Positions 1 through 56,995 of a DNA stretch of 56,995 nt are shown here, piece after piece. The translations under genes were made by a program, and so were the position numbers. This DNA comes from Clostridia bacterium. GTDB lineage: Bacteria; Bacillota; Clostridia; Oscillospirales; Acutalibacteraceae. Location of the stretch: assembly GCA_017546665.1 (NCBI GenBank), contig JAFYSE010000012.1:1-56995 (forward strand). The letters are read 5' to 3'. The first letter of the stretch is position 1, and the number at the start of each line of letters is the position of its first letter. The notes below the pieces were generated by a model. It worked only from the letters and a program-made list of their open reading frames with translations. It searched no databases and was not told the origin of the DNA.

Positions 1-34
1 GGTCAACTGCTGTATAAACAAATCCGCCTGCCAT
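1..34 (-). CDS. Transketolase C-terminal subunit (N-terminal fragment only)
   Basis: Only the first eleven codons lie in the window; they read MAGGFVYTAVD on the minus strand and the gene runs off the left edge. The start ATG follows the stop of the upstream transketolase N-terminal subunit by two bases, and an AGGAGG ribosome binding site lies inside the end of that gene, so translation is probably coupled. In bacteria with split transketolases the second gene carries the pyrimidine-binding and C-terminal domains. The identity rests on position and this short N-terminus, so it is an inference from context. Confidence 0.6.
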   Translation of the reverse strand, partial: MAGGFVYTAVD

Positions 35-36
35 AA

Positions 37-918
37 TTATTTACCCTCCTTTTCTGCTCTTGCAACTCTTGCTGCATAGTCTGCATCAAGTTCGTTATTG
101 AACTTTTCAAAGAGTGCATCGTCGATTGCACCGTAGTGCCATGTGTAGTCGCCTTCAATTGACTTGATACCTGCGCCCTTCTTTGTATCCATAAGAATAC
201 ATGTAGGAGCCTGAGGTGTTTTTGCTCTTTCGATAGCAACGTCAATAGCGTCACAAAGTTCACCAATATTGTTACCATCAACAACGATTGTGTTGAAGCC
301 GAATGCTGTCATCTTGTCAGCAAGAGGTTCAAGCTTCTTAACATCTTCTGTGTTACCGTCAATCATATTGTGGTTTCTGTCGATGAATACGATACAGTTA
401 GAAAGGTTGTAGTGATTGATTGTCATAAAGCCTTCCCAGCATGAGCCTTCGTCAAGCTCGCCGTCACCTGTAACAACGTATGTAAGGAAATCTTTATTCT
501 GAAGTCTTGCTGCAAGTGCTGTACCTGCTGCGATTGATGGTCCGTGACCGAGAGAACCTGTTGAAGCGTCAACGCCTACAACTTTGTTTGAGTCAAGGTG
601 CATACCCATTTTTGAACCTGAAAGGTTGAAAGATTTAAGCATTTCAACTGGGTTGAAGCCTTTGTCGCAAAGAACAGGAGCATAAGCGATTGCTGCGTGA
701 CCTTTTGAAAGAATGAATCTGTCACGGTCGTCCCATTTTGGGTCATCAACTTTAATGTTGAGATACTTGTGATAAAGAACTGTGAGAAGGTCCATAACAC
801 TCATACCGCCACCGAAGTGTCCGCTACCTGCCCAAACCGTTGTCTGAACGCAGAGCTTACGGAGTTCAAGGGCTTTCTTTTCGAGTGCGAGCCATTCTGC
901 TTTTGATAAATTAGCCAT
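37..918 (-). CDS. Transketolase, N-terminal (TPP-binding) subunit
   Basis: A 293-residue protein matching the thiamine-diphosphate-binding half of a split transketolase. It shows the early GHFGGG segment, LSKGHAAIAYAP, the GSLGHG loop, and the TPP/metal motif GDGELDEGSCWEG followed by an N-rich helix and FIDRN. It would transfer two-carbon ketol units together with the C-terminal subunit encoded next. I chose the ATG at 918 (MANLSKAEW) because a GGAGGG site lies just upstream, whereas the longer reading frame has no such site. It lies behind a class III aminotransferase and an SCP2-fold protein, a context that suggests a dedicated pathway rather than the housekeeping pentose phosphate enzyme, but the sugar substrate is not visible. 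Confidence 0.88.
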   Translation of the reverse strand: MANLSKAEWLALEKKALELRKLCVQTTVWAGSGHFGGGMSVMDLLTVLYHKYLNIKVDDPKWDDRDRFILSKGHAAIAYAPVLCDKGFNPVEMLKSFNLSGSKMGMHLDSNKVVGVDASTGSLGHGPSIAAGTALAARLQNKDFLTYVVTGDGELDEGSCWEGFMTINHYNLSNCIVFIDRNHNMIDGNTEDVKKLEPLADKMTAFGFNTIVVDGNNIGELCDAIDVAIERAKTPQAPTCILMDTKKGAGIKSIEGDYTWHYGAIDDALFEKFNNELDADYAARVARAEKEGK

Positions 919-974
919 AATTTTCCCTCCAAGAGATTTTATTAGAAGCGGAGTCCCCACTCCGCTATAATTTG

Positions 975-2240
975 TTATTTAAGTTCAGGGTGATTCTTTG
1001 CAACTGCTGCAAATGCATCTTCAGCAATTTCAATAGACAACTTGATATCATCTTCTGTAAGTGAAGCATTGATGAAGTGGTTGTGGTGAGATGTAATAAA
1101 CAAGCCACGGTTAACACATTCAGCAACCCATTCCTGATGAAGCATAAGGTTGTCGTCATTAGCTATTCTCAAATAGAAGAGTGCTGGTTCACCTGAAACT
1201 TTAAGGTCAAAACCGTGCTCAGCACCTGCTGCTTTAAGACCCTCTGTAAGTTGAATACCCATTCTACGGAACATAGTTGGTGTATCAAGAGCTTTCATCT
1301 TGTTGATACAAGCAACACAAGCTGCGAAAGGAACAGCACTCATCCAATAAGAGCCTGTATATGTGATGCCTGAAACAGTAGCCTTCATGTGTTCGCCACC
1401 GCAAAGGGCTGACATATTGTAGCCGTTTGCAAGAGCTTTACAGAAACAGATAAGGTCTGCCTTGAAGCCATAGTAATGGTCAGAACCTGCAAGGTCAAGA
1501 CGGAAGCCTGCACGAACGTCGTCAATGATAAGAACAACACCGTGGTCATCACACCATTTACGAACTGACTGCCAATATTCCTTAGAAGCAGGTTCGTTGT
1601 CTTTGAAGTTACCGTGGTCATAAGGCTGAGCGATAAGACCTGCGATATCACCGTTGTTGTCGTCATAAGCTTTCTGGAGAGCATCTAAATCCCACCAAGG
1701 GCAGATGATGTTGTTAGCAACGTCTTCAGGAGTGATACCTGGGTAGTCGATTTTCTGTGCCCATGGGAAATCTCCATGGTAGTAATATTTCAAGAAGATA
1801 ATCTTCTTTTTATGTGTATGTGCTCTTGCTGCCATTGTTGCAAGAGTTGTTGTGTCTGAACCATTTTTGCAGAAGAAAGCCCAGTCAGCACAAGCTACTG
1901 TGTCAACAAGTGTTTCTGCACATTCAACCATTACTTTGCCAGGTGCAGTAACACAGTTACCGAGCTTCAACTGTTTCATAGCTGCAGCATCAACGTCAGG
2001 GTCATTGTAACCGAGAACGTTAGGGCCATAAGCACACATATAGTCGATATATCTGTTGCCGTCAACGTCCCAGAAATATGAGCCCTGTGCTTTTTCTGAG
2101 AAAGAAGGCCATCTGTTAACAGGAATCCACTGACCCTCTGCAGGTCCTAAATGACCGTAAATGCCACCAGGAATAACCTTTGATGCCTGCTCAAACATTT
2201 CACGGCTTTTTGTTGTGTTATATAATGGGAATTTACTCAT
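975..2240 (-). CDS. PLP-dependent class III aminotransferase (glutamate-1-semialdehyde aminomutase-like)
   Basis: A 421-residue fold-type I PLP enzyme. It resembles the glutamate-1-semialdehyde aminomutase branch of class III: VIPGGIYGHLGP near the N-terminus, WDVDGNRYIDYMCAYGPNVLG, the NGSDTTTLA cofactor phosphate region, the DDVRAGFR aspartate region, and the Schiff-base lysine near residue 268 in CKALANGYNMSALCGG. The start has a GGAGGA site upstream. It is a specialised paralogue rather than the tetrapyrrole enzyme: no heme genes lie nearby and it sits between an SCP2-fold protein and a split transketolase. It probably moves an amino group onto a keto or aldehyde compound made or used by the transketolase; the substrate is unknown. 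Confidence 0.82.
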   Translation of the reverse strand: MSKFPLYNTTKSREMFEQASKVIPGGIYGHLGPAEGQWIPVNRWPSFSEKAQGSYFWDVDGNRYIDYMCAYGPNVLGYNDPDVDAAAMKQLKLGNCVTAPGKVMVECAETLVDTVACADWAFFCKNGSDTTTLATMAARAHTHKKKIIFLKYYYHGDFPWAQKIDYPGITPEDVANNIICPWWDLDALQKAYDDNNGDIAGLIAQPYDHGNFKDNEPASKEYWQSVRKWCDDHGVVLIIDDVRAGFRLDLAGSDHYYGFKADLICFCKALANGYNMSALCGGEHMKATVSGITYTGSYWMSAVPFAACVACINKMKALDTPTMFRRMGIQLTEGLKAAGAEHGFDLKVSGEPALFYLRIANDDNLMLHQEWVAECVNRGLFITSHHNHFINASLTEDDIKLSIEIAEDAFAAVAKNHPELK

Positions 2241-2253
2241 TTTTTCGTCCTCC

Positions 2254-3018
2254 TTATGCTAAGTATAATCCAACTCTATCAAGGATACGGTTTACGTTGT
2301 CAACCATTGAAATAAGACCACGGATTGTGATGTTACCGTTACCTACATGGTCGATAGAGTTAACTGTACCTGCAAAGAGTGCGTTTGCAAGTTCAATGTC
2401 GCAGAATTCCATAATTGCACGAGGTTTTTCAGGAGCCTGTTTAATTGTGATAAGGTGATTATCCTTAACACGAATTGTTGCATAAACAGTGTCCTTAATG
2501 CTAACCTGAATATCACCGTCAACAATGTTTGATGCGCTGAATTTACCGATAGAATCCTGATTGCCAATCTGTGAAATAGCAACTGCAACTGTGTAGAAGG
2601 TGCAGAGTGTGTTAAGACGGAAAAAGTCAGGGTCCTTAAGTGCTTCTGCAGATGGACGCATAACTTCAGTAAGTCTGTCTGTCAAAGCTGTAAAAGTCTT
2701 TAAAAGGAAGTTAACCTTTGTAAGACCCTTTGTTGGAATAGGTGTAACAACACCGTCGATAATTTTGTTGAATTTGTCGCAAGATGCTACAGGGATTTTA
2801 ATATCACACTTGCTGTTGACGCCATCTTCCATACGGCATCCCTTAGAAGAGAATGTAAGTGTTGCACTTGGACCACCTTTAACGTCAAATGCTACAGAAA
2901 CAGGATTTTCAAGAGTTGAAATGATTTCTTTAGCTTTGTCGTCAAGTTCGCAAAGGTTTTCCAATGTGCCGAGAACTGCATACATATTTATGTAAGCTAA
3001 TGTTCTTGCGTCAGTCAT
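2254..3018 (-). CDS. Tandem SCP2-like sterol-carrier-fold protein
   Basis: A 254-residue soluble protein. Two stretches look like SCP2 folds: roughly residues 35-130 (VSVAFDVKGGPSATLTF followed by a helical ITDGV-like part) and roughly 155-254 (DIQVSIKDTVYATIRVKDN, then AIMEFCDIELANALFAGTVNSIDHVGNGNITIRG, the usual SCP2 pattern of strands, a helix and a final IxIxG strand). SCP2 domains bind hydrophobic ligands. I chose the ATG at 3018 because of the AAGGAGG site; the upstream ATG has none. It is the first visible gene of the minus-strand operon with the aminotransferase and transketolase. There is no signal peptide or membrane segment. The fold call is from pattern and the function is unknown. 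Confidence 0.55.
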   Translation of the reverse strand: MTDARTLAYINMYAVLGTLENLCELDDKAKEIISTLENPVSVAFDVKGGPSATLTFSSKGCRMEDGVNSKCDIKIPVASCDKFNKIIDGVVTPIPTKGLTKVNFLLKTFTALTDRLTEVMRPSAEALKDPDFFRLNTLCTFYTVAVAISQIGNQDSIGKFSASNIVDGDIQVSIKDTVYATIRVKDNHLITIKQAPEKPRAIMEFCDIELANALFAGTVNSIDHVGNGNITIRGLISMVDNVNRILDRVGLYLA

Positions 3019-3079
3019 TTTGAACGCCTCCTTAATCATATTTCAGTATAACTAAATTAAGAAATTTATATACATATTA

Positions 3080-3108
3080 AGAATATCAAAAAAAGCCATA
3101 TAAATCAA
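3080..3108 (-). promoter_or_regulatory. Candidate sigma-A promoter for the SCP2/aminotransferase/transketolase operon
   Basis: On the minus strand TTGATT (3108-3103) and TATTCT (3085-3080) are separated by 17 bases, about 60 bases ahead of the ATG at 3018. The -10 match is moderate and the region is very AT-rich, so this is tentative. Confidence 0.35.
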
Positions 3109-3159
3109 GGAAAATACCCAAAATTTTCACAAAAAGTTAATGATTTTTTTTAACTTATA

Positions 3160-3168
3160 TGTTATAAT
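3160..3168 (+). promoter_or_regulatory. Extended -10 promoter for secA
   Basis: TGTTATAAT is a perfect extended -10 element about 95 bases ahead of the secA start. No good -35 is seen at 16-18 bases, which is common for extended -10 promoters. The implied leader is about 85 bases. Confidence 0.5.
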
Positions 3169-3260
3169 GTTACCAAATTAACAATGGGTTAGTTTGAGCA
3201 ATTACAAAAAAGCTTAATTTTCCCTGTAAGACGACAGAATTCGGAAAGGATAGATATAAA

Positions 3261-5990
3261 ATGGGTTTGTTTAAAAAACTATTCGGTGATTATTCTTCAA
3301 GAGAAATTAAGAGAGTTATCCCGATTCAAAAACAGGTTTTAGCACTTGAAGAAGAGTATAAAGCACTTACTGATGCACAACTTCAGGCTAAAACTCCTGA
3401 ATTTAAAGAAAGACTTAAAAATGGTGAAACTCTTGACGATATTTTGCCTGAGGCATTTGCTGCTTGTAGAGAAGCATCTGCCCGTGTTTTGAATATGCGT
3501 CATTTTCCCGTACAGATTATCGGTGGTATCGTTCTTCATCAGGGTAGAATTGCCGAAATGAGAACAGGTGAAGGTAAAACTCTTGTGGCAACACTTCCTG
3601 CATACCTTAATGCTCTTTCAGGTAAGGGTGTTCACGTTGTTACAGTAAATGATTATCTTGCTCGTCGTGACTCTGAATGGATGGGTAAGCTTTATCGCTT
3701 TATGGGTCTTACAGTAGGTCTTATTGTTCACGACCTTGATGGTGAAGAAAGACGAGAAGCGTATGCTTGTGACATCACTTACGGTACAAACAACGAAATG
3801 GGCTTTGACTATCTTCGTGATAATATGGTTATTTACGCAGAACAGAGAGTTCAGCGTGGACATAATTTTGCAATCGTGGACGAGGTTGACTCAATCCTCA
3901 TTGACGAGGCAAGAACTCCATTGATTATTTCAGGTATGGGAGATAAGTCCAACGAGCTTTACAAGGTAGCAAACGACTTTGCAAAACGCCTTAAAATGTA
4001 TGTCGTTAAAGAAATTGACTCAAAGCAGGGAATTGAAAATACTGTTCCTGATGAGTATGATTATGTAGTTGACGAAAAGAGTAAAACAGCATCTCTCACA
4101 CAGGGCGGTATCAAAAAGGCTGAAAAAGCATTTGGTGTTGAAAATCTTGCAGATGTTGAAAACCTTACTCTCCAGCATCATCTTGACCTTGCCATTAAGG
4201 CAATCGGCGTTATGAAGCGTGATGTTGACTATGTTGTAAAAGACGGTCAGGTGCTTATTGTTGACGAGTTCACAGGTCGTATTATGTTGGGTCGTCGTTA
4301 TTCGGACGGTCTTCATCAGGCTATTGAAGCAAAGGAAAATGTTAAGGTTGAAAGAGAGTCAAAAACTCTTGCCACAATCACTTTCCAGAACTATTTCCGT
4401 CAATACACAAAGCTTTCAGGTATGACAGGTACAGCTATGACAGAAAGTGTGGAATTTCAAGAAATTTACAACCTTGATGTTATTGAAATTCCAACAAATA
4501 AGCCAATGATTCGTAAGGATGAAGAAGATGTTCTTTACAAAACAGAGGCTATGAAATACAAGGCAATCATTGAACAGATTCTTGAATGTAATAAGAGTGG
4601 TCAGCCCGTACTTGTAGGTACAACCAATATTGAAAAGAGTGAGCTTTTAAGTAAGGCACTTAAAAAGTTTGGTATTAAGCATAATGTTCTTAATGCTAAA
4701 TATCACGAAAAAGAAGCAGAAATTATTGCTCAAGCAGGTTCGTTAGGTGCAGTTACTATTGCAACAAATATGGCAGGTCGTGGTACTGACATTATCCTCG
4801 GTGGTAACCCTGACTATATGGCTCGTGCTGAAATGAGAAGACTTGAGTTTACTGAAGAACTTATTGCTGAAGCAACGGGCTTTGCAGAAACTGATAATAC
4901 GGATATTATTGAAGCAAGAAACACATATCGTGAGCTTGAAAAGAAGTATAAAGAGCAGTTAAAGGACGAGGCAGATAAAGTTCGTGAAGCAGGTGGCTTG
5001 TTCATTATTGGTACTGAACGTCACGAATCACGTCGAATTGATAATCAGCTTCGTGGTCGTGCAGGACGTCAGGGCGACCCTGGACGCAGTAAGTTCTATC
5101 TCTCTGCTGAAGACGAATTGCTTCGACTTTTCGCAGGTGACCGTTTCTATAATATTCTTGATGCCTTCAAGAGTGCAGCCGACCTTCCTATTGAAGCAAA
5201 AATCTTTTCAGGAACAATAGAAAATGCACAGAAAAAGGTAGAAGGTAACCATTTTGCTGCTCGTCGTAATGTTCTTAAGTTTGACGATGTTATGAACGAA
5301 CAGAGAAAGAAGATTTATGAACAGAGAAATCAGGTTCTTGACGGATTTGATATTCACGGTGCAATTCTCAAAATGTTTGACGGATATTTTGAAGAAATGG
5401 TTGATTTCTACTGTCCTGACTCACAGTCACCTGATGAATGGAACAGAGCAGGTCTTGTGAAGAAACTTCAATATCTTGCAGAAGAGGGACTTGAAGAGAA
5501 ATTTAATACAAATAAAGAATATAAAGATTATTTCTACAACAAGGCTATGGATATTTATAATGCTAAGTCAGAGGAATATGGCGAGGCTATTATGGCAGAG
5601 CTTGAGAGAAAAGTTCTTTTACGTAATGTTGACCAGCGTTGGATGGACCATCTTGATGCGATGGAAGAATTAAAACGAGGAATTTACCTTCGTTCTTATG
5701 CTCAGCAAGACCCTGTTGTGGCATTCCGTATGGAAAGCTTCGATATGTTTGACGAAATGACTTCCCTTATTCGTGAAGGAACAGTTACAACTCTTACACT
5801 TTTCCGTTTAAGAAGTGAAGAGGATGTTAAGCGTGAGCAAACAGCAAAAATTACTGCAACAAGCGGTGCTTCTGACGGTAGCGAAAAGAAACAGCCGGTT
5901 AAAAAGGGACAAAAAGTAGGCAGAAATGACCCTTGTCCTTGCGGTAGTGGTAAGAAGTACAAGAAGTGCTGTGGTGCTAACGAAAACTGA
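3261..5990 (+). CDS. secA: Preprotein translocase ATPase SecA
   Basis: A full-length 909-residue SecA, the motor that drives preproteins through SecYEG. The sequence shows the Walker A box MRTGEGKTL at about 100-108, [19 protein letters not shown] (Walker B region), [22 protein letters not shown], the [20 protein letters not shown] helicase motif, [22 protein letters not shown] (motif VI) and a C-terminal zinc-binding tail with [13 protein letters not shown], which in relatives binds SecB or the ribosome. The start has a GGAAAGGA site. It is followed after about 30 bases by two membrane-protein genes on the same strand, so they may be transcribed together. Confidence 0.98.
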
Positions 5991-6021
5991 TTGCTATAAA
6001 TAAGCCAAAGGAGGAATAACC

Positions 6022-7560
6022 TTGGACGAGAATAAAGAAAAATTGGATGGTCAGCAACCGGATGTTGAAACTGACGACCTCAAACAAGAAATGGAAGACC
6101 TAGCTCGAATCTTCAAGGAAGAGCTTGATAAGACCAAGCAGGAAGCTGAAGAGTTAGCAATAGAAGAATTAGAGGTGGAGGGCTATAATCCACAAAAGGT
6201 TTCAAAGGATGACTCAAACAAAAAGTCTGATGAAGAGCTTTGCGAGTATTGTGGTGAAAGAGCAAGAGGGACAGAAAAAAATCCAAAAAGTCCTTATTGT
6301 CAGGAATGTGAGAGCCTTTTAGAGAAATGTCCTTATGATTATAAAGGCATAATTGCCGTTCTTGTAATTGCTTGTATTACCATTGGTGCTATGTTCTGTT
6401 TTGCAGTTAATATGCCGATTTTCTCAATTATGAAAAAAGCAGATAAGGCTGCAACAGAAAACAAAATCTTTACTGCTTTGATTGAATACGAATCAGCATT
6501 GGAGTTTGTTGAAAACAAGGAAACAGACCATACCTTCTATAACCTTCACGAAAAAAGAATTGAGTTATATTACGACCTTGGAAATATTGATTCTGTGAAT
6601 TATGAGATTGAGACATATCTTAAGGAAGATGACCTTAAACTTCCACTTTTCAAGGATACAAGAGAAATTGTCAGCGATATTGAAGCTATGGAAGCAACAA
6701 GCGTCATTATCGGTCAGCATGTGGATTTGAATGTGATTTCTGAAAAGAATTATCAGGAAACTCTTGATGAATTGGATAAGCTCATTGGCAAGAAAATCTA
6801 TGTAAAAGGTAATGTTTACAATGATAGTACTAATGAAAGCTTTACTCCTGACGGTACAGAAACAGTTTATGATGTTGATGCGGGTTGGGTTTATATTGCT
6901 AAATATCAGGCATCCGTTCTTCTTGAAAAAGAAGCAAAGGATTATGTGGATGATATGGAAAAAGCAGTTGAGTCTTCCGAGTTTATGAAGAGTCTTGCAG
7001 GATATATGTTGGCAGATGCTTATGTTAAAGTGGGTCAATACGACAAAGCAGAATCATTGGCAAAAGACCTTAAAGAAATTAACTGTGAGGCAACTGACTA
7101 TTATCTTATAATGTCATTGGTATCACGTTATCGTGACAAGGATTACAATAAGGCTATTGAATATACTGAACAAGGTGTAAAGGCATTGGAAGAAAGTTCA
7201 GGAGAAACTGCTTTTGTAATGCGTTATAGTCCTGTTCTTTTAATGCAAAAGGGCATTAACCTTATTATGTTGGATAAAAATGATGAGGCAGTTGATTCAA
7301 TCAACGACTGTTGTTATGCTTTGGCAGAAACATATATTGATTCCTATACAACAATGATTGTTCAGTATCCACAGGCTTGGGAAATTGCAGCTCTTGTATC
7401 ACTTCAGGTAGGGGACAACGATAACTATAAGGCTATGGAAGAAAATCTTAAGCAAACAGTTGAAGATACTAAACAGTATGAGTTAGACTTGGCTGATTTA
7501 AAATCGGGTGCAAAAACACTCAAAAATCTTGTGGAAAGTGGAAGGTATGATTTAATATGA
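6022..7560 (+). CDS. Zinc-ribbon, single-pass membrane protein with TPR-like repeats
   Basis: A 512-residue protein I do not recognise. It starts at TTG, chosen for the AAAGGAGG site eight bases upstream. Residues 1-70 are acidic and probably coiled. A CxxC zinc-ribbon-like segment follows (CEYCG, then YCQEC) at about 73-100, one transmembrane helix lies at about 112-135, and the long C-terminal part is helical and TPR-like (KAATENKIFTALIEYESALE, GYMLADAYVKVGQYDKAESLAKDL, YNKAIEYTEQGVKALEE), predicted outside the membrane. It lies 31 bases after secA and overlaps the next gene by four bases (ATGA), which suggests translational coupling with that membrane protein and perhaps a role at the membrane. 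A link to secretion is inference from position only. Confidence 0.7.
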   Translation: MDENKEKLDGQQPDVETDDLKQEMEDLARIFKEELDKTKQEAEELAIEELEVEGYNPQKVSKDDSNKKSDEELCEYCGERARGTEKNPKSPYCQECESLLEKCPYDYKGIIAVLVIACITIGAMFCFAVNMPIFSIMKKADKAATENKIFTALIEYESALEFVENKETDHTFYNLHEKRIELYYDLGNIDSVNYEIETYLKEDDLKLPLFKDTREIVSDIEAMEATSVIIGQHVDLNVISEKNYQETLDELDKLIGKKIYVKGNVYNDSTNESFTPDGTETVYDVDAGWVYIAKYQASVLLEKEAKDYVDDMEKAVESSEFMKSLAGYMLADAYVKVGQYDKAESLAKDLKEINCEATDYYLIMSLVSRYRDKDYNKAIEYTEQGVKALEESSGETAFVMRYSPVLLMQKGINLIMLDKNDEAVDSINDCCYALAETYIDSYTTMIVQYPQAWEIAALVSLQVGDNDNYKAMEENLKQTVEDTKQYELDLADLKSGAKTLKNLVESGRYDLI

Positions 7561-8111
7561 GAATAATTTATGTAATAATCAAAACTTTGACACTTCCGGG
7601 TGCAATGCTTCATGCTTTCTTTGAGCATTTATGTTGTAGAACATCGAAAATTATTATTGACGACGAACGAGTAGTACGTTTTGATGAAATGATGTCACAC
7701 GTTGACCACGACCTTGCAAAAAGAAAAGGACCAAGCTTTGATATATGCTTTATTCCGTTTTTCTTCAATCTTGTTATAGGCAGTATGATTCTTATGTACG
7801 GCTCTGTTTCAATTATCTATTTCGGAAGACTTGCAGATATCTTCGGTTGGGTTTGTCTTTATTTGGGAATTGCACTTTTGACAAACATCTTCCCACAAAT
7901 TGAAGATGTTATGATGTTGAAGGAAAACTATTTTCTTAACAACGAAAAGAAAATCAGCAAGGTTTTTGTAGCACCTTTCTATGGTATCTTCTGGCTCGGT
8001 GCAAGACTTGAAAAGTTTAGTCTTACTCTTGTAACATCAGTCGCATTCGCATTTGTAATGCCATATATTTTAGGTCTTTTCGTACCTGCAATTTATAATG
8101 CAATAAAATAA
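7557..8111 (+). CDS. Conserved membrane protein of unknown function
   Basis: A 184-residue protein with about three or four hydrophobic segments (around residues 68-92, 93-118 and 140-184) after a soluble N-terminal part. The N-terminus TLPGAMLHAFFEHLCCR and the stretch FDEMMSHVDHDLAKRKGPSFDICFIPFFFN look like a conserved family, judging from similar proteins in clostridia, but I know of no function. It overlaps the preceding zinc-ribbon/TPR gene by four bases and is followed by a strong terminator, so it ends the secA transcription unit. Confidence 0.65.
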   Translation: MRIIYVIIKTLTLPGAMLHAFFEHLCCRTSKIIIDDERVVRFDEMMSHVDHDLAKRKGPSFDICFIPFFFNLVIGSMILMYGSVSIIYFGRLADIFGWVCLYLGIALLTNIFPQIEDVMMLKENYFLNNEKKISKVFVAPFYGIFWLGARLEKFSLTLVTSVAFAFVMPYILGLFVPAIYNAIK

Positions 8112-8125
8112 AAATGGATATAAAT

Positions 8126-8158
8126 AAACCTCGGGTTATCACCGAGGTTTGTTTTTTT
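8126..8158 (+). terminator. Rho-independent terminator of the secA unit
   Basis: AAACCTCGG (8126-8134) pairs with CCGAGGTTT (8142-8150) around a seven-base loop, followed by GTTTTTTT. It lies 15 bases after the stop of the membrane protein. Confidence 0.9.
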
Positions 8159-8405
8159 ATTCTTCTTTTGTTTTACCATATTTTTCGTTTCTCTTTGCAA
8201 CGCGTTTTTCACGAATTTTTTCAAATGCAATTTCGCTCACAATAAAAAGCACAATTACAAGAATAGCAAAGAAAATACGAATAGGAGTAACTGTTAAATC
8301 GTTTGAATACTTAACTGTTTTTTCAGCATAAGCCATAACAGTAAATGCAAGGCATAAAATTACTGAAAACAGTAGGGTATTCAATTTTTTTATGCCTTTT
8401 GTCAT
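8157..8405 (-). CDS. Small membrane protein with signal-like N-terminus
   Basis: An 82-residue protein. Residues 8-27 form a signal peptide or transmembrane helix ending in AYA, and residues 42-60 (IRIFFAILVIVLFIVSEIAF) form a second helix, followed by a highly charged cytoplasmic tail (KIREKRVAKRNEKYGKTKEE). It starts four bases after the aspS stop with AGAGGAA upstream, so it is the last gene of the mgsA/hisS/aspS direction. The function is not recognised. Confidence 0.6.
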   Translation of the reverse strand: MTKGIKKLNTLLFSVILCLAFTVMAYAEKTVKYSNDLTVTPIRIFFAILVIVLFIVSEIAFEKIREKRVAKRNEKYGKTKEE

Positions 8406-8409
8406 TTGT

Positions 8410-10194
8410 TTATTCCTCTACTTTTTTGATAGCAATTCCCAACTCATCAAGCTGAAGTGTATCAACTGCTGATGGACATTCTGTCATTGGCTCACTTGCA
8501 TTCTGAAGTTTAGGGAATGCAATAACATCACGGAGTGAGTCTGCACCAATCATCTGCATTACAAGTCTGTCAAGGCCGATACCCATACCGCCGTGTGGAG
8601 GAGGACCAAAACGGAATGCATCTGTTAAGAAACCAAATTTCTCATAAGCTTCCTCATCTGAAAGACCAAGAAGTGTGAACATTCTCTTTTGAAGAACAGG
8701 GTCAGTAATACGGATTGAACCTGATGATAATTCAACACCGTTAAGAACAAGGTCATAAGCCTTTGCACGGACCTGAGCCTTATCTGTTTCAAGGTATTCC
8801 AAACATTCATCCATAGGAGATGTGAATGGGTGGTGCATAGCAACGAAGGTCTGAGCATCCTCGTCCCACTCAAAGAATGGGAATTCTGTAATCCAAAGAA
8901 GGTTGAATTTATCTGTTGGAATAATATCAAGTTTCTTTGCAACTTCCTGACGGAGAGCACCAAGCACTGAAAGAACGCTGCTTTTCTTTGTATCTGCTAC
9001 GATAAGAACAACGTCGCCTGTTTCTGCACCTGCTTTATTAAGAAGAGTAGCCATTTCGTCCTCTGTAAGGAATTTAGCAAATGATGAAGCAAGTCCATCC
9101 GGCATAAGACGAGCAAATGCAAGTCCCTTACCACCGATACCACGAACAAACTCTGTAAGCTTGTCAATTTCTTTTCTTGTAAGAGTATTAACTGCGTTTT
9201 TAGCTGTGATACAGTAAACTGCACCACCTGCTTCGAGAGCAGATGTAAATACGCCGAATCCACAACCCTTAACTGTTTCGCCAAGGTCGCAAAGTTCCAT
9301 TTCGTAACGAGTATCAGGCTTGTCTGAGCCGTAACGCTCCATAGCTTCTTTATAAGTGAGTCTTGGGAGTGGTAACTGAATGTCAACACCCATAGCATCT
9401 TTGAAAACTCTCTGAATGTAACCTTCACCAATACCCATAACGTCATCAACATCAACGAATGACATTTCAAGGTCAATCTGTGTGAATTCAGGCTGACGGT
9501 CTGCACGAAGGTCTTCGTCACGGAAGCAACGAGCAATCTGCATATATCTGTCAAAACCAGCTACCATTGAAAGCTGTTTGTAAAGCTGTGGTGACTGTGG
9601 AAGAGCATAGAAGCTACCATTGTGAATTCTTGAAGGAACAAGGAAGTCACGAGCACCTTCAGGAGTTGAACGAATGAGCATCGGGGTTTCAATTTCAATA
9701 AAACCGTTTTCATCAAAGTAGTCACGAGTGATTTTTGTAATCTTGTGACGAAGAAGAATATTCTTCTGTAAGTCAGGGCGACGAAGGTCAAGGTAGCGAT
9801 ATTTAAGTCTTGTAACTTCAGATGTCTGACAATTTTCAACGATTTCAAAAGGAGGTGTTTCGCTGACACCAACAATTCTCAAATCGTTAACTTCTATTTC
9901 AACATCACCTGTTGGGATATCCTTATTCTTTGAAGAACGCTCACGAACAATACCCTTTGCCATAAGAACATATTCACTTCTTACAGTAAAAGCCTTATCA
10001 AAAATTTCTCTGTCTGTATTATCATCAAAAGCCAACTGGACAACACCTGTTCTGTCGCGAAGGTCAACGAAGATAAGTGCACCAAGGTCACGACGACGCT
10101 GTACCCAACCTGCAACAGTAACCTCTTTACCTACAAAATCAGCATTAAGAGTGCCACAGTAAGCAGTTCTTTTTAATCCGTTCATTCTATCCAT
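8410..10194 (-). CDS. aspS: Aspartyl-tRNA synthetase
   Basis: A 594-residue class II synthetase of the bacterial AspRS type. The N-terminal OB-fold anticodon-binding domain contains GWVQRRRDLGALIFVDLRDRTG; the core has motif 2 (RCFRDEDLRADRQPEFTQIDLEMSF), the bacterial GAD insertion in the middle, and motif 3 (GIGLDRLVMQM). It charges tRNA-Asp, or tRNA-Asp and tRNA-Asn where the amidotransferase route exists. The start ATG overlaps the hisS stop (TAATG), with GGGAGG nine bases upstream, so the pair is translationally coupled. An in-frame ATG three codons on is possible but spaced worse. Confidence 0.97.
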   Translation of the reverse strand: MDRMNGLKRTAYCGTLNADFVGKEVTVAGWVQRRRDLGALIFVDLRDRTGVVQLAFDDNTDREIFDKAFTVRSEYVLMAKGIVRERSSKNKDIPTGDVEIEVNDLRIVGVSETPPFEIVENCQTSEVTRLKYRYLDLRRPDLQKNILLRHKITKITRDYFDENGFIEIETPMLIRSTPEGARDFLVPSRIHNGSFYALPQSPQLYKQLSMVAGFDRYMQIARCFRDEDLRADRQPEFTQIDLEMSFVDVDDVMGIGEGYIQRVFKDAMGVDIQLPLPRLTYKEAMERYGSDKPDTRYEMELCDLGETVKGCGFGVFTSALEAGGAVYCITAKNAVNTLTRKEIDKLTEFVRGIGGKGLAFARLMPDGLASSFAKFLTEDEMATLLNKAGAETGDVVLIVADTKKSSVLSVLGALRQEVAKKLDIIPTDKFNLLWITEFPFFEWDEDAQTFVAMHHPFTSPMDECLEYLETDKAQVRAKAYDLVLNGVELSSGSIRITDPVLQKRMFTLLGLSDEEAYEKFGFLTDAFRFGPPPHGGMGIGLDRLVMQMIGADSLRDVIAFPKLQNASEPMTECPSAVDTLQLDELGIAIKKVEE

Positions 10195-11537
10195 TAGATT
10201 GTGCCTCCCATAAGACTTGCTAAGTCAATGCCTTCCATACCGAGGGAGTCAAAACCTGACATAGCATCTTTTATAACAACTGATTGGAAATTCTCAGCAA
10301 AGTCAGAAAGAGTCATTTCTGTTTCATTACCTGTTTCCATATTTTTAAGCTTAATATTTCCTGTTTCAAGCTCACTATCACCTAAAACAAGTGTGTATAA
10401 AGCACCGATTTTGTTAGCATATTTCATCTGTGGTTTAAGACCTCTGCCAACTGTGTCAAACTGAACGCACATTCCTTCACTACGAAGGTCAGTAGCAATT
10501 TCGGCAGCCTTAATATTTGCGTTTTCACCCATACTTACAATGTAAAGGTCACATTTCTTTGGCTCTGGGAATGGAGTTTTCTGTGCTTCCATTAAGAGAA
10601 GAAGTCTTTCAAGACCTAAACCAAAACCACAAGCAGGTGATGGATTTCCACCCATTTCCTGAATAAGACCGTCGTAACGACCACCACCACAAACTGTACC
10701 TTGAGCACCGATTTCTTTTGAAACAAACTCAAAAACAGTTCTTGTGTAATAGTCAAGACCACGAACAATCTGTGGGTTAACTGTGTATTCGATATTCATA
10801 GCATCAAGATATTTCTTAACACTTTCAAAGTGGTTTTTACAATCGTCACAAAGGAATTCAATAACTGTTGGTGCCTTTTCTGCAATGCCTGAGCAAACAG
10901 GACTCTTACAGTCAAGAATTCTCATTGGGTTTCTGTCAAGACGACCTAAACAAGTTTCGCAAAGGTCACCTTTGTATTGTTCAAAATATTCTTTGAGTGC
11001 CTTGTGATAGTGTTTTCTGCATTCAGGACAACCGATTGAGTTTATTTCAAGTGCTAAATTGTTGATTCCAAGATAGTTGAAAACTTCGTTAGCGAGTGAA
11101 ATAACTTCAGCGTCTGCACTTGGAGCACCTGCACCAAAACATTCAACACCAAACTGGTGGAATTCACGAAGACGACCTGCCTGAGGCTTTTCATATCTGT
11201 AACAAGATGTGAGATAGTAGATTTTTTGTGGTAAGCCCTCGTTGAAAAGTCCGTGTTCAAGGAATGCTCTTACCGCACCTGCTGTACCCTCGGGACGGAG
11301 AGTAATACTTCTTCCACCCTTGTCCTCAAAAGTGTACATTTCCTTTTGTACAACGTCAGTTGTTTCACCAACACCACGTTGAAAAAGCTCTGTATGTTCA
11401 AAAACAGGAGTTCTCATTTCGTGAAAACCAAAGTTTTCTGCAGTTTCTCTAACTGCCGATTCAACATATTGAATTTTGTAACTTTCTTTAGGGAGTGTGT
11501 CTTGAGTTCCCTTAATAGCATTAGTAATTAAAGCCAT
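10194..11537 (-). CDS. hisS: Histidyl-tRNA synthetase
   Basis: A 447-residue class II synthetase. It shows IKGTQDTLP, motif 1 and 2 regions (TLRPEGTAGAVRAFLEH, CYRYEKPQAGRLREFHQFGVE), the histidine-specific motifs QIVRGLDYYTRTVFEF and GGGRYDGL, motif 3 (GFGLGLERLLLL) and a C-terminal anticodon-binding domain. A small CxxC pair (CETCLGRLDRNPMRILDCKSPVC) in the middle is typical of clostridial enzymes. The start at 11537 (MALITNAIKG) follows AAGGAAG; the longer frame starts without a site. It forms the usual hisS-aspS pair. Confidence 0.97.
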   Translation of the reverse strand: MALITNAIKGTQDTLPKESYKIQYVESAVRETAENFGFHEMRTPVFEHTELFQRGVGETTDVVQKEMYTFEDKGGRSITLRPEGTAGAVRAFLEHGLFNEGLPQKIYYLTSCYRYEKPQAGRLREFHQFGVECFGAGAPSADAEVISLANEVFNYLGINNLALEINSIGCPECRKHYHKALKEYFEQYKGDLCETCLGRLDRNPMRILDCKSPVCSGIAEKAPTVIEFLCDDCKNHFESVKKYLDAMNIEYTVNPQIVRGLDYYTRTVFEFVSKEIGAQGTVCGGGRYDGLIQEMGGNPSPACGFGLGLERLLLLMEAQKTPFPEPKKCDLYIVSMGENANIKAAEIATDLRSEGMCVQFDTVGRGLKPQMKYANKIGALYTLVLGDSELETGNIKLKNMETGNETEMTLSDFAENFQSVVIKDAMSGFDSLGMEGIDLASLMGGTI

Positions 11538-11563
11538 AAAAATCTTCCTTAATAATATGTTTT

Positions 11564-11589
11564 GCCTCCCCAAAGAGAGAAGGGGAGGC
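11564..11589. repeat. GC-rich inverted repeat between mgsA and hisS
   Basis: GCCTCCCC (11564-11571) and GGGGAGGC (11582-11589) form a perfect eight-base stem with a ten-base loop. On the gene strand it is followed by AAAACATATT, not a T-run, so it is a weak terminator at best; it could partly separate mgsA from hisS or sit in the hisS leader. Confidence 0.6.
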
Positions 11590-11605
11590 GGTTTCTTTTA
11601 TAAGA

Positions 11606-12007
11606 TTATTTTGGGTTGACAATGTCTCTCCAATCAAGGTCACCACGCTCAAGAGCATGGATAAGAGCCTCGGCTGTTGCAATATTTGTAGCAACAGGAA
11701 CATTATGAACGTCACAAAGACGAAGGAGTGTATGGTCCTTGGGTTCGTGAGGCTTTGGATTAAGCGGGTCACGGAACATAAGAAGCAAGTCGATTTCATT
11801 ACAAGCAATTCTTGAACTGATTTGCTGGTCGCCACCCTGAGAGCCACTTAAAAACTTCTGAATCTTAAGTCCTGTAGCTTCGGATACCATTTTACCTGTT
11901 GTACCTGTTGCACAAAGATTATGATGTGAAAGAATTCCACAATAAGCAATACAAAACTGTGTCATAAGTTCTTTTTTTGAGTCGTGTGCCATAAGTGCTA
12001 TATTCAT
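11606..12007 (-). CDS. mgsA: Methylglyoxal synthase
   Basis: A 133-residue enzyme that converts dihydroxyacetone phosphate to methylglyoxal and phosphate, a bypass used when sugar phosphates build up. The family motif is intact: [34 protein letters not shown] and [14 protein letters not shown]-like [14 protein letters not shown] with the catalytic acidic residues. The start at 12007 has AAGGGG six bases upstream; the ATG seven codons earlier has no site. A good promoter lies about 75 bases upstream. Sugar phosphate stress fits the several uronate and inositol pathways in this window, though that link is inference. Confidence 0.96.
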
Positions 12008-12081
12008 ACTTAACCCCTTCTTTTCCATATTTTTCCGTGTAGATATGTTTAGCCTAAATAAAAATAGGTTTACCTGTATCT

Positions 12082-12110
12082 ATCATAACAAAAAACAATA
12101 AGTTTTTCAA
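12082..12110 (-). promoter_or_regulatory. Sigma-A promoter of mgsA
   Basis: TTGAAA (12110-12105) and TATGAT (12087-12082) on the minus strand with a 17-base spacer ending in TGT (extended -10). It lies about 75 bases before the mgsA start and just after the stop of the minD-like gene. Confidence 0.7.
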
Positions 12111-12117
12111 CATTTTT

Positions 12118-12849
12118 TTACAAATTAAGTGGGATTTCTTTACCTAAAATCCTTCCCGCAATATTCTTAAAAGCAAGTTTTGCCTCACTTCGGGTAGGTA
12201 GTCCTTTTTTTGAAACAGAGGAGTACATTAATTTAGGCTCTTCAGGGACAATTCCGAGAAGTCGAAGGTATGTAATATCAATGATTTCGTCTATGTTTAA
12301 AAAGTTCCCTTTTTTTATAGCTTTTTCATTAAACCTGTTGATTACAAGACGAAGATTTTCTTCTTTAACACCTGATTTTACAAGGAGATTTCCTGCAACA
12401 TAAGCACTTCTTGCACTAACGTTGTCCGGAGTTGCAACAACAATACATTGGTTGGATACAAGGGCATAGATTTGTTGTAATTCTCCCACACCTGCGGGTG
12501 AGTCGATAAAAATAAAATCGTAGTCAGGAGCAAAAACATCAATTAATTCCTTGAAAGAGTCTGAATTTAAATTGTCAGGCATTTCTAATGGTGCAGGAAG
12601 CAGATGAACTTTATCGTTGTAGGGTAAAATTGCAGCAGTCTTGTCACAACGGTTACAGATAATATCGGACCAATCATAAACAAGATTCTCTTCAAGATTT
12701 AACAGTAAGTCAAGACTTCGAAGTGCAATATCCCCGTCAATTAATAAAACCTTATGTCCTTTTTCACCAAGTGACAATGCAGTGTTAACACAAAAAGTAG
12801 ATTTTCCTACTCCACCCTTACCGGATACAACTGTAAATATCTTTGCCAT
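12118..12849 (-). CDS. minD: MinD/ParA-family ATPase, probable septum-site protein MinD
   Basis: A 243-residue P-loop ATPase with the deviant Walker A box VVSGKGGVGKST at about 7-18, LLIDGDIALRSLDLLL (switch I region), DYDFIFIDSPAGVG (Walker B with the MinD-type SPAG), and a VATPDNVSARSAYVAGNLL segment. Family members dimerise with ATP at the membrane and place the division site or other cell-pole structures. The C-terminus (AGRILGKEIPLNL) could be a short amphipathic membrane-targeting helix, but it is weak. minC and minE are not adjacent, so a FlhG-like or orphan MinD role cannot be excluded. It is divergent from spoIIE. Confidence 0.8.
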   Translation of the reverse strand: MAKIFTVVSGKGGVGKSTFCVNTALSLGEKGHKVLLIDGDIALRSLDLLLNLEENLVYDWSDIICNRCDKTAAILPYNDKVHLLPAPLEMPDNLNSDSFKELIDVFAPDYDFIFIDSPAGVGELQQIYALVSNQCIVVATPDNVSARSAYVAGNLLVKSGVKEENLRLVINRFNEKAIKKGNFLNIDEIIDITYLRLLGIVPEEPKLMYSSVSKKGLPTRSEAKLAFKNIAGRILGKEIPLNL

Positions 12850-13018
12850 AATTTCGCCCCATTTCTTCCAAATATTCTACCACAAAATGATTGACATTAA
12901 AAGAATTTTTTCATACTTTTTTTAGTAATTTGATTTTAAGACAAGTATCTCTGAATATCATCATAAACTTACCATTATCAACATACTGTTTTCATCAAAT
13001 AATTTACGTGGACAAGTC

Positions 13019-13024
13019 TATAAT
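13019..13024 (+). promoter_or_regulatory. Candidate -10 element of spoIIE
   Basis: TATAAT at 13019-13024, 30 bases ahead of the chosen start. No good -35 is found at 16-18 bases. In Bacillus the spoIIE promoter has an unusual spacing and depends on Spo0A-P, so a weak -35 would be expected, but no clear Spo0A box was identified. Confidence 0.4.
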
Positions 13025-13053
13025 GACTAATGAAAATAAAGGCAGGTGAGAAA

Positions 13054-15363
13054 ATGGAAAATCAGGAATTTGGCGTATCAATGGATAGTGGTAGGATACA
13101 ACTCTCTCAGTTAGGTAAATCGGTGTTGACCCAGGTAGTTTGCTTCTTGTTGGCAGGACTTTCGGCATCAGCATCTTCTTATGAATATTTTTCTCCATTG
13201 GGAATCGCTTTTTGTAGTGGCATCGACAGAAAAAACACACTTTTTGCTTGCTTTGGGGCAATGACGGGATACATTATTTCCAATGATTATGTGTCTGCCT
13301 TCCGATATGTAATGGCATTGATTTTAGTCTATATTTTAAAAGTGTATGTAAACTCATTCCCAAGTTTCAGTCAGAGCCCATGGGTTGTGTCGTTAATTTC
13401 TCTTTTTTCAACCCTTTCAACCGGCTTGGTTGTGATGATTACAGAAGAATTTACAATCCAACAAATTGCTTTGAGAATTGCAGAGTCAGTAACAGCCTTT
13501 GGTGGAGCCTATTTTATATCTACGGGAGTTTTGACGTTAAAAAGAATTAACAGGGAAGACAGAATAACTGCGAAAGAAATAACAAGTTTGGCTGTTGCAG
13601 GACTGATGTTGATTTTAACTGCGTCGCGATTATCTTTATTGGGTGTTACACCATCGGGAGTGGCTTGCTCCTATGTTACTTTGGCGGCAGCGTATATGTT
13701 TAAGGAAGCAGGGGGTGCAATACTCGGAACGGGAGTTTCTTTAGGCTACACAATAACGGGAAATAGTCTTCCCATAGTGTTTTGCTATGCGGGAGCAGGT
13801 TTGTTTTCAGGGATTTTTTCATATTCGGGTAGAGTTCTTTGTGCTTGTGCGTACATTTTTTCTTACGGTGCAATGTTTGTGTTTTTCGGTGGCGAGGTAA
13901 CTAATATAGAGCCACTTATAGAAACAGCTATTGCGTCTCTTTTCTTTGTGATAACCCCACAATCAATGCTGATAAAAGCAAAAACAAAGCTCTCTCTCGC
14001 CCTACACAATGGTACGGACAGAGAATTCTTTAATATGGCAGTTTTAAAAATTAAATCAAGTCGCTATGCCATAGGGGATATGTCGGACACGTTATCCAAG
14101 GTGTCGGAAATTTTAAAGGAGAGAGCAATTCCCGATAATGTATCCATATATCTTCGTGTAAGAGATAATGTTTGTAGCGACTGTGCAAGTTATGATAATT
14201 GTTGGAAGAATTATATTGCTTCAACATTGGGAGAATTTGATTGTATAGTTGAATATTTAAGAAAACAAGGGAATGTAACACCATCTGTAACCCCCATGTC
14301 ACTACAAAGTAAATGTATAAGAATAATGTCTCTTTGTGATAGCTTTAACAAGAATTATTCGTCATATTCAGCACGGTTAGGTGCAGAGAGGAGAATTAGC
14401 GAAATGAGAAAGATTTCTGTTGACCAGTTTGATAATGTTGGTTGTATGTTGGATGATTTATTGGAAAGTTTTCAGGAGGGAATAAGTCCTAAGGGAGAAA
14501 TATCTCTCAATATTAAGAATTGTCTTGAAGATATGGGGCTCTATCCCACGGTAACCTGCTACGAAGATACAAGGGAAACTTTGTTTGTAAATATTACTGT
14601 GAGTAAGCATTGTAAGGTTGATGATAAGGATATATTGGATGCAATCGAAAAGGTAACGGAAAAAGATTTTTCATTACCTGTTACGGTAGCAGATAAGGAT
14701 GAAAAAATGCTTTTATTCTGGCAGAAGCCCGACTTTTCTGTTGAATGTAATTGGTTTCAGATATCAAGTAAGGATGGCGAATTCTGTGGTGATTATTTTG
14801 AGTCCTTCTACGACGGAAAGGGTAATTTTGTAGCTGTGTTAAGTGATGGAATGGGTAGTGGAAACCGTGCTGCAGTAGATGGCACAATGACGGCAACCGT
14901 TTTTTCAAGACTTATTATTTCCGGTTTTTCTTTTCCTTGTGCATTACGCCTTGTGAATTCTGCCATGCTTGTCAAAAGCCATGAGGAATCACTTGCAACA
15001 TTAGATATACTTAAAGTTAATTTATATAATGGTCAGTCCATAATATATAAAGCAGGTGCATCAGTTTCCTTGCTGTATCGCAACGGTAAGGTAGGGGAAA
15101 TCAAAAAATCTGCTATGCCCATAGGAATTTTGCGGGAAACAGAGTTTGCAACAGTAAAGGGAATGCTTAAGGATGAGGATGTTATTGTGATAATGTCCGA
15201 CGGAGCGACGGAAAACAGCATTAAGGAAATCAAGGAATATATTGGAAAAAACGGATATTCCAATGACCTTTCACAGAAACTTTGTGCTGTTGCTAAAAGT
15301 AAAAACATAAGCCATAGTGATGATATTACTGTAGCAGTTATAAAAATAAAAAAAGGAGATTAA
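13054..15363 (+). CDS. spoIIE: Stage II sporulation protein E (membrane PP2C phosphatase)
   Basis: A 769-residue protein with the SpoIIE layout. Residues 30-330 hold about ten hydrophobic segments, then a central regulatory part with a DNVCSDCASYDNCWKNY cysteine cluster, then a C-terminal PP2C-type phosphatase domain (GDYFESFYDGKGNFVAVLSDGMGSGNRA with metal-binding aspartates, DVIVIMSDGATEN, SHSDDITVAVIKI). SpoIIE dephosphorylates SpoIIAA and so releases sigma-F in the forespore, and it also acts at the polar septum. I chose the ATG at 13054 because AGGTGAG precedes it; an ATG 24 bases earlier has no site. The stop lies inside the terminator hairpin. Confidence 0.96.
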   Translation: MENQEFGVSMDSGRIQLSQLGKSVLTQVVCFLLAGLSASASSYEYFSPLGIAFCSGIDRKNTLFACFGAMTGYIISNDYVSAFRYVMALILVYILKVYVNSFPSFSQSPWVVSLISLFSTLSTGLVVMITEEFTIQQIALRIAESVTAFGGAYFISTGVLTLKRINREDRITAKEITSLAVAGLMLILTASRLSLLGVTPSGVACSYVTLAAAYMFKEAGGAILGTGVSLGYTITGNSLPIVFCYAGAGLFSGIFSYSGRVLCACAYIFSYGAMFVFFGGEVTNIEPLIETAIASLFFVITPQSMLIKAKTKLSLALHNGTDREFFNMAVLKIKSSRYAIGDMSDTLSKVSEILKERAIPDNVSIYLRVRDNVCSDCASYDNCWKNYIASTLGEFDCIVEYLRKQGNVTPSVTPMSLQSKCIRIMSLCDSFNKNYSSYSARLGAERRISEMRKISVDQFDNVGCMLDDLLESFQEGISPKGEISLNIKNCLEDMGLYPTVTCYEDTRETLFVNITVSKHCKVDDKDILDAIEKVTEKDFSLPVTVADKDEKMLLFWQKPDFSVECNWFQISSKDGEFCGDYFESFYDGKGNFVAVLSDGMGSGNRAAVDGTMTATVFSRLIISGFSFPCALRLVNSAMLVKSHEESLATLDILKVNLYNGQSIIYKAGASVSLLYRNGKVGEIKKSAMPIGILRETEFATVKGMLKDEDVIVIMSDGATENSIKEIKEYIGKNGYSNDLSQKLCAVAKSKNISHSDDITVAVIKIKKGD

Positions 15364-15387
15364 GGAATACTTAATCTCCATTTTTTT
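15355..15387. terminator. Terminator overlapping the spoIIE stop, possibly bidirectional
   Basis: GGAGATTAAG (15355-15364) pairs with CTTAATCTCC (15370-15379) and is followed by ATTTTTTT; A-runs on the other side could serve the convergent zinc-ribbon gene. Confidence 0.88.
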
Positions 15388-16519
15388 ATTTAAGTTCAAT
15401 CCACATTGCAGGACGTACAAAGGATTTGTCCATGGAAACCGGTGTCCCCATTTGCAAAATAAATCCGTCTATTTTTACAGAGGATGCAGTATATTGGGTA
15501 GAACCCGGAGAGCGTAGCCACCAACGGCAGTAATGGGTAATACTATCCAACTCTGTGCCTTTTGATGCAGCATAACTTGTTGCTGTGCATAATCTGTCAA
15601 GGTTCTTTGGGAAATATCGTTTGGCTTCATCAATGGATAAAAGGAAAACTCTATCCTTTGTACTGTTTCCACCATCAACATTGTAATCCGTGTTTTGTGG
15701 ATTTTCATTAGTGACTGTTTTAATTGATGCACTTTCTGATGAGGTGAATGCAGTAGAAATAAACTCATTGTTAAGCCAACTGCGTATTTCACTATTTTCC
15801 CAAGTGATTTTATTAGGTGAGGAATGATAGCTTCGACAGTCCAAAGCGTATTTGCTGACAACGAGCATTTTTCCGTTCTGGTCTTTTTCAAGAACCTTCC
15901 ACTCAATTTCTTCTTTACCGTTTGAGAAATTATTATCCTGCTCATATTCACCAAGGCAAATAATATCACCAACCTGTGCGATACTTGGATATTGTTTTAA
16001 AAGTGACGACGCCTGAGCTTGACTGTCTTTAAATTTATATAAAGACTTAAAAGTCAAATACGCATCTTCATATCTCTGTTCTTCAACAGCCTTTACAGCA
16101 CTGCTATATTTGACACTTGGAATAATAACGGTTACAACAAGAACTCCCAAGGCAAAAATGGCAGAGATTGTAAGGAATACAGTAAGCAATTTTTTTCTTC
16201 GTTCCTTTGAACGTCGAGACCTTTCAATTCGTTTCTTTTCAGCAAGTCTTTCACGTTCAAGCTGTTGAGATTCTGCTTCAAGACGAGCTTGTTGAGCCCT
16301 TGCTTTTGCTTCTTCGGACTTTCTTTTCTCGTTTTCTATACGAAGAGCATTAATCTGGGCGACATTATCAGTTGGTTGGGTGTCATTTGTAGTCCCATTG
16401 GAAGAATTGACTGTTTGATTAGTAGCTATACGGGTACCACAGTACTCGCAAACGGCATAACCACCATTATCCTCCCAAACAAGTGTGCCACCACACATTT
16501 CACATTTAAGCATTGACAT
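15386..16519 (-). CDS. Zinc-ribbon membrane protein with C-terminal DUF6273 domain
   Basis: A 377-residue protein. It begins with a four-cysteine zinc ribbon (CEMCG, CEYCG, residues 5-30), followed by a Q/N/T-rich linker and a charged coiled coil (about 55-110, ENEKRKSEEAKARAQQARLEAE), one transmembrane helix at about 112-135, and a large outer domain of the DUF6273 type, recognised by IICLGEYEQD, EWKVLEKDQNGKMLVVSKYALDCRSYH, WENSEIRSWLNNEF and CRWWLRSPGS. DUF6273 occurs on many clostridial surface proteins and its function is unknown. A GAGG site precedes the ATG. It is the last gene after an SPFH-domain protein and a four-helix membrane protein, spaced 14 and 11 bases. Confidence 0.72.
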   Translation of the reverse strand: MSMLKCEMCGGTLVWEDNGGYAVCEYCGTRIATNQTVNSSNGTTNDTQPTDNVAQINALRIENEKRKSEEAKARAQQARLEAESQQLERERLAEKKRIERSRRSKERRKKLLTVFLTISAIFALGVLVVTVIIPSVKYSSAVKAVEEQRYEDAYLTFKSLYKFKDSQAQASSLLKQYPSIAQVGDIICLGEYEQDNNFSNGKEEIEWKVLEKDQNGKMLVVSKYALDCRSYHSSPNKITWENSEIRSWLNNEFISTAFTSSESASIKTVTNENPQNTDYNVDGGNSTKDRVFLLSIDEAKRYFPKNLDRLCTATSYAASKGTELDSITHYCRWWLRSPGSTQYTASSVKIDGFILQMGTPVSMDKSFVRPAMWIELK

Positions 16520-16533
16520 TTTGTTACCTCGGA

Positions 16534-17241
16534 TTATTTAAGTGCTTTGCACTTGTTGTTTCTGTTGTTGATTAAAATGAGTAACTCGTCTGCCTGATTG
16601 TTTATAATTGCAACATCACCATTTTTCACAGCCATTTCAAAGGCTTTGAATTCATAACTGATTTTATTTTCAATTTCATTGAGATTATCGTTGCTCATAG
16701 GGTCGGAGTAACGAATTGCTTCGTAAACCTTATTAACAGCATCCTTGGTTTCGGCTGTGTTTGCTCTTGCGAGAAGGTTTTGTGCATCAACAGTAAGACT
16801 TTTAATAAAAAATGTTTGTAATTTAATTTTGTTATCTATGGCACTAACTGCATCTCCTGCAACACTTGCCTTTATAGTTGCGATTGCAACGAAAGCGAGA
16901 ACAATAAGACAAATGAGAGCTGCAATCCAGCTTTCAACAGTAGGAAGTGCCATGAAAATTGAACCGGCAATCGCACTTACCACAAGACCTATAACACTTA
17001 CTCTCAAGAGTGGAATGTTGTAAAAAACTTTTGTAATGTTTTCATCTTTCAGTCCAACGTAAGCACAAAGAAACTGACCTATAAATCCGACAGTGACAAG
17101 AGAGTAGCCAATCCAAAAAGTGTCAGTAAATTTGCTTTCACCATTGTAATCGGAAGGAGTAATGAAAACTATTGCATTAAAAAGAGCTAGTAAAATAACC
17201 CACACGATAGCATATAACTTGAAATTCTTACTAATTTTCAT
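16534..17241 (-). CDS. Four-helix membrane protein with cytoplasmic helical tail
   Basis: A 235-residue protein with four predicted membrane helices (about 9-28, 45-64, 80-98 and 105-125) and a helical C-terminal half (residues 130-235, KLQTFFIKSLTVDAQNLLARANTAETKDAVNKVYEAIRYS and onwards) that looks like a coiled-coil or bundle domain. The start has AAGGAG seven bases upstream. I do not recognise a named family. Between an SPFH-domain gene and a zinc-ribbon gene it takes the place of YdjH in the B. subtilis ydjFGHI operon, so a role in the same membrane assembly is an inference from order, not from similarity. Confidence 0.65.
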   Translation of the reverse strand: MKISKNFKLYAIVWVILLALFNAIVFITPSDYNGESKFTDTFWIGYSLVTVGFIGQFLCAYVGLKDENITKVFYNIPLLRVSVIGLVVSAIAGSIFMALPTVESWIAALICLIVLAFVAIATIKASVAGDAVSAIDNKIKLQTFFIKSLTVDAQNLLARANTAETKDAVNKVYEAIRYSDPMSNDNLNEIENKISYEFKAFEMAVKNGDVAIINNQADELLILINNRNNKCKALK

Positions 17242-17252
17242 AATGATTCTCC

Positions 17253-18371
17253 TTATAAAATACTTGTGAGAAGCTGAGCCTTAAGGTTGTTGAATTCTTC
17301 TTCACTCAACATTCCTGCTTCTTTCATCATTGTGAGTTTATCGATTTTTGCTTTAAAGGTAGCCATATCATCTTGCTGTGTAGGTGTTTGAGCAGTGTTG
17401 ATAGCGTCATTCATCATACCGCCGACCATTCCACCGACTGCACCGCCAACGCCTGCCATTGTGCCAAAACCTACGCCCATATTTGTAAATTCACCAACTG
17501 CCTCATTTTCAGCAACCTTTTCTGCAACGTCAAAGCCACGTTCTTGACCATATGTGTAGCCTTCTTGTGCACGCTTTGTAGCTTGAGCCTTTGAGTCGAT
17601 AATAATTTTCTGTGCCTGTGTTTCAGCGTCAATCAATTCCTTTTGCTGACGAAGTTTAGCCTCTGCAATATCTGCATATTGACGGAAATGAAGCTCCTTG
17701 AACTGTTCATACTGTTTTTCGCCATCGGGCTTGACAACTGTTGTTACAAAGAATTTTTCAAGTGCAACACCATATTCTGCGAAATCATTAACAAGTAAGG
17801 ACTTGATATTTTCGGAGAACATTGTAAGATTTTCGTCAATTTCGAAAATGTTGATTGCATTTGCTTTCATTACCTGTGCGATATATGTTTTAACACGAGT
17901 CATAAGGAAAGCACGGAAGAAGTATGTAAGCTTAGCTTGTGTAAGGAAGTTTTCAGTACCTACAAGCTTTAAAAGGAGTTTTCTTGAATCTTCCGCACGA
18001 AGGCTCATTTCACCACTTGCACCAATAGAAAGAGGGAAGTTATATGTAGGCTCCATGTATTGAACTTTTGAGTCCGTACCCCATTTTATGTTCATTTGTT
18101 CAGTTTTATTGATAAAATAAACCTCACAATGGAAAGGGGAATCCCCCGTTGCACGATTAAGTGCCTTGCTAAGTTCAGGAATATTCTGAGTTTCCAATGT
18201 GTATCGACCAGGGCCAAACAAATCAAGAGCCTGACCATTCATAAAGAAAATTGCTTCCTGACTTTCGTGAACAATCAACTGTGTAAGCGAGTTAAAATCT
18301 TCACAAGGATGTTTCCAGATAAAGGTGGTATTATCACCCTCATATTTAATAATATCTGCTATCTTTGCCAT
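17253..18371 (-). CDS. SPFH/band-7 domain protein with C-terminal SHOCT segment (YdjI-like)
   Basis: A 372-residue protein of the YdjI or virion-core-like SPFH family. It opens with ADIIKYEGDNTTFIWKHPCEDFNSLTQLIVHESQEAIFFMNGQALDLFGPGRYTL, the signature of that family, followed by the SPFH core, a charged helix rich in A, E and Q (about 235-275), a glycine/methionine-rich linker (VGFGTMAGVGGAVGGMVGGMM) and a final SHOCT-like helix pair (KIDKLTMMKEAGMLSEEEFNNLKAQLL). SPFH proteins form membrane-bound rings or scaffolds; in B. subtilis ydjI belongs to a sigma-W envelope-stress operon. The ATG at 18371 follows GGGGAGG; the longer frame lacks a site. It is the first gene of a three-gene operon with a near-consensus promoter. 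Confidence 0.85.
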   Translation of the reverse strand: MAKIADIIKYEGDNTTFIWKHPCEDFNSLTQLIVHESQEAIFFMNGQALDLFGPGRYTLETQNIPELSKALNRATGDSPFHCEVYFINKTEQMNIKWGTDSKVQYMEPTYNFPLSIGASGEMSLRAEDSRKLLLKLVGTENFLTQAKLTYFFRAFLMTRVKTYIAQVMKANAINIFEIDENLTMFSENIKSLLVNDFAEYGVALEKFFVTTVVKPDGEKQYEQFKELHFRQYADIAEAKLRQQKELIDAETQAQKIIIDSKAQATKRAQEGYTYGQERGFDVAEKVAENEAVGEFTNMGVGFGTMAGVGGAVGGMVGGMMNDAINTAQTPTQQDDMATFKAKIDKLTMMKEAGMLSEEEFNNLKAQLLTSIL

Positions 18372-18419
18372 AATATTTCCTCCCCAAATGCAAGGTAAAT
18401 GTTTCAACCTATTTATACA

Positions 18420-18448
18420 ATTATAGTATGATAAATTTTTTATGTCAA
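18420..18448 (-). promoter_or_regulatory. Consensus sigma-A promoter of the SPFH operon
   Basis: TTGACA (18448-18443) and TATAAT (18425-18420) on the minus strand with a 17-base spacer: both hexamers match the consensus exactly. The leader before the ATG at 18371 would be about 41 bases. This argues for constant housekeeping expression rather than an ECF sigma factor promoter. Confidence 0.88.
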
Positions 18449-18476
18449 CAAATAATATTTAAAGCGAGATAACCTA

Positions 18477-18505
18477 TTGAAAAAAGCATCTAAAAGTGTT
18501 ATTAT
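18477..18505 (+). promoter_or_regulatory. Sigma-A promoter of the GPH transporter
   Basis: TTGAAA (18477-18482) and TATTAT (18500-18505) with a 17-base spacer, about 35 bases before the start codon. Confidence 0.72.
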
Positions 18506-18539
18506 TCTTTTATTGAGATAAGAAAGGGGAATAACCTTT

Positions 18540-20063
18540 ATGGCAAAGAAAGAAAAAACACCTAAAGAGGTGAATACACATCCTAACCGAATAGGTTTTA
18601 AAGATGTTGCCGGTTATACTATTGCTGAAGCAGGTAATATGTTTAACCTTACTTACATAACAAGCTATCTTAAAGTGTTTATGACTGACGTTTTGAAAAT
18701 AGCACCAAAACTTGTAGGTTATATGTTCATTATTACACGTCTTTGGGACGTAATTAATGACCCACTCTGGGGTGCAGTTGTTTCTAAAAGAAAAGCAGGT
18801 AAAGACGGTAAATATCGTCAGTATTTAAGACTTGTTGCAGTGCCTTTGGGAATTTCAACAGTTATTTGCTTTATTCCTTTCGGTGACCCGAATTCTATTT
18901 TCTACAACCAGACATTGGCAGAAAAGCCCATGCTTCTTTTCGTTCTTGCTATTGTGTTGTACTTGATTTATTGTACAATGTATACTGCAATGAACATTCC
19001 TTTTGGTTCATTGGCATCCGTTATTACCGACGACCCTAAGGGTAGAACAATACTTTCAACTGCTCGTTCAGTAGGTAGTGGTATCGGTGGTGCGGTTGTT
19101 CTTCTTATCGCTCCAATGGTTATTTATGTTGGTACGGGCGTTTTCGATGAACAGACAGGCAAAGAAATTGAGGTTGCTGATGGTAACAGAATGTTCATGT
19201 ATGCACTCCTTATGGGCATTTTCTCAATCGTAACTTACCTTATCGGCCATAGAATGGTTAAGGAAAGAGTTCCTGCTGTTGATGATGAGAATATAGATTT
19301 AAAGGGCGTATATAAAGGACTCTTTAAGTCAAGACCGTTTGTTATGCTTACCCTTTCAGGCGTTTTGATTAGTGGACAACTTCAATTCGGCTCATTCAAT
19401 GCTTATCTCTACAAGAATTACTTTACAAATACAGGTCTTAGCATTATAGGTACGATTTGTACATATCTTCCAATGGTAATTTTAATTTTGTTTACACCAA
19501 AGCTTTCTGCAAAATTTGGCAAGAAAGAACTTTGTGGAAGAATGTCAATCATCTCTGCAGCAACATCAATTTTCCTTTTTATTACTGCAAATAACGAAGA
19601 CTTTATTCGTTGGATTAATCCAAGTCAGGGAATATATCCTGCATGGCTCTATATGACATGCTTACTTCTTATCGGCTTCGGTTACACATTTGTTAGCCTT
19701 ACCTGCTGGGCTGTTGTTATGGATGTTATTGACTATCAGGAATATAAGACAGGAATTCGTAATGAAAGTGCAGTTTATTCTGCATATACATTTGGTCGTC
19801 AGTTTGGTCAGGCAGTTGCCGATGCGGGTGGACTTTTTCTTCTTCAGTGGGCAAAATATGATAGCCTTACTGCAGGCAACGGCTTTATTGCGGAAAATGA
19901 CACAAGTAAGAAGATTATGTTTATCTGTACAATAATTCCGGCGATTGTTTATACAGGCGTGTGGCTCATCTTTACTTTCGGATATCCACTTACCAAAGAA
20001 AAAATGGAACCAATTTATGCAGCTCTTCGTGAAAAACATGAAGCAGAAAATCAGGCTGAATAA
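18540..20063 (+). CDS. GPH-family (glycoside-pentoside-hexuronide) cation symporter
   Basis: A 507-residue carrier with about twelve membrane helices, of the MelB/GPH branch of the major facilitator superfamily. Family features include the early FKDVAGYTIAEAGNMFNLTYITSYL helix, the loop 2-3 motif TRLWDVINDPLWGAVVSKRK, the FGSLASVITDDPKGRTILSTARSVGSGIGG helix pair and DVIDYQEYKTGIRNESAVYSAYTFGRQFGQA in the second half. GPH carriers bring in sugars or uronides with Na+ or H+. It faces uxaC across a shared terminator, so a hexuronate or uronide substrate is likely, by context only. The start has AAAGGGG ten bases upstream. Confidence 0.9.
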   Translation: MAKKEKTPKEVNTHPNRIGFKDVAGYTIAEAGNMFNLTYITSYLKVFMTDVLKIAPKLVGYMFIITRLWDVINDPLWGAVVSKRKAGKDGKYRQYLRLVAVPLGISTVICFIPFGDPNSIFYNQTLAEKPMLLFVLAIVLYLIYCTMYTAMNIPFGSLASVITDDPKGRTILSTARSVGSGIGGAVVLLIAPMVIYVGTGVFDEQTGKEIEVADGNRMFMYALLMGIFSIVTYLIGHRMVKERVPAVDDENIDLKGVYKGLFKSRPFVMLTLSGVLISGQLQFGSFNAYLYKNYFTNTGLSIIGTICTYLPMVILILFTPKLSAKFGKKELCGRMSIISAATSIFLFITANNEDFIRWINPSQGIYPAWLYMTCLLLIGFGYTFVSLTCWAVVMDVIDYQEYKTGIRNESAVYSAYTFGRQFGQAVADAGGLFLLQWAKYDSLTAGNGFIAENDTSKKIMFICTIIPAIVYTGVWLIFTFGYPLTKEKMEPIYAALREKHEAENQAE

Positions 20064-20080
20064 TTTCAAAACAAACAGGA

Positions 20081-20104
20081 AAAGCACCTCAATTGAGGTG
20101 CTTT
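20081..20104. terminator. Bidirectional terminator between the GPH transporter and uxaC
   Basis: AAAGCACCTC (20081-20090) and GAGGTGCTTT (20095-20104) form a perfect ten-base stem with an AATT loop; T-rich sequence follows on both strands between two convergent genes. Confidence 0.88.
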
Positions 20105-20123
20105 ATTTATGCCTTTTATTGGG

Positions 20124-21524
20124 TTATATTCCGAAATAATTCTTGGCGTTGTTGAATGAGATGTCTTCCACAACCTGTGCAAGAAAATCGGTATCGTTTG
20201 GATACTTACCTTCCTCCACCAAATCACCGATAATTTCGCAAAGAATTCTACGGAAGTATTCGTGTCTTGGGTAGGATAAGAAACTACGAGAATCTGTAAC
20301 CATACCAACGAATTTACCAAGCACACCAAGGTTTGCAAGAGTTTTCATCTGCTCTCTCATTCCGTCATAGTTGTCATTGAACCACCAAGCAGAGCCGAAC
20401 TGAATCTTTGATTGTGCCTCACTACTTTGGAAGTTACCAAGCATTGTACCAAGAACATAGTTATCCTTTGGATTAAGTGTAAAGAGAATTGTCTTTGGCA
20501 ATTTGCCCTTTACATCGAGAGAATCAAGATAACGGGAAAGACCATAAGCCAACTGATGGTCGTGAACAGAGTCAAAGCCTGTGTCAGCACCGAGGGACTT
20601 GAACATTCTTGCATTGTTGTTTCTCATAGCACCGAAATGGAGCTCCATAGCCCAACCAAGGTCTGCATATTTTTCACCGAAGAACTGTAAAAGAGCAGTT
20701 CTGTACTGGTCAAGCTCTTTCTTTGTGAACTCACCACCTAAAAGTGCTTTTGCAAAAATTGCTTCAAGTTCTTCTTCTGTTGCAAGTTCAAACGGACAAT
20801 ATTCAAGTGCGTGGTCGGATGCGCGACAGCCCATCTCGTTAAAGAATTCAATTCTCTTATTGAGTGCTACAAGCAAATCTGCAAAGGACTTGATTTCCAT
20901 TTCTGCTGCTTTTTCCATAGCGACAATCCATTCTTTGAATGCAGGGGTGTCAATAAGGAATGATTTGTCAGGACGGAATGCAGGAATAACCTTGCATTTA
21001 AAATTCTTATCTTCTGCCAACAATTTGTGATATTCAAGAGTATCTGCTGCGTCGTCAGTTGTGCATACGCAAGCGACATTTGATTTTTCAATAAGTGAAC
21101 GGGGAGTGAATCCACCTGCTTTAATCTGCTCATTACATTTTCCCCAAATCATATCAGCAGTTTTTGGACTTAATGGCTCATAGATACCGAAATATCTCTG
21201 CAACTCAAGATGTGTCCAATGATAAAGAGGATTACCTATGCAATATGGCAAACTCTCTGCCCATTTCATAAATTTTTCGTAGTCAGAAGCGTCACCTGTG
21301 ATGTACTTTTCTTCTACACCACAACCACGCATAGCACGCCATTTATAGTGGTCGCCACCGAGCCAAACTCTTGTAATGTTTTCAAAAGGTTTGTCCTCAT
21401 AAATCTCTTTTGGAGAGAGATGACAATGCCAGTCAAAAATCGGTGTGTCCTTTCCACCTTTTTCAAAAATTATTTTAGCAGTTTCTGTTGAAAGTAAAAA
21501 ATCTTTATCCATAAATGCTTTCAT
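20124..21524 (-). CDS. uxaC: Glucuronate isomerase (uronate isomerase)
   Basis: A 466-residue amidohydrolase-fold enzyme that converts glucuronate to fructuronate and galacturonate to tagaturonate, the first step of hexuronate catabolism. Family marks include KDFLLSTETAKIIFEK, the metal-binding IFDWHCHLSPKEI, LGGDHYKWRAMRGCGV, GNPLYHWTHLELQRYFGI, VACVCTTDDAADTLEYH, MELHFGAMRNNN, and near the end SFLSYPRHEYFRRILCEIIGD. Length is normal for the family. The ATG at 21524 has AGGTGAT upstream. It is transcribed alone, facing the GPH carrier; the next enzymes of the path (uxuB-type SDR, uxuA, kdgK, eda) lie 22 kb away. Confidence 0.97.
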   Translation of the reverse strand: MKAFMDKDFLLSTETAKIIFEKGGKDTPIFDWHCHLSPKEIYEDKPFENITRVWLGGDHYKWRAMRGCGVEEKYITGDASDYEKFMKWAESLPYCIGNPLYHWTHLELQRYFGIYEPLSPKTADMIWGKCNEQIKAGGFTPRSLIEKSNVACVCTTDDAADTLEYHKLLAEDKNFKCKVIPAFRPDKSFLIDTPAFKEWIVAMEKAAEMEIKSFADLLVALNKRIEFFNEMGCRASDHALEYCPFELATEEELEAIFAKALLGGEFTKKELDQYRTALLQFFGEKYADLGWAMELHFGAMRNNNARMFKSLGADTGFDSVHDHQLAYGLSRYLDSLDVKGKLPKTILFTLNPKDNYVLGTMLGNFQSSEAQSKIQFGSAWWFNDNYDGMREQMKTLANLGVLGKFVGMVTDSRSFLSYPRHEYFRRILCEIIGDLVEEGKYPNDTDFLAQVVEDISFNNAKNYFGI

Positions 21525-21593
21525 AAAATCACCTTTTATTTAAGATTATCCTTATTGTAACACAACTAAAGGGAAAATAACAGTATTTTTTTG

Positions 21594-21622
21594 TTGTTTT
21601 AATTCCGGTATTGTGATAAAAT
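21594..21622 (+). promoter_or_regulatory. Promoter of dusB
   Basis: TTGTTT (21594-21599) and TAAAAT (21617-21622) with a 17-base spacer ending in TGA (extended -10), about 31 bases before the TTG start. Confidence 0.6.
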
Positions 21623-21652
21623 ATTTTCATTAAACTTTACGAGGTAATATAT

Positions 21653-22618
21653 TTGAAAATTGGTAATGTTGAAATAAACGGGAAAGCGGTTTTAGCACCT
21701 ATGGCAGGTGTTGCTGACCGAGCATTCCGTGAATTGTGCGTAAACTATGGTGCGGCTTATGTTGTCAGCGAAATGATAAGCTCAAAAGGCGTTTCAATGG
21801 GTGACAAAAAATCCAAGGATTTGATGTTTTTATCCGATGAAGAACGCCCTGCTGCCGTGCAGATTTTTGGTAGTGACCCCAAGATTATGGCAGAAAGTAT
21901 AGAGTCCGTTATGCAGGTTAATCCACAGATTATCGATATAAATATGGGTTGTCCTGCACCAAAAATTGCAGGTAATGGTGGGGGAGCAAGTCTTGCTAAA
22001 AATCCACAACTTGCAGAAGAAATTGTAAGGGGAGTTGTTAAAGCTTCACCTGTTCCTGTAACAGTAAAAATTCGTGCAGGATGGGATGAAAATTCAATAA
22101 ATGCAGTTGAAATGGCACAAAGGGCAGAAAATGCAGGTGCTGCTGCTGTTACAATTCACGGAAGAACAAGAAAACAGTTATATGCTCCACCTGTTGACAG
22201 AAATATTATCGCAGAGGTAAAAAAAGCTGTTTCAATTCCTGTTATCGGTAATGGGGACATTGTTGACGGACTGACTGCTGCAAGTATGCTTGAAGAAACA
22301 AATTGTGACCTTATTATGGTTGGCCGTGGTGCTTTGGGTTGCCCTTGGGTGTTCTCTCAAATCAATGCTTATCTTGACCACGAAAGAATTATCCCCCATC
22401 CACCTGTAAGCGAGAGAATGAGGGTTATGATTAAACACATTGAAACAATTTGCAAATATAAGGGTGACTATATCGGTATGAGAGAGGCACGAAAACACGC
22501 AGGTTGGTACACAAAAGGTCTTCACGGTGCTGCAAAATATCGTCTTGAACTTGGCACCATTGAAACTATGGAGCAATTACAAGAAATTGCGTATAAAATT
22601 TGCATTGAAAATCAATAA
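21653..22618 (+). CDS. dusB: tRNA-dihydrouridine synthase (DusB-type)
   Basis: A 321-residue FMN-dependent TIM-barrel enzyme that reduces uridines in tRNA D-loops. It shows LAPMAGVADRAFRELC, SEMISSKG, VQIFGSDP, the family signature IDINMGCPAPKIAGNGGGASL with the catalytic cysteine, VTVKIRAGWDE, TIHGRTRKQLYAPPVD, IGNGDIVDG, MVGRGALGCPWVF and the C-terminal helical tRNA-binding part. The start codon is TTG, chosen for GAGG eight bases upstream and because the protein then begins at MKIGNVEINGK-like sequence. It stands alone between its promoter and a terminator. Confidence 0.95.
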   Translation: MKIGNVEINGKAVLAPMAGVADRAFRELCVNYGAAYVVSEMISSKGVSMGDKKSKDLMFLSDEERPAAVQIFGSDPKIMAESIESVMQVNPQIIDINMGCPAPKIAGNGGGASLAKNPQLAEEIVRGVVKASPVPVTVKIRAGWDENSINAVEMAQRAENAGAAAVTIHGRTRKQLYAPPVDRNIIAEVKKAVSIPVIGNGDIVDGLTAASMLEETNCDLIMVGRGALGCPWVFSQINAYLDHERIIPHPPVSERMRVMIKHIETICKYKGDYIGMREARKHAGWYTKGLHGAAKYRLELGTIETMEQLQEIAYKICIENQ

Positions 22619-22650
22619 AAGGTGGGTATCAAACCCACCTTTTTCTTTTT
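22617..22650. terminator. Bidirectional terminator between dusB and the GH3 gene
   Basis: AAAAGGTGGGT (22617-22627) pairs perfectly with ACCCACCTTTT (22633-22643); T-rich sequence follows on the plus side, and TTTTATTG on the minus side. It lies between convergent genes. Confidence 0.9.
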
Positions 22651-25072
22651 AGTCTTTATACTTTTTCATACAGAGTTTAAGCACAAAACTTGCATTTCTC
22701 TGCATTTCGTAAAGTGTGATACCGTCTTTTTTACCATAGGTCTTTAAGAGTGTGCCATCAGGTTTGCAGTTTGTAACTCTGTCACCACCCGGCATAAGTA
22801 CATTTACGCCACCTCTTACTCGGTAAGCTTGGTCACGCATTTTGGGGAATTCCTGACTCTTTGAAGGACGCATCCACCAGTCTGTCATTACAACACCGTC
22901 AAAGCCCCATTCTTCACGGAGGATTCTCTCACAGAGTTCATAGTTATAATGTCCCCAAACACCATTTATCTTATTGTAAGATGTCATAATTGTATTTGGA
23001 TGTGCAGTCTTAACACAAATTTCAAAGCCCTTTAAGTAAATTTCGCGTAATGCTCTTTCTGAAAGTCTTGAATCATTACCTGTACGATTAACTTCCTGAT
23101 TGTTACAAGCGTAGTGTTTTGGACAAGCGCTACCACCACAGGTCTGAATACCCTTAACTGCAGCAGCACCCATAAGTCCTGTTACAACAGGGTCTTCGGA
23201 ATAATACTCAAAGTTTCTGCCACAGAGATGGCTACGGTGAATATTCATACCAGGTGCTAAGAGAATATCGCTTCCCTTTGCTTTTAGTTCTTCACTGATT
23301 TTTGCATAAACTTTCTCTACAAGGCCAGTATTAAATGTACTTGCAAGGGCAGTACCATTTGGAATAAGCGAACAATAAGCAAGAAGTCGGATACCTGAAG
23401 GTCCGTCAGTTGTAATCATTGGTGGGATTCCCTTGTCACGAAGACTCTGGAGAATACCACCCATAGCCCCCGCGTTACCCTTTGCACCCAAAGGTGAATC
23501 CATCTTATAGTCACCACGGGAAATTGCTTCCAATTCATCAAGGCTTAACTGTGCAACAAAGTTTTCCATTGAAACTGTTCCGTTTTCAACATCTGAAAGT
23601 TTATAGCCCTTATCGCCTGTGATTGCAACACCTTCACCGATATTTTCAAGAATAACTTGTTTAAGGTCATACTTACGACAAGTAACAGGCTCTTTTTTAA
23701 GTCCTTCTTCTGTATTCACAAAACGGTCAAACTGTTTCTGTGGCGCAGAACATTGTTTTAATTTAAGAGCTTCAACAGTTTCGTCCTGATAGTAACTCCA
23801 TTTCTTTTCTGCACTGCGAACATCACTACCAACATAGAGAGCATATTCGCCCTTTTCCATTACATAGGAATGGGCAAAACCACTTGCACCATTGTCGTCA
23901 TAAGACCAGAATCTTTCTATTGGAACAACAATTTCAAGTGTTTCACTTTCACCACATTCAAGTACCTTTGTTTTGCCGAAAGCTGCTAATTCTCTTGCAG
24001 GATTACCAAGTTTGCCACAAGGTTTTGAGACATAAATCTGTACGGCTTCCTTACCTGCATATTCACCAATATTCTTAACAGTGCATTTTACTGTAACATT
24101 TTCTTCAGTCTGCTCTGCACTATCAAAGTTGATATCGAATTTTGTATAAGACAAACCATAGCCGAATGGATAAACAACTGCATCCTTATTAAAGGTTTCA
24201 AAATAACGATAACCAACATAAATGTCTTCTTCATAGATGTTTGCATCACGATTACCAAAGTTTGTAGAAGATGGATAATCTTCATAATTCTTTGCGATAG
24301 TGTCAGTTAACTTACCGCTTGGAGATACCTTGCCACAAAGCAAATCAGCAACAGCATTACCGCTTTCCATACCGCCCTGCCAAACAATCATAACAGCACC
24401 AATTTTGCTACCGAATTCACGGAGCCAACTCATATCCATAACAGAGCCGATATTGAGAAGAAGTGTAACATTATCAAACTGCTCACAAATTCTGTGAAGT
24501 GCTGTTCTTTCTTCGTCAGTTACATAGAAACTGCCTTTTTCAAGTGCGTTTTCTCTGTCCTCACCTGATGAACGACCAATTACGAAAACTGCATTATCAC
24601 TATTCTGTTTTGCTTTTTTCACAAGGTCAACAGTAAGTGGCATTTCAGGATAAAATCTTGGCCAATGTCCCCAAACACCGTGGTCAATAGGGTTCTCCTT
24701 GCACCATTTTTCGTATGTATCTGAAAGGTCAGTGTTAAGCACTAAATCTTCACAGCTTTTAAGTCCGTCAATAAGGTTTACACCATAAGGCTTTTTAACG
24801 TCACCACCGGAACCATAGCCTGTATAGAACCAATCATTCTGCACTCTTCCGAAAACAGATACTTTTGTACCTTTTTTGAAAGGAAGAACTCCGTTATTCT
24901 CCAAAAGAATCGCAGTTTCACCGGCTGCCTCACGTAAAACTTTAGGCATTCCATCAGTAATTGTTACTTCACCAAGTGCCTCAAGTGCTTCTTCCTGAGA
25001 AACGTCTGCCCCTGCGATTTTCATACCTAATTTCATTACGCCAACAACAATTTTTTCTGTAAATTTTGACAT
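22649..25072 (-). CDS. Glycoside hydrolase family 3 beta-glucosidase-like, reversed domain order
   Basis: An 807-residue cytoplasmic GH3 protein without a signal peptide. The domain order is inverted: the alpha/beta sandwich domain comes first (REAAGETAILLENNGVLPF, FGRVQNDWFYTGYGSGG, WQGGMESGNAVADLLCGKVSPSGKLTDT, residues about 40-290), then a fibronectin-III-like domain (EQTEENVTVKCTVKNIGEYAGKEAVQIYVS to EKGEYALYVGSD, about 310-420), and last the TIM-barrel catalytic domain (about 500-807; TTDGPSGIRL, ALASTFNTGLVEKV, LLAPGMNIHRSHLCGRNFEYYSEDP, KHYACNN, and the nucleophile region GVVMTDWW). The same order is known from Ruminococcus albus and Butyrivibrio beta-glucosidases. It probably splits imported beta-glucosides; exact specificity is unknown. 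Confidence 0.9.
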   Translation of the reverse strand: MSKFTEKIVVGVMKLGMKIAGADVSQEEALEALGEVTITDGMPKVLREAAGETAILLENNGVLPFKKGTKVSVFGRVQNDWFYTGYGSGGDVKKPYGVNLIDGLKSCEDLVLNTDLSDTYEKWCKENPIDHGVWGHWPRFYPEMPLTVDLVKKAKQNSDNAVFVIGRSSGEDRENALEKGSFYVTDEERTALHRICEQFDNVTLLLNIGSVMDMSWLREFGSKIGAVMIVWQGGMESGNAVADLLCGKVSPSGKLTDTIAKNYEDYPSSTNFGNRDANIYEEDIYVGYRYFETFNKDAVVYPFGYGLSYTKFDINFDSAEQTEENVTVKCTVKNIGEYAGKEAVQIYVSKPCGKLGNPARELAAFGKTKVLECGESETLEIVVPIERFWSYDDNGASGFAHSYVMEKGEYALYVGSDVRSAEKKWSYYQDETVEALKLKQCSAPQKQFDRFVNTEEGLKKEPVTCRKYDLKQVILENIGEGVAITGDKGYKLSDVENGTVSMENFVAQLSLDELEAISRGDYKMDSPLGAKGNAGAMGGILQSLRDKGIPPMITTDGPSGIRLLAYCSLIPNGTALASTFNTGLVEKVYAKISEELKAKGSDILLAPGMNIHRSHLCGRNFEYYSEDPVVTGLMGAAAVKGIQTCGGSACPKHYACNNQEVNRTGNDSRLSERALREIYLKGFEICVKTAHPNTIMTSYNKINGVWGHYNYELCERILREEWGFDGVVMTDWWMRPSKSQEFPKMRDQAYRVRGGVNVLMPGGDRVTNCKPDGTLLKTYGKKDGITLYEMQRNASFVLKLCMKKYKD

Positions 25073-25102
25073 GGATAAATTCCCCTTTTCTTTAATGACA
25101 TA

Positions 25103-25131
25103 ATTCTATCACATATTATTTTCCTTTTCAA
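25103..25131 (-). promoter_or_regulatory. Promoter of the GH3 gene
   Basis: TTGAAA (25131-25126) and TAGAAT (25108-25103) on the minus strand, 17-base spacer ending in TGA. The -35 lies beside the tail of the upstream gene's terminator, so the two units are packed tightly. Confidence 0.7.
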
Positions 25132-25168
25132 TAATAAAAAACATCTGCCTCAATAAATGAGACAGATG
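25130..25168 (-). terminator. Terminator of the cohesin-protein gene
   Basis: On the minus strand CATCTGTCTC (25168-25159) pairs with GAGGCAGATG (25151-25142), one G-T pair, followed by TTTTTTATTATT. Confidence 0.85.
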
Positions 25169-25180
25169 CCAAAAATTTGT

Positions 25181-26404
25181 TTATTCTTTTTTCTTTCGTT
25201 GTTGGAGTAATAATATGTAGATTGCTAATGTTACTACTGTTACAACTGCCAAAATAATAACAACTACAACTGCTTTATCGCTATTACTAACCTCATCACC
25301 AAAAAGACCTGACAAACCGTTTTTGTCATCATCGTCCTTATTGTTGTTTGGTTTGGAGTTGTTATTGTTAATATTCTGTTGAGTGTTTGGCTCAATAGGA
25401 GTTGTTTGTTGAGTGGGAATTTCAATAGGATTAGTTGAAGGTTCATCAGTAGTTGTAGGGAGTTTGGTTATCATCTGTGTTTCAATGTATTGACAGGAAT
25501 TACAAACTCGTCTCTGTTCACCACTCATTAATTGATTAGGCTCCCTTGTAACAACCCAATCACCAAAGTTATGACCTGTTGCTGGAATTGTTACAGGAGT
25601 AGCACTTTCAAATCCACAAGCATTACATTTACCAACAGCCGTACCTGTTGTTGTACATGTTGGTTTTTGCTTTATTGATGCATCGTCAAACTGATGTCCT
25701 TTTGCAGGAACTGTTTCAGGAGTACCCTCGGCATTACACAATGTACATTTTGCCACCTGAATACCGGTTTCAGTACAGGTAGGTTGTTTTGTAACAACCG
25801 GTGTACCAAAGTTGTGTTGACCCAATGGTAAGGACTCTTCCTTAGTAAAGCCGCAAGGACAAGTACCTTTTTTTGTTCCCTGTTCCTTACAGGTTGAAGC
25901 CTTGACGGTCTCCCATGTCATATTTGCGTGAGAACATTTTATTGTAACACCACTTGATGATACGGAGACGCTGTTTCGGTCAATGTCCTTTCCTGTTGCT
26001 GATGCAGAAATTGTGCTACCATCACCACTTGGAACCTTAATTACCTTCAAGGTTACGGTAATAATAGTGCCACCTGTTTGTGTTTCGTTTCCGTAGGCAA
26101 CACAGTAGAATTGTCCCGCAGTTGAAGATTGTGGTTCACAAAAAGGAAAAGCATCCCCTGAAGAATAAGAAACGTATGAAAAATACTCTGAATTATACCC
26201 AACAGTAAGATTGATTATGGATAATCCATCAGAAACCTTTACGGTAAGATTAATTGTGTCTCCAACGCTTACCGAAGATGAACTTGCAGAAACAGATAAA
26301 GATGCTGATGTAGTCCTTGCTGTATTTTCATCTTCTGCAAAGGAAGGAATCATACAGGTCAAGAGAATAAGTATAGCAATTAAGCAACTAAAAATCTTTT
26401 TCAT
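25181..26404 (-). CDS. Surface-anchored cohesin-domain protein with Cys-rich repeats
   Basis: A 407-residue wall or membrane-anchored protein. Residues 1-23 are a signal peptide ending in SFA. About 33-157 is a cohesin-like beta-sandwich (ASLSVSASSSSVSVGDTINLTVKVSDG, FSYVSYSSGDAF, GGTIITVTLKVIKV), the module that binds dockerins in cellulosomes. Next come about four 35-residue repeats, each with paired CxxC or C-x-C motifs and a GHxF or GQHNF segment (to about residue 315). A Thr/Pro/Asn-rich linker follows, then a transmembrane helix (about 377-401) and a basic tail. It is an orphan cohesin protein, flanked by its own promoter and terminator. A dockerin protein is encoded 20 kb away at 46203. 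Confidence 0.78.
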   Translation of the reverse strand: MKKIFSCLIAILILLTCMIPSFAEDENTARTTSASLSVSASSSSVSVGDTINLTVKVSDGLSIINLTVGYNSEYFSYVSYSSGDAFPFCEPQSSTAGQFYCVAYGNETQTGGTIITVTLKVIKVPSGDGSTISASATGKDIDRNSVSVSSSGVTIKCSHANMTWETVKASTCKEQGTKKGTCPCGFTKEESLPLGQHNFGTPVVTKQPTCTETGIQVAKCTLCNAEGTPETVPAKGHQFDDASIKQKPTCTTTGTAVGKCNACGFESATPVTIPATGHNFGDWVVTREPNQLMSGEQRRVCNSCQYIETQMITKLPTTTDEPSTNPIEIPTQQTTPIEPNTQQNINNNNSKPNNNKDDDDKNGLSGLFGDEVSNSDKAVVVVIILAVVTVVTLAIYILLLQQRKKKE

Positions 26405-26438
26405 TGTCTATCACTCCTGAAAAGTAATACTATAATCA

Positions 26439-26466
26439 ATTATACCAATAAAACAGATTTTGTCAA
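26439..26466 (-). promoter_or_regulatory. Strong sigma-A promoter of the cohesin-protein gene
   Basis: TTGACA (26466-26461) and TATAAT (26444-26439) on the minus strand, spacer 16 bases ending in TGG (extended -10). Both hexamers are perfect. The -35 overlaps the stop codon of the upstream 79-residue gene. Confidence 0.87.
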
Positions 26467-26702
26467 TCAAATCTATGTGGGTGATAGACCTTTTTACAAG
26501 TATTTCCAGAATAATAATGGGTAAGGGTTTTACCTATAATGCGAGTGTCTCGTTCCATTTCTTTAAGGGTTGCTATTTTACTGTTTAATTCAAAAAGAGC
26601 AATACCACAAAGGCTATTCCGTTGAGTGGAACAAACGGAAATAACGTTCTTTAAATCATCTGCTTGTCGAAGATATTCCTCACCTAACTGATATAAAGTC
26701 AT
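26463..26702 (-). CDS. Small helical protein (79 aa) behind a LexA-like box
   Basis: A 79-residue protein, MTLYQLGEEYLRQADD at the start, predicted mostly helical with two cysteines in the middle and an HYYSG segment near the end. The start at 26702 follows AAAGGAGG; the reading frame continues upstream but without any ribosome binding site and across the control region. A near-perfect Gram-positive LexA box lies 20-33 bases ahead, so the gene is probably induced by DNA damage. I have seen similar short proteins (a YLxQAxxL helix followed by RIxxL-type helix) in clostridia but know no function. It is not recognisably YneA, as it lacks a LysM domain and a membrane helix. Confidence 0.6.
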   Translation of the reverse strand: MTLYQLGEEYLRQADDLKNVISVCSTQRNSLCGIALFELNSKIATLKEMERDTRIIGKTLTHYYSGNTCKKVYHPHRFD

Positions 26703-26721
26703 TATTGCCTCCTTTCTGCAT

Positions 26722-26735
26722 AGAACAAATGTTCG
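26722..26735 (-). promoter_or_regulatory. LexA (SOS) box
   Basis: The minus strand reads CGAACATTTGTTCT at 26735-26722, a perfect GAAC-N4-GTTC palindrome that matches the Bacillus-type LexA operator (CGAAC-N4-GTTCG) in all but the last base. It lies 20 bases before the start of the 79-residue gene, where a bound repressor would block transcription. A second small palindrome, GATAC-GCTT-GTATC, lies directly upstream. Confidence 0.65.
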
Positions 26736-26785
26736 ATACAAGCGTATCATATCATAAAAATATGGGTGAATAAAGGAGAAACAAG

Positions 26786-26816
26786 AAAAAACAGTCCGTT
26801 TTAGGGGACTGTTTTT
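26786..26816 (-). terminator. Terminator of the zinc-ribbon membrane gene
   Basis: AAAAACAGTCC (26787-26797) and GGACTGTTTTT (26806-26816) form an eleven-base perfect stem, followed on the minus strand by TTCTTGTTTCTCC. It lies just after the stop at 26840. Confidence 0.82.
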
Positions 26817-26839
26817 AAAAATTAATGGTAATATTCTTT

Positions 26840-27244
26840 TTATGTTTTCTTTATAACCTTTGCCCGGCATTTGGGGCAGGTGATTTCAATTTTTCCTCTG
26901 CCTTTTGGAACTCTCATTACTGTTTTACAGTTTTTACATTTAAAATAACGGTGAGTTTTTCTATCACGAATTTTATTGCCCAGAACTTTTAACTCTGCCT
27001 TTGGCTTTGCTGACCATAAAAGATACCAGTTAAGCTCTTTCCTTCGAGCATTATAATTTTTAGAAAGGACACGAAAAAGACTAAAGAAAATCAGTATTAT
27101 TCCAATAAAATATAAAAATCCTAAATATTTAAAATTTGCCAAAAAAGTAAGGATAAGTCCGATTACTGATAAGAATAAAGAGAATTCATCATTACCATAG
27201 CGACCCACCATAAAATGTTGTAATTTCTGTGCTAATTGTTTCAT
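26840..27244 (-). CDS. Two-helix membrane protein with C-terminal zinc ribbon
   Basis: A 134-residue protein. Two hydrophobic helices (about 22-38 and 40-58) are followed by a basic linker and a zinc ribbon with two pairs of cysteines: FKCKNCKTVMRVPKGRGKIEITCPKCRAKV. The pattern of a membrane anchor plus an RVPKGKGKIxITCPKC ribbon is common and conserved in clostridia, with no known function; nucleic-acid or protein binding at the membrane is possible. The start has AAAGGAAA upstream and an extended -10 promoter about 35 bases earlier. Confidence 0.72.
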   Translation of the reverse strand: MKQLAQKLQHFMVGRYGNDEFSLFLSVIGLILTFLANFKYLGFLYFIGIILIFFSLFRVLSKNYNARRKELNWYLLWSAKPKAELKVLGNKIRDRKTHRYFKCKNCKTVMRVPKGRGKIEITCPKCRAKVIKKT

Positions 27245-27276
27245 AATTATTTTCCTTTAAATGTTATTGCAGTTAT

Positions 27277-27282
27277 ATTATA
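27277..27282 (-). promoter_or_regulatory. Extended -10 element for the zinc-ribbon membrane gene
   Basis: The minus strand reads TGGTATAAT here, a perfect extended -10; the -35 position (TAATCA) is weak. Confidence 0.5.
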
Positions 27283-27370
27283 CCATAATTTCTGCAATTT
27301 GATTACCCCAATATTAACAATATGTAAATTTCCCAAATAAAAAGAACGAAGACTCAACTTCGTTCTTCTT

Positions 27371-27446
27371 TGGAGCTTGTGACGGGACTCGAACCTGCGA
27401 CCTGCTCATTACGAATGAGCTGCACTACCAACTGTGCTACACAAGC
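27371..27446 (-). tRNA. tRNA-Thr (anticodon CGT)
   Basis: The minus strand folds as a complete 76-base tRNA with encoded CCA: acceptor stem GCTTGTG/CACAAGC, D-stem GCAC/GTGC around AGTTGGTA, anticodon stem GCTCA/TGAGC around TTCGTAA (anticodon CGT, reading ACG), variable loop AGGTC, and T-arm with TTCGAGT. The T-stem has one G-T pair and one A-C mismatch, so it is slightly weak. The discriminator base is T. The promoter at 27638-27666 lies almost 200 bases upstream, across a broken tRNA. Confidence 0.92.
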
Positions 27447-27598
27447 GTATATTAAACTAAATACTAGAAATGCAATACGAATGAGCTGCACTTCCCTCAG
27501 AAATATAGTCGCACTGCTCAATCCCTCGCATTGCTCCTTATTTCATCACCTCATTTTGCTCGTGCTATTCGTCCACCGGATGGCACTCGCAACTTCGC
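27447..27598. other. Non-coding stretch with a copy of the tRNA-Thr anticodon arm
   Basis: No credible gene. A 17-base segment of the tRNA-Thr (TACGAATGAGCTGCACT, 27410-27426) is repeated exactly at 27476-27492. The stretch also has GCAAT near 27472 and ATTGC near 27530 as inverted ends, and a further inverted pair GTGC/GCAC near 27562-27585. It looks like rearranged tRNA operon DNA, perhaps with a small palindromic element inserted. Confidence 0.55.
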
Positions 27599-27617
27599 CC
27601 AACTGAGCTATTCCAGC
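27599..27617 (-). pseudogene. 5' fragment of a tRNA gene
   Basis: The minus strand reads GCTGGAATAGCTCAGTTGG, the first 19 bases of a typical tRNA (acceptor strand, TA, D-stem GCTC, D-loop AGTTGG). The continuation is not tRNA: no GAGC partner, no anticodon arm and no TTCCAGC acceptor partner are found. It begins about 21 bases after a consensus promoter, so it was probably the first gene of a tRNA operon. The acceptor start GCTGGAA would suit a Thr-like tRNA, but the identity cannot be fixed. Confidence 0.65.
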
Positions 27618-27637
27618 ATATTGAATTGGTAAGGGAT

Positions 27638-27666
27638 ATTATAAGACAATTAAAAAACTTTTTCAA
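27638..27666 (-). promoter_or_regulatory. Promoter of the (partly decayed) tRNA operon
   Basis: TTGAAA (27666-27661) and TATAAT (27643-27638) on the minus strand, spacer 17 bases. It points at the tRNA fragment and the intact tRNA-Thr. Confidence 0.82.
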
Positions 27667-27732
27667 GTATTTTAATGCAAAACTAAATAAAGTATGTTAC
27701 AATATAGAAAGCAATCCGAAAGGGATGATGAA

Positions 27733-28458
27733 ATGAAAAAAGTTGCATTGGTTACAGGTGGCGCAAAGGGCATAGGCTCAGCTATCGTAAAAAGACTTAT
27801 AAATGACGGATATCAGGTTGCGTTTACATATAATAATTCTGAAGAAAAAGCGTTAAAGCTTTGTGCTGAAATAGGTGGAGAGTGTAAAGCGTATAAACTT
27901 GATATTACTGACAGCAATGCTGTAAAAACCGTTGTTGATGATATTGAAAAAAGCCTTGGTGATATTTCAGTTCTTGTAAATAATGCAGGTGTTGCCGAAC
28001 AAGTTTTATTTACTGATATAACCGATGAAATGTGGCACAGAATGATTGAGACAAATCTTTCAGGTGCGTTTTATTGTAGCCGTGCAGTGCTTAAATATAT
28101 GATTAACAGAAAGTCGGGTAAAATTATAAATATCTCATCAATTTGGGGTGAAACGGGTGGTTCCTGTGAGGTGCATTATTCTGCATCAAAAGCAGGGCTT
28201 ATCGGTATGACAAAAGCACTAGCAAAAGAAGTTGGACTTTCAGGAATTACAGTTAACTCTGTATCTCCCGGAGTGATTTTAACTGATATGACCAGCCATT
28301 TTGACGAAGAAACAATGAATGCTTTGAAAGAAGAAACACCGCTTAACAAAATCGGCACACCCGAGGATGTTGCAGGTGCAGTTGCATTTCTTGTATCAAA
28401 GGATGCTGACTTTATCACAGGACAAAACATTTCTGTAAATGGTGGAATGAATATATAA
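27733..28458 (+). CDS. Short-chain dehydrogenase, FabG/YmfI-like
   Basis: A 241-residue NAD(P)-binding SDR. It has the cofactor loop TGGAKGIGSAI, the NNAG motif (VLVNNAGVAE), the catalytic serine in ISSIWGETGG, the YSASK pair (Tyr and Lys), and PGVILTDM. The SSIWGETGGSCEVHYSASKAGLIGMTKALAKE stretch resembles YmfI, the enzyme that reduces the 5-aminopentanone group on elongation factor P, more than ordinary FabG. No fatty acid genes lie nearby, which favours the YmfI reading. The start at 27733 (MKKVALVTGG) has AGGGATG upstream; a TACAAT -10 at 27698-27703 lies after the earlier ATG, which rules that start out. Stand-alone gene with its own terminator. Confidence 0.78.
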   Translation: MKKVALVTGGAKGIGSAIVKRLINDGYQVAFTYNNSEEKALKLCAEIGGECKAYKLDITDSNAVKTVVDDIEKSLGDISVLVNNAGVAEQVLFTDITDEMWHRMIETNLSGAFYCSRAVLKYMINRKSGKIINISSIWGETGGSCEVHYSASKAGLIGMTKALAKEVGLSGITVNSVSPGVILTDMTSHFDEETMNALKEETPLNKIGTPEDVAGAVAFLVSKDADFITGQNISVNGGMNI

Positions 28459-28461
28459 AAG

Positions 28462-28495
28462 AATCAGGGGCATCGGAATGATGTCCCTGATTTTT
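28462..28495. terminator. Terminator after the SDR gene
   Basis: AATCAGGGGCATC (28462-28474) pairs with GATGTCCCTGATT (28480-28492; one G-T pair), followed by TTTTT. It also lies at the end of the convergent AraC gene and may serve both. Confidence 0.88.
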
Positions 28496-29735
28496 AGAAT
28501 TTTCCCGAGTTTTCCCGATGTTCTTTGGGTGTTTTTCCTGTGTATTTCTTGAACATCTTTGTAAAGTAATTAACGTCATAGATGCCACAGTTTTGAGCAA
28601 TTGTCTGAACTTGCAGATTTGTTGATATAAGAAGAAAAGATGCGTGTTCAATTCTTTTTTTTGTAACATATTCCGTAAGTGTTGTCCCCATCTCTTTTTT
28701 GAAAAGAGTTGAAAGGTAACTCGCATTAACATTTAAAATTTCTGCTTGACGACTAAGAGTTAAATCGGCAGTAATATCAAAATCAACAAGTGCAATTGCC
28801 TTTTGAACAAGGGGAGAGAGTTTTTTCATAGAATGGTTTTTCACAAGGCGACAGTAGCGGTCTATCATTTCGTGGTGCATGGAAACACCTTCCTCAACGG
28901 ACTTAATAAGCTCTATTCTCTTTGCAAAATCCGTTGAAACACCATCTATATAGAGTGGGTGAACGCCACCTTGTTCGGTAGCCTTTCGAAGGAGAGTATT
29001 AACAATGATACTGTAATTTTTGATGTTTCTTACAGGGTCGCTTGTTCTCATTTCAAGCATAAGTGTAGAGGATTTTGAAAGGATTTGGTCCGCTTGATGT
29101 GTCATACCTTGGCTTACTGCCTGAAGTAGCTTGTTTTCACCTTCATATCGACGTTCAAGCATCTGCATTGCAAGGAGTGCGTTGTCGTTTTTAGTATCAA
29201 AATTTTTAACTATTTTCGGGAAATATTGATTGTTATAAATCATACTTATGGATTGGAATGTGAAGTTATCCGTGCTACCCCATAAGATTTCACCAAGAGC
29301 ATTAAAAAGTGAAAGAATAGTGTCTTTATCAGTATAAACAGGTATGTTGGAATAGTATTTTTGAATTTGTGAGACGATATTTGATGAGAATGAATTTCTT
29401 TCTGCCATCTCCATAATCATTTTTTGGCTTAATTCAATATCAATGTATGGTCCGGCAATAAAAGTGACCATAGGAGATTTGTCGTCTTCTTTTGGCAGAA
29501 TTATAAATATATAGTTGCAGAAAAAACTATCTGTGATTTTATATATTGTTTTTTCCTTCAACGTTTCGTGGGGTGTGCAAAAAAGTTGGTCATAATCTTC
29601 CTGCATACCTAAAAAATCTCTAAGTCCCTGGTCTGCGTTTCGATAATTCTTGTCGTCTTTTGTAATAAGACAGGAGTGAATTCTGTAATTATTTAAAATT
29701 TTACGAAAAAAATTCAATTCATTTTCGTAAGGCAT
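28494..29735 (-). CDS. AraC-family transcriptional regulator
   Basis: A 413-residue regulator. The last 100 residues hold the two helix-turn-helix motifs of AraC proteins (LTLSRQAEILNVNASYLSTLFKKEMGTTLTEYV, then RIEHASFLLISTNLQVQTIAQNCGIYDVNYFTKMFKKYTGKTPKEHRE). The first 300 residues are a sensor part of the kind common in clostridial sugar regulators. The ATG at 29735 is preferred because GGATGGTG precedes it; an ATG five codons earlier has no site. It is transcribed away from a GPH transporter, from a good promoter, so it probably activates that carrier and perhaps the GH28-like gene behind it in response to a uronide or pectin fragment. The ligand is inferred. Confidence 0.9.
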   Translation of the reverse strand: MPYENELNFFRKILNNYRIHSCLITKDDKNYRNADQGLRDFLGMQEDYDQLFCTPHETLKEKTIYKITDSFFCNYIFIILPKEDDKSPMVTFIAGPYIDIELSQKMIMEMAERNSFSSNIVSQIQKYYSNIPVYTDKDTILSLFNALGEILWGSTDNFTFQSISMIYNNQYFPKIVKNFDTKNDNALLAMQMLERRYEGENKLLQAVSQGMTHQADQILSKSSTLMLEMRTSDPVRNIKNYSIIVNTLLRKATEQGGVHPLYIDGVSTDFAKRIELIKSVEEGVSMHHEMIDRYCRLVKNHSMKKLSPLVQKAIALVDFDITADLTLSRQAEILNVNASYLSTLFKKEMGTTLTEYVTKKRIEHASFLLISTNLQVQTIAQNCGIYDVNYFTKMFKKYTGKTPKEHRENSGKF

Positions 29736-29773
29736 AAAAACACCATCCATGTAATTTTTACAGTTTTTCTTAT

Positions 29774-29802
29774 ATTATGGTATAAATTTTGGTAAAAATC
29801 AA
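29774..29802 (-). promoter_or_regulatory. Promoter of the AraC regulator
   Basis: TTGATT (29802-29797) and CATAAT (29779-29774) on the minus strand with a 17-base spacer. The divergent side towards the transporter has only weak hexamers, plus a direct-repeat-like pair ATTGTAAAAT and ATTGTGTAATAAAAT near 29868-29892 that could be activator sites. Confidence 0.55.
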
Positions 29803-29936
29803 GCAAAAACTAAAAATAGTACCTAAAAAAGCAAAAAGTTTTCTAACAAAAAAAATATATATATTGTAAAATGATTGTGTAATAAAATCGGGTGTATATG
29901 TACAGGTGCTACTATATATCCTTAGGGGGAAAATAA

Positions 29937-31340
29937 ATGGAAAAAACAAAAATCAGACCTTTTGGCTGGCAGGATAAATTAGGCTATGCAATGGGTGATA
30001 TGGGCTGTGGATTTTCTTTCCAGCTTGTATCAACATTTATGCAGCTTTTCTATCTCCAGTACATAGGTATCAAAGCGGCAGACTATGCAGCAATTATTCT
30101 TATTTCAAAAGCATTTGATGCGGTTAACGATGTTGTTATCGGTAACCTTGTTGACACAAAGAGAATTGGCAAAAAGAGTAAGTATATGCCTTGGATTATT
30201 GCGGGTGGATTAATACTTGTGGTTTTCAATGTAATGCTTTTTGCTCCTGTAACAGCATTACCTTATGCAGCTAAATATGCTTGGTGTCTTATCGCATATT
30301 GCTTGTGGTCAATAGCTTATACTATGGTTAACGTGCCTTACGGCTCACTTCATAGTGTTATTACAAGTGACCCTCAGGAAAGAGTTTCTCTTTCAACATT
30401 CCGTAGTATCGGTGCAGCTTTACCTGCAATCGTTATTATGATTATTCTTCCGGGTATAGTTTATAATAAAGTTAAGAATCCTGTAACAGGTATTGAAGAA
30501 GAATTCCTTAAGGGTGAAACACTTCTTCCTGTTGCTCTTGTAATGTCAGTTGTTGCTTTTGCAACTCTTTGGGGTACAACAAAGCTTGTTAAGGAAAGAG
30601 TACAACGCGAAGAAAGTAGTGAAAATAAAACAGGAATCAATGTATTCTTCTCTGCATTTAAATCATTCTTTACAAACAGAGCAATGGTAGGTGCAACAAT
30701 TGCGTCAGTTGCATCGGTTGCCCTTTTCAACTCAACAATGGCTCTTAACAATATGGTGTTCCAATACTTCTTTGTTGATACATCAAAGGTTGGTATTGCA
30801 ATGGTTGGTTCTTATGCACCAATGATTGTGTTTATGGCTCTTTTAGGTAAGCTTACTTCAAAGTACGGTAAGAAAAAGGTTATCGTAACTTGTATGCTTA
30901 TCGGTGCGATATCAGGTGTGGTTTCATTGTTTGTTCCAATGACTGCTGATATGACAGGAATGCTCCTTTACATTGTTTGCCTTATGGGACTTAATGTTGG
31001 TAATGCTGTATTCCAGATTTCCGTTTGGGCTATTGTTGCTGACTGTATTGAAGTTAGTTACAGAAAAACAGGCAAGAGTGAAGAAGGTTCACTTTATGCT
31101 CTTTATTCATTCTTCCGTAAACTTGCTCAGGGTATCGGTCAGGCAGTTGTTTCAATGGGACTTATTGCAATCGGCTTTGTGGAAGGCGAAAATGCTGTTC
31201 AGGCACCTGATTTCGGCAGTAAGGTTAAGAATCTTTACTTTATTGTTCTTGCAGCAGGTTCCCTTATCGCATTCCTTTCTATGGCGTTTATTTATAATAT
31301 CGGCAAGAAGGAAGAGGACGAGTTAGCAGCAAATAAATAA
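29937..31340 (+). CDS. GPH-family cation symporter (second copy)
   Basis: A 467-residue, twelve-helix carrier of the same family as the one at 18540. It shows FGWQDKLGYAMGDMGCGFSFQLVSTFMQLFYLQYIGI, the loop motif SKAFDAVNDVVIGNLVDTKRIGKKSKYMPWI, VPYGSLHSVITSDPQERVSLSTFRSIGAALP and DCIEVSYRKTGKSEEGSLYALYSFFRKLAQGIGQA. It lies between a divergent AraC regulator and a GH28-like gene, which suggests transport of a galacturonide or oligogalacturonide. AGGGGG precedes the start. It ends at a strong terminator, so the GH28-like gene has a separate transcript. Confidence 0.92.
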   Translation: MEKTKIRPFGWQDKLGYAMGDMGCGFSFQLVSTFMQLFYLQYIGIKAADYAAIILISKAFDAVNDVVIGNLVDTKRIGKKSKYMPWIIAGGLILVVFNVMLFAPVTALPYAAKYAWCLIAYCLWSIAYTMVNVPYGSLHSVITSDPQERVSLSTFRSIGAALPAIVIMIILPGIVYNKVKNPVTGIEEEFLKGETLLPVALVMSVVAFATLWGTTKLVKERVQREESSENKTGINVFFSAFKSFFTNRAMVGATIASVASVALFNSTMALNNMVFQYFFVDTSKVGIAMVGSYAPMIVFMALLGKLTSKYGKKKVIVTCMLIGAISGVVSLFVPMTADMTGMLLYIVCLMGLNVGNAVFQISVWAIVADCIEVSYRKTGKSEEGSLYALYSFFRKLAQGIGQAVVSMGLIAIGFVEGENAVQAPDFGSKVKNLYFIVLAAGSLIAFLSMAFIYNIGKKEEDELAANK

Positions 31341-31345
31341 CATAG

Positions 31346-31372
31346 AAGGCGGAGAAAAACTCCGCCTTTTTT
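31346..31372 (+). terminator. Terminator of the second GPH transporter
   Basis: AAGGCGGAG (31346-31354) pairs with CTCCGCCTT (31360-31368), then TTTTTT. Confidence 0.9.
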
Positions 31373-31373
31373 A

Positions 31374-31402
31374 TTGCTCTTTTGATTTTAATGTGTTATA
31401 CT
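31374..31402 (+). promoter_or_regulatory. Promoter of the GH28-like gene
   Basis: TTGCTC (31374-31379) and TATACT (31397-31402) with a 17-base spacer ending in TGT (extended -10). The -35 begins right after the preceding terminator. Confidence 0.6.
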
Positions 31403-31436
31403 CTACCACAGAAAATTTAAGTGGGAGGTCCACAAA

Positions 31437-32768
31437 ATGTTGTATTTTTATCCTGAAGATTTTGGTGCACTTGGTAATGGTGTGAATAACGACTGTCAGG
31501 CTATTCAGTCTGCTATTGATAAGGCGGAAGAAAACGGTGGCGGTACAGTTGTGCTTACAAGTGGTAAAATATATTTTTCTGACTCAATCCGTATGAAAAA
31601 GAATGTTGAGTTGCATCTTCAAAAAGGCTCTCGTCTTAAAGCAACTGACAATATTGATGGCTATATCCGTCCTTGTAATATGATTAATGACCCAAAAACT
31701 GCTCTTATCGGCAACCCTGTTACAGGTAAACCATCTTTTGTATTCATTTATGGTTACGAGGCAGACGGTTGCACAATTTCAGGTGAGGGTACTATTGACG
31801 CTAACGGTCACGCTTTTGTTGAAAGAAAGGACCAGTATTATGTAACAGGTAATTTCTATCCAAGACCAACAGTAATTTATGTTGAAAAGAGTAATAACAT
31901 CACATTTAAAGATGTAACAATCGTTGATGCTCCATTCTGGACACTTCATCCTGCAGGATGTGACGATGTGCTTATTTCTCAAATCAGAATTTTAAATGAT
32001 TTGGATGTGGCAAACTCTGACGGTATTGACCCTGACCATTGTACAAATGTTAGAATTTTAGGTTGCCACGTAGAATGTGCTGACGACTGTATCTGTCTTA
32101 AAACATCAAAGGGTAATGCAGAATATGGCCCTTGTGAGAATATTATTATTGCAAATTGTACTCTCATTTCAACATCTGCTGCAATTAAAATAGGCACAGA
32201 GGGTGTTGGAGATTTCCGTAATGTGATTGTTGATAACTGCATCATTTCCCGTAGTAATCGTGGTCTTTCAATTCAGATTCGTGACGGCGGTAATGTTGAA
32301 AATGTTACATACTCAAACTGTATCGTTGAAACTCGTCGTTTCTGTCCTGACTGGTGGGGCACTGCAGAGCCAATTGTTATTACAACCTTTAATCGTGATG
32401 AAAATACAAAATCAGGTAAAATCAAGAATATCCGTTTCCGTAACATCACTTGTAAAGGGGAAAATGGTGTGCTTATTCACGGTACGGAAGAAAATATGAT
32501 TGAAGATGTAACATTTGAAAATGTAAGTGTTACAATGACAAAAACATCAAAATGGGATTGTGGCCTTTATGATTTAAGACCTTGCTTACAGTATGGTGTT
32601 GAAAAGTATAAGAATAGCGGTTTCTTCATCAGAAATGCTAAAAATGTGCTTATCGAAAAATCATCCGTACAGTGGGGCAACCTATGTGATGACTATGCAA
32701 AGGCAATCGACGCAGAAAATGTGCCAAACCTTGAACTCATAAGATTTACAGGCACAGATGCACAATAA
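31437..32768 (+). CDS. GH28-like polygalacturonase/pectin-acting beta-helix protein, cytoplasmic
   Basis: A 443-residue right-handed beta-helix protein. It starts with the pectin-lyase-fold N-terminus FYPEDFGALGNGVNNDCQAIQSAID. The GH28 active-site region is present in part: NSDGIDPDHC at about 193-202 (the usual NTDGID) and CADDCICLKT with the Asp pair near 216-217. The usual GHG is replaced (AAIKIGTEG) and the R-x-K motif is changed (RGLSIQIRDGG), so it belongs to a divergent branch or has altered activity. There is no signal peptide, so it would act inside the cell on imported oligogalacturonides. GGGAGG precedes the start. It follows an AraC/GPH pair and fits the hexuronate path in this window. 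Confidence 0.82.
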   Translation: MLYFYPEDFGALGNGVNNDCQAIQSAIDKAEENGGGTVVLTSGKIYFSDSIRMKKNVELHLQKGSRLKATDNIDGYIRPCNMINDPKTALIGNPVTGKPSFVFIYGYEADGCTISGEGTIDANGHAFVERKDQYYVTGNFYPRPTVIYVEKSNNITFKDVTIVDAPFWTLHPAGCDDVLISQIRILNDLDVANSDGIDPDHCTNVRILGCHVECADDCICLKTSKGNAEYGPCENIIIANCTLISTSAAIKIGTEGVGDFRNVIVDNCIISRSNRGLSIQIRDGGNVENVTYSNCIVETRRFCPDWWGTAEPIVITTFNRDENTKSGKIKNIRFRNITCKGENGVLIHGTEENMIEDVTFENVSVTMTKTSKWDCGLYDLRPCLQYGVEKYKNSGFFIRNAKNVLIEKSSVQWGNLCDDYAKAIDAENVPNLELIRFTGTDAQ

Positions 32769-32770
32769 AA

Positions 32771-32804
32771 AATGGCGAGGGTTACACCTCGCCATTAATT
32801 TTTT
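32771..32804 (+). terminator. Terminator of the GH28-like gene
   Basis: AATGGCGAGG (32771-32780) pairs with CCTCGCCATT (32787-32796), followed by AATTTTTTC. Confidence 0.9.
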
Positions 32805-32835
32805 CGACAAACCCCAATTTATCGAATTAATCAAC

Positions 32836-33279
32836 TCAATATAATTTAAAAATATAACAAATTACCCCATAAATCACAGCAGAGAAAATACCATAAGCAA
32901 TAACAGGTCCTGCAATTTTGAAAATATTTGCACCTGTACCCATAACAATACCTTCTGATTTGAATTCGAGAGCGGGTGACACAACTGAATTTGCAAAACC
33001 TGTAATGGGTACTATTGTACCTGCACCGGCATGTTTTGCGATTTTATCAAAAATGCCGATTCCTGTGAGAATTGCTGCGATTATAATCAAAACAGACGGT
33101 GTCAAAGCCTTAACAGCATCCTTGGAAAACTCTAATTTTTCAAATCCCCAATTCAAAAATTCGCCGAAGGTACAAATTAATCCACCAATAAGAAACGCCT
33201 TAATGCAGTTTGTAATTTTTGGTGATGGTGGAGAAGCTTTATCAGCCATTTTTCCGTATTCGTTATTTGTTGTTGCCAT
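32836..33279 (-). CDS. spoVAC: Stage V sporulation protein AC
   Basis: A 147-residue membrane protein matching SpoVAC: PKITNCIKAFLIGGLICTFGEFLNWGF, then LTGIGIFDKIAKHAGAGTIVPITGFANSVVSPALEFKSEGIVMGTGANIFKIAGPVIAYGIFSAVIYGVICYIF. SpoVA proteins form the channel that loads dipicolinic acid into the forespore and releases it at germination; SpoVAC acts as a mechanosensitive channel. spoVAD and spoVAE, usually adjacent, are absent here: the gene stands alone with GH28 on one side and a divergent peptidase on the other. AAAGGATG precedes the start. A forespore sigma-G promoter would be expected; CATATAA near 33335 on this strand is a weak candidate only. Confidence 0.9.
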   Translation of the reverse strand: MATTNNEYGKMADKASPPSPKITNCIKAFLIGGLICTFGEFLNWGFEKLEFSKDAVKALTPSVLIIIAAILTGIGIFDKIAKHAGAGTIVPITGFANSVVSPALEFKSEGIVMGTGANIFKIAGPVIAYGIFSAVIYGVICYIFKLY

Positions 33280-33346
33280 TTAATCACATCCTTTGTTTTA
33301 TTATTCCATCTAAATGAATTTTTATTATGAATTTATATGGGGATAA

Positions 33347-33374
33347 TTGAAATTTTTTCAAAATATGTTATAAT
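33347..33374 (+). promoter_or_regulatory. Promoter of the YiiX-like gene
   Basis: TTGAAA (33347-33352) and TATAAT (33369-33374), spacer 16 bases ending in TGT (extended -10). Start codon 32 bases later. Confidence 0.75.
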
Positions 33375-33406
33375 CAAAAAAGACATACATTTCAGGAGAT
33401 TTTTGA

Positions 33407-34273
33407 GTGGAAAACAAAAGAAAAAACAAAAGGTTTCGTGTTGTTTGTATAATTCTTGTGGTGCTTCTGGCTTTTAGAATGGTGGATTTCGGATTAAGCG
33501 AATGGACTGATTTGATTGCTTATAAGGACGCTGTAAGAGATGATACAAAATGGGAAAAGATAGTTGAAAAAATAAATGGTAATAGCCAGTTTACAACAGA
33601 AGATTATGAAGTTGTCTTATCCCAGACAGGACTTGGAAAACCTGCATTTGATTCCCTTGTTTCCCAAGGAAGAACAGATAAAATAGAGGAATACAGAGAG
33701 TATTTCTTGATGGATAAGGATTATTATTGTTATCGTGAAGGTGTTTTTGCTTGTCATGAGTCAATTCAGGATGGTAATGGCGAATTCGTTGATAATCCAC
33801 CCTTTGCGGATATAAGAAATGGTGACATACTTGTTACTTTAAGTATTCACTCTCTTGGTTGGCGACATGGACACGCAGCCATTGTGACGGATGCCGAAAA
33901 AGGCGTTTGCGTTCAGGCTGTAATGGTCGGTGCCAAATCAAACTATGGCTATGTTAATACGTGGAAGGATTTCCCGATGGTTGCTCTCTTACGAGTTAAG
34001 GATGAAAATGAAGAAACTGCACAGGAAATTGCATCCTTTGCAGAGAGCAAGCTAATGGGATTGCCATATTCACTTTTTTCTGGAATTATTACAGGACGAG
34101 ATAGTGAAAAAATACCGTTTGCGACACAATGTGCGCATCTTGTGTGGTATGCTTATTATCACTTTGGAATTGATATTTCACCACAGGGTGGAAGAATCAT
34201 TACACCTTATGATTTCTTAAAAAGTGAAAAATTAGAAGTAGTTCAGGTTTACGGAAGTATTTTGGAGGTATAA
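33407..34273 (+). CDS. Membrane-anchored NlpC/P60-like (YiiX-type) predicted peptidase
   Basis: A 288-residue protein with a basic N-terminus and one signal-anchor helix (about 10-28). The outer part holds a likely permuted NlpC/P60 (YiiX/YebB-like) fold: DIRNGDILVTLSIHSLGWRHGHAAIVTD with the histidine at about 160, and FATQCAHLVWYAYYHFGIDISPQGG with a candidate catalytic cysteine near 243 followed by the typical helix. Such enzymes cut amide bonds in peptidoglycan or lipids. The start is GTG, chosen for AGGAG eight bases upstream. The next gene, a lipoprotein, starts two bases after its stop, with its ribosome site inside this gene, so the two are coupled. Confidence 0.68.
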   Translation: MENKRKNKRFRVVCIILVVLLAFRMVDFGLSEWTDLIAYKDAVRDDTKWEKIVEKINGNSQFTTEDYEVVLSQTGLGKPAFDSLVSQGRTDKIEEYREYFLMDKDYYCYREGVFACHESIQDGNGEFVDNPPFADIRNGDILVTLSIHSLGWRHGHAAIVTDAEKGVCVQAVMVGAKSNYGYVNTWKDFPMVALLRVKDENEETAQEIASFAESKLMGLPYSLFSGIITGRDSEKIPFATQCAHLVWYAYYHFGIDISPQGGRIITPYDFLKSEKLEVVQVYGSILEV

Positions 34274-34275
34274 AA

Positions 34276-34671
34276 ATGAAATATTACATAATGTCTGCTT
34301 TGATTTTAATAATGGCGGTTTTATTAGTTGCTTGTTCAAATGACCTGCCGGTATATGAACAGATTGGCCCTTCACCCGAAATAACAAAACCAACACAAGA
34401 AACTGAAACCGAAGAAGAATCGGAAAGTGAGTCTTTAACTATTGAAGAGGAACCCGAATCAACAGAAGAAGCAACAGAGTCAAAAACGGAAAGTTCTTCA
34501 AACAATAAGCCTAAACCCAATAATACCGTAAAACCAACACAACCACAGGAGCCTGAAACAGAAGAAAAAACAACAGAGGAACCAACAACGGAAGAACCAA
34601 CAACGGAAGAGCCCACAACAGAAGAAATAACAACTGAAGAGCCCACAACTAGTGACGACTTTTTCGGATAA
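34276..34671 (+). CDS. Thr/Glu-rich lipoprotein
   Basis: A 131-residue secreted lipoprotein. The signal peptide ends in the lipobox LLVAC (Cys at about 20). The rest is low complexity and very acidic: a TETEEESESES stretch, then a run of EEPTT repeats (five units near the C-terminus) and a DDFFG end. It has no globular domain and probably acts as an extended spacer in the cell wall. GGAGG lies seven bases upstream. It is co-transcribed with the YiiX-like gene and may tether or support it. The repeat DNA is prone to slippage, so length may vary between strains. Confidence 0.75.
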   Translation: MKYYIMSALILIMAVLLVACSNDLPVYEQIGPSPEITKPTQETETEEESESESLTIEEEPESTEEATESKTESSSNNKPKPNNTVKPTQPQEPETEEKTTEEPTTEEPTTEEPTTEEITTEEPTTSDDFFG

Positions 34672-34692
34672 GATTTAATATTTTTTAATCGG

Positions 34693-34723
34693 GAGATGTA
34701 TTGATAAAATGCATCTCTTTTTT
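34693..34723 (+). terminator. Terminator of the YiiX-like/lipoprotein operon
   Basis: GAGATGTAT (34693-34701) pairs with ATGCATCTC (34709-34717; one G-T pair), followed by TTTTTT. Confidence 0.85.
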
Positions 34724-34746
34724 CTTGTTTTTCAGGCAATTTTTTC

Positions 34747-34775
34747 TTGTAATATTATAATTTATTTGTTATAAT
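34747..34775 (+). promoter_or_regulatory. Promoter of the rlmB operon
   Basis: TTGTAA (34747-34752) and TATAAT (34770-34775), 17-base spacer ending in TGT (extended -10); 50 bases before the start codon. Confidence 0.8.
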
Positions 34776-34824
34776 AAATTGTTAAAAATAATATCTGCAA
34801 CTATGCTCAAAAAGAGGTCTAAAA

Positions 34825-35574
34825 ATGGACGTATTTAATGAAGAAAAAAAGAAGGATTTAATAATTGGTAGAAACGCTGTAACAGAGCTTATTAAGTCAG
34901 GTCGAGAGATTGACACCCTGTTCGTATTGCGTGGTGAAAAAAGTGGTTCGGTTGGTAAAATAATCGGTCAATGCCGTGATAAGGGTGCTGTTGTTAAGGA
35001 AGTTGACAAGAAGAAGTTAGACTTTATGTGTGGTCACAGTAACCATCAGGGTGTTGTGGCGATATGTGCGGCTCATGATTATGCAACAGTTGAAGAAATT
35101 CTTGCAGTTGCAGAAGAACGTGGTGAAAAACCATTTATTGTGGCTTGTGACGGAATCGAGGACCCACACAATTTAGGTGCAATTATCAGAACAGCAGAGG
35201 CTGCGGGTGTTCATGGAATTATAATTCCAAAGAGAAGAAGTGCATCTCTTAATTATACTGTTGGTAAAACAAGTGCAGGTGCTCTTGAATATATGAAGGT
35301 TGCCCGTGTGCCAAACCTTGCAGCAACTCTTGATGAGCTCAAGGAAAAAGGAATGTGGGTTTATGGTGCAGATATGGACGGTGAAGATATCCGTTCAGTA
35401 AATCTTGATGGTGCAGTAGTTCTTGTGATTGGCTCAGAGGGTGACGGAATGAGCCGAATTGTCCGTGAGAAATGTGACTTTATCGTTTCACTTAAAATGA
35501 AGGGACAAATCAATTCACTTAATGCATCTGTTGCAGGTGGAATTTTAATGTATGAGTTTGCATACAAGAGATAA
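34825..35574 (+). CDS. rlmB: 23S rRNA (guanosine-2'-O-)-methyltransferase RlmB (TrmH family)
   Basis: A 249-residue SPOUT methyltransferase. The N-terminal L30e-like substrate-binding domain (LIIGRNAVTELIKSGREIDTLFVLRG, HQGVVAICA) is followed by the knot domain with the three TrmH motifs: DGIEDPHNLGAIIRTAEAAGVHGIIIPKRRSASLN, VLVIGSEGDGMSRIVREKCDFIVSLKMKGQINSLNASVAGGILMYE. The catalytic Arg is in IIRTAE. It 2'-O-methylates G2251 of 23S rRNA in E. coli; some paralogues act on other sites, so the exact target is assumed. It leads an operon with a degenerate P-type ATPase, an MgtC-like protein, TrmN6 and RsmI. Confidence 0.92.
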   Translation: MDVFNEEKKKDLIIGRNAVTELIKSGREIDTLFVLRGEKSGSVGKIIGQCRDKGAVVKEVDKKKLDFMCGHSNHQGVVAICAAHDYATVEEILAVAEERGEKPFIVACDGIEDPHNLGAIIRTAEAAGVHGIIIPKRRSASLNYTVGKTSAGALEYMKVARVPNLAATLDELKEKGMWVYGADMDGEDIRSVNLDGAVVLVIGSEGDGMSRIVREKCDFIVSLKMKGQINSLNASVAGGILMYEFAYKR

Positions 35575-35621
35575 TTTATAGGAAATAGCTTATCTGTAAT
35601 GATTTTTCGGGGGAATTTATT

Positions 35622-38336
35622 ATGGCAGAGAGAATACCTGATTCTTTAATTGATGATATTCTTAACTCAACAAAAAATTATAATGTTGATACACCACAAC
35701 AGGATGAGTATTCTGTTGTTGATATTGATTTCATTCTTGATGATGTAAAAGGTTATGCAGAAAAAATAACTGACGAGCCTGTTGTTGAGCAGGAAAAGGA
35801 AGAAGCTTTTAAAATTTCTTTTCAAAAGAAGGAAAGAGAAGCAAAAAGCTTTACTTTTGACTTTTCAAAAGTTGAAGGTGTATATGAGGAAGTTGACTCT
35901 GAAGAGATTTCTGTTTCTGTCGAGGATGACGGACAAATAGATATTGTTTCTGCAAGCGAAGAAATAATTGAGAGCGAGGAAATAATAGAACAGGAAGAAC
36001 CTAAACCGATTACAGGACAGATTTCTATAGAGAAAACAAGAATGTTTAATGAGATTGAGATTAGGAGCGAATATAATCCTAATATCTCTCATAATTTAGG
36101 GAATAAGGTTACAAGAACAACAAGTGGCGACGCAGAGCCATTGTCATCCCCGGTAATAGAAGAGAATAAGTATAAAAATCATTTCTTTAACAAACCCGTT
36201 CAAAAAATTGAAAGCACAATGGAGCATAAAGCAATTAGAGAAAATATGCCCCAGAAGACTATCGAAACTCCTGGCGTTGTAATCAAAAATCGTCAGGCAG
36301 TTCAAAATACGGATGGTATAGCTCCACTTCCAACTCTTGTTCCTGCAGAGTATGAATATGAACAGGAAAGAACAAGATTTATTGCTGATATGTCAGTTGA
36401 AAAGAATGAGGATGATAATCAGCTGATGTTTGACGGCTTCGATGAAAATGAGGACATTTTACAACAGTCCGAGGAACAGGCAGAAGCAGAACTTAAAGAA
36501 AACAGAAAAGAAAAGGTTCAGGATTTTGTTGACGGAAATCTGATTTTTAAACAGGAAGTTGAAGAATCAATAGGAAAGAAACGATATACTCGTCAAAAGG
36601 TTTCAATTATTCGCGAATACTATGGACCAAAGGACGAAAATGCCGTAAGAAAGGTTTTTGAAACAGAGAAAAGGGGAATATTGGTAAAGCTTATTTCAGT
36701 TTCTGTTATTTGTTTCGTTATGTCAATTTTGGCTGCTATTGCTGGTACGGATAACGGGAATTTCGAGTTGTACGGAAATAACGAATTTGTTTATTCACTT
36801 TTCCAACTTTTCTTATTAGCAGTAGCATCCCTTCTTAATCTTCGTTCATTTAAAAATGCCGTAAATAATATTAAATCCCTTGTATTCGATATGGATACAG
36901 TGGTTTCCCTTTCTGCAATTATGGGCGCTATTCAATGTGTTGTAAGCTTTGCTTTTACTGATAGTGTTGAATCGGTTGCAAGTCTTACCGCCGGTGCAGC
37001 AGTTATCCCAATGATTATGAAGAGTGTAGGCGAGTTAATTCGTTGCAAGAACGATAGCGAAAACTTTGAAGTTCTTGTGGAAAATGTGGATGATTGTTAT
37101 AGCGTTGAGAATATTGAAGACGAAGATATAGCAAATGAAATTTCAAGAGGCTTATTATTGGCAGGACCTGAAATAAAATATTCAACACAGGTTGGATTTC
37201 CACAAAAATTTGTAGAGCTTTCTCGTTCAGCAGATATGACGGGTTCAACTTGTAAAACAACAATTCTTATATCTCTTGCCGTAGGTCTTGTTGTGGGTAT
37301 TGTAGCAATGGCTATGACATCAAACTTTTTTGTAGGAATAAGTGCACTTACCGCAACTGTGCTTATGGGCTTACCAATGGCAACAAGTGTTATCTCTGCA
37401 GTAAACCTTCGTGCATCAAATAAACTTCTCAATGAGGAAGGCACATTGATTAACGGATATAGTGCTGTTGAAGATGCAGTTAATTCAAATGGTGTTATCA
37501 TCGACTGTTGCGATGCTTTTGAAGAAGGCGGATGTAATATTGAGGGTATGAAAACATACCATAAGATGAGAATTGATGAAGCAATTCTTTACATAGCATC
37601 AGTTGTTATTGCAGCCGGTGGTGTTCTTGCCGATGTTTTCAGAGGTGTTATTGATGGCAAGGAAGAACTCCTTCTTCCTGTGGAGTCCCTAGCATACGAG
37701 GAAAAATTAGGTTGCTCATGTTGGATACATAATCACAGGGCGTTGGTTGGTAACAGGGATTTGCTTGTCCATCATAATGTTGAAACTCCTGACAGAGAGT
37801 TGGAAGAAAAATATAAGCGAATGGGTAAGAATGTAATTTATCTTGCTATTGAAGGCAAAATTGCTGCGATGTTTATTGTAGTTTACAAAGCAAACAAGGA
37901 AACAGCAAGATATATTCGCGAGCTTGAAAAAGACGGGCTTACAATATTCTTCAGAACATCTGACGCGAACATTACGGAGAGATTTCTTGAACAGGAATTC
38001 GGATTACCCGACAATGTTGTCAAAATTATTAACCCTGTTGCAGGAGATATGTTTACAAAAATCAGTAACGAAGAAAAAGAACGTACAGATGCGAAAATAA
38101 TTCACGATGGAACAACTAAAACAATGCTTTCTGCATTACACAGTGCGTTTGTAATTAATTCATTTGTAAATTCATCAAAATTAATTCAGCTTATTGCGTC
38201 AATAGTTGGTGTGATAATTGTTTCTCTTCTTACATTCCTTTCGGGATTGTCTCAGATAGGTGTATGGCAGATTTTGATTTATCAGATAGTTTGGGCAGCT
38301 GTACTTAGTGCCCCTGCATTAGCACGAAAAAAATAA
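35622..38336 (+). CDS. Degenerate P-type (P1B-like) ATPase with long acidic N-terminus
   Basis: A 904-residue membrane protein. Residues 1-345 are acidic and low complexity, probably disordered. Then comes a P1B ATPase frame: helices from about 352, the FDMDTVVSLSAIMGAI helix, an LTATVLMGLPMATSVISAVNLRASNKLLNEEGTLINGYSAVEDA segment where metal pumps have CPC-ALGLATP and GILIKG-E, and a C-terminal helix pair. The catalytic motif DKTGTLT is replaced by D628-CCDAFEEG (IIDCCDAFEEGG), the TGDN loop by RTSDANITE, the GDG-ND hinge is missing, and the actuator TGE is not found. It is thus unlikely to form the phosphoenzyme. The reading frame is intact, the domain lengths are kept and GGGGG precedes the start, so it seems to be a maintained pseudoenzyme. 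Confidence 0.78.
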   Translation: MAERIPDSLIDDILNSTKNYNVDTPQQDEYSVVDIDFILDDVKGYAEKITDEPVVEQEKEEAFKISFQKKEREAKSFTFDFSKVEGVYEEVDSEEISVSVEDDGQIDIVSASEEIIESEEIIEQEEPKPITGQISIEKTRMFNEIEIRSEYNPNISHNLGNKVTRTTSGDAEPLSSPVIEENKYKNHFFNKPVQKIESTMEHKAIRENMPQKTIETPGVVIKNRQAVQNTDGIAPLPTLVPAEYEYEQERTRFIADMSVEKNEDDNQLMFDGFDENEDILQQSEEQAEAELKENRKEKVQDFVDGNLIFKQEVEESIGKKRYTRQKVSIIREYYGPKDENAVRKVFETEKRGILVKLISVSVICFVMSILAAIAGTDNGNFELYGNNEFVYSLFQLFLLAVASLLNLRSFKNAVNNIKSLVFDMDTVVSLSAIMGAIQCVVSFAFTDSVESVASLTAGAAVIPMIMKSVGELIRCKNDSENFEVLVENVDDCYSVENIEDEDIANEISRGLLLAGPEIKYSTQVGFPQKFVELSRSADMTGSTCKTTILISLAVGLVVGIVAMAMTSNFFVGISALTATVLMGLPMATSVISAVNLRASNKLLNEEGTLINGYSAVEDAVNSNGVIIDCCDAFEEGGCNIEGMKTYHKMRIDEAILYIASVVIAAGGVLADVFRGVIDGKEELLLPVESLAYEEKLGCSCWIHNHRALVGNRDLLVHHNVETPDRELEEKYKRMGKNVIYLAIEGKIAAMFIVVYKANKETARYIRELEKDGLTIFFRTSDANITERFLEQEFGLPDNVVKIINPVAGDMFTKISNEEKERTDAKIIHDGTTKTMLSALHSAFVINSFVNSSKLIQLIASIVGVIIVSLLTFLSGLSQIGVWQILIYQIVWAAVLSAPALARKK

Positions 38337-38358
38337 CTTTATTTAGGAGGCGGACAGT

Positions 38359-39093
38359 ATGACTGAGTTTTTGGAAATAATCAAGAATGCTGCTTCGTGG
38401 GTTTGGGAGTTTGACCAAGTAAAATTTACGGTTGATGCCTTGGTTAAGCTTGGAATAACAACAATTCTCAGCGGTTTTATCGGCTTTGAAAGAGAACATT
38501 CACACCGTCCGGCAGGTTTCAGAACACATATTCTTGTGGCAGTTGGCTCGGCACTTGTAATGCTTACTTCTGTTTATGTCTTTGACAGTCAGGGAATGAG
38601 TGGCGACGTAACACGAATGAGTGCACAGGTGCTTAGTGGTATCGGTTTCTTGGGAGCAGGTACAATTCTTCGTGAAGGCTTTTCTGTTAAGGGTCTTACA
38701 ACGGCGGCTTCACTTTGGGCAGTTGCTTGTATAGGTATTGCAGTCGGTGCAGGTTTCTATGCGGGTGCATTGGTTGCAACCTTTGTTATTTACCTTACTC
38801 TTAATTCACTTAAAAGATTTATTGTTCGTGGTTCAGCGGGTAAACTTCTTTTTATTGAAATTCACGATGTCGGAGCACAGATTCCACTCATTACAAAAAC
38901 AATCAAACAATGTGGCGGTACAATTCACTCAATGGAAGTTGTTTATACCGAAACAAAGGATTTGAAATTCAAGCGTCGTAAGGATACATCAGTTATCAAG
39001 GTGCTTGTTTTCCCTAAAAACGATGACTCGCTTTCTCTTATGACAACAACAATTAGAAGTATGAGCGATGTAGAGGATATTTATGTTGACTGA
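38359..39093 (+). CDS. MgtC/SapB-family membrane protein with C-terminal ACT-like domain
   Basis: A 244-residue protein. Residues 28-155 form the MgtC domain of about four or five helices: GFIGFEREHSHRPAGFRTHILVAVGSALVMLTS, then SAQVLSGIGFLGAGTILREGFSVKGLTTAASLWAVACIGIAVGAGFY, which are the family hallmarks. Residues 160-244 form a soluble domain with an ACT-like pattern. MgtC helps growth under low magnesium and inhibits ATP synthase in pathogens; in ordinary gut bacteria its role is open. AGGAGG precedes the start. The last 11 bases overlap the next gene. It directly follows the degenerate P-type ATPase, which hints at a shared role in cation balance. Confidence 0.88.
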   Translation: MTEFLEIIKNAASWVWEFDQVKFTVDALVKLGITTILSGFIGFEREHSHRPAGFRTHILVAVGSALVMLTSVYVFDSQGMSGDVTRMSAQVLSGIGFLGAGTILREGFSVKGLTTAASLWAVACIGIAVGAGFYAGALVATFVIYLTLNSLKRFIVRGSAGKLLFIEIHDVGAQIPLITKTIKQCGGTIHSMEVVYTETKDLKFKRRKDTSVIKVLVFPKNDDSLSLMTTTIRSMSDVEDIYVD

Positions 39094-39826
39094 TAAAATT
39101 AAACTTTTTGATGGTGAACATATTGAAGATTTAGGCGAGGGTATAGGTGTTGTAGTTTCAAAACAGCATACCTTCGGTACAGATGCTATGCTCTTAGCAC
39201 ATTTCGCAAAACCAAAGAGAAATGATATTGCCTGTGATTTCGGGTCGGGTTGTGGGATAATTCCTTTTCTTTGGTTTCGAGATGGTAAGTGTAAAGAAAT
39301 AACTGCTATTGAAATTCAGAAAAACGGTTGTAATCAAATGCTCCGTTCAAAAGAATTGAATGATACGGACAAAATTACAATTCTTAATAGAGATTTAAAG
39401 GAAATCGACGACCTAAAAAAAGGCAGTTTTGATTTGGTAACAATGAATCCACCTTATAAAATCGAAAATGGTGGAATAAAAAATGACGAGGAGTTTGCAA
39501 CTATTGCTCGTCACGAAACTTTTTGTAATATGAATGATATTGCAAAAAGTGCATCTCGACTTTTGCGTTTTGGTGGTAAACTTTGCATCTGCCAACGTCC
39601 CGAAAGAGTTTTCGATGTAATGTTTGCCATGCGTGAAAATGGCATTGAGCCTAAAACGCTACGCTTTGTTTCTAAAAAAGGTGATACGCAACCTTGGTTG
39701 GTGCTTATTGAGGGCAAACGAGGAGCGAAAAACGGATTAAAAGTTGAAAAAAATCTTGTAGCATATAACGATGATGGCACTCTCACAGATGAGATGCTTG
39801 AAATCACTGAAAAATACAGAAAGTAA
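39083..39826 (+). CDS. tRNA1(Val) adenine-37 N6-methyltransferase-like (TrmN6/YfiC family)
   Basis: A 247-residue class I SAM-dependent methyltransferase. It shows the early VVVSKQHTFGTDAMLLAHFA, motif I (ACDFGSGCGIIPFLW), ITAIEIQKNGCNQMLRS and the amino-methyltransferase motif NPPY at about 121-124 in LVTMNPPYKIENG. In E. coli the family member methylates A37 of tRNA1(Val); in Firmicutes the same gene typically precedes rsmI, as here. It overlaps the MgtC-like gene by 11 bases, and rsmI starts 16 bases after its stop. Confidence 0.85.
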   Translation: MLTDKIKLFDGEHIEDLGEGIGVVVSKQHTFGTDAMLLAHFAKPKRNDIACDFGSGCGIIPFLWFRDGKCKEITAIEIQKNGCNQMLRSKELNDTDKITILNRDLKEIDDLKKGSFDLVTMNPPYKIENGGIKNDEEFATIARHETFCNMNDIAKSASRLLRFGGKLCICQRPERVFDVMFAMRENGIEPKTLRFVSKKGDTQPWLVLIEGKRGAKNGLKVEKNLVAYNDDGTLTDEMLEITEKYRK

Positions 39827-39842
39827 GAAAGGAAACGGACAA

Positions 39843-40667
39843 ATGAACGGAAAACTTTATGTTGTTGGAACACCAATCGGCAATTTGTCCGATTTCTCTC
39901 CGAGAGCAAAAGAAACTCTTGCATCTGTTGACTTTATCGCAGCAGAAGACACAAGAGTAACACAGAAATTACTTAACTTTTTTGATATAAAAAAACCACT
40001 TGTAAGTTATTATGAACACAACCGTCGAGAGCGAGGAGAAATGATTATCTCCCGAATTTTGAACGGTGAAGTGTGTGCAATAGTAACTGATGCGGGAATG
40101 CCTTGCATTTCTGACCCGGGTCAAGATTTGGTTTATCTTTGCCACGAGAATAACGTTCCAGTTGAGTCCGTGCCGGGACCAACTGCATTTGCAACAGCCC
40201 TTGCAATCAGTGGAATGGAAAGTGGACGATTTACTTTTGAAGGCTTTTTAAGTACAAATAAGCCAAGCAGAAAAGAACATCTTGAAGAAATCAAGAATGA
40301 AACCCGTACAATGATTTTCTATGAAGCACCACATAAACTGAAGGCTACGTTAAAAGATATGTACTCATATTTTGGTGACCGTGAAATCGCTATTGTAAAG
40401 GAACTTACAAAAATTCACGAAACGGTTATGAGGACAAGCCTTAAAGGTGCAATAGATTATTTTGAAGTCGAAAATCCAAGAGGGGAATATGTTCTTATAA
40501 TCGCAGGGGCAGAAAAGCAAAAAGAAAAACAGCCCGTCACATTGGAACAGGCTGTGGAAATAGCAAAAGAGCTTGTAAATAAGGGTATGAGCGTCAACGA
40601 GGCATCAAAAACAGTTGCAAGTGACACAGGAATTAAAAAGAGTCTTATTTATAAGGAATTACTTTGA
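39843..40667 (+). CDS. rsmI: 16S rRNA (cytidine-1402-2'-O)-methyltransferase RsmI
   Basis: A 274-residue tetrapyrrole-methylase-fold enzyme. It opens with MNGKLYVVGTPIGNLSDFSPRAKETL and has AAEDTRVTQKLLNFF, SYYEHNRRERGEMII, VTDAGMPCISDPGQDLV, VPGPTAFATALAISGM and FYEAPHKLKATLKDM, which are the family signatures. It 2'-O-methylates C1402 in the ribosomal decoding centre. The start at 39843 is fixed by this conserved N-terminus and by AGGAAACGG upstream; the longer frame runs into the previous gene. The 3' end overlaps the convergent XRE regulator by 19 bases. Confidence 0.96.
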   Translation: MNGKLYVVGTPIGNLSDFSPRAKETLASVDFIAAEDTRVTQKLLNFFDIKKPLVSYYEHNRRERGEMIISRILNGEVCAIVTDAGMPCISDPGQDLVYLCHENNVPVESVPGPTAFATALAISGMESGRFTFEGFLSTNKPSRKEHLEEIKNETRTMIFYEAPHKLKATLKDMYSYFGDREIAIVKELTKIHETVMRTSLKGAIDYFEVENPRGEYVLIIAGAEKQKEKQPVTLEQAVEIAKELVNKGMSVNEASKTVASDTGIKKSLIYKELL

Positions 40668-41281
40668 TTTTTTGTAGAGTACTTATACATTCTTGTAATC
40701 TCTCTATCAATAAGTCTTGTGGCTTCATTAATAATTGTCTCCATAGATTTTGGTAACTGTTCACTTCGCTTTGGTTTGTTATCACCTTCAAAAACAAGTG
40801 AATCTATAATATGGTCAATCATATTTGTTGTAATAAAAGGAGCTAATTCTTTTCTTGCACTTTCGTGATTAGGGATTGCACCCTTGACTAGTGCAGAAAG
40901 ATAAACCTTGTAAATAGTGAGAATATAAATGCTTCTGATTTTTGACGAATGGTTTCTACCGTAAACACCAAGTCGCTCTTGCATATAAACTGATGAACGG
41001 AAAACAGTACTCATTCTTACTTCGCTATCCTGTGGGATTTCATCTTCAACAAAAAGAGCGTCGGACATCATTTTGTTGTCAGTAAGTCCTAATAGGTAGT
41101 CAGTACTTACATCATAAAAAGTTGATGCACGACAAAGGAAATCAAGTCCACATTCACGGATACCTTTTTCATAGTGAGAAAGGAGAGCCTGAGAAACACC
41201 TAGTGCAGTAGCAGCTTCTTTTTGGCTTAAATTTTTCTCTTTTCGAAGTTCAACAAGTCTTGTTGAAACAGATGTACTCAT
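40649..41281 (-). CDS. XRE-family helix-turn-helix regulator
   Basis: A 210-residue protein. Residues 4-60 hold a Cro/CI-type HTH (STRLVELRKEKNLSQKEAATALGVSQALLSHYEKGIRECGLDFLCRASTFYDVSTDYLLG). The remaining 150 residues are helical and of unknown family; they probably sense a ligand or dimerise. The start at 41281 has AGAGGTG upstream, and the palindromes at 41292-41319 overlap the control region, so it probably represses itself. It is divergent from a histidine phosphatase and overlaps the end of rsmI on the other side. Comparable regulators are common in clostridia, but the target set is unknown. Confidence 0.85.
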   Translation of the reverse strand: MSTSVSTRLVELRKEKNLSQKEAATALGVSQALLSHYEKGIRECGLDFLCRASTFYDVSTDYLLGLTDNKMMSDALFVEDEIPQDSEVRMSTVFRSSVYMQERLGVYGRNHSSKIRSIYILTIYKVYLSALVKGAIPNHESARKELAPFITTNMIDHIIDSLVFEGDNKPKRSEQLPKSMETIINEATRLIDREITRMYKYSTKNQSNSL

Positions 41282-41291
41282 AAAAACACCT

Positions 41292-41319
41292 CTTATACTA
41301 AATGTATAAGAATTATACA
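41292..41319. promoter_or_regulatory. Overlapping palindromes, likely operator of the XRE regulator
   Basis: CTTATAC-taaat-GTATAAG (41292-41310) and TTATACA/TGTATAA (41303-41319, three-base centre) share a half site, giving three half sites of TGTATAAG type. A fourth partial copy, TGTATA, lies at 41335-41340. They cover the region from just upstream of the XRE ribosome site to a TATAAT (minus strand) at about 41313-41318, and so could control both divergent genes. Confidence 0.6.
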
Positions 41320-41374
41320 ATAGATTAAACAATTTGTATATTGTGCGATATTACAAATTTTCAGGAGATATAAT

Positions 41375-42097
41375 ATGAAAACCTACCAAATTCATTTAAT
41401 ACGCCATGCTGTAACAAAGGGAAATCTAGAAGGCAGATACATAGGGCATACAGATGAGTCTGTATGTGAAGAGGGTATGGCACAGCTCAAAGATATTATG
41501 GAAAACTATGGAGAATACCCTGAGGTTGACGCAGTTTTTTGTAGTCCCTTAAAGAGATGCATAGAAACTGCACAGACAATATACCCCGACAGAAACCCAA
41601 TTATCCTTGATGATTTGAGAGAATATGATTTTGGTGAATTCGAGGGTAAAACTGCCGAAGAATTGCAGGATGATGAAGATTTTGCAGAATGGCTTTCCGG
41701 TACAAATCCTAACAAGGCAGCGCCATTTGGCGACAGTCAGGTAAGATTTAATTACAGAATTTGTGACTGCTTTGAAAAAATTGTTGACGGTGTAATTAAA
41801 GCAGGGGTTAAAAATACTGCGGTTATCACTCACGGTGGTGTAATTATGTCCCTTATGCAGACTTATGCACTTCCTGAAGCACCGATGCACGAGTGGTTAA
41901 CACCATCATGTTGTGGATATACAGTCCGTATTGACCCGGCAATTTGGTCAAGAGGAATGAAGGTTGAAGCAATAGCTGAATGCCCTGCACAGCCTAAGGA
42001 GTTTGAACATGAGCTTTGGGATGTGTATGACCCTGATAAGGACCCATTTGATGTGGCTTATTGGGAAGACGATTCCAATTTCACGGACGAGCAATAA
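41375..42097 (+). CDS. Histidine phosphatase superfamily protein
   Basis: A 240-residue phosphoglycerate-mutase-like enzyme. The phosphohistidine motif is LIRHAVTKGN (residues 7-16), with SPLKRCIETAQTIYP, the catalytic acid region LREYDFGEFEGKT, and the second histidine in ITHGGVI. The first 180 residues match alpha-ribazole phosphatase and related small-molecule phosphatases; the C-terminal 50 residues are an acidic extension (EHELWDVYDPDKDPFDVAYWEDD). No cobalamin genes lie nearby, so the substrate is open. AGGAGAT precedes the start. Confidence 0.85.
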   Translation: MKTYQIHLIRHAVTKGNLEGRYIGHTDESVCEEGMAQLKDIMENYGEYPEVDAVFCSPLKRCIETAQTIYPDRNPIILDDLREYDFGEFEGKTAEELQDDEDFAEWLSGTNPNKAAPFGDSQVRFNYRICDCFEKIVDGVIKAGVKNTAVITHGGVIMSLMQTYALPEAPMHEWLTPSCCGYTVRIDPAIWSRGMKVEAIAECPAQPKEFEHELWDVYDPDKDPFDVAYWEDDSNFTDEQ

Positions 42098-42125
42098 AAT
42101 TTTACTTAAATAACAATAAAAAATA

Positions 42126-42156
42126 CATTGAATGAAAAAAACTTCAATGATAAAAT
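42126..42156 (+). promoter_or_regulatory. uxu operon promoter with an internal palindrome
   Basis: TTGAAT (42128-42133) and TAAAAT (42151-42156), 17-base spacer ending in TGA (extended -10). An inverted repeat CATTGAA (42126-42132) and TTCAATG (42143-42149) covers the -35 and most of the spacer, a position suited to a repressor. It may be the hexuronate regulator's operator; the regulator is not identified. Confidence 0.68.
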
Positions 42157-42188
42157 AATAGGCGAAAAAACATAAGGAGGAAAAGCTT

Positions 42189-43235
42189 ATGAAAATGTCA
42201 TTCCGTTGGTATGGCGAAAGTGACCCGATTTCGTTGCAATATATTCGTCAGATTCCAAATATGAAAAGCATTGTTAGTGCCGTTTACGATGTAAAACCGG
42301 GTGAGGTTTGGCCAGAAGAGTCAATCGAGAAAATGGTAAAACAATGTGAAGAAAATGGTCTTATTTTTGATGTTGTTGAATCAATCCCTGTACATGAAAA
42401 CATTAAACTCGGCAGAGAAAATGTTGATGATCTTTTAGAGGTTTATTGTGAAAACATTCGTCGTTGTGCTAAATATGGTGTTAAATGCGTAACATATAAC
42501 TTTATGCCTGTTTTTGACTGGACTCGTACACAGCTTGACAAGGAGGCAGAAGATGGCTCAACAAGTCTTGTTATGTATTGGGAGCAGATGAAAGGTCTTG
42601 ACCCACTTAAGGATGATATTCATCTTCCAGGTTGGGATGCAAGTTACAGTCAAGACGAGGTTAGAGAGTTAATTTCTGCTTATGGTGAACTCGGTGAGGA
42701 AGGTCTTTGGAAAAATCTTGAAAAATTCCTTAAAAAGGTTATTCCTGTGGCAGAAGAATGTGGCGTTAAAATGGCAATTCATCCTGATGACCCACCATAT
42801 CCGATTTTTGGTATTCCAAGAATTATCACTTGTGAAGAAAATATTGACAGAATGTTAAAAATCGTTGATAGTGAGGCAAATAGTCTTTGCCTTTGTACCG
42901 GTTCATTAGGTTGTGCTGCATCAAATGATGTTGTAAAAATGATTAGAAAATACAGTGCAATGAATAGAATTGCATTTATGCATATCAGAAACATTTTGAT
43001 TATGGAAGACGGAAGCTTTGAAGAAAGCGGACATATTTCAAATTGTGGTAGTCTTGATATGTACGAAGTAGTTAAGGCTCTTGTTGACACAGGCTTTGAT
43101 GGCTATGTTCGTCCTGACCATGGTAGAATGATTTGGGGCGAAACAGGAAAACCCGGTTATGGTCTTTTCGACAGAGCACTAGGTGCAACTTACATTAACG
43201 GACTTTTTGAAGCAGTTGAGAAAGGAAGTAAGTAA
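42189..43235 (+). CDS. uxuA: Mannonate dehydratase
   Basis: A 348-residue TIM-barrel enzyme that dehydrates D-mannonate to 2-keto-3-deoxy-D-gluconate. Marks include the start KMSFRWYGESDPISLQYIRQIPNM, GEVWPEESI, ESIPVHENIKLG, TYNFMPVFDWTRTQL, MAIHPDDPPYPIFGIPRI with metal ligands, CLCTGSLG, FMHIRNI and GYVRPDHGRMIWGE. AAGGAGG precedes the start. It is the first gene of the operon with the SDR (one base after its stop), kdgK and eda. The length is a little shorter than E. coli UxuA but usual for Firmicutes. Confidence 0.97.
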   Translation: MKMSFRWYGESDPISLQYIRQIPNMKSIVSAVYDVKPGEVWPEESIEKMVKQCEENGLIFDVVESIPVHENIKLGRENVDDLLEVYCENIRRCAKYGVKCVTYNFMPVFDWTRTQLDKEAEDGSTSLVMYWEQMKGLDPLKDDIHLPGWDASYSQDEVRELISAYGELGEEGLWKNLEKFLKKVIPVAEECGVKMAIHPDDPPYPIFGIPRIITCEENIDRMLKIVDSEANSLCLCTGSLGCAASNDVVKMIRKYSAMNRIAFMHIRNILIMEDGSFEESGHISNCGSLDMYEVVKALVDTGFDGYVRPDHGRMIWGETGKPGYGLFDRALGATYINGLFEAVEKGSK

Positions 43236-43236
43236 T

Positions 43237-44085
43237 ATGTTACACGAAAACTTAAAAGGTAGAGTAGCAGTTGTAACTGGTGGTGGCGGAGTTCTTTGTG
43301 GTGATTTCGCAAAAACACTTGCAAAACAGGGCGTTAAGGTTGCAGTTCTTGACCTTAATGAAGCAGCAGCACAAAAAGTAGCTGACGAAATCGTGGCTGA
43401 CGGTGGTGTTGCTATTGCAGTTGGCTGTAATGTTCTTGAAAAAGAGAGTATGGAAAATGCTCGTGCAATTATCAACGAAAAGCTTGGTACCTGTGATATT
43501 CTTCTCAATGGTGCAGGTGGCAATAATCCAAAAGGTACAACAACAAAGGAAACTCTTGAAAAAATTGACCTTATAGAAAAGAATGACGATATCAAGACAT
43601 TCTTTGACCTTGATGCAAGTGGTATTTCATTTGTATTCAATCTTAATTTCCTTGGAACACTTATTCCAACTCAGGTTTTTGCTCGTGATATGGCAGAAAA
43701 AGATAATACTTGTATCGTTATGGTAACATCAATGAACGCTTATCGTCCACTTACAAAGATTCCTGCATATTCAGCGGCAAAAGCAGCAGTTAAGAATTTT
43801 ACAGAATTTATGGCAGTTCACTTTGCAGACGTTGGAATCCGTGTAAATGCTATTGCACCGGGATTCTTCTCAACAAACCAGAATAAAACACTTCTCTGGA
43901 ATGAAGATGGCACACCAACAGAGCGTTCAAAGAAAATTCTTAACGCAACTCCAATGAAGAGATTTGGTGAATCAGAAGAGCTTACAGGCGCATTATTATT
44001 CCTTTGTGATGAGGCGTATTCAAGTTTCATAACTGGAACAAGCATTTGCGTAGATGGTGGCTTCTCAGCCTATTCAGGCGTTTAA
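43237..44085 (+). CDS. uxuB: Fructuronate reductase (mannonate oxidoreductase), SDR type
   Basis: A 282-residue short-chain dehydrogenase. It has the cofactor loop TGGGGVLCGDFA, LLNGAGGNNPKGTTT, a serine in VTSMNAYRPL, YSAAKAAVKNF (catalytic Tyr/Lys), RVNAIAPGFFSTNQNKTLL and a GTSICVDGGFSAYSGV end. The GGNNPKGTT and FFSTNQNKxLL features match the SDR-type fructuronate reductases of Firmicutes, which are unrelated to the long-chain UxuB of E. coli. It reduces fructuronate to mannonate. The start at 43237, one base after the uxuA stop, has AAGGAAG upstream. The position between uxuA and kdgK supports the role. Confidence 0.88.
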   Translation: MLHENLKGRVAVVTGGGGVLCGDFAKTLAKQGVKVAVLDLNEAAAQKVADEIVADGGVAIAVGCNVLEKESMENARAIINEKLGTCDILLNGAGGNNPKGTTTKETLEKIDLIEKNDDIKTFFDLDASGISFVFNLNFLGTLIPTQVFARDMAEKDNTCIVMVTSMNAYRPLTKIPAYSAAKAAVKNFTEFMAVHFADVGIRVNAIAPGFFSTNQNKTLLWNEDGTPTERSKKILNATPMKRFGESEELTGALLFLCDEAYSSFITGTSICVDGGFSAYSGV

Positions 44086-44100
44086 TTTGGAGGTATAAAT

Positions 44101-45198
44101 ATGAACTTAAATCTTAGAAAAAAAGAAGATTGTATGTTTGATATGATTTCACTTGGTGAAATTATGCTCCGCCTTGACCCAGGTGAGGGCAGAATTAAAA
44201 CTGCTCGTTCATTTAGAGCTTGGGAAGGTGGCGGTGAATATAACGTTGCTCGTGGTCTTCGTCGTTGCTTCGGAATGAAAACTGCAGTTGTAACAGCATT
44301 TGCAGATAACGAAGTTGGTCGTCTTATTGAAGATTTCATTATGCAGGGTGGCGTTGATACATCCCTTATCAAGTGGGTTAAATATGATGGTATCGGCAGA
44401 CAAGTTCGAAATGGTCTTAACTTTACTGAACGCGGATTTGGTATCCGTGGTGCAGTTGGCGTTTCTGACCGTGGTAATACAGCAATTTCTCAGCTTAAAG
44501 CAGGGGATATTGATTGGGACTACATTTTCGGTACTCTTGGTGTTCGTTGGCTTCATACAGGTGGTATTTTTGCAGCACTTTCAGAGTCAACAGCAGAAGT
44601 TGCTATCGAAGCAGTTAAAACTGCAAAGAAATATGGTACAATCGTTTCCTACGACCTTAACTACCGCCCATCTCTTTGGAATGATATCGGTGGTAAGGCA
44701 AAGGCACAGGAAGTTAACAAAGAAATCGCAAAGTATATCGACGTTATGATTGGTAACGAAGAAGATTTCACAGCTTGTCTTGGCTTTGAAATTGAAGGTA
44801 ACGACGAAAATCTTAAAGAACTCAACATTGAGGGCTATTACAAAATGCTTGAAAACGTTGTTAAGGTTTATCCTAACTTTAAGGTTATTGCAACAACACT
44901 TCGTACAGTTAAAACTGCAACAGTTAACGACTGGTCAGCAATCTGCTATGCAGACGGTAAGGTTCATAAGGGACTTGAACTTCCAGGTCTTGAAATTCTT
45001 GACCGTGTTGGTGGTGGCGACTCATTCGCATCAGGTCTTATCTATGGTCTTATGACAACAGAAGACGCACAGACAGCAGTTAACTACGGCGTTGCTCACG
45101 GTGCACTCGCAATGACAACACCAGGTGATACATCAATGGCATCACTTAAAGAAGTTAATGCAATTGTTAGTGGCGCAGGCGCTCGAGTTCAAAGATAG
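44101..45198 (+). CDS. kdgK: 2-keto-3-deoxygluconate kinase (PfkB family)
   Basis: A 365-residue ribokinase-like sugar kinase. It shows MISLGEIMLRLDPG, the sugar-binding region EGGGEYNVARGLRRCFGMKTAVVTAFADNEVG, VSYDLNYRPSLWND, IGNEEDF and the PfkB signature DRVGGGDSFASGLIYGL with the catalytic Asp. It phosphorylates 2-keto-3-deoxygluconate to KDPG for Eda. I kept the ATG at 44101 because GGAGG lies eight bases upstream, although the family core begins at the second Met (residue 12). The stop codon TAG forms part of the left arm of the palindromic element that follows. Confidence 0.93.
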   Translation: MNLNLRKKEDCMFDMISLGEIMLRLDPGEGRIKTARSFRAWEGGGEYNVARGLRRCFGMKTAVVTAFADNEVGRLIEDFIMQGGVDTSLIKWVKYDGIGRQVRNGLNFTERGFGIRGAVGVSDRGNTAISQLKAGDIDWDYIFGTLGVRWLHTGGIFAALSESTAEVAIEAVKTAKKYGTIVSYDLNYRPSLWNDIGGKAKAQEVNKEIAKYIDVMIGNEEDFTACLGFEIEGNDENLKELNIEGYYKMLENVVKVYPNFKVIATTLRTVKTATVNDWSAICYADGKVHKGLELPGLEILDRVGGGDSFASGLIYGLMTTEDAQTAVNYGVAHGALAMTTPGDTSMASLKEVNAIVSGAGARVQR

Positions 45199-45296
45199 TT
45201 TCTTTTTTCGCAATACTTCGTGGCTTTCGGCTCGCGGTATACCTGATACAGCTTCGCCTCTGCCACATTGTCTTGCAAAAAAATAAATCTATCTTT
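45191..45296. repeat. Palindromic intergenic element, copy 1
   Basis: An imperfect hairpin of about 106 bases. Outer arms AAAGATAG (45191-45198) and CTATCTTT (45289-45296); next TTTTTT-CGCAA (45203-45213) against TTGCA-AAAAAA (45273-45283); then GTGGC (45220-45224) against GCCAC (45262-45266); GGC (45229-45231) against GCC (45256-45258); and GTAT/ATAC (45237-45240, 45246-45249) with a five-base loop. A second copy at 45990-46088 is about 85 percent identical in the core. It lies between kdgK and eda in the same operon. Confidence 0.8.
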
Positions 45297-45338
45297 CAAA
45301 AAACTAAAATAAAAATATTCCAATTTGGAGATGTAATT

Positions 45339-45995
45339 ATGGATAAAGAAAAAATCATTACTCGAATTCAGGACTGTGGTATCGTAGCTGTTGTCCGTGC
45401 AGAAACAGTTGACCAGGCGATTAGAATTACTGATGCTTGTATCGAAGGTGGCGTTGCTGCTATCGAACTTACATTCACAGTTCCACACGCTGACAAGGTT
45501 ATTGAAGAACTTGCAAAGAGATACACACCTGAAGAAATTATTCTTGGTGCAGGTACAGTTCTTGATGCAGCAACAGCAAGAATTGCTATGCTTTCAGGTG
45601 CAGAGTACATTGTTAGCCCTGCTCTTGATATTGAAACACTCAAGCTTTGTAACCGTTACAGAGTTCCAATGATGCCCGGTATTATGACAGTTCGTGAAGG
45701 CTTACTCGCCATGGAAAATGGTGCAGATATTCTCAAAGTTTTCCCTGCAGACCTTTTTGGACCAAAGATTATCAAGGATATCAAGGGACCAATCCCATAT
45801 GCTAAGATGATGCCAACAGGTGGCGTTGATGCTGACAATGTTGGTGAATGGATTAAAGCCGGTGCAGTTGCAGTTGGTGCAGGTTCATCACTTACAGCAG
45901 GTGCAAAAACAGGTGATTACAAGAAGATTACAGAAACAGGTAAACGTTTTGTAGAGAATATCAAGCTCGCAAGAGCAGAACTTGCAGGCAAATAA
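45339..45995 (+). CDS. eda: KDPG/KHG aldolase (2-keto-3-deoxy-6-phosphogluconate aldolase)
   Basis: A 218-residue class I aldolase. It shows IVAVVRAETVDQAIRITDACIEGGVAAIELTFTVPHADKVIEEL, LGAGTVLDAATARIAMLSGAEYIVSPALD with the catalytic Glu/Lys region, MPGIMTVREGLLAMENGADILKVFPADLFGPKIIKDIKGPIPYAKMMPTGGVDADNVGEWIKAG, including the Schiff-base lysine (LKVFPA). It splits KDPG into pyruvate and glyceraldehyde 3-phosphate. The start at 45339 has GGAGATG upstream and fits the family; the longer frame runs into the palindromic element. It is flanked on both sides by copies of that element. Confidence 0.96.
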   Translation: MDKEKIITRIQDCGIVAVVRAETVDQAIRITDACIEGGVAAIELTFTVPHADKVIEELAKRYTPEEIILGAGTVLDAATARIAMLSGAEYIVSPALDIETLKLCNRYRVPMMPGIMTVREGLLAMENGADILKVFPADLFGPKIIKDIKGPIPYAKMMPTGGVDADNVGEWIKAGAVAVGAGSSLTAGAKTGDYKKITETGKRFVENIKLARAELAGK

Positions 45996-46088
45996 TTTTT
46001 CCGCAATACGTCGTGACTATCGGCTCGTGGTATAACTGATACAACTTCGCCTCAGTCACATTGCCTTGCGAAAAAAATAAAATTATTT
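45990..46088. repeat. Palindromic intergenic element, copy 2
   Basis: About 99 bases, same orientation as copy 1. Outer arms AAATAAT (45990-45996) and ATTATTT (46082-46088); then TTTTT, CCGCAA (46001-46006) against TTGCG (46066-46070) and an A-run; GTGACT (46013-46018) against AGTCAC (46054-46059); GGC/GCC; and GTAT/ATAC. Compared with copy 1 the G-C pair inside the GTGGC stem is replaced by A-T on both sides, and the outer arms have a different but again complementary sequence. Confidence 0.8.
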
Positions 46089-46114
46089 CAATTCGAAACA
46101 GGTAAAATATGGTG

Positions 46115-46141
46115 CGGCGGGGTAAATCCCTGCCGTTTTTT
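46115..46141 (+). terminator. Terminator of the uxu operon
   Basis: CGGCGGGG (46115-46122) pairs with CCCTGCCG (46128-46135; one G-T pair), followed by TTTTTT. It comes after palindromic copy 2. Confidence 0.88.
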
Positions 46142-46142
46142 C

Positions 46143-46171
46143 TTGCAATAATATAGCTTTAGTGATACAAT
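46143..46171 (+). promoter_or_regulatory. Promoter of the LRR/dockerin gene
   Basis: TTGCAA (46143-46148) and TACAAT (46166-46171), 17-base spacer ending in TGA (extended -10), right behind the uxu terminator. Confidence 0.7.
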
Positions 46172-46202
46172 TATACAAATATTACGAAAGGACGGTGCAG
46201 AA

Positions 46203-47666
46203 GTGAAAAGAATAATTGCTCTTGTAATTGCCATAATTGTGCTTCTTTGTAGTCTTTCTCTACCGTCTTTTGCAGTTGATTACACCAATTTCTCCTGTGA
46301 GATTATAAATGATGAAATCATAATAACAAAATATATCGGTACAAATAAAACAAGTATAACTGTGCCCACCACCCTTGATGGAAAGCCCGTTGTTGCGATT
46401 GCTGATGGTGCATTTAAGGGTAATACGGAACTGACAACGGTTAAAGTGAATGAGGGAATTCGTGATATTGGTGCTTCTGCTTTTGAGGATTGTACCTCTC
46501 TTTCAACAATTACTTTACCAACCACTATAACTCATATTGGTGAAAAAGCTATATATAATACTGCATACTATAACAATGTAAGCAACTGGAAGAAACAAGT
46601 AAAAGATGAATCTTCCGGGGGCATTGGTTTTGGAAACGGTATGCCGCAGATTTCTTGGGAGGATATTGCTGCTCAAGAATTGGAATATTTATACTTAGGT
46701 ACTAATCTTATAGAGATTTCCTTTATAGGCTCTTATTCCTTAAAAAGTGGAACTCGTGTTATTGCCGATGGTGCCTTTGCAGGTAGTAAAGCGGAAAGAG
46801 TGACATTATCAAACACTCTGGTAACAATCGGCAACAATGCTTTTAAGGATTGTGTAAGTCTAAAAGAAATTGTCTTTATAGATGCGATTGAAACTATTGG
46901 TGACTATGCATTTGAAGGCTGTACTGCTCTTAAAACAATCAATCTGCCGGATAAATATATTGAAATGAATTCAAGTTCATTTTATAACACGGGGTATTAC
47001 AATAACGAAAGGAATTGGGACGGAGATATTCTGTATTCAGGGAATCATTTAATTGCAGTTAAGGATAACCCTAGCTTTATCGAAGTCAAAGATGGCACAA
47101 AATATGTTGTGGGTAATACATTAAGTAATAATGTGTATATTACTGAAAGTGTAAAAAAAATCTCTAACAATGCTTTTGATAACAATACAAATGCTACGAT
47201 TTTTGGCTATGCAGATACTTACGCACATTCTTACGCAACAACAAATAACATAAAGTTTGTTGATATGAGTACTCTTATAAAAGGGGACCTTGATGTTGAC
47301 GGAAAAATCAGCAGAGATGATTACGAAATTCTTTGTCAAATCGCAACCTCTATGGAAAAACCTAATCTTGTCGAAAAAATCGTGGGAGATATGGATGATG
47401 ACGGAGCACTGGACGGAATTGATGTAATTATTCTTGATTTGATGCTTAAGGATATGCCACCATCAAGACTTAAAGGTGATGTTAATGGGGATAACAAGGT
47501 TGATGTTGACGATTACGACTTGCTTGTGAAAATTGTGTCAACAAAAGAAAAAATAACGGATAATGTTATGTTCCAACGTGCCGATATAAATGAAGATGGT
47601 GCAGTTGATGCTCACGATGCAATATATCTTGATTTAGCACTCAATGGAATAGTAGCTTTAATATAA
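46203..47666 (+). CDS. Secreted BspA-like leucine-rich-repeat protein with tandem dockerin repeats
   Basis: A 487-residue secreted protein. Residues 1-24 are a signal peptide ending in SFA. About 30-340 contain LRR_5 (BspA-type) repeats such as IADGAFKGNTELTTVKVNEGIRDIGASAFEDCTSLSTITLP and IGDYAFEGCTALKTINLP. The C-terminal 130 residues hold four calcium-binding dockerin F-hand repeats (GDLDVDGKISRDDYEIL, GDMDDDGALDGIDVIIL, GDVNGDNKVDVDDYDLL, ADINEDGAVDAHDAIYL), i.e. two dockerin type I domains. Dockerins dock to cohesins of scaffold or anchor proteins. The start is GTG, with AAAGGACGG upstream. It stands alone between terminators. Confidence 0.85.
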   Translation: MKRIIALVIAIIVLLCSLSLPSFAVDYTNFSCEIINDEIIITKYIGTNKTSITVPTTLDGKPVVAIADGAFKGNTELTTVKVNEGIRDIGASAFEDCTSLSTITLPTTITHIGEKAIYNTAYYNNVSNWKKQVKDESSGGIGFGNGMPQISWEDIAAQELEYLYLGTNLIEISFIGSYSLKSGTRVIADGAFAGSKAERVTLSNTLVTIGNNAFKDCVSLKEIVFIDAIETIGDYAFEGCTALKTINLPDKYIEMNSSSFYNTGYYNNERNWDGDILYSGNHLIAVKDNPSFIEVKDGTKYVVGNTLSNNVYITESVKKISNNAFDNNTNATIFGYADTYAHSYATTNNIKFVDMSTLIKGDLDVDGKISRDDYEILCQIATSMEKPNLVEKIVGDMDDDGALDGIDVIILDLMLKDMPPSRLKGDVNGDNKVDVDDYDLLVKIVSTKEKITDNVMFQRADINEDGAVDAHDAIYLDLALNGIVALI

Positions 47667-47670
47667 AAAT

Positions 47671-47700
47671 AATGCTTAGGGCTTAATTGCCCTAAGCATT
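47671..47700. terminator. Bidirectional terminator between the LRR/dockerin and HAD genes
   Basis: AATGCTTAGGGC (47671-47682) and GCCCTAAGCATT (47689-47700) form a perfect twelve-base stem; T-rich sequence follows on both strands. The stop of the HAD gene lies inside the stem. Confidence 0.9.
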
Positions 47701-48522
47701 TTCTTTTTCTTGAATATATTTTACAACGCTATCATCATTATTTGTACCAATGATTACGTCTGAAATTCCTTTTACCTTTTCAACAGCATTCTGGACTGCG
47801 ATAGCAATATCAGCACCTTTTAGCATTTTTATATCATTAAGATTATCACCAAAAGCAGTAACGCTGTCTGCACCCACAATTTCTTTGACATCTCTTGCAC
47901 TACTAGCCTTTGACGCAGTATGGGAATATATTTCAACAAGCCAATCATCGGAGTATGAGTCTTTATAATACGCAAAGTCAATTTGGGGAATTGTTTTCAA
48001 TTTCTCAACAATTTCATCGAGATATTGTGGCAGTGCATAGTAGTTGATATAAACAGGATGTTGACCACTTTCTATATTTGTAAGGTCATCCGTCTGTGTA
48101 AACCTGCCTTCAAGCAAATTAACTCTTTCATCATAAAATTCTTTCATACCATCATTGTCAAATTCTGTGTATTTAATTGATAATTTATAATCATCACCAT
48201 ATAAAAACATAAAAGGATGAAGATTTTTCTCATAGAAAAGGTTGAGAATTTTCTGTATAACAGAATGTGGAATTTCGTGATATTTTATTGCCTTTTTCGT
48301 TTCTGTGTCATAAACAAAAACACCGTTCATAAGCACAATGGGGGCAGCAAAATGAACACCCTCTAAAATTGGCATAGCACTAATCATACTTCTTGCTGTT
48401 GCAACGGAAAATGGAATGCCTTTTTCATAAAACATATTAAGTTTTTCTTTTGAATATTCACTCAATTTGCCGTTACTCTGCAAAAGAGTACCGTCCATAT
48501 CGCTAATGTAAAGTGTTTTCAT
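47692..48522 (-). CDS. HAD-superfamily phosphatase (Cof/HAD-IIB)
   Basis: A 276-residue HAD hydrolase. Motif I is ISDMDGTLL at the N-terminus, motif II is SVATARS, motif III is the lysine in the SKASSARDV region and motif IV is VTAFGDNLNDIKML; the large C2B cap lies between. Such enzymes dephosphorylate sugar phosphates or cofactors, and the substrate cannot be told from sequence. AGGTGAA precedes the start. The leuB terminator lies about 20 bases upstream, so its own promoter must be close or it relies on readthrough. Confidence 0.88.
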   Translation of the reverse strand: MKTLYISDMDGTLLQSNGKLSEYSKEKLNMFYEKGIPFSVATARSMISAMPILEGVHFAAPIVLMNGVFVYDTETKKAIKYHEIPHSVIQKILNLFYEKNLHPFMFLYGDDYKLSIKYTEFDNDGMKEFYDERVNLLEGRFTQTDDLTNIESGQHPVYINYYALPQYLDEIVEKLKTIPQIDFAYYKDSYSDDWLVEIYSHTASKASSARDVKEIVGADSVTAFGDNLNDIKMLKGADIAIAVQNAVEKVKGISDVIIGTNNDDSVVKYIQEKENA

Positions 48523-48531
48523 AATTCACCT

Positions 48532-48562
48532 AAAAATATGGGGACGATGCGAACACCGTCCC
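48532..48562 (-). terminator. Terminator of the leuA-leuB operon
   Basis: On the minus strand GGGACGGTG (48562-48554) pairs with CATCGTCCC (48549-48541) around a TTCG tetraloop, followed by CATATTTTT. Confidence 0.82.
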
Positions 48563-48570
48563 GTATGATT

Positions 48571-49644
48571 TTACTTTAATAATGATACTACAAGGTCGCC
48601 CATTTCTGAGGTTGTAATCTTCTTGAAACCGTCTTCATAGATGTCAGGAGTACGAGCAATTTTAAGAGCCTCGTTAACTGCATCTTCAATAGATTTTGCA
48701 GCATCCTTCTCATCAAATGAATATTGGAGCATCATTGCAGCAGAAAGAATAGTTGCAAGTGGGTTTGCTTTTTGCTGACCTGCAATATCAGGAGCAGAGC
48801 CGTGAATTGGCTCATAAAGTCCCATCTTGCCTGTTGCGAGAGACGCAGAAGCGAGCATACCGATAGAACCTGAAATCATTGATGCCTCATCAGAAAGAAT
48901 ATCACCGAAAATGTTGGATGTAACAATAACGTCAAACTGACCAGGATTTCTTACTAACTGCATAGCACAGTTGTCAACATACATATGAGAAAGCTCAACT
49001 TCGGGATATTCCGCTGACATCTTAACAACTGTTTCTCTCCAAAGACGAGAACTTTCAAGAACATTAGCCTTATCAACGCTTGTGAGTTTCTTATTTCTCT
49101 TCATAGCCATTTCATAAGCAGTTCTTGCAATTCTTTCAATTTCAGGAACTGAATACATTTCTGTATCGTAAGCAGCAGGGTTACCGTCAACCTCTGTTCT
49201 GCCTCTTTCACCGAAATAGATACCACCTGTGAGTTCACGAACAATCATAATGTCAAGTCCGTCACCGATAATGCTATCCTTGATTGGAGAAGCAGACTTG
49301 AGTGGCTCAAAAATCTTTGCAGGACGAAGATTTGCATAAAGTCCCAAAGCACCACGGATGCCTAAAAGTCCTTTTTCAGGACGCTGATTGCCAGGGAGAG
49401 TGTCCCACTTAGGACCACCAACTGCACCGAGGAATACACAGTCAGCCTTTTTGCAAGCATCAACAGTCGCCTGTGGAAGTGGTTCACCTGTTGCGTCAAT
49501 AGCAGAGCCACCGATAAGTTGATAGTTATAACTGAATTTAAATCCGTATTTTTCACCTGTTGCGTCAAGAACTTTAAGAGCTTCGTCAACAATTTCGGGA
49601 CCGATTCCGTCACCTTTTAAAACAACGATATTATAATTTTTCAT
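48571..49644 (-). CDS. leuB: 3-isopropylmalate dehydrogenase
   Basis: A 357-residue NAD-dependent enzyme of leucine biosynthesis. It oxidises 3-isopropylmalate. Marks include [78 protein letters not shown], the signature region [27 protein letters not shown] and [35 protein letters not shown] precedes the start, five bases before the leuA stop region. leuC and leuD (isopropylmalate isomerase) are not between leuA and leuB, so they must lie elsewhere. Confidence 0.97.
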
Positions 49645-49649
49645 AATAA

Positions 49650-51353
49650 TTAGTCCTTTCTAACAACGTTTGGTAAACAACGGTTAACTGCACAAAGAAT
49701 ACCCTTGATTGATGCGTAGTTGATATTGTGTGAAATACCAATACCGAAAACATCCTTGCCCTGTGGGTCAGTAATGTGAATATAGCTGACAGCCTTTGAG
49801 TCTGAACCAACTGAAACTGCGTGTTCAGAGTAGTCAATGAATTTGTATTCGCCAAGACCGATTGTATTCATAGCCTGACAGAATGCACCGATAGGACCTG
49901 CTGCAATACCCTCAATCTGCTGTGGTTCGTTGCCATTGTACTGAACAGTACCAACAAAATGAACTCTTGACTGTTCTTCGTCAAGTTCTCTTTCTTCATA
50001 GAATTTATAGCTAAGAAGCTTGTAAGGACCTGCAACATTGAGATATTCCTGCTGGAAAAGTGAATAAACCTCTTCTTTTGCCAACTCTTTGCCTTTTTCG
50101 TCGCAAACCTTTTGAACAATCTTTGAGAATTCAGGATGCATAGCCTTTGGCATGTTGTATCCGTATTCTGCCATGATGTAAGCAACGCCACCCTTACCTG
50201 ACTGGCTGTTGATACGGATAATTGGCTCGTATTCACGACCAACGTCTGCAGGGTCGATAGGTAAGTATGGAACTTCCCAATACTCTGTACCACTTGTACG
50301 CATATATTCCTTGCCCTTGTTGATTGCATCTTGGTGAGAACCTGAGAATGCAGTGAAAACGAGTGCACCACCATAAGGCTTTCTTGGGTCAACAGGCATT
50401 TTTGTTGTTCTTTCAAACATTTCCTTGATTTCGTTCATATTTGAGAAATCAAGTCCCGGGTCGATACCCTGTGTGTACATATTAAGAGCAAGTGTAACAA
50501 TATCAACATTACCGGTTCTTTCACCATTACCGAAAAGAGTACCTTCAATTCTGTCAGCACCTGCTAAAAGTCCAAGTTCAGCGGCTGCAACAGCAGTACC
50601 ACGGTCATTGTGTGGATGCAAGCTGATGATTGCATTTTCACGGTTTTTAAGTTTACGGCAGAAATATTCAATCTGGTCTGCGTGACCGTTTGGTGTGCTA
50701 CCCTCAACAGTTGCAGGAAGATTAAGGATAATCTTGTTATTTTCGTCTATTTCAAGTGCCTCCATAACCTTTTCACAGATAAGCACTGCGTTGTCCATTT
50801 CTGTACCTGAAAAGCTTTCAGGTGAATATTCGTAACGGATATTAACATCCTTTGTTGCTTTTAACTCATCAGTAAGTTGTTTGATAAGCTTTGCACCATT
50901 AACTGCGATGTCAATAACACCGTCCATATCCTTTTTGAAAACAACTTTTCTTTGAAGAGTTGAAGTTGAGTTGTAAAAATGGATAATAACATTTTTAGCA
51001 CCGTCAATAGCTTCAAATGTCTTTCTAATCAGGTGTTCACGGCTTTGAACAAGCACCTGTATTGTAACGTCATCAGGAATTAAATTCTTTTCAATAAGGG
51101 TTCTTAAAATCTCGTATTCAGTTTCGGAAGCAGATGGAAAACCAACTTCGATTTCTTTGAAACCAATTTTTACAAGAGTTTTAAAATATTCAATTTTTTC
51201 CTTTAAATTCATTGGGTCAATAAGCGCCTGATTACCGTCACGCAAGTCAACTGAACACCAAATTGGTGGTGCAGTAATGGTCTTGCTTGGCCATTGTCTG
51301 TCAGGAATATTGATTGGTTCAAATGGGATGTATTTCTGGCATCCTTGTTTCAT
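49650..51353 (-). CDS. leuA: 2-isopropylmalate synthase (long form)
   Basis: A 567-residue enzyme, the first committed step of leucine synthesis: acetyl-CoA plus 2-ketoisovalerate. It belongs to the longer LeuA form (the yeast/Corynebacterium type): [112 protein letters not shown] with metal-binding histidines, and a C-terminal regulatory domain ([30 protein letters not shown]) that binds leucine. The start at 51353 has GGAGGAG upstream; the longer frame reads into the T-box and is false. Expression is controlled by the T-box leader. Confidence 0.96.
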
Positions 51354-51370
51354 GTTTTTCTCCTCCAAAT

Positions 51371-51652
51371 AAAAAAATCGCCCCACTATCAAAGTTAGTT
51401 GATAGGGACGACGGAAAAATCTATCGTGGTACCACCCTAATTCATCGGCAAAGCCGACCTCTATGACTTCTAACAAAGCCTGACTTGATAACGGGGTCAA
51501 CCGTCACGGGCTATGATTTCACCCATGCAACTCCGAAACGAGTTATACACATAAACACTGTGTTGCCTTGCACCAAACGGCAACTCTCTGAAAGCGAGTG
51601 AATTATGTCTTGTTTTCTTCACTGTTTTTGATAGGGGTTATTAAATTGATTG
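51371..51652 (-). promoter_or_regulatory. T-box leader (tRNA-Leu-sensing) of leuA
   Basis: The minus strand has the T-box core AGGGTGGTACCACG (51438-51425) and then a terminator, TCGTCCCTATCAA against TTGATAGTGGGGCGA with a run of T (51412-51371). Upstream lie stem I features: AGAGAGTTGCCG, TGGTGCAAGGCAAC, and a likely specifier loop around ATAACTCGTTT, with CTC (51542-51540) as a candidate Leu codon. The alternative antiterminator uses the T-box bases. Uncharged tRNA-Leu would allow readthrough into leuA-leuB. The specifier is a proposal; leuA downstream supports Leu. Confidence 0.88.
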
Positions 51653-51658
51653 TGTTAT

Positions 51659-51687
51659 ATTTTATAGTATTTCTTTTGTTTTGTCAA
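51659..51687 (-). promoter_or_regulatory. Promoter of the leuA T-box transcript
   Basis: TTGACA (51687-51682) and TAAAAT (51664-51659) on the minus strand, spacer 17 bases. It sets the transcript start near 51652. Confidence 0.82.
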
Positions 51688-51747
51688 TATACAAAATTAA
51701 ACTGCTAAATCAAAGAAATATTACTATGGAGATTTTATATAATTGTG

Positions 51748-51776
51748 TTGATTTTAGTGAAAAAAAGTGGTTTAAT
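51748..51776 (+). promoter_or_regulatory. Candidate promoter of the DUF5058 gene pair
   Basis: TTGATT (51748-51753) and TTTAAT (51771-51776), 17-base spacer; a TATAAT overlaps at 51776-51781. The start codon is 30 bases later. Confidence 0.5.
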
Positions 51777-51806
51777 ATAATCAATAAATTTTTGGGAGAT
51801 GAGAAT

Positions 51807-52628
51807 ATGGACTTTAAAGAAAGTACAGGGTTGTACTTGATTGCTGGTGGCGTTATTGCGTTTGTCCTTGCTCAGTCAATTTTCTTCCTTGTAAAAGCAT
51901 GGAAACAGGGAGAAAAATTAGGAATTGATAAGAAGAAGTTGCGTAATACCATTACATCAAGTGCAGTTTTCACAATACCTTCAGCTTTATCAGTTTTGGC
52001 TACAGTTATCGTTTTGGCACCATCATTGGGACTTGTTATTCCATGGGTAAGATTGTCAGTTATCGGTAACTTGTTGTATGAAACAAAGGCAGCTGGGGAC
52101 GCAATGGCATCTCTAGGACAAGAAGGCGGAATTACATCAACAATCACTGACCCTGCAATTTTTGCTGGTGTGGCATGGGTTATGACACTGGGTATTTGTT
52201 TCTCACTTGTTATTTTGCCATTCGTTGCAAAGCCATTACATAAAAAGGTTCTCAATTTAGGGAAAAAAGAAGAAAACAAAGAAGAAACAACAGAAAAGAA
52301 AGAGAAGAAGTCGGGCGGTATCGCAGGTTTTATTGACCTTTTAACTCCGGCTGTATTCATTGGTCTTATCGGTGCATTCGTTGCTCGTGCAATCGCAGGT
52401 AAAGGTAAACCTGAAACCTTTGGCGACGGTGCAGGTGTGTTATCTTTAATAACATTGGTTGTTGCTGTTGGCGCATCATTGATTCTTGAATTTGTTGCAA
52501 AGAAGTTTAAAATTGCATGGCTTGAACCATTCGTTATGCCTATTGGTATGATTATTGCGATGGTTATTGCAGTTGTAGCATACAATGTATTGCCACCTGA
52601 ACTTGCTGTTCTTGAATGGAGGGGTTAA
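51807..52628 (+). CDS. DUF5058-family membrane protein
   Basis: A 273-residue protein with about seven hydrophobic helices. The first reads STGLYLIAGGVIAFVLAQSIFFLVKAWKQG, and a charged EENKEETTEKKEKK loop splits the protein into two halves near residue 160. FTIPSALSVLATVIVLAPSLGLVIPWVRLSVIGNLLYETKAA is characteristic of the DUF5058 family, which has no proven function. The start at 51807 has GGGAGATG upstream; the earlier in-frame ATGs have none. Its stop lies two bases before the start of another membrane gene, and the two probably form one carrier or complex. Confidence 0.78.
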   Translation: MDFKESTGLYLIAGGVIAFVLAQSIFFLVKAWKQGEKLGIDKKKLRNTITSSAVFTIPSALSVLATVIVLAPSLGLVIPWVRLSVIGNLLYETKAAGDAMASLGQEGGITSTITDPAIFAGVAWVMTLGICFSLVILPFVAKPLHKKVLNLGKKEENKEETTEKKEKKSGGIAGFIDLLTPAVFIGLIGAFVARAIAGKGKPETFGDGAGVLSLITLVVAVGASLILEFVAKKFKIAWLEPFVMPIGMIIAMVIAVVAYNVLPPELAVLEWRG

Positions 52629-52630
52629 TT

Positions 52631-53302
52631 ATGAGAAAGAATAAAACAGAAAAATCATATTTTGACCGTGTCCATGGTTGGGGCAGAATTTCAAGCGTTA
52701 CAGCTCTTTGCGTGCTTATAATGTTCCCGGTTTCAATTTGCTTATATTTAGGAGTATGGCCATCTTTGAGTGGTGTTATGAGTGGTCTTTTGAAACTCGT
52801 TCCACTTTATTGGACACTTGCAGTTATTGAAGTTTTGATTTACACACCAATGCTTGGTGCGGGTGGTACATATCTTTCATTCGTAACAGGTAATATTACA
52901 AATCTTAAGCTTCCTTGTGCAATCGGTGCGATGGAAAATGCAAAAGTTAAAGCAAATAGTGAAGAAGGCGAAGTAATTTCAACAATAGCTATTGCGACAT
53001 CTTCAATTGTTACAACAATTATTATTGCATTAGGTGTGTTGGTGTTTAAGCCATTCCTTCCTGCATTCACAAACAGTGAACTTTTAATGCCTGCATTTAA
53101 ACAGGTTCAACCTGCACTTTTCGGTGCTCTTGCAGCAGGATATTTCTCAAAGCATTGGAAAATTTCTGTTTTCCCAATTGTTGTTATGGTTGGTATCTTG
53201 TTTGTTGCTCCTACATTGGACGCAGGTACGCTTCTCATTCCCGGTATTATCGCATCAGTCCTTGGTGCATTTACAATGTGGAAACTCAAATGGGTTAAGT
53301 AA
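52631..53302 (+). CDS. Membrane protein, partner of DUF5058
   Basis: A 223-residue protein with about six hydrophobic helices. Notable conserved-looking stretches are SYFDRVHGWGRISSVTALCVLIMFPVSICLYLGVWPS and GAGGTYLSFVTGNITNLKLPCAIGAMENA, the latter with a polar, glycine-rich loop that could line a transport path. The start at 52631 lies behind GGAGGGG; the ATG at 52616 lies upstream of that site and inside the previous gene. I believe this family usually accompanies DUF5058 proteins, which supports a two-component transporter, but no substrate can be given. A long perfect-palindrome terminator follows. Confidence 0.7.
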   Translation: MRKNKTEKSYFDRVHGWGRISSVTALCVLIMFPVSICLYLGVWPSLSGVMSGLLKLVPLYWTLAVIEVLIYTPMLGAGGTYLSFVTGNITNLKLPCAIGAMENAKVKANSEEGEVISTIAIATSSIVTTIIIALGVLVFKPFLPAFTNSELLMPAFKQVQPALFGALAAGYFSKHWKISVFPIVVMVGILFVAPTLDAGTLLIPGIIASVLGAFTMWKLKWVK

Positions 53303-53306
53303 ACTT

Positions 53307-53361
53307 GTAACCACTCAATAAATCTCGTTTATACTTGTAACTCGATTTACTCAATGGTTAC
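53307..53361. repeat. Interrupted inverted repeat upstream of the terminator
   Basis: GTAACC (53307-53312) with GGTTAC (53356-53361), and TAAATC (53319-53324) with GATTTA (53344-53349). The middle segment ACTCAA is a direct repeat rather than complementary, so the stem has a symmetric internal loop. Confidence 0.5.
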
Positions 53362-53379
53362 TAAAGGTACAATTATTCA

Positions 53380-53417
53380 ACAGTCTGTTCACAACGTTGT
53401 GAACAGACTGTTTTTTT
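53380..53417 (+). terminator. Perfect-palindrome terminator of the DUF5058 pair
   Basis: ACAGTCTGTTCACAAC (53380-53395) is followed directly by its reverse complement (53396-53411) and then TTTTTT. The 16-base stem has no separate loop. Confidence 0.88.
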
Positions 53418-53446
53418 GTTGTTTTAGACAGAAAAAATTCCTATTT

Positions 53447-53490
53447 TTTACACTGAAAACATTGATTTTATAGGTGTAAAGTGGTAGAAT
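53447..53490 (+). promoter_or_regulatory. iol operon promoter and flanking palindrome
   Basis: TTGATT (53462-53467) and TAGAAT (53485-53490), 17-base spacer ending in TGG (extended -10). TTTACAC (53447-53453) and GTGTAAA (53474-53480) form an inverted repeat around the -35; this could bind an inositol-responsive repressor. No regulator gene is visible. Confidence 0.65.
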
Positions 53491-53527
53491 AAATTGATTA
53501 TAATAAAATGGATTGGAGTGGGTTGTT

Positions 53528-54370
53528 TTGGCTTTAGTTCCAATGAAAACTCTCCTTGAAAATGCAGAAAAAAAGAATATTGCAGTTGGTGCTTTTAGCG
53601 TCGGTAATATGGAAATGGTTATGGGTGCTGTGGCTGCTGCCGAAGAACTTAATATGCCCATTATTCTCCAAATTGCTGAATGCAGACTTAAAAATTCACC
53701 ACTTGAACTTATGGGTCCAATGATGATTTCTGCAGCAAAGAATTCAAAGGTTGAGATTGCTGTTCACCTTGACCACGGACTTAAGATTGAAACAGTTGAA
53801 AAAGCACTTGAATTGGGCTTCACCTCCGTTATGTTTGATGGCTCAACGTTACCACTTGAAGAAAACATCAAAGCAGTAAAACAAGTTCGAGAGCTCGCAG
53901 ATAAATACGGGGCAACTGTTGAAGCTGAGCTTGGTGTTGTTGGTGGTAATGAGGGCGATGGTGCAGCTCACGAAATTCTTTGCACAAATCCTGATGATGC
54001 AAAGCTTTTCTGTGATGAAACAGGTGTTGATGCACTTGCAGTTGCAATCGGTAATGCTCACGGAAATTATCCGGTACTTCCAAACCTTCGTTTTGATGTG
54101 CTTGACGACATTAACAAAATGGTGGAAACACCACTTGTCCTTCATGGTGGCACAGGAATTACAGATGAAATGTTCCAACAGGCTATAATGCTTGGTGTAA
54201 GAAAGGTGAATATCGCAACAGCAAGTTTTGATAACCTTGCAAAATATGCTCACGAATATTGTAAAACAGTTGAAAAAGCAAATTACTTTGAATTGAGCAA
54301 ACAAGAAGCAATTGGTGTTTATGAGAATGTAAAAAGACATATTAAGGTCTTTAGTTTTATGAATAATTAA
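53528..54370 (+). CDS. iolJ: Class II aldolase, probable 6-phospho-5-dehydro-2-deoxygluconate aldolase (IolJ)
   Basis: A 280-residue zinc-dependent aldolase of the fructose-bisphosphate/tagatose-bisphosphate type. It shows ALVPMKTLLENAEKKNIAVGAFSVGNMEM, HLDHGLKIETVEKALELGFTSVMFDGSTLPLEENI, VEAELGVVGGNEGD, IGNAHGNYPVLPNLRFDVL and LHGGTGITDEMFQQAI, with zinc ligands in HLDHG, the AHG and LHGG loops. I place the start at TTG 53528 because GGAG lies nine bases upstream and the protein then begins as MALVPMK, typical of the family. It is the first gene of the operon with iolC, iolB and iolD, so the IolJ reaction is the best guess; an FBP-type specificity cannot be excluded. Confidence 0.82.
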   Translation: MALVPMKTLLENAEKKNIAVGAFSVGNMEMVMGAVAAAEELNMPIILQIAECRLKNSPLELMGPMMISAAKNSKVEIAVHLDHGLKIETVEKALELGFTSVMFDGSTLPLEENIKAVKQVRELADKYGATVEAELGVVGGNEGDGAAHEILCTNPDDAKLFCDETGVDALAVAIGNAHGNYPVLPNLRFDVLDDINKMVETPLVLHGGTGITDEMFQQAIMLGVRKVNIATASFDNLAKYAHEYCKTVEKANYFELSKQEAIGVYENVKRHIKVFSFMNN

Positions 54371-54382
54371 GGAGAGATTATT

Positions 54383-55399
54383 ATGAAATACATTGAATTT
54401 GATAACAATAAAGAATTTGACTTAATCCTTTTAGGTCGTGTTGCAGTTGACTTAAATCCTGTTGACTATTATTGCCCACTTAACGAAAGCACAACATTTA
54501 AAAGATATTTAGGTGGCTCACCTGCCAATATTGCAGTTGGTCTTGCAAGACTCGGCAAAAAATGTGGTTTCTTCGCTCGTGTTTCCGACGACCAACTTGG
54601 AACCTTCGTAACAGATTACTTTGAAAACGAGGGTATTGATATTTCACATATCAAGCGTTGCCAGAATGGTGAAAAAATCGGTCTTACATTTACAGAAATC
54701 AAGTCAGAAACAGAGAGTTCAATCGTTATGTATCGTAACGAGGCAGCTGACCTTAAATTAGATGTTGAAGACATTGATGAAGATTATATCAACCGTGCAA
54801 AAGCAATCCTTATTTCAGGTACAGCTCTTGCAGAAAGCCCATCAAGAGAAGCAGCTCTTAAAGCAGTTGCACTTGCAAAGAAAAATGGTGTGCCAATTAT
54901 CTTCGATATCGACTACCGTGCATACAACTGGAAAAATAGTGATGAAATTGCAATTTACTATTCATCAGTTGCTCGTGAAGCAGATATTATTCTTGGCTCT
55001 CGTGAGGAGTATGACCTTACAGAAAAGTTTATCAATCCAAACATGACTGATAAAGAAACAGCAGCATATTGGCACTCACAGAATGCAAAAATTGTAATTA
55101 TCAAGCACGGTAAGGAAGGCTCAACGGCTTACACAAACGACGGTGAAAGCTATTCAATCAAGCCATTCCCTGTAAAACTTCTCAAATCCTTCGGTGGCGG
55201 TGACGGTTACGCATCTGCATTCCTTTATGGCATATTTGAAGGTTGGGAAATCATTGATGCTCTTGAGTTCGGCTCAGCATCTGCTGCAATGCTGGTTGCA
55301 TCCCATGCCTGTTCACAGGATATGCCAACAGTAGATGCGGTTAAGAAATTTATTGCAGACGAAAAAGCAGAGTATGGCGAAATGATAGCTCGTGCTTAA
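54383..55399 (+). CDS. iolC: 5-dehydro-2-deoxygluconokinase (IolC)
   Basis: A 338-residue PfkB-family kinase of inositol catabolism. It opens with the IolC-type LILLGRVAVDLNPVDYYCPLNESTTFKRYLGGSPANIAVGLARLGKKCGFFARVSDDQLG, has SGTALAESPSREAAL, IIFDIDYRAYNW, ADIILGSREEYDL and ends with the PfkB signature SFGGGDGYASAFLYGIFEG, where the catalytic Asp follows GGG. It phosphorylates 5-dehydro-2-deoxy-D-gluconate, the product of IolB. AGGAGAG lies upstream, in a 12-base gap after iolJ. Confidence 0.92.
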   Translation: MKYIEFDNNKEFDLILLGRVAVDLNPVDYYCPLNESTTFKRYLGGSPANIAVGLARLGKKCGFFARVSDDQLGTFVTDYFENEGIDISHIKRCQNGEKIGLTFTEIKSETESSIVMYRNEAADLKLDVEDIDEDYINRAKAILISGTALAESPSREAALKAVALAKKNGVPIIFDIDYRAYNWKNSDEIAIYYSSVAREADIILGSREEYDLTEKFINPNMTDKETAAYWHSQNAKIVIIKHGKEGSTAYTNDGESYSIKPFPVKLLKSFGGGDGYASAFLYGIFEGWEIIDALEFGSASAAMLVASHACSQDMPTVDAVKKFIADEKAEYGEMIARA

Positions 55400-55413
55400 C
55401 TCGGTGAAATAAA

Positions 55414-56103
55414 ATGATTAAGAAATTATTGAAAAACAAAGTATTCAAAGGGGTAATAATTGCGGTACTTTGTGCTTGTTTGCTCGGTGGGGTAACGGTA
55501 GTTGGCATTAATGCCTATATGATTTCTTATGCAAATAAATACATTTTAACTGAAGAAGACCTGAAAAGTGAAGAATTTGACTGCATAATGGTGTTGGGTG
55601 CAGGACTTTGGGATGGAGAACCGTCACCAATGTTACAGGAAAGACTTGATTTTAGTCTGGTTGCCTTTGAAACAGGGTGTGCCGATAAAATGCTTATGAG
55701 TGGTGACCACGGTCGTGAAGAATATGACGAAGTCAACAAAATGAAGGATGTTGCAATCGAAAATGGTGTTCCTTCTGATAATATTTTTATGGACCACGCA
55801 GGTTTTTCAACCTATGAATCAATGTATCGTGCAAGGGATATTTTTCAAGTTGAAAAAATGGTGATAGTGACACAGGAGTATCACTTGTATCGCGCAGTTT
55901 ATAATGCGCGAAAACTTGGAATTGATGCTTATGGTTTTGCAGCCGACAGACTTGAATATCCAGTTTATAATGACGTTCGTGAGGCGATGGCAAGAATAAA
56001 AGACTTCTTTTATTGTGTATTTGAACCCGAGCCAACATATTTGGGTGACCCGATTTCTATTCACGCAAGTGGCTCGTTGACGGATGATAAGGTAAGACTT
56101 TAA
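55414..56103 (+). CDS. YdcF/SanA-like (DUF218) membrane-anchored protein
   Basis: A 229-residue protein with one N-terminal membrane anchor (about 12-35) and an outer DUF218 domain: FDCIMVLGAGLWDGEPSPMLQERLDFSLVAFETGCADKMLMSGD, then FSTYESMYRARDIFQVEKMVIVTQEYHLYRAVYNARKLGIDAYGFAAD. SanA and YdcF proteins are linked to envelope integrity and vancomycin exclusion in E. coli, without a proven reaction. It lies 14 bases after iolC and 15 before iolB, which is unexpected for a cell-envelope protein. The start has only a weak site (CGGTGAAA). Confidence 0.85.
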   Translation: MIKKLLKNKVFKGVIIAVLCACLLGGVTVVGINAYMISYANKYILTEEDLKSEEFDCIMVLGAGLWDGEPSPMLQERLDFSLVAFETGCADKMLMSGDHGREEYDEVNKMKDVAIENGVPSDNIFMDHAGFSTYESMYRARDIFQVEKMVIVTQEYHLYRAVYNARKLGIDAYGFAADRLEYPVYNDVREAMARIKDFFYCVFEPEPTYLGDPISIHASGSLTDDKVRL

Positions 56104-56118
56104 CAAATAGGTGATTAT

Positions 56119-56886
56119 ATGTACGAAAATCCAAAATTTAATGAAAACAATGAAAAAATTCTTTGTGAGATGAATGGCAAAAATGCCAATATGCTTATGG
56201 ACATCAAAACAAAGATGCTTAAAGCAGGTGAAAGCTTCACAATATGTGATGCAAACAACGAAACTGCAATTCTTCTTCTTTCAGGCGATGTTACATACAA
56301 ATTTGATGGTAAAGAAGAAAACGGCAAAAGAGCAAATCAGTTTGTTGACAGACCATATTGTGTGCATTTTTCAAGAAATAACACAGTAACAGTTACTGCA
56401 AATGCAGACTCAAGAGTTCTCATTCAGCAGACAGACAATGAAAACGATTTCGGCTTTGTTTGGTATAGTCCTGAAAATGTAATTTTACAGGAATTCGGCA
56501 AGGACCAGTGGAATGGCACTGCACATCGTCAGGTGCTTACACTTTTTGATTACGAAAATGCACCATATTCAAATATGGTTTTAGGTGAGGTAATTCACAA
56601 GCCAGGTTGCTGGTCAAGTTACCCACCACATTATCATCCACAACCTGAAGTTTATTACTATGAATTTGATAAACCACAGGGCTTTGGCGTAGGATTTAAT
56701 GGTGATGATTGCTATAAAGTAGGCGACCAAGGTGTACTTTGTATCACACCAATGAAAACTCATCAGCAGGTTGCTGCAGCGGGTTATTCAATGTGTTATG
56801 TGTGGATGATTAGGCATCTTCCAAATGACCCATGGATTAAAACAAGAATTGACGACCCAGACCATAAGTGGTTGTTAGATGTATAA
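56119..56886 (+). CDS. iolB: 5-deoxy-glucuronate isomerase (IolB)
   Basis: A 255-residue bicupin enzyme. It isomerises 5-deoxy-glucuronate to 5-dehydro-2-deoxygluconate. The family marks are in the C-terminal cupin: GEVIHKPGCWSSYPPHYHPQPEVYYYEFDKPQGFGVGFNG (metal-binding histidines and glutamate), then THQQVAAAGYSMCYVWMIRHLPNDPW. The start has only a weak AGGTGAT site. It lies between the YdcF-like gene and iolD. Confidence 0.94.
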   Translation: MYENPKFNENNEKILCEMNGKNANMLMDIKTKMLKAGESFTICDANNETAILLLSGDVTYKFDGKEENGKRANQFVDRPYCVHFSRNNTVTVTANADSRVLIQQTDNENDFGFVWYSPENVILQEFGKDQWNGTAHRQVLTLFDYENAPYSNMVLGEVIHKPGCWSSYPPHYHPQPEVYYYEFDKPQGFGVGFNGDDCYKVGDQGVLCITPMKTHQQVAAAGYSMCYVWMIRHLPNDPWIKTRIDDPDHKWLLDV

Positions 56887-56917
56887 ATAAACTACCTTTT
56901 TAATAGGAGATGATAAT

Positions 56918-56995
56918 ATGGCAAAAATGACAATGGCTCAGGCACTTGTTAAGTTCCTTGACAATCAGTATGTGTCTTTTGATGGCGTTGAAACA
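56918..56995 (+). CDS. iolD: 3D-trihydroxycyclohexane-1,2-dione hydrolase (IolD), N-terminal fragment
   Basis: Only the first 26 residues are in the window: MAKMTMAQALVKFLDNQY then VSFDGVET. The TMAQALVKFL-NQY-FDG start is typical of IolD, the TPP enzyme that opens the ring of the diketone intermediate of inositol degradation. AGGAGATG precedes the start. The gene continues past the right edge. Confidence 0.85.
   Translation, partial: MAKMTMAQALVKFLDNQYVSFDGVET

Follow-up and report, generated by a model that had tools for sequence, protein, structure and literature searches.

A palindromic repeat with a stop-codon address around eda in a bacterium of the Acutalibacteraceae

REP elements may form a hairpin in single-stranded DNA, and attC sites fold on one strand and are positioned just after a gene. 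Among the enterobacterial repeats, ERIC is predicted, in the part of the account drawn on here, to adopt a single long stem-loop fold (PMC2267715), and the corresponding part of the YPAL account gives target duplications of 3-26 bp, with targets located at dyads or beside them (PMC2229807). Here we describe a repeat found on both sides of eda in the window, by which we mean the whole 56,995-nt stretch analysed (contig JAFYSE010000012.1, from a gut bacterium of the Clostridia). No earlier description of the element family was recognised in a library of open-licence full texts, judged by titles and abstract openings.

Two copies of the element around eda

The first-pass annotation of the window had pointed to two copies of an element flanking eda, and direct reading of positions 45191-46088 bore this out (Table 1). 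Its finer observations were also found in the letters: the inner stem GTGGC/GCCAC of copy 1 is GTGAC/GTCAC in copy 2, a C-A mismatch of copy 1 is a C-G pair in copy 2, and the outermost arms are unlike between the copies and complementary within each. Copy 1 occupies the kdgK-eda gap, and copy 2 the gap between eda and the gene for a dockerin/leucine-rich-repeat protein. A point absent from that annotation is that the stop codon of the preceding gene falls within the left outer arm of each copy, TAG of kdgK (45196-45198) in copy 1 and TAA of eda (45993-45995) in copy 2.

Table 1. Features in and around the two copies, in window positions. Copies 1 and 2 are themselves among the training rows of model R1, so their bit scores are self-included.
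Feature	Position	Strand	Basis
kdgK-like sugar kinase gene	44134..45198	+	PfkB 6.2e-21 (profile search), ORF list
Copy 1, left outer arm AAAGATAG	45191..45198	+	read directly
Copy 1, hairpin core	45203..45283	+	97.2 bits with model R1
Copy 1, right outer arm CTATCTTT	45289..45296	+	read directly
eda (KDPG/KHG aldolase)	45339..45995	+	PF01081 6.6e-43; TIGR01182 above cut-off
Copy 2, left outer arm AAATAAT	45990..45996	+	read directly
Copy 2, hairpin core	45996..46076	+	97.3 bits with model R1
Copy 2, right outer arm ATTATTT	46082..46088	+	read directly
Intrinsic-terminator-like hairpin, then TTTTTCTTGC	46114..46136	+	consensus match

Folding of the two copies gave a single unbranched hairpin with internal loops and 0 branch points, in place of the branched hairpin that had been proposed. 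Compared with 200 dinucleotide shuffles, the fold energy of copy 1 corresponded to a z of -5.8 on the + strand and -6.3 on the - strand, and that of copy 2 to -3.1 on the + strand, where one shuffle was equally good, and -4.6 on the - strand.

A terminator scan of 44900-46400 gave one match (mean for shuffles, 1.2), located 3' of copy 2 at 46114-46136, and this is probably the end of a transcript holding both copies. Because it is the only intrinsic-terminator match in this interval and comes after copy 2, both hairpins are probably in the transcript, and since they are probably transcribed an effect of the copies on the mRNA is possible. In the same scan neither copy was itself picked as an intrinsic terminator, and there is no T run; on these grounds the identification of the element as a terminator was dropped.

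Rfam 15 at the gathering cut-off, applied to the window and 31 loci, returned only T-box, tRNA, tmRNA and Gut-1 matches, none of them at the element; low-scoring matches below that cut-off look like chance and were set aside. The Rfam scan placed a T-box leader at 51401-51631 of the window on the - strand (117 bits).

Copies, gene ends and pairing in the genus

Model R1, built from an alignment (A3) of eight own-genome copies, found nine strong copies in the own genome and, in a search of 59 genomes, 81 matches in 21 genomes, all of them among the 36 genomes of the genus; none of the 23 genomes from other genera of the order gave a match. An extended model, R2, was built from alignment A5, which holds 73 of the 81 matches (one short and two degenerate copies, three tandem neighbours and two weak matches were left out). 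With R2 the element was found in 24/39 genomes of the genus and, across the order, in 52/295 genomes and 28/148 genera, the own genus counted; scores in the order were at most 64 bits, the own genome apart, and reached 120 bits in the genus. Copy 1 used as a blastn query gave no match in plasmids or phages. A search for more copies in this genome and its relatives had been suggested by the first-pass annotation, with a mere local duplication as the alternative. The dispersed copies found elsewhere in the own genome and the genus, with their stems kept, rule out that alternative; the original finding holds and is larger in scope than first stated.

Two further arrangements were seen among these loci. 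At one (L071, G021:C2:48843-49252) four copies stand in tandem about 110 nt apart. Another (L009, G000:C5) has two tandem copies and beside them, at 1502-1527, the short hairpin TACCGCGAGCCGATAGACACGCGGTA, whose letters resemble the tip and which is perhaps a reduced relative.

To place the copies relative to genes, we looked for a frame on the same strand, either 100 codons or longer or extending past the edge of the locus, whose stop codon falls no more than 15 nt ahead of the core and no more than 2 nt inside it. Of the 69 copies that stand alone or first in a tandem row, 58 have such a stop; one of the remainder has an opposite-strand stop and ten have neither. Tandem followers of another copy make up 12/81 matches and are not at a stop codon. 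Random positions gave 73/3240 (2.3%), in a control where frames running off the locus start, counted for the copies, were not counted. The stops at the 58 copies are TAA (31), TGA (16) and TAG (11). For 56 of these copies (G005:C89 and G031:C3, whose frames are cut by a contig end, were excluded here and from the target-duplication test below) the stop belongs to 27 distinct genes. Besides kdgK and eda these include an iolC-like kinase, formate-THF ligase, class II fructose-bisphosphate aldolase, TrpS, ArgG, YchF, MnmA, NifU, ValS, GatB, Frr, Obg and aldehyde dehydrogenase genes, among others; all 27 were queried in profile searches, some as partial frames, and 26 matched, the host gene at L043 giving no NCBIfam match. 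The host genes are unrelated, mostly housekeeping and without a common theme, and because 27 such genes carry copies there is no regulon. In some cases the right arm changes with the stop codon: at ends reading WDGTI, TGA goes with TCA (G009) and TAA with TTA (G005), the gene being an aldehyde dehydrogenase by profile in G023 and G005 being grouped there by its tail only.

The element is one long, imperfect, unbranched hairpin of about 110 nt, conserved at its tip and internal loops. On the plus strand the outer arm is followed by N-TTC (or G-CAT), a run of five T, CCGCAATACTTC and a stem of about six pairs, and then by an internal loop, a 3-pair stem, TC, two pairs, GTAT and a loop of 4-5 nt; the right half mirrors each part in turn and has a bulged T in its outer arm. 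The compensatory changes first noticed between the two window copies are family-wide. Across the 73 copies of A5, both partners have changed in 29/36 pairs, and of the 2605 cells 88.5% are paired, against 39-47% when the partner is slid by 1-3 columns, and none of 500 shuffles attains any of five pairing measures; kinship among the rows inflates the covariation figures, and is equal in the slid controls. The inner six-pair stem seems displaced in a subgroup of 30 rows, separated from the others on a simple motif, and its pair count is lowered by this. The outer arms vary between copies, and their longest unbroken paired run averages 7.0 nt over the 81 matches, compared with 4.4 nt (maximum 4.9 in 200 rounds) when each copy is given the right arm of another. 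The run is four or less in 16/81 matches, copy 2 included, whose arms fall outside the offsets tried by the script.

Twelve presumed orthologous pairs of copies, picked by hand, were compared directly. Between them 19 base pairs have changed on both sides and 15 on one side and are still paired, 33 are broken one-sidedly and 8 are broken with two changes; unpaired cells differ in 54/372. Pairing seems to have been kept up after insertion, through selection or template switching (PMC8794818).

Possible insertion history and wider kin

Gene ends with and without the element were compared among the relatives. The kdgK-eda gap is without it, kdgK ending in TAA, in G004, G007, G011, G014, G015, G018, G032 and G035, and, kdgK ending in TGA, in G025 and G026. 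The gap is filled, with copies giving TAG, in G000, G008, G009, G010, G013 and G017, and holds element remnants in G021 and G031. At the end of fba, where 9/10 loci gave a result, the site is filled in G000, G008, G015 and G021 and unfilled in G004, G005, G009, G010 and G011. The end of the iolC-like gene (result at 20/25 loci) is filled in 4/20, namely G004, G015, G017 and G028, with remnant-like sequence in G009, G010 and G016; in the own genome the end of this gene (window 54383-55393, +) is empty. Two features used to recognise MITEs, empty sites in relatives and a dispersed non-coding repeat with complementary ends, are therefore present.

Direct repeats of the gene end are clear beyond the right arm of individual copies, of 10 nt at G030:C23, 7 nt at G013:C295 and 6 nt at G004:C5:310695. 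Over 56 copies the target-duplication signal is weak (5.30, compared with 5.02; 3/300 shuffles as high). The idea that the right arms arise anew by inverted copying from the host was dropped, as the fresh-looking copy G030:C23 suggests that the arm is partly coded by the element.

A tree was made from 43 of the 73 copies, taken because their gene recurs, on 81 columns and with many forks open. Copies cluster by locus on it, the locus label requiring 21 changes compared with 33 when shuffled (0/200 as low). On well-supported branches the label must nevertheless have changed three or more times at eda and two or more times each at kdgK, the iolC-like gene, fba, abc, fhs, trpS and argG. This suggests that some gene ends were colonised repeatedly by separate insertions, a reading of sequence comparisons in which a label change may also be a loss and gene conversion could produce the same picture. 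The element may have been mobile in the genus.

Related hairpins occur more widely. In one genome (G033, L153-L156) the hairpin is part of repeats about 282 bp long that have AGGGCGTGCGGATT... as inverted ends and enclose two inner hairpins, and the flanks of 4/5 copies resemble an intrinsic terminator split at its loop. In another (G219, L138-L147) the same hairpin is found in repeats of about 250 bp with long inverted ends and a T-arm-like GGGTTCGACTCCC stretch. The conserved tip of the proposed superfamily is TTCGT..CTCG-NNGTAT-loop-ATAC-NNCTTCG..CCTTG, and a search pattern for the tip has at least 109 matches in genome contigs, from Clostridia, Bacteroidota, Verrucomicrobia/Lentisphaerae and others, and two in viral contigs, of which L397 is a weak partial model match and L398 none. 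When R2 was run on 100 of the 111 listed tip-pattern loci, 87 matched at E <=0.1, a proportion that is partly by construction as the pattern is the tip of R2; outside Clostridia the scores were about 53 bits or less. Long palindromes can also reach a score through their shape only. Among the matches listed, extra motifs stand beside the tip in 15/25 distinct Bacteroidota, 7/12 Verrucomicrobia/Lentisphaerae, 6/53 of the rest (mostly Clostridia), 1/9 others and 0/2 viral matches, counts that stem from few genomes and are strong only in some groups; none of the matches listed has these motifs with the sides swapped. Fourteen genomes picked by tip matches hold 2-33 element matches each. Common descent of the hairpins across phyla is possible on this sequence resemblance. 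We put forward only tentatively, as a doubtful proposal, a multi-phylum superfamily of hairpin DNA with a shared tip, moved by some enzyme that would work on folded single-stranded DNA and aiming at stop codons, at least in this genus, so that proteins are left whole.

Mobile DNA or structured RNA

The strand opposite to the mRNA folds more stably in 71/73 copies with DNA parameters and in 67/73 with RNA parameters. Wobble pairs were counted as a second indication: over the whole hairpin there are 80 G-T and 67 A-C cells, with no overall skew toward the mRNA strand, 43 and 59 when helix 3 is removed, and 19 and 53 in the inner helices 2, 4 and 5 alone. Taken by themselves, the outer arms favour the mRNA strand (24 G-T vs 6 A-C), and a small tRNA control from the same loci (n=7 tRNAs) gave 7 G-T vs 0 A-C. 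A C-A mismatch stands at one place in 62/73 rows, and is a T-G wobble on the other strand.

We judge it somewhat probable that copies 1 and 2 are small, non-coding, non-autonomous, MITE-like palindromic DNA elements set at stop codons; the element looks more like mobile DNA than a gene-control RNA, and a role in the mRNA is possible but unsupported. It is called MITE-like because of its behaviour, that is dispersal, complementary ends and empty sites. The first-pass annotation had offered a REP/MITE-like repeat or an RNA tuning kdgK, eda and downstream mRNA, and it is the former half that stands: the copies follow 27 unrelated genes and, of the two strands, the mRNA-sense one folds less stably, which argues against specific tuning of these genes. 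As a MITE-like element, the hairpin would act as folded single-stranded DNA, chiefly as the strand opposite to the mRNA, and would be recognised by a putative recombinase or transposase that locates gene ends. Pairing would persist from the need of this enzyme, from replication template switching that repairs and copies the hairpin arms, or from both; the landing site would be tolerated because the reading frame stays whole, effects on the mRNA being a by-product. A counterpoint to the DNA reading is that the 19 double changes kept paired in the 12 pairs are also expected under selection on RNA.

Such selection is the core of a 3'-UTR account, in which a structured RNA at the stop codon would block re-initiation by the ribosome or protect the 3' side of the mRNA. 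With it agree the fixed orientation of the copies and a stop codon that lies within or adjoins the outer arm in 58/69 of them, the place of both window copies before the only terminator match, the joint change of stop codon and right arm (G009, G005) and the G-T excess of the outer arms, and part of one study describes stable mRNA structures directly after stop codons (PMC7518266). We consider this account unlikely, as it is the mRNA strand that folds less well, A-C is about as frequent as G-T over the whole hairpin, presence is patchy with relatives lacking the element at the same gene, the host genes are unrelated, and the 12 tandem followers lie away from stop codons. A small antisense RNA, made over the gene end from the opposite strand, would suit the better folding of that strand but is very improbable: no Rfam family is found, promoter-like matches (4 vs 3.6 in shuffles) are as expected, and within 44900-46400 the opposite strand has a single one, at 46329-46302, which is more than 200 nt from copy 2.

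It is also improbable that the covariation is mainly mutational, arising in an old palindrome whose arms template switching corrects, and extends over the gene end, without selection. Dispersal and the stop-codon position would then be left unexplained, the unpaired letters conserved at the tip and in the loops could not be maintained in this way, and the 33 one-sided breaks in the 12 pairs stand uncorrected; this has to be set against the absence of an overall G-T/A-C strand skew, the right arms that follow lineage-specific gene ends (GCGAAATAG/CTATTTCGC in G014 and G016, CTAAATAG/CTATTTAG in G008) and the template-switch process described for RNA hairpins in part of the cited source (PMC8794818). 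Membership of the REP elements, moved by the Y1 tyrosine transposases of the genus, was prompted by the RAYT-like genes present there, three of which have a strong element copy within about 2.5 kb. It was dropped as a most improbable identity on the end tags, the flanking pair and the hairpins that these genes have of their own. GTAG stands at an end of 1 of the 73 copies and CGTC in 4. The transposase search, which covered the one family Y1_Tnp, scanned 30 loci with R2 and linked no transposase to the element: it found a strong element match in three (L199, L200, L201) and a weak one in L204, and no RAYT gene between two inverted copies; at L201 one strong and one weak match in opposite orientation lie side by side and do not flank the gene. 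Different, GTAGGG hairpins occur at 14/23 RAYT-like loci, at least seven of which have an inverted pair of them within the gene, and the element is about 110 nt long, compared with 20-40 bp for REPs in the part of the source used (PMC3733652). At L201, L203, L205, L206, L211, L213 and L216 the inverted GTAGGG pairs are apparently inside the coding frame, where they encode recurring peptides such as VGAIHESP.

If the MITE-like reading is true, small palindromic mobile repeats gain a family with a stop-codon address. Covariation here is as strong as in structured RNA, though the evidence points to DNA, which is a warning for covariation-based RNA discovery, and the element offers a natural system in which template-switch repair may be told apart from selection for pairing. 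If confirmed, the repeated colonisation of gene ends raises the question of which enzyme finds stop codons in DNA.

Several described systems share part of this character. The ribosome termination structure (RTS) is also a stable mRNA structure right after the stop codon, but in the part of its description considered it is a general folding feature of many genes and not a repeat family of shared sequence (PMC7518266). In attC and the attC-like OTH-22-1 structure is likewise conserved over sequence, and OTH-22-1 is multi-phylum according to part of its account (PMC8632094); the conserved part of the element is instead its tip, the comparison with OTH-22-1 being by description alone. Identity with attC was dropped, as the end boxes RYYYAAC and GTTRRRY occur together in 0/73 copies (RYYYAAC alone in 1). 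REPs with RAYT are, like the element, palindromic, imperfect and near gene ends, but the element is without the GTAG tag and about three times longer or more, and RAYT-like genes here accompany other hairpins. ERIC and YPAL (RU-1, RU-2; enterobacterial and Yersinia MITEs) are, in the portions of their descriptions used, likewise palindromic, dispersed, intergenic and without a proven transposase; they belong to another phylum, and by these descriptions the stop-codon link, fixed orientation, covariation and conserved tip set the present element apart. It is a palindromic repeat with two unusual traits, a stop-codon address in fixed orientation and covariation of the strength seen in RNA.
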